DNA of 34,832 bases from Bacteroidota bacterium (lineage in GTDB: Bacteria > Bacteroidota > Bacteroidia > Chitinophagales > Chitinophagaceae): contig JAPLEI010000053.1 of assembly GCA_026391195.1 (NCBI GenBank), positions 1-34,832 on the forward strand, in the 5' to 3' direction. How positions within the stretch are numbered: position 1 is the stretch's first letter; each line of letters opens with the position of its first letter. The position numbers and the translations under genes are program-made. Under the pieces are notes generated by a model. The model saw nothing but the letters and a program-made list of their open reading frames with translations. It was not told the origin of the DNA and made no database searches. Positions 1 to 34,832 of this stretch are shown here, piece after piece.

Positions 1-374
1 CCATACAGTACCCCCATTTGATTGATGCCAACCATCCACTCGTAATTTTCGAGGGAATAATCTTCAAAAACGCTGCCATCGCCTACTCCTGCATTATTAA
101 ATAGCAGGTCGATACCCCCTGCCTGTGCCAGAAAGTGGGCAGCCACCTGCTGGTACTGGTCTTTGTCGGATACATCCAGCGGAAAAAGCAGGGGCCTGCC
201 CCCGGCGTTCTGTATATCGGTTGCCGCTAATTCCAATGCCGTAACATTATTATCTGCCATACCAATCGTCCAGCCATCCCGGGCCAAATCCATGCAAAAA
301 GCTTTCCCCAGTCCGGAAGCTGCTCCGGTAATAAAAGCTCTTTTTTGGGGGTAGGTAGTAGACAAGGCAAGCAT
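1..374 (-). CDS. SDR family NAD(P)-dependent oxidoreductase, partial (C-terminus outside window)
   Basis: This is the first 124 codons of a classical short-chain dehydrogenase/reductase; the rest lies beyond base 1. The N-terminal Rossmann fold is plain: dinucleotide loop TGAASGLG at residues 16-23, an Asp (D41) at the end of beta-2 that suggests NAD(H) rather than NADP(H), the DV pair at 67-68 and the NNAG motif at 93-96. The catalytic Ser and Tyr-x3-Lys would lie downstream and cannot be seen. The ATG at 372-374 is the first in frame and leaves about ten residues before the first beta strand, as is usual in the family. The gene is divergent from the efflux operon with 144 bp between start codons. 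The substrate cannot be named. Confidence 0.9.
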   Translation of the reverse strand, partial: MLALSTTYPQKRAFITGAASGLGKAFCMDLARDGWTIGMADNNVTALELAATDIQNAGGRPLLFPLDVSDKDQYQQVAAHFLAQAGGIDLLFNNAGVGDGSVFEDYSLENYEWMVGINQMGVLY

Positions 375-518
375 GCAGCCGGTATTTTTAAAGTTACAAC
401 CCAACCATGAAAAAGCAGGGGATTGACCGAATTATTTATCACTTCGGCCGATTATACATTATCATACATAACACTGAAAATAATTTCTATCTTTAGCCGA
501 TTTTTAAAATTGTACCTA

Positions 519-1574
519 TTGAAAAGGATATTACTCCCGGTTTCACTTGTATTGCTGATGGCAGCCTGCAAGGGGAAAAAGGATAAAGAAGCGGCTGCTG
601 CCAAACCTGCCGGTGCTCCGGCCTTGGTGGATGTTATGATTGCAGCTACAGAACAAATCAGCACCACGATTGAAGCCAATGGTTCTGTGGTGGCTTTTGA
701 ATATCTCGAACTACGGCCCGAGGTTGCTGGTCGACTTACCTATTTACAGGTACCCGAAGGCAATGTGGTGGCTCAGGGAACGGTAATTGCCCGGGTGAAT
801 GATGCTGACTTACAGGCACAGATGAACAAAACACGTGTATTACTGGATTTAGCCCAAAAAACAGAAGCTCGCTTAGCCAAATTGATTGCCGTGGGAGGCA
901 TTAACCAGTCCGATTATGATGCCATAATTAGTCAGGTAAACGGTTACAAGGCAGATCTTGCCTATACCCAATCTCTGATAGATAAAACGGTAGTAAAAGC
1001 GCCTTTTTCGGGACTGGTGGGTTTGCGCATGGTAAGTCCTGGCGCCTATGTAACCCCTACTACCCTAATCGCTACTTTACAGCAGGTAGATAAAATAAAG
1101 GTAGATTTCACTTTGCCCGAGCAATACAGTAAGTTGATTCGGAAAGGGGCTGAAGTAGAAGTGCAAACCGATTTAAGCAAAGCCGAGCGCCATAAGGCAA
1201 CCATCATTGCTACTGAACCTCAGATTAGCTCAGTAAGCCGGAATTTAAAAGTTCGTTCGGTATTACAGGGTGTAAAAGCCAATCCGGGCTCTTTTGTAAA
1301 AGTATATTTAACGCGCCGGCAAGACCATCCCAGTGTTATGGTTCCTACCAACTGTATTATTCCCGACGATAAAAATAAGCAGGTGGTAGTGGTAAAGGGG
1401 GGCAAGGCAAACTTTGTAACTGTAAAAACAGGCATTCGCAATGAAGATATGGTGGAAATCATCAGTGGCATTAGTCCGGGTGACAGCGTAGTGGTAACCG
1501 GAGTGCTATTTGCCCGCCCGAAAGCGCCCCTTAAAGTGCGGGGCGTAAAAACGCAGGAACAGTTGAAACAATAA
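519..1574 (+). CDS. RND efflux periplasmic adaptor (membrane fusion protein), lipoprotein
   Basis: This is the adaptor that joins an inner-membrane RND pump to an outer-membrane channel. From the TTG at 519 it is 351 residues. It begins with a basic and hydrophobic signal ending in LLMAAC, a lipoprotein-type site followed by KGKKDKE, so it is probably lipid-anchored in the periplasm. Next come a barrel-sandwich (lipoyl-like) half with the stretch VVAFEYLELRPEVAGRL, a short helical hairpin, the returning half (VVKAPFSGLVGLRMVSPG) and the beta-barrel and membrane-proximal domains. The frame stays open upstream to another TTG at 423, but that extension would put about 32 residues before the signal peptide, so 519 is preferred. 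The pump gene follows 48 bp downstream. No TolC-like gene is present in the window. Confidence 0.92.
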   Translation: MKRILLPVSLVLLMAACKGKKDKEAAAAKPAGAPALVDVMIAATEQISTTIEANGSVVAFEYLELRPEVAGRLTYLQVPEGNVVAQGTVIARVNDADLQAQMNKTRVLLDLAQKTEARLAKLIAVGGINQSDYDAIISQVNGYKADLAYTQSLIDKTVVKAPFSGLVGLRMVSPGAYVTPTTLIATLQQVDKIKVDFTLPEQYSKLIRKGAEVEVQTDLSKAERHKATIIATEPQISSVSRNLKVRSVLQGVKANPGSFVKVYLTRRQDHPSVMVPTNCIIPDDKNKQVVVVKGGKANFVTVKTGIRNEDMVEIISGISPGDSVVVTGVLFARPKAPLKVRGVKTQEQLKQ

Positions 1575-1622
1575 TTTATTCCCACCATTCACCGGTAGGT
1601 GAATAACCATGTATTTGATCGT

Positions 1623-4600
1623 ATGAATATTTCCGAATTATCTCTCAAACGCCCGGTATTGGCAACGGTAATGAACCTGACGCTGATACTTTTTGGTGTA
1701 GTAGGGTATTCATTTTTGGCAGTGCGCGATTATCCGGCTATCGATCCGCCGGTTATTTCTGTGAGTACCAGTTACACCGGTGCCAATGCAGATATTATCG
1801 AAAGTCAGATTACCGAGCCCCTCGAAAAGCAGGTGAATGGTATTCCCGGCATTAAATCCATCACTTCATCCAGTCAGTTAGGGAGTAGTCAGATTACCAT
1901 TGAATTTAATCTCGGAGTAGATTTAGAGGCGGCTGCCAGTGATGTGCGCGATAAGGTAGGGCAAGCGATACGAAGTTTACCCCAAGATATTGATGCCCCG
2001 CCTGTAGTATTTAAATCAGATGCCAACAGTGATTTTATTCTGGTATTGGCTGTGCAAAGTAATACCAAGAGTTTGATGGAGTTGAGCGACTATGCAGAAA
2101 CGGTGTTGCAACAGCAATTTCAAACCATCAACAATGTAAGTGCGGTAAATATATTCGGACAAAAAAGATATTCGATGCGCCTATGGTTGCAGCCCGACCG
2201 GATGAGTGCATTTAATGTTGCCTTTACAGATATTCGAACGGCCCTTAACACAGAAAACGTTGAGCTGCCTCCCGGAAAAATTTATGGGAATAAAACGGAG
2301 TTAACCATTCGGGCATTGGGCAGACTTACCAATGAACAACAATTCAGAGACCTGATTATACGCGAAGATTCTTTGGGTATTGTTCGATTGAGTGATGTGG
2401 CTTCCGTAGAAATTGCTCCCGAACAATTGGAACAATCGTGGAAGGTGAATGGACTGAATGCCGTAGGATTGGCCATTATTCCGCAACCCGGGGCGAACAA
2501 TATTGAGATTGCCGACGAATTCATGAAAAGACTGGAAACGATTAAAAAATCGAACAAGTCGGATATTGAATTTAAGGTGATGATTGATAATACGGATATC
2601 ATTCGTAAGTCGTTAAGTGAGGTGAAGGAAACCCTATTAATTTCATTTTCGCTGGTTGTGTTGGTAATTTTCTTCTTCTTCCGCAACTGGCTGATTGCCT
2701 TGCGTCCGTTAATTGATATTCCGATATCGCTGATTGCTACCTTTTTTGTGATGTATCTTTTTGGGTTTTCCATCAATATCCTCACTTTATTGGGTATTGT
2801 GCTGGCAACCGGATTGGTGGTGGATGATGGTATTGTGGTAACCGAAAATATTTTCCGGAAGTTAGAAGAGGGAATGCCAATTAGAAAAGCAGCCCTAGAG
2901 GGGAGTAAGGAAATATTTTTTGCGGTAATTTCTACTTCACTCACGCTGGCCGTGGTTTTTTTGCCGGTAATATTTTTAGAAGGTTTTGTGGGCAGGTTGT
3001 TCCGCGAATTTGGCGTAACACTGGCTGCAGCAGTATTGATTTCAGCCTTTGTATCGCTCACCATTACGCCGGTACTGAATGTATACCTGAGTGCAAAGAA
3101 TATTCATGGCGGTTGGTTTTATAAAAAAACGGAACCATTTTTTGTAGGTCTCGAAACTGGCTACAACCGACTGCTGAAAGGGTTTATGAAAATTCGTTGG
3201 GCAGCTTGGGTTATTGTAGTTACCTGTGGTTTCCTAATTTGGTTTATCATGGGGCAATTACAAAGTGAATTGGCTCCATTGGAAGACCGCAGCAGCATCC
3301 GCTTTAATGTTACGGCTGCTGAAGGCACCAGCTATTACTCCATGCAAAAAATGGTAGACAATATCTTGGTGTTTTTAAATGATTCTGTGCCAGAAGGTGA
3401 TTTTACCATTGCCCGAACTTCTTCTGGATACGGGGGCTCCAGTGCAGGGGTAAATACATCGCAACCCAGGATAAGTTTGGTAGATCCTTCTAAACGTAAG
3501 CGTTCACAGGCAGAGATTGCTTCCGACTTGCAAAAAAAGATGGGGCGGTTTAATGATGCCCGGATTTTTGCAACGCAGGAACAAACGATATCAGTAGGTT
3601 TTGGTTCTAGGGGATCATTGCCTATTCAATTTATTTTACAAAATCAAGACCTAAGTCGGCTTCGACAAATCATACCCAAATTTTTAGATGAGGTAAGAAA
3701 AGATAAAACCTTTGCCAACTCTGATGTGAGCTTGAAATTTAATAAGCCTGAAATTCAACTTACGGTTGATCGGATGAAGATTAAAGATCTGGGCTTGAGC
3801 ACAACTGATGTAATCAGTACCATTCAAAGTGCATTTAGTGGTGGCAGACTGGCGTATTTTATTATGAATGGCTACCAGTATCAGGTGATTGCGCAAGTAG
3901 AAAGAGATAAAAGAAATACTACAGTAGATATTTCTAATTTATATGTAAGGAATAATAAGGGACAAAGTATTCCGCTGGATGCCGTTATAAAACTGGAGGA
4001 GAGCAGCAATCCGCCCACCTTATACCACTACAACCGATATAAGTCGGCTACCATTTCTGCTTCGCTGGCAGATGGTAAAACCATTGGGGATGGTATCAAA
4101 GCCATGCAAAGTATTGCAGATCGGTTATTGGATGAAAGTTATCAGGTTTCTTTAAGTGGACCATCGCGCGATTATGCCGAGAGCTCTTCCAATATTGCTT
4201 TTGCATTTATATTGGCGCTGATGTTGATTTATCTGGTACTCTCTGCGCAATTCGAAAGTTTCCGCGATCCGATTACCATTATGCTTACCGTTCCGCTGGC
4301 TTTGGCAGGTGCCTTGCTCAGCTTATATCTGCTTAAACAAACCTTGAATATTTTCTCGGAACTCGGGATGATAATGCTAATTGGTTTGGTAACCAAAAAC
4401 GGTATTTTGATTGTTGAATTTGCCAATCAGAAACGCACAAAAGGGTTGGCTAAAATGCCGGCAGTGGTAGAGGCGGCTACACAACGATTAAGACCGATTT
4501 TGATGACGAGTTTGGCCACTTCACTGGGAGCCTTGCCCATTGCTTTAAGTTTAGGAGCAGCTTCTACCAGCCGGGTGCCTTTGGGTATTGTGGTGGTAGG

Positions 4601-4703
4601 GGGGCTACTCTTTTCCCTATTGCTTACCCTATTTGTAATTCCGGCGGTTTATACCTTTATCTCTGGAAAACATGAAGCAGCGCCTACAGAAATTAACGGG
4701 TAA
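1623..4703 (+). CDS. RND efflux transporter permease (AcrB/HAE1 type)
   Basis: This is the inner-membrane proton-driven pump of a tripartite efflux system, 1026 residues, normal for the AcrB/MexB family. The start MNISELSLKRPVLATVM is the typical first transmembrane helix, with the family's RPV motif. Two large periplasmic loops are each followed by a block of transmembrane helices. The proton relay is intact: adjacent Asp401-Asp402 in helix 4 (GLVVDDGIVV) and Lys925 in helix 10 (GLVTKNGILI). A GTG at 1599 in the same frame would add eight residues without helping the topology, so the ATG at 1623 is preferred. It forms an operon with the adaptor upstream. The substrate (drug, dye, detergent or metabolite) cannot be told from sequence. 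Confidence 0.95.
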   Translation: MNISELSLKRPVLATVMNLTLILFGVVGYSFLAVRDYPAIDPPVISVSTSYTGANADIIESQITEPLEKQVNGIPGIKSITSSSQLGSSQITIEFNLGVDLEAAASDVRDKVGQAIRSLPQDIDAPPVVFKSDANSDFILVLAVQSNTKSLMELSDYAETVLQQQFQTINNVSAVNIFGQKRYSMRLWLQPDRMSAFNVAFTDIRTALNTENVELPPGKIYGNKTELTIRALGRLTNEQQFRDLIIREDSLGIVRLSDVASVEIAPEQLEQSWKVNGLNAVGLAIIPQPGANNIEIADEFMKRLETIKKSNKSDIEFKVMIDNTDIIRKSLSEVKETLLISFSLVVLVIFFFFRNWLIALRPLIDIPISLIATFFVMYLFGFSINILTLLGIVLATGLVVDDGIVVTENIFRKLEEGMPIRKAALEGSKEIFFAVISTSLTLAVVFLPVIFLEGFVGRLFREFGVTLAAAVLISAFVSLTITPVLNVYLSAKNIHGGWFYKKTEPFFVGLETGYNRLLKGFMKIRWAAWVIVVTCGFLIWFIMGQLQSELAPLEDRSSIRFNVTAAEGTSYYSMQKMVDNILVFLNDSVPEGDFTIARTSSGYGGSSAGVNTSQPRISLVDPSKRKRSQAEIASDLQKKMGRFNDARIFATQEQTISVGFGSRGSLPIQFILQNQDLSRLRQIIPKFLDEVRKDKTFANSDVSLKFNKPEIQLTVDRMKIKDLGLSTTDVISTIQSAFSGGRLAYFIMNGYQYQVIAQVERDKRNTTVDISNLYVRNNKGQSIPLDAVIKLEESSNPPTLYHYNRYKSATISASLADGKTIGDGIKAMQSIADRLLDESYQVSLSGPSRDYAESSSNIAFAFILALMLIYLVLSAQFESFRDPITIMLTVPLALAGALLSLYLLKQTLNIFSELGMIMLIGLVTKNGILIVEFANQKRTKGLAKMPAVVEAATQRLRPILMTSLATSLGALPIALSLGAASTSRVPLGIVVVGGLLFSLLLTLFVIPAVYTFISGKHEAAPTEING

Positions 4704-4742
4704 TGGTGCACATCAGCAGCGGTGAACCTTTTATTTATAGCC

Positions 4743-4777
4743 TTTCGTATAGGGTTGTTGCCCACATTGTATCTTTG
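4743..4777 (+). promoter_or_regulatory. Bacteroidota-type promoter of pdxH
   Basis: A perfect -7 element TATCTTTG lies at 4770-4777, matching TAnnTTTG. A weak -33 candidate (TTTC, 4743-4746) lies 23 bp upstream. Transcription would start about 10-14 bases before the pdxH ATG at 4795, giving a very short leader. The -7 element is convincing and the -33 box is not. Confidence 0.6.
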
Positions 4778-4794
4778 CACCGAAAAACAGGGAT

Positions 4795-5433
4795 ATGAGT
4801 ATAGCGGATATTCGAAAGGATTATAGTTTACAAACACTGGATGAGCAAGGGGTGGCCGATAATCCCACTGATCAATTTACCAAATGGTGGAAGGAAGCCG
4901 TAAGCAGTGATATTGTTGAAGTGAATGCTATGACGTTGGCAACGGTAAGCTCCGAGGGCGTGCCCGCTGCCCGAATTGTATTGCTGAAAGGCTTTGATAA
5001 AAACGGCTTTGTTTTTTTTACCAACTATGAAAGTAAGAAAGGACAAGACCTGCTCGCCCATCCTTTGGCAGCCCTTGTGTTTTTTTGGAAAGAATTAGAG
5101 CGGCAGGTTCGCATTAGCGGACGCGTAGAAAAAGTTTCTCCCGAAGAGAGTGATGCCTATTTTCAATCCCGCCCCGAAGGCAGCCGGCTGGGTGCCTGGG
5201 CATCTCCTCAAAGCAAACCGATTACCAACCGGCAAGTGATTGAAGAGCAATTGGCAGCCTATCAACAAACCTATCATCTTCACCCCATACCCCGCCCCCC
5301 TCATTGGGGTGGATACCGGGTAGTGCCTGATACCATTGAATTCTGGCAGGGACGAAGCAGTCGCTTGCACGACAGGATTCAATATAAATTAGATTCGGCG
5401 GGAAATTGGGAGATTAGTCGACTCGCTCCATAA
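4795..5433 (+). CDS. pdxH: Pyridoxamine 5'-phosphate oxidase
   Basis: This FMN enzyme oxidises pyridoxine or pyridoxamine 5'-phosphate to pyridoxal 5'-phosphate, the last step of vitamin B6 synthesis and salvage, in the cytoplasm. The 212-residue length is typical. Family signatures are present throughout: the N-terminal DP.xQF-like segment ([10 protein letters not shown]), the FMN-binding region [21 protein letters not shown], the [16 protein letters not shown] block, and the C-terminal substrate and FMN site [12 protein letters not shown] followed by W.I.RLAP at the very end. The gene has its own promoter just upstream and is followed after 17 bp by the SOUL-family gene, so the two are probably co-transcribed. 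Confidence 0.96.
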
Positions 5434-5450
5434 TCAATAAATCATCTGCT

Positions 5451-5975
5451 ATGGCTTCAACTATTTATGAGCAACCTTACAAAGTGATAAAGAGCTTACC
5501 GGATGCAGAAATTCGCTTTTATCCGCCGGCAGTAATGGCTACCGTTATTTCCACAGCTAATTCTTACAAAGAAGTTGGCAGCAAGGGATTTCGTCAGTTG
5601 GCGAATTATATTTTTGGCGGTAACGAAAACAATACAAAAATTGCCATGACGGCCCCCGTTCGTATGCAATTGTCTAACAAGGGCTCATCCATGAGTTTTG
5701 TAATGCCTCCCGATATGCCTTTGCAACAATTACCAAAGCCCAACCAAACGGGAATCAAATTCGAAAACACGCCTGCCGAATATGTGGCTGCCATCCGTTT
5801 TGGAGGGTATGCATCCGACAGTGATATCCAAAACTACTCGAAGAAGCTGACGGACATTCTTGCCAAAAACAATATCACGCACCAAGGCAACTTTCGCTTT
5901 TTAGGGTACGACGCTCCTTATAAATTTTTTAGCAGAAGAAATGAAATTATTGTAACCGTTCAGTGGAAGGGCTAA
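5451..5975 (+). CDS. SOUL family haem-binding-like protein
   Basis: This 174-residue protein matches the SOUL/HBP fold. It starts with the family's YKVIKSLPDAEIRFYPPAV segment, followed by the GFRQLANYIFGGN region, the typical KIAMTAPV motif, the SFVMPP motif and, at the end, the PPYKF-type region (YDAPYKFFSRRNEIIVTV). Eukaryotic homologues bind haem or porphyrins. In bacteria the role is poorly known, and haem binding here is carried over from the family. No signal peptide is seen, so it is probably cytoplasmic. It follows pdxH by 17 bp and converges on the GNAT gene, whose stop lies 8 bp away. Confidence 0.88.
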   Translation: MASTIYEQPYKVIKSLPDAEIRFYPPAVMATVISTANSYKEVGSKGFRQLANYIFGGNENNTKIAMTAPVRMQLSNKGSSMSFVMPPDMPLQQLPKPNQTGIKFENTPAEYVAAIRFGGYASDSDIQNYSKKLTDILAKNNITHQGNFRFLGYDAPYKFFSRRNEIIVTVQWKG

Positions 5976-5983
5976 GCAGCCAC

Positions 5984-6538
5984 TTATTTTCTCCAGTCCC
6001 ACAAAACAACGTCCCATTCAAGGCCGCCATATCCTATAGAATGAATTACCTGAAAGCCGGTTTTGATATGTGCTTTCAAAGAGCGGCTATTTGCTCGGGC
6101 CACATCGGTAATACCAAAATCATATTCGTTTTCCAACTCTTCTCTAAATCTTCCATATAACTGCTGCACCAGGCCCATGCCTCTCACAGATTTATCTACA
6201 CAAAGCTGACCAATCACAGCATATTTCGCCTGATTGAGGGGTATCCCCTGAAAAGTAAGTGCATCAATTTGGTTAAACAGATCTTCCGTAAGCGGATGGC
6301 CTATGCGGGCAGCAGGGGTAGCAATCAGGGCATATCCTACCACTTCCTCGCCTCTTTTGGCAATTACAGAAGGATGCGCCTCGTTCATTTTCTTCAAATA
6401 GTCCATCGAAAACTCTGCTATTAAAAATCCTTGGCTATTGGCTTCCTCTGCCGTAATATTTTTTTTGAGGTTGCGGCGTTGCAAGTCTAAGATGCCTATC
6501 AAATCTTCCTCGCCGGAAACGGTGGTAATGGTTATCAT
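5984..6538 (-). CDS. GNAT family N-acetyltransferase
   Basis: This is a 184-residue protein of the Gcn5-related acetyltransferase fold. The acetyl-CoA binding motif A is clear in the second half: the strand IGQLCVDKSVRG, then RGMGLVQQLY, where the R-G-x-G-L loop holds the pyrophosphate. The next strand and helix (ITDVARANSRSLKAHIKTGF) give motif B with the usual N-x-x-S-x-x-x-x-x-x-x-GF pattern. The acceptor is unknown. The gene converges on the SOUL gene and is divergent from the DUF1549/DUF1553 gene, and a good -7 promoter element lies just before its ATG. Confidence 0.9.
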   Translation of the reverse strand: MITITTVSGEEDLIGILDLQRRNLKKNITAEEANSQGFLIAEFSMDYLKKMNEAHPSVIAKRGEEVVGYALIATPAARIGHPLTEDLFNQIDALTFQGIPLNQAKYAVIGQLCVDKSVRGMGLVQQLYGRFREELENEYDFGITDVARANSRSLKAHIKTGFQVIHSIGYGGLEWDVVLWDWRK

Positions 6539-6542
6539 GCTT

Positions 6543-6550
6543 CAAAAGTA
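6543..6550 (-). promoter_or_regulatory. Promoter -7 element of the GNAT gene
   Basis: Read on the minus strand this is TACTTTTG, an exact match to the Bacteroidota TAnnTTTG element, ending 4 bases before the ATG at 6538. The transcript would be nearly leaderless. No clear -33 TTTG is visible, only T-rich sequence about 20 bases upstream. Confidence 0.45.
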
Positions 6551-6654
6551 GCACATTCAGTAAAAAACAGAAACTGTAACGGATTTTCAATTAATTAGTT
6601 AACTTAGTTAGTCCGGTTTCTGTTACCTCTCTGAAACGGGACTATTTGCCTGCG

Positions 6655-8973
6655 ATGAAAAAAATAATTGGGTTGCTCATATTGGGAGCCGGAATTTCGG
6701 TTGCGCTGTTGAATGCCTGTTCCAATGCAGCCATGGCAGATACTGCCATTCCAGATGTGATCAGTTATAATTATGATGTGCGGCCGATATTATCTGACAA
6801 ATGTTATAATTGTCATGGCCCGGATGCGCGCAAACGGGAGGCTGGATTGCGGCTGGATATTGCTTCGGAAGCGTATAAAGCTTTACAGGAACATCCCCAA
6901 AAGCATGCTCTAGTGCCAGGAAAACCCGAAGCTTCTGAACTCTTTGCCAGAATTACTACTACAGATACTTCTTTATTAATGCCAAAAGTATCGAGTAAAC
7001 TTCCGCGTCTTTCCGAGCACGAAGTAGCCATTCTTAAAAAGTGGATAGAGCAGGGCGCAAAGTACGAACCTCACTGGGCCTTTGTGGTTCCACAAAAAGC
7101 GCCCTTACCGGCAGTGAACGAAAAAAGCTGGCCAGTAAATGAGATTGACTATTTTATATTGAGTAAAATGGAACGGCAGGGATTGAGTCCTAACGAAGAG
7201 GCCGATAAAGAGCGATTGTTGAAAAGGGTTTGTATGGATCTTACGGGTATTTTACCTACTCCCGAGCAAACAGCTGCTTTTGTAAATGATGCATCCGCCA
7301 ATGCGTATGAGCAGCAGGTAGATCGCCTCTTGCAACTTCCGCAGTTTGGAGAAAAAATGGCCATCGGCTGGATGGACCTGGCACGTTTTGCTGACTCACA
7401 CGGATTTCAGGATGATAGTTATCGTTCTCAGTGGCCTTGGCGCGATTGGGTAATTGATGCCTTTAATCGCAACATGCGCTACGATACTTTTATAACCTGG
7501 CAGCTGGCGGGTGATTTGTTGCCCAATGCAACCAAAGAGCAACAACTGGCAAGTGGCTTCAATCGAAACCATAAAATAACCGAAGAGGGTGGGGTGATTG
7601 ATGAAGAGTATCGGGTGCAGTATGTAACCGACCGCACCAATACCTTTGGCAGAGCTATGCTGGCGATGACGGTGGAGTGTGCCAAATGTCATGATCACAA
7701 GTACGATCCCTTCTCTCAGAAAAATTATTATCAGCTTTATGCTTTCTTCAACAATGTAAAGGAAGTGGGGTTAGAATCTACCGTGGGCGGACCGGAAACC
7801 TATGCGAAAAATCCCCGCATGACGATTACGAATGAGGAAGTACAAAAAACCTTGCGCTTTATTAATAAAAAAGATACGGGCAAACTGGAAGTTTCTGTAA
7901 TGGCCGACCGCGATACATCTAGAAAAACATTTCTGTTGATTCGGGGTAATTATGATACTCCGGGAGAAGAAGTTCGTGCTGCAACACCGCCGGTTGTTTT
8001 GCCTTTCGACTCCGCCCGATGGAAAAGAAATCGCTTAGGATTAGCTCAATGGATGTTTGATGAAAAAAATCCGCTAACGGCACGGGTATTTGTAAACCGT
8101 ATCTGGCAAGAGTTTTTTGGAAGAGGCATTGTGAAAACGGCTTCCGACTTTGGTATGCAGGGCGATTTACCCTCAAATCCTCCATTACTTGATTGGCTGG
8201 CGGCAGATTTTCAACAGCATGGTTGGGATATGAAAAGATTGATTCGGCAACTGGTATTATCAGCTACCTATCGGCAGTCTGGAAAAATCAGTGCAGAAAA
8301 ATTGAAAAAAGATCCCCTGAATATTTATTTGTCGTATGCACCACGCGCCCGTTTTCCTGCGGAGTTGGTAAGAGATATTTTACTCAGCAGCAGTGGCTTG
8401 TTAAATACAGAAATTGGAGGCCCCAGTGTAAAACCCCTTCAGCCGCCCGGATTATGGGAACTGGCTACATCGGGAAGAGGCATCTTGAAAAAATACGTGC
8501 AGGATACCGGAAAATTATTATACCGCAGAGGGCTGTATACTTTTATAAAACGCACAGTACCGCCTCCTTCGATGATGATATTTGATGCCAGTAACCGAGA
8601 TGAATGTCAAACCAGCAGATATCGCACCAACACGCCGCTGCAGGCATTGGTGATGTTGAATGACCCCACGATGATTGAGGCTTCCAAGGCATTGGCCGAC
8701 CGACTTTTGCAGCGAGGCACAAACCCTACACAAGTAATTACCAGCGCGTTTCAGCGGATCATTTGCCGAACACCGGATGCCAAAGAAAAAGAGGTACTAG
8801 TAAGTTATTGGGAACAGGCAGTTGCTGAGTTGAAAAAAAATCCTGAGAACGCCCGCAAAATAATTTCTGTTGGCAATTATCAGGCAGTTACAAAAGATAC
8901 CATATTACTGGCAGCAGCTATGCAGGCTATCCAGGTAATGTATAATATGCAGGAAGCGATTACTAAAACCTGA
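6655..8973 (+). CDS. Di-haem DUF1549/DUF1553 domain lipoprotein (planctomycete-type cytochrome)
   Basis: This is a 772-residue exported protein. An N-terminal signal peptide ends at LLNAC (Cys22), so it is probably a lipoprotein. Then comes a planctomycete-type cytochrome c domain with haem motif CYNCH at residues 50-54 and the family phrase CHGPDARKREAGLRLD. DUF1549 follows (about 150-365) with a second haem motif, CAKCH at 342-346, followed by DHKYDP. DUF1553 fills the C-terminal half (NPLTARVFVNRIWQEFFGRG, then TPLQALVMLNDP). The module is shorter than many planctomycete versions because it lacks a long insert between the two DUFs. The function of the family is not established; two haems and export suggest extracytoplasmic electron transfer. 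The DUF1501 gene starts 2 bp after the stop, so they are translationally linked. A TTG at 6646 is a poorer start. Confidence 0.88.
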   Translation: MKKIIGLLILGAGISVALLNACSNAAMADTAIPDVISYNYDVRPILSDKCYNCHGPDARKREAGLRLDIASEAYKALQEHPQKHALVPGKPEASELFARITTTDTSLLMPKVSSKLPRLSEHEVAILKKWIEQGAKYEPHWAFVVPQKAPLPAVNEKSWPVNEIDYFILSKMERQGLSPNEEADKERLLKRVCMDLTGILPTPEQTAAFVNDASANAYEQQVDRLLQLPQFGEKMAIGWMDLARFADSHGFQDDSYRSQWPWRDWVIDAFNRNMRYDTFITWQLAGDLLPNATKEQQLASGFNRNHKITEEGGVIDEEYRVQYVTDRTNTFGRAMLAMTVECAKCHDHKYDPFSQKNYYQLYAFFNNVKEVGLESTVGGPETYAKNPRMTITNEEVQKTLRFINKKDTGKLEVSVMADRDTSRKTFLLIRGNYDTPGEEVRAATPPVVLPFDSARWKRNRLGLAQWMFDEKNPLTARVFVNRIWQEFFGRGIVKTASDFGMQGDLPSNPPLLDWLAADFQQHGWDMKRLIRQLVLSATYRQSGKISAEKLKKDPLNIYLSYAPRARFPAELVRDILLSSSGLLNTEIGGPSVKPLQPPGLWELATSGRGILKKYVQDTGKLLYRRGLYTFIKRTVPPPSMMIFDASNRDECQTSRYRTNTPLQALVMLNDPTMIEASKALADRLLQRGTNPTQVITSAFQRIICRTPDAKEKEVLVSYWEQAVAELKKNPENARKIISVGNYQAVTKDTILLAAAMQAIQVMYNMQEAITKT

Positions 8974-8975
8974 TT

Positions 8976-10427
8976 ATGGAAAAAGAATTATTAGAACATA
9001 GCCTGGGTTTCAACCGCAGAAAATTTCTTTCGCGGATGAGCATTGGCTTGGGTAGTGCCGCCTTGGGATCGTTGTTGATTCCAGATTTGTTCAGCAGCAG
9101 TTCTCCCGAAGAAGCCATCCTGCAAGGATTGCCGCATTTTGCCCCGAAAGCCAAACGGGTAATTTACCTGTTTCAGAATGGTGCCCCCTCGCAATTAGAA
9201 ACCTTTGATTATAAGCCCCTGTTGAATAAAATGGTGGGACAAAATTTACCAGAATCGATTCGGAACGGACAACGATTAACGGGTATGACGGCCAACCAAA
9301 CTACTTTTCCATTGGTGGGTTCTTATTTTGGATTTAAACAATATGGAAATTCAGGTGCCTGGGTAAGTGATTTGTTCCCACACATGTCTAAAATAGTGGA
9401 TGATATCTGCATAGTAAAAACCATGCATACAGAAGCCATCAACCACGACCCGGCGCTTACTTTTTTTCAATCGGGCGCTCAGCAGGGAAACCGTCCCAGT
9501 ATTGGATCTTGGGTGAGTTATGGCCTGGGTACCGAGAACAGTAATTTGCCGGCTTTTTGCGTATTGCTATCACGTGGTAAGGGGAACGGACAAGGGGTAT
9601 ATTCTAAATTATGGACCAATGGTTTTTTAGATTCTGTGCACCAGGGTGTGCAATTTAGCAGCGGTGAAAATCCAATTCTCTATTTGCAAGATCCAGACGG
9701 AATGGATAGAAATACCCGCAGAAAAATGGTTGATCAGATTGCGGCGTTGAATGAGATGGAGCTGAAAAATTTTGGCGATCCCGAAACGGCGGCAAAAATC
9801 AGTCAATACGAAATGGCCTACCGCATGCAAACGGCCGTACCCGAAATTATGGATACCTCGCGCGAGTCGGAAGATATCATCAAATTATATGGCGCCGATT
9901 GTTTGGTGCCCGGTACCTATGCAGCCAATTGTTTACTCGCACGTAAGTTGTCGGAAAGCGGCGTACGTTTTGTGCAATTGTATCATCAGGGTTGGGATCA
10001 ACATGGAAACTTACCCAATGAAATGAAAGGTCAAGCGCTGGATGTAGATCGCCCTTCGGCAGCATTGATTACCGATTTAAAACAAAGGGGCTTATTGGAT
10101 GAAACCCTGGTAATATGGGGTGGTGAATTTGGAAGAACCAATTATTGTCAGGGCAAAATAGCTCCCGAAAATTATGGTCGCGATCATCATCCCCGTTGTT
10201 TTAGTATTTGGATGGCAGGTGGTGGTATCAGGCCCGGAATGGTGTATGGCGAAACGGATGAGCTGGGGTATAATATTGTACAGAATCCAGTACATGTGCA
10301 CGATTTTCAAGCAACCGTATTGCACCAGCTGGGGTTGGATCACGAAAAACTGACGTATAAATTTCAGGGCAGAAGGTATCGGTTAACCGATTTGTATGGG
10401 TCGGTGGTAAAAGATATTATCGCCTGA
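8976..10427 (+). CDS. DUF1501 (sulfatase-like fold) protein with Tat signal
   Basis: This is a 483-residue protein of the DUF1501 family, which is related to the alkaline phosphatase/sulfatase superfamily. A twin-arginine signal is visible: NRRKFLSRMSIG (Arg14-Arg15) followed by a hydrophobic stretch, so it is exported folded, often a sign of a bound cofactor or metal. Family segments include YLFQNGAPSQLETFDYKP, the HTEAINHDPA region, FVQLYHQGWDQHG and the late WGGEFGRTNY and GRDHHP motifs, which carry likely metal-binding His/Asp residues. DUF1501 genes are commonly paired with DUF1549/DUF1553 genes, as here with a 2-bp gap. The substrate is unknown. Confidence 0.88.
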   Translation: MEKELLEHSLGFNRRKFLSRMSIGLGSAALGSLLIPDLFSSSSPEEAILQGLPHFAPKAKRVIYLFQNGAPSQLETFDYKPLLNKMVGQNLPESIRNGQRLTGMTANQTTFPLVGSYFGFKQYGNSGAWVSDLFPHMSKIVDDICIVKTMHTEAINHDPALTFFQSGAQQGNRPSIGSWVSYGLGTENSNLPAFCVLLSRGKGNGQGVYSKLWTNGFLDSVHQGVQFSSGENPILYLQDPDGMDRNTRRKMVDQIAALNEMELKNFGDPETAAKISQYEMAYRMQTAVPEIMDTSRESEDIIKLYGADCLVPGTYAANCLLARKLSESGVRFVQLYHQGWDQHGNLPNEMKGQALDVDRPSAALITDLKQRGLLDETLVIWGGEFGRTNYCQGKIAPENYGRDHHPRCFSIWMAGGGIRPGMVYGETDELGYNIVQNPVHVHDFQATVLHQLGLDHEKLTYKFQGRRYRLTDLYGSVVKDIIA

Positions 10428-10450
10428 TAAGGATAGCTGATTTATGTAAC

Positions 10451-10482
10451 GCCCTGAAAATTAGGGCAACTATTTTTCTTTC
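10451..10482 (+). terminator. Short hairpin with T-rich tail between the DUF1501 and cytochrome genes
   Basis: GCCCT at 10451-10455 pairs with AGGGC at 10463-10467 across a 7-base loop, followed by a T-rich run up to the next ATG at 10483. The stem is only 5 bp, so it could be a weak intrinsic terminator or attenuator, or chance. Confidence 0.3.
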
Positions 10483-12621
10483 ATGAAGCGATTTTTTTCT
10501 GTTATACATATACTAACCTGGGCAGGAGCCGGCTTTCTGATTTTTCTGTTATTTTTTCATAGCCGAATTTCTTTACCACTACTGCTACAATTGGCCGGCA
10601 GGTTGCATCCGGTAGGGTTGCATTTTCCACTGGTATTACTCTTATTGGTAATGGTATGTGATCTGTTGCCAACGGCTGCTAAACCCCCGGAAATCTTTTT
10701 ACAAGGCTTGCGAAGCATTACCATGTTTTCTGCGATGGTAACTGCTATATTGGGTATGTTACTCTATATCGAACAATCGGTAGCGGGTGATGCAGTTCAG
10801 TACCACAAATGGCTGGGTGTTTCACTCGCATTGTTGAGTTGCGCTTATTGTGGCGCGCATGCTTATTTGCAAGAACGTATTCCCTTATTTCGAGTATCGG
10901 CGGCGGCTTTACTGATTTTAATTATCATAACCGCACACTTTGGGGCAACGATTACCCATGGCGAAAATTTTTTAACGGGGCCATTGCAAAAAAATGAGAT
11001 AGCAATCATTGATACCAACAAACTTACCTCTTGGGAAGCCGTTTATCCGATTCTAAAAACCCGTTGTGGGGATTGTCATATAGGGTCGGTACAAAAAGGC
11101 GGATTGAGTATGAACGACAGCGCCGCTATTATGAAGGGCGGTAAAGAAGGTAATTGTATTGTACCCGGAGATAGTTTACATAGTCAACTGATCCACCGTT
11201 TGTTACTACCATTGAGTGATAAAAAGCATATGCCGGAAGCCGATAAGCCTCAGCCTACTCCGCCAGAAATCAAGCTACTAGTTAACTGGATAAAAGCCGG
11301 TGCTCCATTTTCAAAGCTGCTTATTCAGCTACCAGAAAGCAATCCATTTCGGCAGTCGGCTATGGCTAGTAGTAGGGTAAATACTTTATCAGCTTCTCGT
11401 AACTATTCATTTGCAGCTGCGGATGCAGGGGAAGTAAAAAAGCTAACCGATAATTATCGGGTTATTCAATCGTTGGCAAAAGATATTCCAGCTTTAACGG
11501 TATCCTTTTTTGGAAAAGCGAATTATAGTTCACAACGACTTACCGAATTGCAGCCCTTACAAGAACAAATTGTATCACTGCAACTTGCTAAAATGCCAGT
11601 AACCAATACCGACCTTGCCTGGATAGGAAAATTACCTCATCTAGAGAAGCTGAATCTAAACTATACGCAGGTAACAGATGAAGGGCTTTCGCAATTAACT
11701 TCGCTTACTGCTTTGGAATCTCTTTCGCTTACCGGAACAGGCGTAACCGCCAAAGGCATTACTGGATTTTTGCAACAGCGCAATGTGAAGGAGTTGTTTT
11801 TGTGGGACACGCCGATACCTACTCAGGAGATTGCCAATCTGCAAAAGCAATTTAGTAAAACTTTGATTGAAGCAGGATTTCGTGGAGGAGATACTACAGT
11901 GCTTGCTTTGAATGACCCCATTATTCAAACTACCGAAGGATTTTTTACGGGCACACAAAATTTACAAGTAAAACATGTAATTAAGGGAGCTGCCTTGCAC
12001 TATACATTAGATGGGAAGGAACCAGATAGCACTAGTGCTGTATATACACAACCAATTTCTATTAGCGGAACCACAAGCCTTCAGGTGAAAGCCTATAAGA
12101 AAGGATGGTTGCCCAGTAAGGCAGTTCGCAAAAATTTTATTCGTGCCGGATTCTCCTTTGTTAGCGCTACTTTTTTACTTCCTGCCGATCAAAAGTATCG
12201 GGAAAATTTCGAGAATGTGTTGAAGGATTTTGATGCTGGCGATCCTACGGACTTTTCAACCAAGTGGCTGGGGTTTCAGAAAAATGATGCCCTGGTGGTT
12301 TTGGATGCAGGAGAAGAAAGAATGCTAAAGGAATTGCAGGTGAATGCATTAGTGAATGTAGGCGCGCATATATTTCCGCCGGTATTTATAAAAGTTTGGG
12401 GAAGTATTGATGGAAAAAACTGGAGCTTGTTGCAAACAGTTAATCCTGCCAAGGCCACGCCAACCACTCCCTCTGGTGCCCAGCTGATACCCATAACCTT
12501 TCCAGCAACCAATGTAAGATATGTAAAGATGCAAGCACATCCTGTGCCGGTTTTACCCAACTGGCATCCCGGAAAAGGCTTACCCGCTTGGTTTTTTGTA
12601 AGTGAGGTTGTGGGTAATTAA
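10483..12621 (+). CDS. Membrane-anchored multidomain cytochrome c / LRR / chitobiase-C-like protein
   Basis: This 712-residue protein has four parts in order. Residues 1 to about 165 hold several transmembrane helices resembling DUF2231-type membrane regions (LHPVGLHFPLVLLLLVMV). A planctomycete-type cytochrome c domain follows with haem motif CGDCH at 195-199 and the phrase GGLSMNDSAAIMKGGKEG. A short leucine-rich repeat stretch lies at about 375-455 (LEKLNLNYTQVTDEGLSQL). From about 486 a chitobiase/hexosaminidase C-terminal-like module (LHYTLDGKEPDSTSAVYT) precedes a C-terminal beta-rich region resembling a discoidin/F5-8 domain. It would sit in the inner membrane with the haem and binding domains outside. 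It follows the DUF1501 gene by 55 bp and probably works with it, anchoring electron transfer or substrate recognition. Each domain call rests on motif reading; the combined role is inferred. Confidence 0.82.
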   Translation: MKRFFSVIHILTWAGAGFLIFLLFFHSRISLPLLLQLAGRLHPVGLHFPLVLLLLVMVCDLLPTAAKPPEIFLQGLRSITMFSAMVTAILGMLLYIEQSVAGDAVQYHKWLGVSLALLSCAYCGAHAYLQERIPLFRVSAAALLILIIITAHFGATITHGENFLTGPLQKNEIAIIDTNKLTSWEAVYPILKTRCGDCHIGSVQKGGLSMNDSAAIMKGGKEGNCIVPGDSLHSQLIHRLLLPLSDKKHMPEADKPQPTPPEIKLLVNWIKAGAPFSKLLIQLPESNPFRQSAMASSRVNTLSASRNYSFAAADAGEVKKLTDNYRVIQSLAKDIPALTVSFFGKANYSSQRLTELQPLQEQIVSLQLAKMPVTNTDLAWIGKLPHLEKLNLNYTQVTDEGLSQLTSLTALESLSLTGTGVTAKGITGFLQQRNVKELFLWDTPIPTQEIANLQKQFSKTLIEAGFRGGDTTVLALNDPIIQTTEGFFTGTQNLQVKHVIKGAALHYTLDGKEPDSTSAVYTQPISISGTTSLQVKAYKKGWLPSKAVRKNFIRAGFSFVSATFLLPADQKYRENFENVLKDFDAGDPTDFSTKWLGFQKNDALVVLDAGEERMLKELQVNALVNVGAHIFPPVFIKVWGSIDGKNWSLLQTVNPAKATPTTPSGAQLIPITFPATNVRYVKMQAHPVPVLPNWHPGKGLPAWFFVSEVVGN

Positions 12622-12636
12622 TCTGGTTTACAAACT

Positions 12637-12652
12637 TACTAGTTTACTAGTA
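12637..12652. terminator. Small inverted repeat between convergent genes
   Basis: TACTAG at 12637-12642 pairs with CTAGTA at 12647-12652 around the loop TTTA, placed exactly between the cytochrome gene and the convergent NAD(P)-binding gene. The stem is short and AT-rich, so a terminator role is only a possibility. Confidence 0.3.
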
Positions 12653-13573
12653 TTATACTGCCAACAACGCATCTACTATTTCTTGCGGCGTTTTGGGCGT
12701 ATAGTTAAAATGTTGATTGAACTTACTGCTATCAAAATAATAGTCGGCTGAATATTGATACAACATTTCTACCATTTCGCGCATCGTAGGCACAAACAGG
12801 CCCAGCAATTTAATCATACCGGCAGAAATTATAGAATACTCCTGTTGCTGATGCATGCGGTGAGCGAAAAGTCGAATCCAGTCTGCACCGGTTATGCGGC
12901 TTGCATCGGTTGGTAAATTCCAAACCTGTTGAAATGCTTCGGGGGTGGTTCCTAAAAGGGCAGTACCCTTTCCCAAATCGGGTAAATAGCTGAAATTGTG
13001 TACTACATTGGCATTACAAATCCATTGTGCTTTTTTCCCTTTTTTAAGTCGATCGTAAACGAGCGGTTTAATCAATCCCTTATTTTCATCCAGGGTAATA
13101 AAATCTGCCGAACGGGCAATAAGACCGTTGAGCCCTTTCTTTTCAATGGCTTCCAGCAAAATTTTTACCACTTCTGCTCGTATAACACCTTTTTTACTCG
13201 GGGGATTTATAGGAGAGGCTTCGGTTATGGGGTTGATGTGATCTTTACTAAGGGCATAAATATTATCGAAAAAAACAAGTCTTACTCCATGAGAAATACA
13301 GGCATCCGTTACATTTTTCATCAGGGTTGGCCAGTTTTGCTGCCAAACTGAGGTTAGATAGGGAAAGCCAACAGTTAGATAAGCTACCTCACTGCCTTCA
13401 ATAGCAGCAAAAACTTTCGCACGCACCGACAAGTCGGCTTTAACCCATTCTGTACCAGTTGAGGTAGTGATGGGGCTTCTGCTAACGAGCCTAACCGGCT
13501 TTTGCAATGTAAGTAACTCCCTCTCCAATTCTTTGCCAACGGGCCCTCCAGCGCCTAAAATAGTATGTTTCAT
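12653..13573 (-). CDS. NAD(P)-binding (NmrA/extended SDR-like) protein
   Basis: This is a 306-residue Rossmann-fold protein. The nucleotide loop GAGGPVG occurs within the first 15 residues (HTILGAGGPVGKELE), after which R..SRSP suggests an NADP-type second strand. Later, ADLSVRAKVFAAIEGSEVAYLTVG and VRLVFFDNIYAL follow the extended-SDR pattern. The usual catalytic YxxxK is not evident; KKGVIRAEVVKILL occupies that region, so it may be an atypical or regulatory member. A second ATG at 13577-13579 would add two residues. Its start lies 5-11 bp after the LytTR regulator's stop, so it is very likely in one transcript with the two-component genes. No substrate can be named. Confidence 0.8.
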   Translation of the reverse strand: MKHTILGAGGPVGKELERELLTLQKPVRLVSRSPITTSTGTEWVKADLSVRAKVFAAIEGSEVAYLTVGFPYLTSVWQQNWPTLMKNVTDACISHGVRLVFFDNIYALSKDHINPITEASPINPPSKKGVIRAEVVKILLEAIEKKGLNGLIARSADFITLDENKGLIKPLVYDRLKKGKKAQWICNANVVHNFSYLPDLGKGTALLGTTPEAFQQVWNLPTDASRITGADWIRLFAHRMHQQQEYSIISAGMIKLLGLFVPTMREMVEMLYQYSADYYFDSSKFNQHFNYTPKTPQEIVDALLAV

Positions 13574-13584
13574 AAGCATCAGTT

Positions 13585-14352
13585 TTAATTATTTTTTCCC
13601 CCCAGCCAATCTTTAAATGCAGCTACCTTTTCTCTGCTTACAACTGTATCTGCCAGGGCAGTTGCTTTCAGTTCAACCTGTAATCGATTACCTGCCCAGG
13701 AATGTACTTTAGAAATTGCCTCAATATGTAGAATCATGTTTCGGTTGATACGGAAAAAAAGTCGGGGTGATAATTCGGTATCTAAATCACTTAGGGTATT
13801 ATCTAAAATGTATTTGTTATACTGAGTATCCACTGCATAAGCAAATTTTCCTTCCGCAAAAAAATAAGCAATTTGATCAACTTTTAAATAACTCAGTTGC
13901 TGCCCCCGTTTTATTAGAATTCTTTCTTTGTATTGCGGGGCATTTAATTCTTTTAGCATCCGAAGTAGTTGATCGGTTTGATTATCCGCTTTTTTCCCGT
14001 TCAGTTGCTCATGCTTTTGGATGGCTCTTTTTAATTCTTCCTCATCAATAGGTTTTAACAGGTAGTCGATGCTGTTCACTTTAAAAGCCTGTAAAGCATA
14101 TTGGTCGTAGGCTGTAGTAAAAATTACTGGCGCTACAATATTGGTTTGGTTAAATATTTCGAAGCTTAACCCATCTGCCAGATGAATATCCATAAAAATC
14201 AACTGATCTTCAGAATGCTGGCTAAGGTGCGCTACGGCTTGTTGAATGCTGTCGGCTTGCCCTGAGATTTGCATATCGGGGCGAATATCCAATAGCATTT
14301 TGGTTAATCGGTTAACTGCCGGCTGCTCGTCTTCTATTATAAATACTTTCAT
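13585..14352 (-). CDS. LytTR family response regulator
   Basis: This is a 255-residue two-component regulator. The receiver domain (1 to about 120) has the acidic pair E7-D8, phosphoacceptor Asp55 (FMDIHLADG), Thr79/Thr80 and Lys100 (YLLKPID). A LytTR DNA-binding domain follows at about 140-250 (ILIKRGQQLSYLKVDQIAYF, then FFRINRNMILHIEAI). LytTR proteins bind direct repeats upstream of target genes; no such repeats are obvious here. The gene is 7 bp downstream of its cognate kinase and 5-11 bp upstream of the NAD(P)-binding gene, so all three are probably one operon. Confidence 0.95.
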   Translation of the reverse strand: MKVFIIEDEQPAVNRLTKMLLDIRPDMQISGQADSIQQAVAHLSQHSEDQLIFMDIHLADGLSFEIFNQTNIVAPVIFTTAYDQYALQAFKVNSIDYLLKPIDEEELKRAIQKHEQLNGKKADNQTDQLLRMLKELNAPQYKERILIKRGQQLSYLKVDQIAYFFAEGKFAYAVDTQYNKYILDNTLSDLDTELSPRLFFRINRNMILHIEAISKVHSWAGNRLQVELKATALADTVVSREKVAAFKDWLGGKNN

Positions 14353-14359
14353 GGCGTAA

Positions 14360-15412
14360 TTAAATCAGCGGAAGGGCTACGATAAAATCTTGCGGAGTTT
14401 CGGTTACCGTAACTAATTTTTCCGTTAAAAGTTTATAGCGGTTTCGGATATTCATCAGTCCTATACCCGTTGATTTTTCTACTTGTTGTTTCTTTTGAAT
14501 ATTATTTCGAATAATAAGTTGTCCCTCTTCAGTAGTTAAAGTAATATGCAGCGGATTTTCCCCTGAAACAATATTATGCTTGAGTGCATTCTCTACTAAC
14601 AGCTGAAGCGAGAAGGGAACGATTCGGGTTTGCATTTCCTTTTCGGGGATATCCATATTTAATTGAAAATTGTTGCCAAAACGGGTGTTCAGTAAAAAAG
14701 CATAGGCTTTTAAAATTTGTATTTCATCTTGTAGAGGAATTGTTTTTTCGTCTCTTACTTCCAAAATGTATCGATATACTTTAGAGAGTTGCTCTACAAA
14801 AGTTACCGACTTTTTCGGATCATCGGGAATTATTGCGCAAAGTGTATTCAGATTGTTGAATAAGAAATGAGGGTTTACCTGCGTTTTTAGGGCATTCAAC
14901 TCGGCACGTAGCCCTTCACGCTTCAGTTCTTCACTTAGTGTTAGGGATTCTTTTAATTGCTGAATAAAATGTACCACTTCATAAATAGATGTAATTGCTA
15001 CGGTAGTAAATATGGAAGAGTTAAGACTGAAAATGATAATTTCCTCCTCAGTAATGCCTAATTGCTTCATTGAACAATAATCTTTCAACAAATAGCCAAT
15101 CAGCAAACTGCTAACCGGTGTAAAAATCAACATCAAAATTGATTGAATAATCAATCTCTCTTTCAGTTGCGCAAAACTGATATACCTACTTCTTGCCCAA
15201 ATCATGATTGCCCGGTTTCCTAACCAAAGCGTTAAAGTAATTAGCAGGGTGGTTACATAAATTGGAAAAGTAAATTGAGGGGCTTTGTTAAATCGAATCC
15301 CGAAGAAAACAAAGGGTATCAGCAGTGAAACGATAGGGGCCCCTATAATGATGGCCCATTTATCGTTCCAGCAGATGAGGTCTTTATTACTATCCTTTTC
15401 TAAATCTTGCAT
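14360..15412 (-). CDS. LytS-type sensor histidine kinase
   Basis: This is a 350-residue kinase of the His_kinase (LytS/YehU) family. Four transmembrane helices fall at about residues 20-40, 50-68, 88-108 and 125-148 with little periplasmic sequence, so the signal is likely sensed in or near the membrane. The phosphoacceptor is His182 in QVNPHFLFNNLNTL. The ATP-binding domain has the N-box LVENALKHNI and the G-box TGIGLMNIRNRY. It pairs with the adjacent LytTR regulator. A Bacteroidota promoter lies just upstream, in the 58-bp gap after the TonB receptor gene, so it may be expressed apart from that receptor. Confidence 0.94.
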   Translation of the reverse strand: MQDLEKDSNKDLICWNDKWAIIIGAPIVSLLIPFVFFGIRFNKAPQFTFPIYVTTLLITLTLWLGNRAIMIWARSRYISFAQLKERLIIQSILMLIFTPVSSLLIGYLLKDYCSMKQLGITEEEIIIFSLNSSIFTTVAITSIYEVVHFIQQLKESLTLSEELKREGLRAELNALKTQVNPHFLFNNLNTLCAIIPDDPKKSVTFVEQLSKVYRYILEVRDEKTIPLQDEIQILKAYAFLLNTRFGNNFQLNMDIPEKEMQTRIVPFSLQLLVENALKHNIVSGENPLHITLTTEEGQLIIRNNIQKKQQVEKSTGIGLMNIRNRYKLLTEKLVTVTETPQDFIVALPLI

Positions 15413-15437
15413 TGGGTGGCTTTGTGCTATGAAGTTA

Positions 15438-15469
15438 CAAAATTATCAGTGGAGATACCGAAGCGCCAA
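15438..15469 (-). promoter_or_regulatory. Bacteroidota-type promoter of the LytS kinase operon
   Basis: On the minus strand, TTG at 15467-15469 is followed after 21 bp by TAATTTTG at 15445-15438, matching TTG-N19-23-TAnnTTTG. The start codon at 15412 lies 25 bases downstream of the -7 element. The -33 box abuts the stop codon of the upstream TonB receptor gene. Confidence 0.55.
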
Positions 15470-15470
15470 C

Positions 15471-17846
15471 TTAAAAGGTAATTTGATAGTTGATGTTGGG
15501 GAAGAATCCAATTTGATTGATCTCACTTATTTTACCCGTACTAGGATTCAGACTTCTGATATACACATTCGCCCGGTTGGTGAGATTCTGTAAATCTATA
15601 TACCATTTCTGCGTTGTTTTTTTGCCATTGCGGGTATAAGAGAATTTAAGGTCCCAACGTAGATAGGTATTGTTCTGTAAACTAAATGCCTCCTTTTCTT
15701 TGTAAACTACATAGCCCAATGTTTTAGAAGCCGCTATATCAAAAGGCGTATAGCGCTGACCACCGGCAACAGTAAATCGGGTATCTATACCAAACGTGTT
15801 TTTGCCGGATACCTTCCACTCTTTTCCTCCCAACAAATTAGCCACATAGCCACTGTTGAAAGCCGTATTTCTCCATACCCCATCACTCCCCTGGTACTCC
15901 GATCGGAAAATGGATCCGGTAACCAGATAATAAAATCCCTTGTGTAAAAACCGCTCCAGGGTAATTTCCCAACCCAGATTTCTTCCCTGACCGTTATTGA
16001 TTAGGTTTACTTTGTCGGCATAGTTAAATCCGGCACCCTCATTCAGCATGCTAAAGGAACTGGCTATTTTTTCTACGGCTGCCCGATAAATGTATTGACT
16101 ATACAGTTCTGTTTTGATGCGCATATGCGAATTTAGGTTCCAGTCGTAACCAGCCACTGCATGAAAACTTTTTACAAAGTCGAGATTTTTATTGGTAAGT
16201 GCTCCGGGAGGAGTGGTAAACTGACTTTTGTAAAAATATACCTGCATCGGTTGCAATTGGCTGTGCAAGCCAAGGCCCAGGTTAAAAGATTGATTGGGCT
16301 TTAACTGATATTTTAAATTCCATCTGGGTTCGATGCTGGAGGTTTGGTTGAGGCTAAACAGTTGGGTATACAATCCTACATTGGTAGAAAGCTGATCAGA
16401 AAAACGATGACCCCAGTTGAAGAAAATCCGATACAACGCAGCTCGGTCATCTGATTTCGTGAGATATCGCAAAACAGAATCTCCATCTGCTACCGATTGT
16501 TGCTGCAGGTTAATGCCATAAAAATCTGCCAGTCCCCCAATTACCAATTGATTTTTAGCAGAAAACTTTTTATTAAACAGGTAACCTACGGAAGCTTTGG
16601 TTTGCCGGTTGTCAACATCAAATACGGTTTGATTGGGTTTTCCGGAAGGAAGCACTTGTTCGCGGTAAGTGCTTTTGAATCCCGACAATGCAAGGGTTAA
16701 TTTTCCCGAGGTGGTGGGTGTAAAGAAATAGGTATGCGTCATGCCAACCACACCGGTTAATGATTTTGTATTACTGGTGCGGGCTTTGCCATCATTGGTA
16801 GTATACAGGTTATCACCCGTAGAATCGGCAGGAAAAGTAATATGACTTTCACCGCCTAATCCAAACCAGTCAAAAGTTCCATGCTTTTTGGTTACCAGAT
16901 GTAATTTGAAGTTGATATCCTGATAATAAGGAGTAGCTGTTCCGGTACCAACGCTCAATCCTAAAGCCTGAATGGCAGCTACTAGCGAATAGCGGTAGTC
17001 AATTAAATACGACGACTTTTTATTCTTACCCAGCGGTCCTTCTACACCTAATTCAAATCCATTGAATCCCATTTGTCCCAGCCATTCTGTTTTTTCTGCA
17101 TTACCATTGCGCATACGCAGGTCGAATACGCCGGCTACGGCATTTCCATACTGAGCAGGAAAGGCGCTGGTTATAAAGTCGGAATTTTTAAGGGTATTGG
17201 TATTTAAAATAGTTACCGGCCCACCAGTAGAACCTACGGTGCTGTAGTGATTGGGGTTGGGTATATCAATGCCATCCATTCTCCATAAAACTCCGGAGGG
17301 AGAGTTACCTCTGATAACAATATCATTGCGTGCATCGTTGGGTCCGCTTACGCCGGCGAAATTTTGTGCCATTCTGCTGGGGTCGTTACGGGTGCCTGAA
17401 TAGCGCACTGCCTCATCCATACTTAACTGACGCGCACTTACCACGGTACTTTCATTCAATGCTTTGAATTTCGATTTGCCGGAGGTAACTACCACTTCAT
17501 TTAATACTTGTACTTTTTCTCGCAAACGAAGTTCCAGCACGATTTCTTTGGTAGAGGTAACTTCAATATTATTAATTACCGATTCTTCATAGCCTACCCT
17601 GCTGATGCGCAGGCGATGACGGCCAACGGGTACTTCGGAAATACTAAAGGCACCGGCAGCAGTTGAAATAGAGCTGGGTTGCGCATCCAGGGTTTCTATG
17701 CGGATGGTTACTCCCGATAGGGGTTGGTTAGATTGTTCGTCTATGATTATTCCCCGAATGGTTTGGCGAGGCAATAGGTTTTGGGCAAAGAGTCCCTTAC
17801 TGAAAATCAGTAAGAGGGCGATAGGTAGAAATATGGCTTTTTTCAT
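15471..17846 (-). CDS. TonB-dependent outer-membrane receptor with carboxypeptidase-regulatory-like domain
   Basis: This is a 791-residue outer-membrane transporter. A signal peptide (KKAIFLPIALLLIFSKGLFAQ) precedes a carboxypeptidase-regulatory-like domain at about 28-110 (IRGIIIDEQSNQPLSGVTI, then VPVGRHRLRISRVGYEE). The plug domain has NEVVVTSGKSK, VIRGNSPSGVLWRMDGIDI and FDLRMRNGN, and a beta-barrel ends in the aromatic residue expected of these porins (final Phe). It is shorter than a SusC (about 1000 residues) and no SusD follows, so it is a generic TonB receptor rather than half of a SusCD pair. The substrate is unknown. The kinase operon lies downstream on the same strand, and a GH50-like enzyme is divergent upstream. 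Confidence 0.93.
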   Translation of the reverse strand: MKKAIFLPIALLLIFSKGLFAQNLLPRQTIRGIIIDEQSNQPLSGVTIRIETLDAQPSSISTAAGAFSISEVPVGRHRLRISRVGYEESVINNIEVTSTKEIVLELRLREKVQVLNEVVVTSGKSKFKALNESTVVSARQLSMDEAVRYSGTRNDPSRMAQNFAGVSGPNDARNDIVIRGNSPSGVLWRMDGIDIPNPNHYSTVGSTGGPVTILNTNTLKNSDFITSAFPAQYGNAVAGVFDLRMRNGNAEKTEWLGQMGFNGFELGVEGPLGKNKKSSYLIDYRYSLVAAIQALGLSVGTGTATPYYQDINFKLHLVTKKHGTFDWFGLGGESHITFPADSTGDNLYTTNDGKARTSNTKSLTGVVGMTHTYFFTPTTSGKLTLALSGFKSTYREQVLPSGKPNQTVFDVDNRQTKASVGYLFNKKFSAKNQLVIGGLADFYGINLQQQSVADGDSVLRYLTKSDDRAALYRIFFNWGHRFSDQLSTNVGLYTQLFSLNQTSSIEPRWNLKYQLKPNQSFNLGLGLHSQLQPMQVYFYKSQFTTPPGALTNKNLDFVKSFHAVAGYDWNLNSHMRIKTELYSQYIYRAAVEKIASSFSMLNEGAGFNYADKVNLINNGQGRNLGWEITLERFLHKGFYYLVTGSIFRSEYQGSDGVWRNTAFNSGYVANLLGGKEWKVSGKNTFGIDTRFTVAGGQRYTPFDIAASKTLGYVVYKEKEAFSLQNNTYLRWDLKFSYTRNGKKTTQKWYIDLQNLTNRANVYIRSLNPSTGKISEINQIGFFPNINYQITF

Positions 17847-18059
17847 GATATGATTATTTTGAGTTTACAATTTGATACCACAATGCTATTTCAGAGCCCT
17901 TGGGTATCTGAGGGCAAAAGGAGTGAACTGTATAATCCAGGGAGTGAATGGTAAAAAAGGGGTGCAGGTAGCCTAAAAAACCAATAAAACAGGCTATGAA
18001 ATCGTTTTCGCAAATTTTGATGGTTACCAGCTAATCCGGCATTAGTTTCGGGTGATTGA

Positions 18060-19499
18060 ATGCCAGTTATGTATAAATCAATCCTTACGGTTTTAACAAT
18101 ATTGGGATGCCTGCTGGGGGAGGAATCATTGATTGCGCAGCCTGTATTTTCCGACTCAACACTGGTACAGGCCAAAATATGGAGCCGCGATGCCAACCGG
18201 AATATTCAATACTCCGATTGGAAAAATTTTTCTTCGCACACTGTTTCTCAACTTCAAGGGTTTTCAGCAGCGCCTACCGATTCGTTGGATGTAAGGGGCG
18301 GAAACCAACTGATTTCCCTTCGGGCTACCGGATTCTTCCGCGTAGAAAAGGTATCCGGTCGGTGGCAGGTATTTGATCCGGAAGGGCATCCATTTATTGT
18401 TGCTGCAGTAAATAGTATTCGCCTGGGTAACTCGGCGGCAAACCAACAAACTTTTCGCGAAAGATGGTCCGATAAGGAAGGATGGATAAGTGATCAGATT
18501 CGGCTGTTTCAATCGCTGGGTTTTAATACGGCGGGTTGTTGGAGTGACGTGCCCGCTATTCTTGCCTATAATAAGGCATCTCAGAAGCCCTTTGCGTATA
18601 CTACCCAACTCAGCTGGCTGGCAGGATATACCCGAGAAGCGATTCGTGCAGATGCTACCAAAAAACAAGCAGCAGCCCTTTCGTTTATTTTAGAAGCGGC
18701 ATTTGAAACCTATTGTAAACAGCATGTAGAATTGGTAGCAGCTTCTAAACAAGATGCAAACCTGTTAGGACATTTTTCTGATAATGAGATTGCTTTTTCC
18801 ATCGCCCAACTGGATTCACTGCTTTCTGATAATACATTGTCAACCACAGCCCAACAGCAAATAGATAGCTGGTTGGTACAAATAGGAGCTGCCAAGGGTA
18901 CACTAACTACTACGCAAAAAGAAAAGCTGATAGGGAAAATTGCCGGTCGGTATTTTCAGGTGGTTAGTCGTGTTGTAAAACAGGCCGATCCCAATCATTT
19001 ATACCTGGGTAGCCGATTGCATGCATCCGCCAAAAACAACCAATATATTTTTGAAGAGGCCGCTGCCTATATGGATATTGTATCCATTAATTATTATGGA
19101 TATTGGGAGCCGAAAACTACTCATCTAAATGATTGGGCAAGCTGGGGAGACCGACCTTTTTTTATTACCGAATTCTATACAAAAGCCATGGATTCGGGAA
19201 TGGATAATATTAGTGGGGCTGGCTGGTTAGTGAAAACCCAAGACGAGCGGGGTATCCATTATCAGAATTTCTGCTTACGGTTGCTCACATCCCCTAACTG
19301 TGTTGGCTGGCACTGGTTTCGGTATCAGGATAACGACCCAGGTGATGCTACCGCTGATCCCTCTAACCGGGATGCTAACAAAGGCTTGGTAAATACCCAA
19401 TATCAATTATATGTGCCCCTGGGCAATCGGATGAAAGAATTGAATATGAACAAATACCGGCTGGCTACGTTTATATTTGCCAGCGCCAAGCATCTTTAG
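18060..19499 (+). CDS. GH50-like (agarase/beta-galactosidase type) secreted glycoside hydrolase
   Basis: This is a 479-residue exported protein with an N-terminal hydrophobic signal (MYKSILTVLTILGCLLG, then LIAQ). It follows the GH50-type (beta/alpha)8 pattern: GRWQVFDPEGHPFIVAAVNS near residue 100, the probable acid/base Glu243 in GHFSDNEIAF, and the probable nucleophile Glu371 in FFITEFYTKAMDSG. GWLVKTQDERGIHYQNF and GWHWFRYQDND near the end complete the active-site face. Substrates of the family are agar- or galactan-like; the specificity here is not certain and assignment to GH50 itself is by motif reading. ATG 18069 is a possible alternative start. It heads a co-directional run of five genes, 33 bp before the alcohol dehydrogenase. 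Confidence 0.8.
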   Translation: MPVMYKSILTVLTILGCLLGEESLIAQPVFSDSTLVQAKIWSRDANRNIQYSDWKNFSSHTVSQLQGFSAAPTDSLDVRGGNQLISLRATGFFRVEKVSGRWQVFDPEGHPFIVAAVNSIRLGNSAANQQTFRERWSDKEGWISDQIRLFQSLGFNTAGCWSDVPAILAYNKASQKPFAYTTQLSWLAGYTREAIRADATKKQAAALSFILEAAFETYCKQHVELVAASKQDANLLGHFSDNEIAFSIAQLDSLLSDNTLSTTAQQQIDSWLVQIGAAKGTLTTTQKEKLIGKIAGRYFQVVSRVVKQADPNHLYLGSRLHASAKNNQYIFEEAAAYMDIVSINYYGYWEPKTTHLNDWASWGDRPFFITEFYTKAMDSGMDNISGAGWLVKTQDERGIHYQNFCLRLLTSPNCVGWHWFRYQDNDPGDATADPSNRDANKGLVNTQYQLYVPLGNRMKELNMNKYRLATFIFASAKHL

Positions 19500-19532
19500 T
19501 AAATAGAAATTAATCCTAAAAAATAGAATAAC

Positions 19533-20576
19533 ATGATACCTACAAAATCGTATGCTGCATTAAGTAAGCACACCCAACTTGAGCCCTATTCTTTTGAGCG
19601 AAGAGACCTTCGTGCCGACGACGTTCATGTGCACATCCGCTATTGCGGCGTTTGTCACAGCGATTTACACCAGGCCCGCGACGAGTGGGGAGGATCAATG
19701 TATCCTATGGTACCCGGACATGAAATTGTAGGGGAAGTGGTTGCCGTGGGTAGCAGCGTTACCCGTTTTGCGCCGGGCGATTGGGTAGGAGTGGGGGTAA
19801 TGGTAGACTCCTGCTGCAATTGCGAAAGTTGTAACCGTGATTTAGAGCAGTATTGTGATGATGGCATGACGGGCACTTATAATGGCCTCGAAAGAGATGG
19901 TAAAACACTGGCTCAGGGAGGATATTCTTCTGACATTGTGGTGAAAGATCGTTTTGTGGTAAGCATTTCCCGTTCTCTCAATATGGCAGCAGTGGCGCCA
20001 CTTTTATGTGCCGGAATTACTACCTACTCACCCCTTCGATTTGCCGGAGTAACAGCAGGCATGAAAGTGGGTGTAGTAGGGCTCGGTGGGTTAGGGCATA
20101 TGGGCGTTAAGTTTGCCGCTTCCTTTGGGGCAGAAGTAACTGTAATTAGCACTTCTCCTTCAAAAGAAGCAGACGCGAAAAGACTAGGTGCCAGTCGCTT
20201 TTTATTGAGTACGGATAAAGAGGCAGTAAAAAATCATGCAAGATATTTTGATGTGATATTAGATACCGTTTCTGCGGATCATAATTATACAGGCTATCTG
20301 GATATGTTAACCGTGGAAGGAAAATTATTGATTGTGGGATTGCCCTCAAAGACCCCCGAAATTTCACCCTTCTCGCTGATTGCTAAAAGAAGAATCATCA
20401 TCGGTTCTATGATTGGCGGTATGAAGGAAACCCAGGAAATGCTGGACTATTGTGCCGAGCACCAAATTGTATCCGACGTGGAAGTTATTTCTATTCAATA
20501 TATCAATGATGCCTATCAGCGTATGTTGCGTTCGGATGTGAAATATAGATTTGTAATTGATCTGGCAACCTTATAG
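19533..20576 (+). CDS. Zinc-dependent NAD(P) alcohol dehydrogenase (YahK/Ahr/CAD-like)
   Basis: This is a 347-residue medium-chain dehydrogenase, probably an NADPH-linked aldehyde reductase of the YahK/cinnamyl-alcohol-dehydrogenase type. Catalytic zinc ligands are visible: Cys38 in YCGVCHSDLH and His63-Glu64 in PGHEIVGEV. The structural zinc site is the four-cysteine pattern at 94, 97, 100 and 108. The nucleotide loop is GLGGLGHMGVKFA, followed by STSPSKEADAKRLGA, where Ser/Thr after the second strand favours NADPH. It lies 33 bp after the glycosidase and 33 bp before the CoA synthetase. The physiological alcohol or aldehyde is unknown. Confidence 0.93.
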   Translation: MIPTKSYAALSKHTQLEPYSFERRDLRADDVHVHIRYCGVCHSDLHQARDEWGGSMYPMVPGHEIVGEVVAVGSSVTRFAPGDWVGVGVMVDSCCNCESCNRDLEQYCDDGMTGTYNGLERDGKTLAQGGYSSDIVVKDRFVVSISRSLNMAAVAPLLCAGITTYSPLRFAGVTAGMKVGVVGLGGLGHMGVKFAASFGAEVTVISTSPSKEADAKRLGASRFLLSTDKEAVKNHARYFDVILDTVSADHNYTGYLDMLTVEGKLLIVGLPSKTPEISPFSLIAKRRIIIGSMIGGMKETQEMLDYCAEHQIVSDVEVISIQYINDAYQRMLRSDVKYRFVIDLATL

Positions 20577-20609
20577 GTAGCTGATTATTGATAGTAAAAG
20601 CAGGCAGGT

Positions 20610-22091
20610 ATGTATCGATGCATAGAGAGTTCTCAACTGTACCCCCAAAAAATTGCGGTGGTAGATCGAGGCGAATCGATTACTTATCAGCAACTGGCGA
20701 ATGAGTCGGCAAGACTGGCTTCTCTATTACTGGGTAATTCAGATGACCTAGCGGAGGCGCGGGTAGCATTTATGGTGCCACCCGGCAAACACTATGTGGC
20801 AAGCTTATGGGCTATCTGGCGAGCAGGAGGGGTGGCAGTTCCGCTTTGCCTAACCTATCCACTACCTTCCTTACAGTATGTTATAGAAGATACCGGCGCG
20901 CGCAGTATACTTATTACGCGAGCGTTTGAACCGGTACTGGGTGAATATTGTGCACAGCAGGGCATCCGTTTGATGATATTGGAAGACCTTACCGAACAGG
21001 TTTCGGTTTTGTTACCCGATATCAGCAGCCAAAGAAGAGCCCTTATTTTATATACAAGCGGAACTACCAGCAAACCCAAGGGAGTAGTAACCACTCATGC
21101 AAATATAACTGCACAGGTTACCACTTTAATTCATGCCTGGGGCTGGAGTGCATCCGATGCAACTTTGTGTGTATTGCCGCTTCATCATGTGCACGGGATA
21201 ATTAATGTGGTTAGCTGTTCTTTATATGCGGGTGCTACCTGCTATTTTACTGAGTCCTTTTCGGCCGAGGAAGTATTTCAGTGGTTGACTTCCGATAAGC
21301 TGTCTGTTTTTATGGCGGTACCTACTATTTATTATAAACTCATCAGTTATTGGGAAACCCTTTCTGATGAGGCGAAAAGCTTGGCCTATCAAAAAATGTT
21401 GGCTTTTCGATTAATGGTTTGTGGCTCGGCAGCATTGCCTGTAACGGTTATGGAAAAATGGCAAACCATCAGCGGACAGGTACTGTTAGAAAGATATGGG
21501 ATGACGGAAATTGGTATGGCCATCAGCAATCCCTATAACGGTGAGCGCAGAGCTGGTTATGTGGGAATTCCGCTTCCGGGTGTTGAAGTAAAGTTGGTAG
21601 ATGAAAAAGGTTCACCGGTTGCCGATGGAGAACCGGGAGAAATAATTATTAGGGGCCCGAATGTTTTTCTGGAGTATTGGCAGAATCCGCAAGCAACCAC
21701 CGAAAGTTTTCGGGAAGTCGGTTGGTTTTTTACCGGAGATGTGGCAGTAGTAGAAAATGGCTATTATCGGATAATGGGTCGAATGTCGATGGATATTATT
21801 AAGTCGGGCGGCTATAAGATTTCTGCCTTAGAAATAGAAGAAGTGCTTCGCACCCATCCTGCCGTAGATGATTGCGCCGTAATTGGCATGCCCGATGAAG
21901 AATGGGGCGAATTGATTGTGGCTGCATTGGTATTAAAAGAAATCACATTCGACACGCATACTTTGCAGCCCTGGCTGCGTGAGAAAATGGCCGCCTATAA
22001 AACGCCGAGAAAATATTTGGTTTTACCCGAGTTGCCCAGAAACGCCATGGGTAAAGTAGTTAAGTCGTTGATTAAACAACTTTTTGCATGA
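20610..22091 (+). CDS. AMP-forming acyl-CoA synthetase, malonyl-CoA synthetase/ACSF3-like
   Basis: This 493-residue ANL-superfamily enzyme activates a carboxylic acid with ATP and couples it to CoA. Motifs in order: the P-loop YTSGTTSKPKGVVTTH, LPLHHVHG, VCGSAALP, ERYGMTEIGMAISNPY, the ATP-binding GWFFTGDVAV, the hinge GRMSMDIIKSGGYKISALE and the catalytic lysine region at the C-terminus (PRNAMGKVVKS). The block ERYGMTEIGMA..NPYNGERRAG.VG.PLPGVEVKL is closest to bacterial malonyl-CoA synthetase (MatB) and mammalian ACSF3, so malonate or methylmalonate is the favoured substrate; this is recognition by eye. Its stop overlaps the next gene's ATG by 4 bp. Confidence 0.85.
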   Translation: MYRCIESSQLYPQKIAVVDRGESITYQQLANESARLASLLLGNSDDLAEARVAFMVPPGKHYVASLWAIWRAGGVAVPLCLTYPLPSLQYVIEDTGARSILITRAFEPVLGEYCAQQGIRLMILEDLTEQVSVLLPDISSQRRALILYTSGTTSKPKGVVTTHANITAQVTTLIHAWGWSASDATLCVLPLHHVHGIINVVSCSLYAGATCYFTESFSAEEVFQWLTSDKLSVFMAVPTIYYKLISYWETLSDEAKSLAYQKMLAFRLMVCGSAALPVTVMEKWQTISGQVLLERYGMTEIGMAISNPYNGERRAGYVGIPLPGVEVKLVDEKGSPVADGEPGEIIIRGPNVFLEYWQNPQATTESFREVGWFFTGDVAVVENGYYRIMGRMSMDIIKSGGYKISALEIEEVLRTHPAVDDCAVIGMPDEEWGELIVAALVLKEITFDTHTLQPWLREKMAAYKTPRKYLVLPELPRNAMGKVVKSLIKQLFA

Positions 22092-23647
22092 ATAAATTTC
22101 TCCTTCGTTGGTTACCGCTGTTTTGTTGTTGTTGGTTGTCAGTAACCGTAACCGCACAAAAAAGATTTCACGATCCGGTATTTCAGCAGATAGATTCTGT
22201 GCTGGCTATTCCCTACGGTTCGGCTGTTAATGTAAAGGGGAATCAGGAAACCCTTGTGTTGAATGTATTTAAACCTGCCGGCAATGATACGATGGAACGC
22301 AGGCCGCTGCTTATTTTTATTCATGGAGGCGGATTTCAGAATGGTTCCCGCACCGGTGCTTATGGTTCCCGCATTTGTAACCGCTTTGCCCAACTCGGCT
22401 ATGTAGTTGCTAGCATTGATTACCGGTTGGGAATTGCCAATAAAAAATCGAATGCCGATTATGCAGATGCGCTTTATCGGGCACAGCAAGATGGAAAAGC
22501 AGCTGTTCGTTTTTTTAGAAAATATGCCCAGGAATACGGTATTGATACCGCTCAGATTTTTATCACCGGTAGCTCGGCGGGTGCAAAAACCTGTTTAGCC
22601 ATGGCGTATATGCGAAAAGAAGATGTGCCTGCAACCATAGATACCACACAATGGGGTTCGTTGGAAGGCAATAGCGGCAATGCAGGGTATTCTTCCCGAG
22701 TAAGTGGGGTTATCAATGCCTGGGGGGCAATGATTGATTATCGGTGGATACGATTCGGGGATGCTCCTTTATTTAATGTGGCTGGCACCGCAGACAAAAC
22801 CGTACCGTTCGACAGTTCGTACGATTATCATAGCTTTAAGTATGGCCCCTATATTTTATACCAGCATTGTTTACAAACCGGAGTGGCAACGGGATGGCGG
22901 CCATTTTATGGGGCAGGACATACCTTAGATAATAATGCCGCAAAGCAAGACAGTGCCCTCACTGAAATGTCGGCCTGGTTATATACCCAACTGCGGTATA
23001 TTAATCCAAACGGAAAAAAGTCGGATCCTACTATGCGATGGGCAGTTGAAATGAAAAGTTTCGACAGTGCTAATTTGGTAGACACATATCCAAAGAATGC
23101 TGTTTTATTCACCGGCAGTTCTTATATCCGGTTATGGAAAAATATTAGGGAGGATGTAAAACATCCTTCCATCATTCATCGCGGGTATGGTGGTAGTAAT
23201 CTTACCGAAATGGCTTACTATGTTAAGCGGATTATAAATCCCCATCAACCCGCAGCCTTGTTTATGTATGTAGGGAATGATATTACCGGATCCGAAAAAG
23301 ACAAAACGCCGACACAAGTACTAGAGCTATTCAAGTATGTGGTAAAAACCATCCGAGATAAATATCCCGAGCTGCCTATTGTTTGGTTACAGATAGCACC
23401 CAGCCCCAAACGCTGGATGGTATGGAATGAAGTACAGGAGGCCAATAGCGTGATTGCAGCATATTGTGCCGGTGAAAATCGATTGTATACCGTAAATTCA
23501 TCTGCCCGTTATTTAGGAAAAGATGGAAAGCCCATGGAAAGCCTTTTTGTAGAAGATCGGTTGCATTATAATGAAAAGGGGTATCAGCTATGGGGAAAGG
23601 AAATTAAAAAACTAGTACATCAATTGGCTTCCGGCCGAATGCCATAA
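22088..23647 (+). CDS. Secreted protein with alpha/beta-hydrolase and SGNH-hydrolase domains
   Basis: This 519-residue protein starts with a Cys-rich signal peptide (LFCCCWLSVTVTAQ). The first domain is a carboxylesterase-like alpha/beta hydrolase with the oxyanion motif HGGG at 79-82, nucleophile Ser163 in GSSAG and a likely catalytic His278 in GAGHTLD. The second is an SGNH/GDSL hydrolase: block I FTGSSYIRLW with nucleophile around Ser345, Gly in RGYGGSN, Asn397 in YVGNDIT, and the Asp-x-x-His pair Asp490-His493 in VEDRLHYNEKG. All expected catalytic residues of both domains are present, so both are probably active. One protein could remove two different ester groups from one substrate. The ATGA overlap with the synthetase gene shows translational coupling. 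The substrate is not known. Confidence 0.85.
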   Translation: MNKFLLRWLPLFCCCWLSVTVTAQKRFHDPVFQQIDSVLAIPYGSAVNVKGNQETLVLNVFKPAGNDTMERRPLLIFIHGGGFQNGSRTGAYGSRICNRFAQLGYVVASIDYRLGIANKKSNADYADALYRAQQDGKAAVRFFRKYAQEYGIDTAQIFITGSSAGAKTCLAMAYMRKEDVPATIDTTQWGSLEGNSGNAGYSSRVSGVINAWGAMIDYRWIRFGDAPLFNVAGTADKTVPFDSSYDYHSFKYGPYILYQHCLQTGVATGWRPFYGAGHTLDNNAAKQDSALTEMSAWLYTQLRYINPNGKKSDPTMRWAVEMKSFDSANLVDTYPKNAVLFTGSSYIRLWKNIREDVKHPSIIHRGYGGSNLTEMAYYVKRIINPHQPAALFMYVGNDITGSEKDKTPTQVLELFKYVVKTIRDKYPELPIVWLQIAPSPKRWMVWNEVQEANSVIAAYCAGENRLYTVNSSARYLGKDGKPMESLFVEDRLHYNEKGYQLWGKEIKKLVHQLASGRMP

Positions 23648-23657
23648 AATAGAAAGT

Positions 23658-24815
23658 ATGCAAACAAAAAATGTGTCATTATTACTCGCTTGTTTGGTAG
23701 GATTTGCTTTTTCTGTAAATTATACCAATCATGCTCCGCTGGCGGCAACATTGATGAAACAATTTCAGTTTACCAAAGCACAGGCCGGTTTATTAACCAG
23801 TGCTATTTTTTTAACCCATGCTTTCATGCAAATTCCCGGAGGTCATTTGGCAGATAAACTGGGAGGTAAGCGAGTGATACTAACAGGACTCACCCTGATT
23901 ACCCTCGGTAATTTTTGGATGGCGAGTGCCACCAGTTATCAAATGTTGCTGGCCTGTAAATTTTTTATTGGTTTTGGTACTGGTATGAGCTTTATTGCCG
24001 GCGCCCGTTTTGTAGCGCAAACGGCTAGTCCAGATCAACTGGCAAAATTTCAGGGATGGTATGGTGCTTCGGTGTTATTGGGTTCTGGCTTTGTGATATT
24101 TGCCATTCCGCAACTGGCAGGATTTTTTCAGTGGTCGGGCGCATTTTCAATCACTGCCGGCATAGCGCTGATTACGGCTATTCTTTTTTTTAGTATTGCC
24201 CCCAACCCCTTACCGGTTCCTCATCCTCCGGTAAATTTTTCTTCACTACTACAAAATGTTGAACTCTGGAAGCTGGGCTTTTTGCAAATGGCTTCCTTTG
24301 GATTGGTAATCGTTATCGGCACATGGATCAACGAACTATTGAAAATTAATATCGGTCTGGCACCCAAAGTGGCTGGTGCAGTAGGTTCGGTAGTGTTGCT
24401 GATGGGTATTTTTACCCGTATTTACGGCGCTAAAATGATGGAGTTGCTGGGCTTTAGAAAGTTGGTAACGGGCAGTATGGTATTAAATATTGCTGGATGT
24501 ATTTTGTTATCCATTCAAACCATCACGCTTCCCTGGGTAATGCTGGCAATAATTTTTTTAGGTGTTGGATGTGGCTTGCCCTATGCAGGTATTTTTAGTA
24601 AAGCTGGTCGGTTGTTTCCGGGCCGCGCAGGAGCTGCCATGGGTTTGGTAAATATGTTAGGGATTACAATGATTTTGGCGGGGGCTCCTTTGCTGGGTAT
24701 GCTGGCCGATGTAACCGGTAATTTTCGAGTAGCTTTTCTTGCCTTAGGAGCATTTGCTGCCATAGGTATGTTGGTAGGATTATGGATAAAAGAACAACCC
24801 GCTGCTGAAGCATAG
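23658..24815 (+). CDS. MFS transporter
   Basis: This is a 385-residue major-facilitator protein with about twelve hydrophobic segments. The signature loop between helices 2 and 3 is GGHLADKLGGKRV. Helix 4 reads FFIGFGTGMSFIAGARFV, and the second half has the matching loop GAKMMELLGFRKL. The general pattern is of anion or metabolite MFS carriers (NNP/cyanate-type neighbours), but no substrate can be assigned. It starts 10 bp after the dual-hydrolase gene and ends the five-gene run, followed by a strong inverted repeat. Its place suggests it imports the product freed by the hydrolases. Confidence 0.88.
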   Translation: MQTKNVSLLLACLVGFAFSVNYTNHAPLAATLMKQFQFTKAQAGLLTSAIFLTHAFMQIPGGHLADKLGGKRVILTGLTLITLGNFWMASATSYQMLLACKFFIGFGTGMSFIAGARFVAQTASPDQLAKFQGWYGASVLLGSGFVIFAIPQLAGFFQWSGAFSITAGIALITAILFFSIAPNPLPVPHPPVNFSSLLQNVELWKLGFLQMASFGLVIVIGTWINELLKINIGLAPKVAGAVGSVVLLMGIFTRIYGAKMMELLGFRKLVTGSMVLNIAGCILLSIQTITLPWVMLAIIFLGVGCGLPYAGIFSKAGRLFPGRAGAAMGLVNMLGITMILAGAPLLGMLADVTGNFRVAFLALGAFAAIGMLVGLWIKEQPAAEA

Positions 24816-24820
24816 GCATA

Positions 24821-24850
24821 AAAAAATCGGTCGACTTAGTCGACCGATTC
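24821..24850. terminator. Strong inverted repeat, bidirectional terminator
   Basis: A perfect 11-bp stem pairs AATCGGTCGAC (24825-24835) with GTCGACCGATT (24839-24849) around a TTA loop. Upstream lies a run of six A residues, which reads as T on the minus strand. This gives a textbook intrinsic terminator for the minus-strand PepSY-like gene and probably also ends the plus-strand MFS operon. Confidence 0.88.
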
Positions 24851-24872
24851 TCCTATTCACCAAACACAACTA

Positions 24873-25817
24873 TTAGAATATCACTTTTACAGCCAGGAAT
24901 CTCCCGTCGGCATCAAATGCTACTGCATAGCGGGTATTGTTGGCATTGATGACTACCAAGTACCCTTTAATCGTTCCATTTACTTTTAGCTTATCGGCTT
25001 TATTAAATACATAATTAGGATAGGTGGTACTTAAATATGATTGGATAACTCCTGGTAAGGATCCTTGGGCAATGTTCTCTAGTTCGCATTCGGCTGCAGG
25101 TAGGGCTACTCTTTTTTCAAAGCCGCCATTTGCATTAAATACGGTTACAAATGCGCCGTTATTTTTTGAAAATACAATATAGGCTCCTTCTTTTGTTTTA
25201 AAGGCTTTCACAAGCGTGTCGCTAGGATACGAAGTAGTCATGTATGTTTTTACCGACTGTGGCAGATCGTTCAAGGCCAGGGTATCTTTACATTTTCCGT
25301 CGCGAGCTTCAAAGCGGCCTCCGTTGTGCCAGCCTTCACCTTCCAGATCATTTTTTTCACGCTGTTCTAATACTTTGATAAAGGTTCCATCTGCAGCAAA
25401 CAGCATAGCAACGGGTTTATCGTTAAATCTTACAATGGCTACATATCCCTTACTATTGCCAGTAGTATCTTTTACAGAAAAGGCTTTAATAAAGCTATAT
25501 CCCGTATAGTTGGCACCCAAATAGGCTTGAACAGCCGTTGGTAAGGCAGTAAAGGCGATTGAGTCTCTGCGGTGGCCTTTCTCACAGGTATGCATTACAT
25601 ACACAGTGTCTGGAGTTGAGCCACCAGTGGTTGCCGTACCTGATGCACTGCTGGCAGCCACAGCAATAGTTGGCGAAGTAGCTGTAGTAGTTAACGTTGT
25701 ATTATCTGTTGGCAGGTTCTGTTTTATGCCCAACTCTTTTTGACAAGAAGTTAATGTGAGGGCGATTACGAAAACGGAAGCTATATATTGAGCGATTGAT
25801 TTGAATTGGTATTGCAT
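24873..25817 (-). CDS. Lipoprotein with three PepSY-like repeats
   Basis: This 314-residue exported protein has a lipoprotein signal ending at LTLTSC (Cys25), then a low-complexity Thr/Ala/Ser linker to about residue 70. Three copies of one domain follow, each about 60-75 residues and opening with a short Cys-containing leader and then LP..V..Y: LPTAVQAYLGANY, LPQSVKTYMTTSY and LPGVIQSYLSTTYPNY. Each ends with a strand of the type AVAFDADGRF. This is the PepSY-like (DUF2874, BLIP-like) fold common in Bacteroidota, thought to bind peptides or proteins or inhibit proteases, though its role is unproven. It is followed by a strong terminator and preceded after 27 bp by a small exported hypothetical gene. 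Confidence 0.85.
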   Translation of the reverse strand: MQYQFKSIAQYIASVFVIALTLTSCQKELGIKQNLPTDNTTLTTTATSPTIAVAASSASGTATTGGSTPDTVYVMHTCEKGHRRDSIAFTALPTAVQAYLGANYTGYSFIKAFSVKDTTGNSKGYVAIVRFNDKPVAMLFAADGTFIKVLEQREKNDLEGEGWHNGGRFEARDGKCKDTLALNDLPQSVKTYMTTSYPSDTLVKAFKTKEGAYIVFSKNNGAFVTVFNANGGFEKRVALPAAECELENIAQGSLPGVIQSYLSTTYPNYVFNKADKLKVNGTIKGYLVVINANNTRYAVAFDADGRFLAVKVIF

Positions 25818-25844
25818 ATGTTTAGTATTTGATAAGTTAAAAAA

Positions 25845-26201
25845 TCAGTTTCTGAAAAATTGATTCAACAGATCTGATTTTAATTGGCAATAGAGAATAA
25901 AGAGTTTAACCGAGTGCTGCGCTTTATTACATAAGGCAACCCCTGCAGCTGATAAATTGGATGGATATCGAATCAGCGCTACCTCTCCAGAAGCCAGCAG
26001 GGCTTTGTTATTATGCGTTACTGCTTCCGCACGTTGCGGGGGTGCTTCTAGTGGCAAAAGGTTTGCCGGTTCCGTTGAGGGGAAAACCCATTCAACTATG
26101 GAGGAGATAGCCGCTTGCTTTTCCAATACAGGCTCCTGACTGGCAGGGGCGGACTGTATCAGTACCAGTAAGAGATTAATATATCCTAAAATTGACGACA
26201 T
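25845..26201 (-). CDS. Hypothetical small exported protein
   Basis: I do not recognise this protein. From the ATG at 26199-26201 it is 118 residues, with a likely signal peptide (MSSILGYINLLLVLIQSAPA) followed by a polar, Pro/Ala-containing region and a C-terminal segment with two Cys (VALCNKAQ, ILYCQLK). The same frame is open to a GTG at 26294, which would add a further hydrophobic stretch (MLILNILLITSG) and make two membrane-spanning parts. It ends 27 bp before the PepSY-like lipoprotein on the same strand, so a shared transcript is possible. Coding status is supported only by frame length and the signal-like start. Confidence 0.45.
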   Translation of the reverse strand: MSSILGYINLLLVLIQSAPASQEPVLEKQAAISSIVEWVFPSTEPANLLPLEAPPQRAEAVTHNNKALLASGEVALIRYPSNLSAAGVALCNKAQHSVKLFILYCQLKSDLLNQFFRN

Positions 26202-26745
26202 CTGAATAGTTGAGCGAGGAATTAATTTTCCTCTGCTATATATAGATACAGCAACCATACCGGATGTTATCAATAAAATGTTAAGGATTAACACATTATG
26301 GGCCCCTTAGCTCAATTGCACTTCGTAAAAAACGTGTAGGTAGAAAAATTTTGTATAAGAACTTTATAAAAAATATAATTAATTTATATGTAAATCGTTC
26401 ATTATTATATATTTATGTTTTTTACGTGGGTATTTGTCGGGTTAATTGTTAGCGATGGGTTCTCACATGAATAAATGGCAAGATTTTGTGCATATATAAT
26501 AATTTGATTAATAATGTATTATAAAAAATTGCCTCTCTGAAATCTATTCCTGATTTGCCTGTTACCAGATCGGACAATCTGTAATCCAGGTTTGTTTAAT
26601 ATTTTAATTTAAAATGAAGGAAAAAATCTTTAAAATTTTAGCATTTTATAAACTTTTCATTATCTTGGATGTTTATTAACAGAATGCTATTGACGTTGTG
26701 CGGAAGAGATTTTTATAACGATTGTTTTAACCAAACCCCACATAT
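26202..26745. other. AT-rich intergenic region upstream of the rhodopsin gene
   Basis: This stretch of about 540 bp has no convincing gene unless the GTG start at 26294 of the minus-strand hypothetical gene is used. It is very AT-rich between 26341 and 26660. The promoter of the rhodopsin cassette must lie here. Two weak candidates are visible: TATCTTGG at 26661-26668, one mismatch from the Bacteroidota TAnnTTTG box, and an E. coli-like pair TTGACG (26690-26695) and TATAAC (26714-26719) with an 18-bp spacer. A small palindrome (GAGGAA/TTCCTC) lies around 26215-26234. No tRNA or known riboswitch was seen. Confidence 0.5.
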
Positions 26746-27465
26746 ATGAATCTACTGTTAGACGCTACTTTCAAAGCGATTGAAAACAACAACTACGTTG
26801 CTTTCACATTTTTTGTAGGCACAATGGCTATGATGGCTGCTGCTGTCTTCTTTTTTATGGAGGTGAATAGCACAAGTAAAGAATGGCGGACATCCGTTTT
26901 GGTATCCGGTATCATTACTTTTATTGCTGCTGTACACTACTATTACATGCGTGGTTACAATCTGGAAACAGGTGCATCACCCGTATTCTTCCGTTATGTT
27001 GACTGGTTGTTGACTGTACCTTTGATGTGTGTTGAGTTCTACCTCATCACCAAAAAAGCTGGTGCAAAATCTAGTTTACTTTGGCAGTTGATTTTCTTAT
27101 CCGTAGTAATGCTGGTAACTGGTTACTTTGGTGAAGCCATTGATCAAGCACATAGCTGGCAGTGGGGTCTTGTTTCAGGTCTTGCCTATTTCGCCATTGT
27201 TTATTTGGTGTGGATGGGTGATGTTGCCAAACTGGCTGGTGCTGGTTCTCCTGCTGTTGCAAAAGCAGTTAAAACACTGGGTTGGTTTGTACTTGTTGGC
27301 TGGGCAATTTACCCAATTGGATATATCCAAGGAACTCCTGGAGGTTTATTTGGAATGAAAATGAACTTCGGACTTGACATGGATGTAATCTATAACATTG
27401 GTGATGCCATCAATAAAATCGGTTTCGGATTAGTTGTTTATGCTTTGAGCAGAAAAGAAGCGTAA
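26746..27465 (+). CDS. Proteorhodopsin/xanthorhodopsin-type light-driven proton pump
   Basis: This 239-residue seven-helix rhodopsin binds retinal and pumps protons out of the cell in light. Pump residues are all present: Asp86 (acceptor/counterion), Thr90 and Glu97 (donor) in helix C (RYVDWLLTVPLMCVEFYL), His64 partnering the counterion, Asp220 and the retinal Schiff-base Lys224 in helix G (GDAINKIGFG). Met94 sits at the PR-105 tuning site, usual in Bacteroidota and predicting green absorption. Gly141 aligns with xanthorhodopsin Gly156, so the helix-E window that lets a carotenoid antenna touch retinal may be open. Codons lean to GGT/GCT/GTT, unlike its neighbours, which fits high expression. 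crtY and blh follow. Confidence 0.97.
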   Translation: MNLLLDATFKAIENNNYVAFTFFVGTMAMMAAAVFFFMEVNSTSKEWRTSVLVSGIITFIAAVHYYYMRGYNLETGASPVFFRYVDWLLTVPLMCVEFYLITKKAGAKSSLLWQLIFLSVVMLVTGYFGEAIDQAHSWQWGLVSGLAYFAIVYLVWMGDVAKLAGAGSPAVAKAVKTLGWFVLVGWAIYPIGYIQGTPGGLFGMKMNFGLDMDVIYNIGDAINKIGFGLVVYALSRKEA

Positions 27466-27495
27466 TCTTCTAAATTTCTAATCTTACTATTTAGT

Positions 27496-27529
27496 ATGAA
27501 TAATGGGTGCCTCGGTACCCATTATTCAT
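27496..27529 (+). terminator. Perfect 13-bp inverted repeat between rhodopsin and crtY
   Basis: The left arm 27496-27508 and right arm 27517-27529 are exact reverse complements (13 bp) around an 8-base loop. The stem lies 30 bp after the rhodopsin stop and 8 bp before the crtY ATG at 27538. The tract after it is only weakly T-rich, so it may be a leaky terminator, an mRNA-stabilising 3' end for the rhodopsin message or a translational block of crtY. Confidence 0.7.
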
Positions 27530-27537
27530 TTATACCT

Positions 27538-28671
27538 ATGCGTACGCACTATCAATACATAATAGTTGGGGCCGGATGTGCCGGATTACAATTGGCAGTG
27601 GCATTGGTAAGAGAAAAAAATCTCTCCCTCGAATCGCTGCTGATAATAGAAGCCGCTGCTACCCACGAAGAAAAAACCTGGTGCTTCTGGTATCCAAAAA
27701 ATCATCTCTTTGAACACCTGGTTAAAAAAAGCTGGAAAAACATTGCCTTCTCTGCTCCGGGTGTTTCTGTAAAAGAAGACTTACAGTCTTTGCGATACCA
27801 GTATATTTCTAGCGTAGATTTTTATCAAGATCAACTTTTGGTATTGCAACAAGATAGTCGCGTAGATTTTTTGTTTGAGCCGGTACAAGCTATTTCGGCT
27901 GATTCCGGAATAAATCAGGTAGTTACTGCTAAAGGAAATAATTCCGCGGAATATATTTTTCATTCCCAACCCAGCTACCCAGTTTCCGAAAAACCTTTTC
28001 TATGGCAACACTTTTTAGGATGGGAAATAGAAACTGCAACCGATGTTTTTGATGTGGATACGGCCACGATGATGGACTTTTCTTTAACCGATACAACTCA
28101 TCCATTATTCTTTCATTACATCCTTCCCTTTTCATCTCGCCGAGCCTTGGTGGAGTGCACTTTTTTTTCGGTAAACCTTTGCGAAAAAGAAGTATACGAA
28201 CAATTGCTTACCCAGTATATAGCCAAACATATTCCTGTACCTTTTACCATACTTACTAAGGAAGTAGGCAAAATTCCTATGTCGCTTCCACCCAAAAAAC
28301 TAATAGCGGAATCTTCTACTATCATTCCCATTGGAACAGCTGCCGGATGTATCAAGGCATCTACCGGATACTCATTCACCCGATGCATGAAACATACGCA
28401 GGCCATTATGGGCTGGCTGAAAAAGGAAAACGAACTTCCTCATCCGGTTTCTGCTAAAAGATTTTTATTTTACGACCGTTTGTTTTTAACATTAATTCAG
28501 CGCTACCCTCAACAGATGCCGGGTATTTTTGCCAGTTTGTTTAAAAATAACCGCGTAGCTTTCATATTACAATTTTTAGCTGAGCAAACCAATCTATTGC
28601 AAGAAGCCCTTATTTTTATCCGCTTGCCCAAACGATATTTTATTAAAGTGTTGTTGAATCGTACCAAATGA
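27538..28671 (+). CDS. crtY: Lycopene beta-cyclase
   Basis: This 377-residue flavoprotein-like enzyme converts lycopene to beta-carotene, the substrate for the neighbouring dioxygenase. The N-terminal dinucleotide loop reads YIIVGAGCAGLQLA. The cyclase family motif EEKTWCFW appears at about 55-62. The C-terminal half has the conserved glycine-rich and substrate region IPIGTAAGCIKASTGYSF, typical of CrtY. An ATG at 27496 is in frame but lies inside the 13-bp hairpin and would prepend residues (NNGCLGTHYSFIP) without family match, so 27538 is preferred. Its stop overlaps blh by 4 bp. Carotenoid genes crtE, crtB and crtI are not in the window. Confidence 0.93.
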   Translation: MRTHYQYIIVGAGCAGLQLAVALVREKNLSLESLLIIEAAATHEEKTWCFWYPKNHLFEHLVKKSWKNIAFSAPGVSVKEDLQSLRYQYISSVDFYQDQLLVLQQDSRVDFLFEPVQAISADSGINQVVTAKGNNSAEYIFHSQPSYPVSEKPFLWQHFLGWEIETATDVFDVDTATMMDFSLTDTTHPLFFHYILPFSSRRALVECTFFSVNLCEKEVYEQLLTQYIAKHIPVPFTILTKEVGKIPMSLPPKKLIAESSTIIPIGTAAGCIKASTGYSFTRCMKHTQAIMGWLKKENELPHPVSAKRFLFYDRLFLTLIQRYPQQMPGIFASLFKNNRVAFILQFLAEQTNLLQEALIFIRLPKRYFIKVLLNRTK

Positions 28672-29630
28672 TAATCCACCTTTTTCGCCAACTGAAAGTG
28701 CAATTACTAATTACCGGATGTTTGCTGGTGTTGTGGGTTTTATTTTTTCCTCCTACCCAATCGGTTCAGTGGCTGTTTTTTCTCATCCTGATTATCGCTA
28801 CCGGCATCCCACATGGATCACTAGATTACTATATCGAACAATCGCAGGCTGCAATTTCGCATACCCGATTTTCTGCCTACCGATTTTTTGTTCGGTATCT
28901 CTTAAATATGTTCCTATATGCCTGTTGCTGGTATTGGTTGCCCACCGCTGCTTTTGTATTGTTCATCGGATTAACGGCCTATCATTTTGGAGAAATTGAC
29001 TGGCCCTTTCATCTTCCTGGAAAGATGAATAAGCTGTTGTTTTCCGCCATCGGATTATTCTTTATTGTTTTTACTATCACCACTCATATTTCAGATACAG
29101 CTCCCCTGCTGGCTACGCTGGTAGGTAATACAATTAATGAGAAATCATGGCTACTGTATGGTCCACTTTTTTGGGCGGGCGCTACTGCCGGACTAGCCCT
29201 GATGCTTTTGCTGGTGCCCATTTATCTGTATAGCAGTGGCATAAAAGTTAGTGCGATTGCAGGATGGTGTCTGCAAACCCTTTTGTGGTGTGTGTTTATC
29301 TATAAAATGCCCCTTTTTATTGGATTTGCTTTTTATTTTGGTGCCTGGCATTCATTGTTATCTTTTAATCTTATCCGAAACCAGTTGTCACTTCCCCCCA
29401 CCTATTCCGGTTGGGTGCAGTTAATTAAAAAAGCGCTGCCCTTTACCCTGCTGGCGCTGGCAGGTATTGCCCTACTTGTTTATTTTCAAATGTCTCGTTC
29501 GGAATTGAGTAGCAGTATAGCATATATTTTTATGGGAATTGCCATTCTCACCCTCCCTCACTTACAAGTGTTTACCCGTTTGGTAAGCTTTGTAAATTTT
29601 CGTTCCCCCGAACAAAAAAATCCTAGCTAG
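28668..29630 (+). CDS. blh: Beta-carotene 15,15'-dioxygenase (Brp/Blh family)
   Basis: This 320-residue multi-pass membrane protein cleaves beta-carotene to two molecules of retinal for the rhodopsin. It has the hydrophobic profile of the Brp/Blh family and its conserved segments: GIPHGSLDYY with His49, AYHFGEIDW with His106, FYFGAWHSL with His228 and LTLPHLQVF with His298. Iron-binding histidines are expected among these; I cannot fix each ligand by eye. The ATGA overlap with crtY makes crtY-blh a translationally coupled pair. The amine permease gene begins 41 bp downstream on the same strand. Confidence 0.94.
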   Translation: MIIHLFRQLKVQLLITGCLLVLWVLFFPPTQSVQWLFFLILIIATGIPHGSLDYYIEQSQAAISHTRFSAYRFFVRYLLNMFLYACCWYWLPTAAFVLFIGLTAYHFGEIDWPFHLPGKMNKLLFSAIGLFFIVFTITTHISDTAPLLATLVGNTINEKSWLLYGPLFWAGATAGLALMLLLVPIYLYSSGIKVSAIAGWCLQTLLWCVFIYKMPLFIGFAFYFGAWHSLLSFNLIRNQLSLPPTYSGWVQLIKKALPFTLLALAGIALLVYFQMSRSELSSSIAYIFMGIAILTLPHLQVFTRLVSFVNFRSPEQKNPS

Positions 29631-29634
29631 CCAC

Positions 29635-29668
29635 TTGTGGTGAATATGAATAATATGCGGTAATTTTC
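29635..29668 (+). promoter_or_regulatory. Possible promoter before the amine-utilisation operon
   Basis: TTG at 29635-29637 and TAATTTTC at 29661-29668, 23 bp apart, resemble the Bacteroidota promoter with one mismatch in the -7 box. The ATG at 29672 follows directly, so the message would be leaderless. The match is weak. Confidence 0.28.
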
Positions 29669-29671
29669 GGA

Positions 29672-30970
29672 ATGAAGGAAGCCCAATTAAAAAAATCGCT
29701 CACCCCAGTTTTACTATGGGCATTGGGCGTGGGATATGTGATTTCCGGGATGTATTTTGGCTGGAACCTCGGGTTAGCCAAAGGAGGCACCTATGGAATG
29801 CTGATAGCCATTGCCGGTGTAATTGTTTTGTATGGCTGCTTTACTTTTTCTTATGCCGAATTAGCAGGAGCCATCCCCAAAGCAGGTGGCGTATTCGATT
29901 ATGCTGCCCGGGCTTTTAATAAAGAAGCTGGCTTTGTGGCCGGCATGGCTCAATGGATTGAATTTGTATTGGCGCCTCCCGCCATTGCCATTGCAATAGG
30001 TACCTATCTGCACATTAGTTTTCCGGGCATTTCGGTTTCGGGTGCCGCCATTTTAGTATACCTGATTTTTACTGGTCTAAATATTTATGGTATCCGCGCA
30101 GCAGCCAGATTCGAATTGTTGATTACCCTATTGGCGGTTGCCGAATTACTGCTGTTTGCCGCACTTACCCTGCCTCATTTTTCAGTAGCAGCCTTTTCTA
30201 CAAAGTCTTTTGTGTTCGGATGGAGTGGTGTATTTGCTGCCCTGCCCTTTGCCATTTGGTTCTTCCTCGGTATTGAGGGCTTGGCCAATGTGTCTGAAGA
30301 ATGTGTTCATCCGCAGCGGGATATTGTGCGCGGATTTGGCAGTGCGCTTTTTACGCTGGTAGTTCTTTGCATGCTGGTATTTTTTTCTGCAGTGGGTGTG
30401 CAGGGATGGGAGGCTATTGTGAACCTACCCGATGGATCTACCTCCGATTCTCCGCTACCACTTGCTTTGGGTAAAATTGTTTCTACTACGCATGTTTATT
30501 ATCAGTTGTTGGTAGGCATCGGGCTATTTGGATTGCTGGCTTCTTTTCACGGCTTGTTGCTGGCCGGCGGACGGGCATCCTATGAAATGGGGAAAGTTGG
30601 TCAACTACCCGCATTACTGGGAAAAATACACCCAACTTTTCAAACACCCGCTACAGCCCTGGTGGTGAATGCAATTATTGGTATCGGTATTGTTCTTACC
30701 AACGCAACTGCCGAAATTATTACCCTCTCCGTGTTTGGCGCACTCACTCTTTATATTATTGCCATGCTCTCGGTGATAAAGTTAAGAAATCATGAACCCG
30801 GGTTAAATCGTCCCTTTCGAGTACCGGGTTATCCATTTACGCCTTATATTGCCTTGGTGCTGTCGGCATTCGCTTTACTGTCACTCATCTGGTACAATGC
30901 AACCCTGGCTATTGGATTTTTTTTGATAATGGGCTTTAGTTTTGTACTATATAAATGGAAATCATCATGA
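29672..30970 (+). CDS. APC-family permease, ethanolamine permease type
   Basis: This is a 432-residue, twelve-helix amino acid/polyamine/organocation transporter. The opening helices carry the segment GVGYVISGMYFGWNLGLAKGG, then SYAELAGAIPKAGGVFDYA and GMAQWIEFVLAPPAIA, which match the ethanolamine permease subfamily more closely than general amino acid carriers. RAAARFELLITLLAVAELLLF and GIEGLANVSEE also fit. Transport of ethanolamine or a similar small amine by proton symport is inferred from these motifs and from the operon. The ATGA overlap with the following glutamine-synthetase-like gene shows tight coupling, so substrate uptake and gamma-glutamylation are linked. Confidence 0.87.
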   Translation: MKEAQLKKSLTPVLLWALGVGYVISGMYFGWNLGLAKGGTYGMLIAIAGVIVLYGCFTFSYAELAGAIPKAGGVFDYAARAFNKEAGFVAGMAQWIEFVLAPPAIAIAIGTYLHISFPGISVSGAAILVYLIFTGLNIYGIRAAARFELLITLLAVAELLLFAALTLPHFSVAAFSTKSFVFGWSGVFAALPFAIWFFLGIEGLANVSEECVHPQRDIVRGFGSALFTLVVLCMLVFFSAVGVQGWEAIVNLPDGSTSDSPLPLALGKIVSTTHVYYQLLVGIGLFGLLASFHGLLLAGGRASYEMGKVGQLPALLGKIHPTFQTPATALVVNAIIGIGIVLTNATAEIITLSVFGALTLYIIAMLSVIKLRNHEPGLNRPFRVPGYPFTPYIALVLSAFALLSLIWYNATLAIGFFLIMGFSFVLYKWKSS

Positions 30971-32325
30971 CGAATCTATCTATTCTGGAAGCCGTTCAGG
31001 CGCATCCCGCCGGAAAAGTAAAAATTGCCGTATGTGATATCGATGGCGTTTTACGGGGGAAATATATTTCTACCGAAAAATTTCTTTCGGTGGCTTTGTC
31101 TGGACTAGGTTTTTGTGATGTAGTATTCGGTTGGGATATGGTTGACCAAGCCTATGATAATGGCAGCTTTACAGGATGGCATACCGGCTACCCCGATGCA
31201 AAAGTGGTAATCCGCCTAGAAACATATCGTACCATTCCCTGGGAAAATGATTTGCCTTTTTTTCTGGGTCAGTTTGTGAAGCCTACCGGTAAGCCACTCG
31301 AAATTTGTCCGGCACAATTGCTGCAATCTGTAATAGCACGTGCCAAAAAAGCCGGGTTCACGGCACAGTTTTCACAGGAATTTGAATGGTTTAATTTTTC
31401 CGAAAGTCCCGAAACCTTTGCTCAAAAAGAGGGTCGCGGCCTTACGCCCCTTACACCGGGTATGTTCGGTTATTCTATTTTACGCAGCACAGAAAAAAAC
31501 ACCTATCTCTCATCCTTGTTCAGCGGCTTATCTGCATTTCAGGTTCCGATAGAAGGATTGCATACAGAAACTGGTCCGGGTGTATACGAAGCGGCCATTC
31601 GCTATTCAGATGTGTTAACTGCCGCCGATCGCGCAGTGCTATTTAAAACTTCGGTAAAAGAAATTGCTCGGTTACATGGAGTGATGGCTACGTTTATGGC
31701 TAAAATCAGTGAGCATCTGCCGGGATGTAGTGGGCACGTTCATCAATCGCTTTGGGATGCATCTGGTAAGCAGAATTTATTTTACGATGCAAAAGATAAA
31801 AGCCACATGAGTGCGCTGATGAAAAGTTATATCGCCGGGCAACTCTATTGTTTACCACATATCTTGCCGCTGGTGGCGCCTACTATTAATTCGTATAAGC
31901 GTTTGGTAGAGGGGGCCTGGGCACCTACTACCGTAACCTGGGGCATTGATAATAGAACGGTAGCATTGCGTGCTTTACCAGGCAGCAGCAGTTCCTGTCG
32001 CCTCGAAACAAGGGTTGTAGGTAGTGATACCAATCCTTATCTGGCCATGGCTGCTTGTTTGGCTGCTGGTTTATATGGCATACAGCATCGCATGAAACTC
32101 AGCCAGCCTGCCTCTGTAGGTAATGGGTATCAGGATATCTCTAATGGTCGTTTCCCCAATTCTCTGGCTGCCGCTACTGCCATTATGAAAGAATCTTCCG
32201 TTGCCAAAGAATTGCTGGGCAAAACCTTTGTGCAACATTTTACAGAAACCCGTGAATGGGAAGTAAAGCAATATGCAAAAGCAGTTACCGATTGGGAAAC
32301 CCGCCGTTATTTCGAAATCATTTAA
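30967..32325 (+). CDS. Glutamine-synthetase-like gamma-glutamylamide ligase (PuuA/GlnA4/IpuC type)
   Basis: This 452-residue ligase of the glutamine synthetase superfamily joins glutamate to an amine using ATP. The beta-grasp start has AVCDIDGVLRGKYIS. The catalytic barrel has the metal ligands Glu138 and Glu140 (QEFEWF), His199-Glu201 to Glu208 (HTETGPGVYE), His257 (SGHVHQS), Arg312 (NSYKRLV) and Glu347-Arg349 (RLETRV). Divergence from true GlnA at the ammonia/adenylylation regions and the neighbours (amine permease, dehydrogenases, gamma-glutamyl hydrolase) mark it as catabolic. ATG 30967 fits the ATGA overlap with the permease; an earlier ATG at 30955 would add four residues. The amine is inferred to be ethanolamine or a related amino-alcohol; a polyamine is the alternative. 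Confidence 0.9.
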   Translation: MTNLSILEAVQAHPAGKVKIAVCDIDGVLRGKYISTEKFLSVALSGLGFCDVVFGWDMVDQAYDNGSFTGWHTGYPDAKVVIRLETYRTIPWENDLPFFLGQFVKPTGKPLEICPAQLLQSVIARAKKAGFTAQFSQEFEWFNFSESPETFAQKEGRGLTPLTPGMFGYSILRSTEKNTYLSSLFSGLSAFQVPIEGLHTETGPGVYEAAIRYSDVLTAADRAVLFKTSVKEIARLHGVMATFMAKISEHLPGCSGHVHQSLWDASGKQNLFYDAKDKSHMSALMKSYIAGQLYCLPHILPLVAPTINSYKRLVEGAWAPTTVTWGIDNRTVALRALPGSSSSCRLETRVVGSDTNPYLAMAACLAAGLYGIQHRMKLSQPASVGNGYQDISNGRFPNSLAAATAIMKESSVAKELLGKTFVQHFTETREWEVKQYAKAVTDWETRRYFEII

Positions 32326-32342
32326 TGTAATTCAATCATTTT

Positions 32343-33482
32343 ATGTCTGTAGTTCAATTTAATTTTCCAACCATTATCCGATTTGGTGCAGGGGCAGTTG
32401 ATGAAATGCCTGCTTTCCTTTTCGAACAAGGATGCCGCCGACCTTTATTAGTTACCGATGCAACCATTGCAGCACTACCTTTTTTTAAAAAAATAGTGGT
32501 GGACTTAGAAGCGGTTGGACTAGCCGTTTCTGTTTTTCACAACATCCATAAAAATCCGGTAAAGTCCGACGTGTATGCAGGCACCGACCAATATGATGCC
32601 AATCAGTGTGACGCTGTTATTGGTTTAGGAGGTGGTGCCGCTATTGATGTTGCTCGTGCCATTGTGTTACGGGTGCATCATCGCGAGGATCTTTTTAAGT
32701 ACGACGATTTGATTGGGGGTGATGTATATGTAACCGGTCCCGTTCCCCTATTTGTTACCGTACCAACCACCGCCGGCACGGGAAGTGAAGTTGGTCGTTC
32801 CGCCATTATTGCGGATGATGAAACTCATCAGAAAAAAATATTGTTCAGTCCTAAACTGCTGGCCATTCGTGTATTTGCCGATCCACAAGTAACCTTCGAT
32901 TTGCCTCCTGCCATTACAGCCGCAACAGGTATGGATGCGCTTACCCATAATATGGAGGCATTGCTGGCGAAAAACTATCATCCTATTTGTGAAGGCATAG
33001 CTTTGGAAGGGATCCGATTAATTGCCGGGTCATTGGCAACTGCAGTAAATGCACCCACACTGCAATCCCGCGCGGATATGTTATTGGCTTCTATGATGGG
33101 TGCCATTGCCTTTCAAAAAGGATTGGGCGTTGTTCACTCACTGGCTCATCCCATGTCGGCATTGTTAGATACCCATCATGGGTTAGCCAATGCGGTTAAT
33201 TTGCCGTATGGACTCGCATTTAATGCTGCTTGTGCGGCTGAAAAATTTGAACGGATGGCGCAGGTGTTGCCCATAGTACAAAAAGATGCTGCGGGTGTAA
33301 TTGAATGGGTTCGCAACCTCAATCAGCAAATCGGTATTCCTGCCAAATTGCGCGAAGTGGGCGTTCAGGAAACTCATTTGGAAACACTGGCACAACTGGC
33401 ACTGGAAGATTTTGCACATCCTAATAATCCGCAACCGGTTAGTTTGGATGATTTTCGTAAACTGTATGCAGCCGCATTCTAA
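32343..33482 (+). CDS. Iron-containing alcohol dehydrogenase
   Basis: This is a 379-residue group III (Fe-type) dehydrogenase oxidising an alcohol with NAD(P). The dinucleotide motif GGGAAIDVAR and the family block PTTAGTGSEV are clear. Metal ligands fit the pattern Asp198, His202 (MDALTHNMEA), His265 (HSLAHPM) and His279 (DTHHGLANAV). It sits 17 bp after the ligase and 3 bp before the hydrolase, so it is part of the same transcript. In a gamma-glutamyl-ethanolamide route it would make the glutamyl-aminoacetaldehyde, taking the place held by the FAD oxidase PuuB in putrescine catabolism, a role proposed here by inference. Confidence 0.92.
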   Translation: MSVVQFNFPTIIRFGAGAVDEMPAFLFEQGCRRPLLVTDATIAALPFFKKIVVDLEAVGLAVSVFHNIHKNPVKSDVYAGTDQYDANQCDAVIGLGGGAAIDVARAIVLRVHHREDLFKYDDLIGGDVYVTGPVPLFVTVPTTAGTGSEVGRSAIIADDETHQKKILFSPKLLAIRVFADPQVTFDLPPAITAATGMDALTHNMEALLAKNYHPICEGIALEGIRLIAGSLATAVNAPTLQSRADMLLASMMGAIAFQKGLGVVHSLAHPMSALLDTHHGLANAVNLPYGLAFNAACAAEKFERMAQVLPIVQKDAAGVIEWVRNLNQQIGIPAKLREVGVQETHLETLAQLALEDFAHPNNPQPVSLDDFRKLYAAAF

Positions 33483-33485
33483 TGT

Positions 33486-34205
33486 ATGAAGGATTCTATT
33501 GTTATAGGCATTACTTTTTCTACTACCCGATTTGAGTTTTATCCCCGCTGGGTAATTGGAAATGATCGGCAGATTCGTATTGTATTATTGTCGGCTCATT
33601 TATCTAATGCAGCTTTGTTAGATGAATGTGATGCGGTGGTGTTAACCGGCGGAACGGATATATATCCCTCTTTGTATAACAGCGAGCGACTCGATTATCC
33701 GCATGCGCCAAAAGATGGCTGGGATAATGCACGTGACCATTTTGAGGAAGCGATTTTCAAGCAGGCTTTGATTAAAAAAGTGCCCGTGCTTGCCATCTGC
33801 AGGGGATTGCAATTGGTGAATGCTAGCCTGGGCGGAACGTTATTGGCTGATTTAGAAGAAAGCGGAAAAAACAATCACCGCCGAATGGCCGACGCAGATG
33901 GAGAACATCTGGTGCAGCTTTCTCCGGGCTCCCAACTGGCGGGAATTGCACAAACTCAGCAGGCAATGATTAACAGTGCCCATCACCAGGCAGTTGATAG
34001 GGTAGCAGATGAATTGATGGTTAGTGGTATTTCACCTGATAATGTTATTGAAGCGCTGGAGTGGAAGGTACCTGCTAACCATGCTCCACTGCTGGCTGTT
34101 CAATGGCATCCGGAGCGGGTTGAGCAAGCAGATGCCGGTACGCTTTCAATCCCTATCAGAAATTGGTTGTTACATCAGGCACAGGTATTTCATGAAAATA
34201 AGTAA
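33486..34205 (+). CDS. Class I glutamine-amidotransferase-like gamma-glutamyl hydrolase (peptidase C26, PuuD-like)
   Basis: This 239-residue enzyme hydrolyses a gamma-glutamyl amide bond. The catalytic triad is visible: nucleophile Cys105 in AICRGLQLVNASLGG, and His208 and Glu210 in QWHPER. The early oxyanion strand LTGGTDIYPSLY and the NSAHHQAVD stretch are typical of the PuuD subgroup. In this operon it would release glutamate from the oxidised gamma-glutamyl intermediate, with glycine as the other product in the ethanolamine case. The start is 3 bp after the dehydrogenase stop, and an aldehyde dehydrogenase follows 19 bp later. Confidence 0.93.
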   Translation: MKDSIVIGITFSTTRFEFYPRWVIGNDRQIRIVLLSAHLSNAALLDECDAVVLTGGTDIYPSLYNSERLDYPHAPKDGWDNARDHFEEAIFKQALIKKVPVLAICRGLQLVNASLGGTLLADLEESGKNNHRRMADADGEHLVQLSPGSQLAGIAQTQQAMINSAHHQAVDRVADELMVSGISPDNVIEALEWKVPANHAPLLAVQWHPERVEQADAGTLSIPIRNWLLHQAQVFHENK

Positions 34206-34224
34206 GCAGTAAAATAAGTAAACT

Positions 34225-34832
34225 ATGGAAACGAAAGAGCTGGATGTATTGAATCCGCATAACCAACAAATCCTTGGCCACATTACCTTGGATAATTATG
34301 CAACCATTTCCGCTAAATGGACCCTTGCCAAACTAGCGCAGCCTCAGTGGTATCAGCTTCCACTTGCCGAACGAGTAGGCATATTGCAAAAGTTTCGCGA
34401 GTTATTGTTAGCTAATATCGAAAGGCTGGCAGCAATACTAACCGATGAAGTAGGCAAACCGATCAGCCAGTCGCGCAATGAAATCAATGGTGCCTGTTAT
34501 CGAATTGAATGGTTAACATCTCATGCCGAACAGTATCTGGGCCCCGAGTGGATGGTTGCCGAGGGAGATACGCGTGAAAAAATTTTGTACGAACCTTTGG
34601 GTGTTGTAGCCAATATATCTGCGTGGAATTATCCCTACCTGGTAGGCATCAATGTGCTGGTGCCTGCATTGTTGGCAGGGAATGCAGTTATATATAAACC
34701 TTCGGAATTTGCTTCCCTTACCGGAATGGAAATACAAAAACTATTAATGGAAGCGGGCGTACCCTCGGCCATTATACCTATCGCGTTGGGTGCGGGTGAT
34801 GTGGGGGGCTTGTTGTTAGAGTTACCACTGGA
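34225..34832 (+). CDS. Aldehyde dehydrogenase, partial (C-terminus outside window)
   Basis: The first 202 codons of an NAD(P)-linked aldehyde dehydrogenase run off the end of the window. It has the usual N-terminal start (LDVLNPHNQQILG), the conserved ISAWNYPYLVG segment with the oxyanion Asn135, and AGNAVIYKPSE with Lys158 and Glu161 for coenzyme binding. The catalytic cysteine and glutamate are beyond the edge. The ATG at 34225 begins 19 bp after the hydrolase, so it belongs to the operon. It would oxidise the gamma-glutamyl aldehyde made by the iron dehydrogenase. Confidence 0.9.
   Translation, partial: METKELDVLNPHNQQILGHITLDNYATISAKWTLAKLAQPQWYQLPLAERVGILQKFRELLLANIERLAAILTDEVGKPISQSRNEINGACYRIEWLTSHAEQYLGPEWMVAEGDTREKILYEPLGVVANISAWNYPYLVGINVLVPALLAGNAVIYKPSEFASLTGMEIQKLLMEAGVPSAIIPIALGAGDVGGLLLELPL

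Follow-up and report, generated by a model that had tools for sequence, protein, structure and literature searches.

Gene content of the locus

The window (the whole 34,832-nucleotide stretch of DNA that was analyzed) is the entire contig C92 of a 3.16 Mb genome that is assembled in 176 contigs and 97% complete. Between 29672 and 34832, open reading frames (ORFs) and profile matches bear out the five packed genes, and the protein families, that the original prediction had placed there:

29672..30970, + strand: Eat-type APC permease, probable ethanolamine importer, 432 aa (TIGR00908, 414 bits against a cut-off of 382; PF13520)
30967..32325, + strand: glutamine synthetase (GS)-like gamma-glutamyl amine ligase (PF00120; 452 aa from the ATG at 30967, 456 aa from the ATG at 30955)
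32343..33482, + strand: iron alcohol dehydrogenase (Fe-ADH), probable gamma-glutamylethanolamide dehydrogenase, 379 aa (PF00465/PF25137)
33486..34205, + strand: C26 gamma-glutamyl hydrolase, probable gamma-glutamylglycine hydrolase, 239 aa (PF07722, 161 bits)
34225..34832, open at the window end, + strand: aldehyde dehydrogenase (ALDH), N-terminal part, 202 aa within the window (PF00171)

The gaps claimed between ligase, Fe-ADH, C26 and ALDH genes (17, 3 and 19 bp) are exact, and the claimed -4 overlap of permease and ligase is probably correct. Two in-frame ATGs are available to the ligase, at 30955 and 30967; the latter, which gives a 4-base overlap with the permease stop, is preferred because it better matches the N-termini of relatives. 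The missing half of the ALDH opens contig C140 of the same genome, with a short run of N inside it, and shares 87% DNA identity with L005, a related locus whose ligase is 97% identical and whose ALDH is whole (459 aa). Next on C140 come a 96-aa (+), a 365-aa (-) and a 479-aa (-) ORF. Inspected by eye, not one of these is an amine oxidase, the neighbor said in the original prediction to count against it, and neither profiles of the five genes nor inspection of the next C140 ORFs revealed the PuuB oxidase. The claimed lack of ethanolamine ammonia-lyase holds genome-wide: PF06751 (EutB) gave 0 matches in the 97%-complete assembly with a positive E. coli control, ruling out the Eut pathway. No linked regulator was recognized at the locus, and promoter and terminator scans stayed near shuffle counts (21 versus 19.5 and 8 versus 9.4, respectively).

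Motif inspection of the Fe-ADH identified D198, H202, H265 and H279, which we take from FucO to be the metal ligands, and the C26 protein carries C105, H208 and E210, presumably the catalytic triad of its family. The Fe-ADH is 39-42% identical to Fe-ADHs of ligase clusters and 31-33% identical to EutG, FucO and YiaY; its tree does not settle whether the window enzyme is closer to EtoX-type or to general Fe-ADHs. A GS-like ligase lies within ~4.5 kb in at least 21 of the best 25 of 1778 plasmid relatives of the Fe-ADH.

Conservation and co-occurrence of the gene set

At least 80 related loci were found, all carrying Bacteroidota or one of its subgroups in their titles, and their ligases share 64-97% identity with that of the window; those listed span Pedobacter, Chitinophaga, Flavobacterium, Emticicia and uncultured lineages. 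The order ligase, Fe-ADH, C26, ALDH on one strand is kept in 52 of the 80 loci listed. Among these, 36 are uninterrupted permease-ligase-FeADH-C26-ALDH runs, 3 encode C26 and ALDH in one ORF, and 13 deviate through additional ORFs, absence or duplication of the permease, a contig edge or a C26 detected by tblastn only (L006). One further locus (L037) stops inside the Fe-ADH gene, and the remaining 27 lack the run. L060, L063 and L084 each encode the two proteins as a single fusion ORF of 690-696 aa in which the C26 domain precedes the ALDH domain, suggesting that hydrolase and dehydrogenase are tied to one substrate.

Each of the 19 genomes tested from the 27 without the run has exactly one Fe-ADH match (E <= 1e-40; 66-71% identity), located ~8 kb downstream in the same locus (L039), ~23 kb away on the same contig (L022) or on another contig (17 genomes). 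Eight of these Fe-ADH genes sit with C26 and ALDH, one with C26 only, and ten alone. The 11 genomes in which the three are not together still have one C26 match each (33-45%) and one ALDH orthologue each (58-63%, any second match being <= 34%), and C26 and ALDH adjoin in 6 of the 11. The ALDH gene of one genome with a dispersed set (G009) has an internal stop.

Co-occurrence was evaluated across 198 genomes from the same order; at a threshold of E <= 1e-80 the ligase was detected in 65, the Fe-ADH in 44 and the permease in 59. All 44 Fe-ADH genomes possess the ligase, and 42 of them an orthologous permease, while none of the 133 ligase-less genomes encodes the Fe-ADH. With shared ancestry ignored, the hypergeometric chance of the Fe-ADH/ligase pairing is 2.5e-28 by genome and 6e-14 by genus, all 18 Fe-ADH genera falling within the 27 ligase genera of 105. 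Conserved order and genome-wide co-occurrence thus rule out chance clustering of the five genes. EutB is present in 8 of the 198 genomes, none carrying this Fe-ADH, an exclusion that alone is not significant at such counts.

The Fe-ADH is absent from 21 of the 65 ligase genomes, of which 12 were inspected. In one (G078, ligase 64% identical), permease and ligase form a pair. Ligase identity is 45-62% in the remaining 11, where the adjacent genes encode a ~350-aa orphan and a HAD-like protein (9 genomes), the orphan only (1) or neither (1); a profile match confirmed the HAD family in L112, and elsewhere it was judged by eye from sequence starts. No Pfam, NCBIfam or PDB-sequence entry matches the L112 orphan. 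EutB is encoded by three of these 11 genomes (G133, G158 and G202). Membership of the ligase family alone is therefore no proof of ethanolamine catabolism.

Permease context and proposed pathway

The permease scores above the equivalog cut-off of the TIGR00908 ethanolamine-permease profile, and the plasmid-borne relatives closest to it carry the annotation eat, ethanolamine permease. Four Eat-like plasmid loci were examined; two adjoin EutBC, one an aminotransferase and one a primary-amine oxidase. Within the 198 genomes the permease occurs in three settings. Orthologues (>= 53% identity) are encoded by 51 genomes, 43 with the ligase and 8 without. In seven of those eight the permease sits next to a short-chain dehydrogenase (SDR) and a GS-like ligase of another type (31-34%); six of these seven also have an ALDH and five an amidotransferase-like ORF (L104 stops at the SDR). 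The eighth, L101, lacks a module. The composition of the seven modules, whose SDR, amidotransferase and ligase families were profile-tested in L102, matches the Streptomyces GlnA4 cluster as described in PMC6529630. In a tree built without the Azospirillum permease (L096), the permeases of the SDR modules fall within the Fe-ADH-linked group, a placement that has moderate support (92/98 and 94/92). The third setting belongs to a sister branch (42-47%) found in 8 genomes, which lies directly beside EutB in 6 of the 8 EutB genomes.

One transporter family thus feeds three modules, two of which are known for ethanolamine, and this is the best evidence on the substrate. A review also counts Flavobacterium among the genera reported as ethanolamine users (PMC9397018). 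Ethanolamine is probably the substrate, a prediction that rests on context, above all the permease, because the ligase falls outside the clade of the EtoX-pathway ligase.

These observations suggest, with a probability of roughly 0.75, that the operon encodes a cytoplasmic ethanolamine-scavenging route. The permease would import ethanolamine, and the GS-like ligase would spend ATP to link the ethanolamine amine to the glutamate gamma-carboxyl, giving gamma-glutamylethanolamide. The Fe-ADH would then oxidize the hydroxyl to the aldehyde and the ALDH would convert the aldehyde to gamma-glutamylglycine, from which the C26 hydrolase would release glycine and regenerate glutamate. As far as genomics can tell, the chemistry itself is strongly supported: the encoded enzymes very probably attach glutamate to an amino alcohol and then act on the product in Fe-ADH, ALDH and C26 steps, whereas the identity of the substrate, the order of steps and the cofactors we infer. 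The glutamylation route of the original prediction accordingly fits the gene content, the catalytic residues, the genome-wide co-occurrence and the pairing of the permease with alternative ethanolamine modules.

Ethanolamine from phosphatidylethanolamine is a widespread source of nitrogen and carbon. If the proposed route is real, many environmental Bacteroidota, from soil and water, would use ethanolamine with no ethanolamine ammonia-lyase involved. Going by homology alone, the genes responsible would be labelled glutamine synthetase and alcohol dehydrogenase. The system would also provide a testable case of alternative enzyme modules serving one transporter lineage, and the fused hydrolase-dehydrogenase is available for assay.

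Ligase relationships and alternative assignments

The ligase is ~33% identical to the EtoX-type ligase and 41% identical to an annotated IpuC (L089). In the ligase tree, which used 22 of the 80 loci, the window ligase and 23 Fe-ADH-type sequences form a clade of their own that includes G078 (97/91), and the EtoX, 5DM3 and SDR-type sequences, including the ligases of the permease-linked SDR modules, form a separate one (99/97). The tree leaves out S. coelicolor GlnA4, and IpuC, PuuA and GlnA sit on long branches whose exact places were not used.

This topology leaves room for the same chemistry acting on another amino alcohol, such as alaninol, 1-amino-2-propanol or 3-aminopropanol, to yield another amino acid and glutamate. 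Besides the position of the ligase outside the EtoX/5DM3 clade, its resemblance to IpuC, whose pathway runs via gamma-glutamyl-alaninol (PMC6776027), would favor such a substrate. However, the permease clears the TIGR00908 cut-off, relatives of it occur together with EutB or with a GlnA4/EtoX-like module, and the five genes lack the P450 set of the IpuC pathway. On balance we regard a different amino alcohol as unlikely.

A Puu-type route for putrescine or another polyamine, completed by an unlinked amine oxidase, would account for a ligase, an ALDH and a C26 protein from the same broad families as PuuA, PuuC and PuuD. The scores, however, fall far below the respective cut-offs (195 versus 650 bits for PuuA, NF045547; 65 versus 266 for PuuD, NF008471), the co-occurring partner is an alcohol dehydrogenase rather than an amine oxidase, and no amine oxidase was seen by eye among the C140 ORFs after the ALDH. 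With PuuB also missing from the cluster, we reject this route as very improbable.

The ligase retains the metal, glutamate and nucleotide residues (E142, E144, E205, E212, H261, H263, R316, R334, R339, R349, E351 and R353, numbered from the ATG at 30955). An ordinary glutamine synthetase that fell by accident into a dehydrogenase operon would share the PF00120 fold, and GlnA Asp50 may align, across gaps, with Asp68, but we consider such an identity hardly credible given equivalog scores of 212 bits for GlnA (cut-off 429) and 208 for type III (cut-off 470), replacement of the flap Glu327 by Trp322, loss of Tyr179 and a second PF00120 frame of 777 aa in the genome. Scores and flap residue together argue that the enzyme is not a glutamine synthetase. 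A flap Trp is also reported for PauA7 (Trp296, PMC6529630). The EtoX-type sequences have Phe at this position and one SDR-type ligase of their clade has Trp, so the flap residue does not separate the clades.

Comparison with known gamma-glutamylation systems

Gamma-glutamylethanolamide pathways have been published for Streptomyces GlnA4 (PMC6529630) and for the EtoX systems of Phaeobacter and Chromohalobacter (PMC10132767). The EtoX/TRAP pathway is described in Chromohalobacter salexigens, Agrobacterium and Phaeobacter sp. MED193; for ethanolamine, the MED193 EtoX has a Kd of 7.9 uM (PMC10132767). The pathway shares with the operon a GS-like ligase, an ALDH, an alcohol dehydrogenase and a gamma-glutamylglycine hydrolase, but relies on a TRAP transporter in place of an Eat-type permease. 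A Ruegeria plasmid cluster comprising RpiR, an N-formylglutamate amidohydrolase, three TRAP genes, the ligase, an ALDH and an Fe-ADH reproduces the gene set described for Phaeobacter MED193 (PMC10132767), with the amidohydrolase where the operon has C26. The Fe-ADH is the sole alcohol dehydrogenase of that cluster, and from gene order it would correspond to the 'gamma-glutamylethanolamide dehydrogenase' of PMC10132767. EtoX/TRAP-type clusters of Ruegeria and Paracoccus have an Fe-ADH as dehydrogenase, like the operon, and the original prediction of an Fe-ADH 'in place of PuuB' was misframed: EtoX-type clusters already carry one. Their ligase remains distinct, belonging to the other clade.

As the original prediction had suggested, Streptomyces GlnA4 offers a further parallel: according to PMC6529630, ethanolamine is gamma-glutamylated, the alcohol and then the aldehyde are oxidized and the amide is hydrolyzed, with a permease present in some species. 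The oxidation and hydrolysis there employ an SDR and a glutamine amidotransferase, in contrast to the Fe-ADH and C26 of the operon. The isopropylamine pathway of Paenarthrobacter aurescens TC1 (L089) has an ALDH, an SDR and a glutamine amidotransferase near its IpuC ligase, and differs in that a P450, a ferredoxin and a reductase oxidize the amide. These three are present in L089 and were not found by profiles in the five genes of the operon, whose substrate must already bear a hydroxyl. The E. coli Puu system (L119) shares, by annotation, a ligase, an ALDH and a C26-type hydrolase, but its amine oxidase PuuB acts on a diamine, whereas the operon has an alcohol dehydrogenase and an ethanolamine-type permease.

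Overall, the chemistry is not new, and the operon is probably a Bacteroidota version of a published pathway; among the matches listed, titles and abstracts of the open-licence literature described no such version. What appears new is this occurrence in Bacteroidota, a ligase that lies apart from the EtoX/5DM3 clade, and the use of a single permease lineage with interchangeable modules. We lean toward the view that Bacteroidota possess a second, non-orthologous lineage of gamma-glutamylethanolamide synthetase, with one ethanolamine permease lineage coupled to Fe-ADH/C26 and SDR/amidotransferase modules, its sister branch coupled to EutBC, and C26-ALDH fusions that would couple the last two steps.

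A probable counterpart of the operon in Legionella

The ligase encoded on a Legionella lytica plasmid (L092) is 44% identical to that of the window, and it lies in a single run with an aldehyde dehydrogenase (ALDH), an iron alcohol dehydrogenase and a GMP-synthase-like gene. The predicted chemistry of this run is the same as that of the window operon, here in Gammaproteobacteria.

Three related loci carry natural fusions of the C26 hydrolase and ALDH, and an ALDH-sized frame belongs to the mixed C26/ALDH cluster:

L060:12675-14744, C26-ALDH fusion ORF
L063:12580-14661, C26-ALDH fusion ORF
L084:8613-10700, C26-ALDH fusion ORF
L022:7137-8591, 485-aa ORF of the mixed cluster, divergent, upstream of the permease

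ORFs similar to the last are likewise divergent upstream of the permease in L023, L024, L031, L033, L036, L042 and L065.

Upstream genes

A rhodopsin gene group ends 41 bases before the permease start:

26746-29630, same strand as the permease, rhodopsin, lycopene cyclase and Blh-type beta-carotene dioxygenase, in that order

The rhodopsin possesses Asp86, Thr90 and Glu97 (DTE), which we take to be a proton pump signature. Among the best 80 related loci, only L005 shares this group, and its link to the operon is therefore local.

Other ligases and permease partners

The genome has a sole other PF00120 match:

Contig C35:2268-2825, minus strand, inside a 777-aa open frame, a length matching type III glutamine synthetases

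Cousin ligases (45-62% identity) adjoin a ~350-aa protein and a HAD-like protein (L107, L110-L114, L116-L118), together forming a three-gene set, with three cases in genomes encoding EutB. The one ~350-aa protein tested had no profile match.

In Emticicia loci L032, L046 and L073, the ligase stands without a linked permease of the window type, and the following gene encodes a GntP-family permease (profile-tested in L032). The window permease lineage also adjoins a module resembling the published GlnA4/EtoX pathways, comprising a glutamine-synthetase-like ligase and an SDR (L099, L100, L102-L106), in most cases with ALDH and an amidotransferase.
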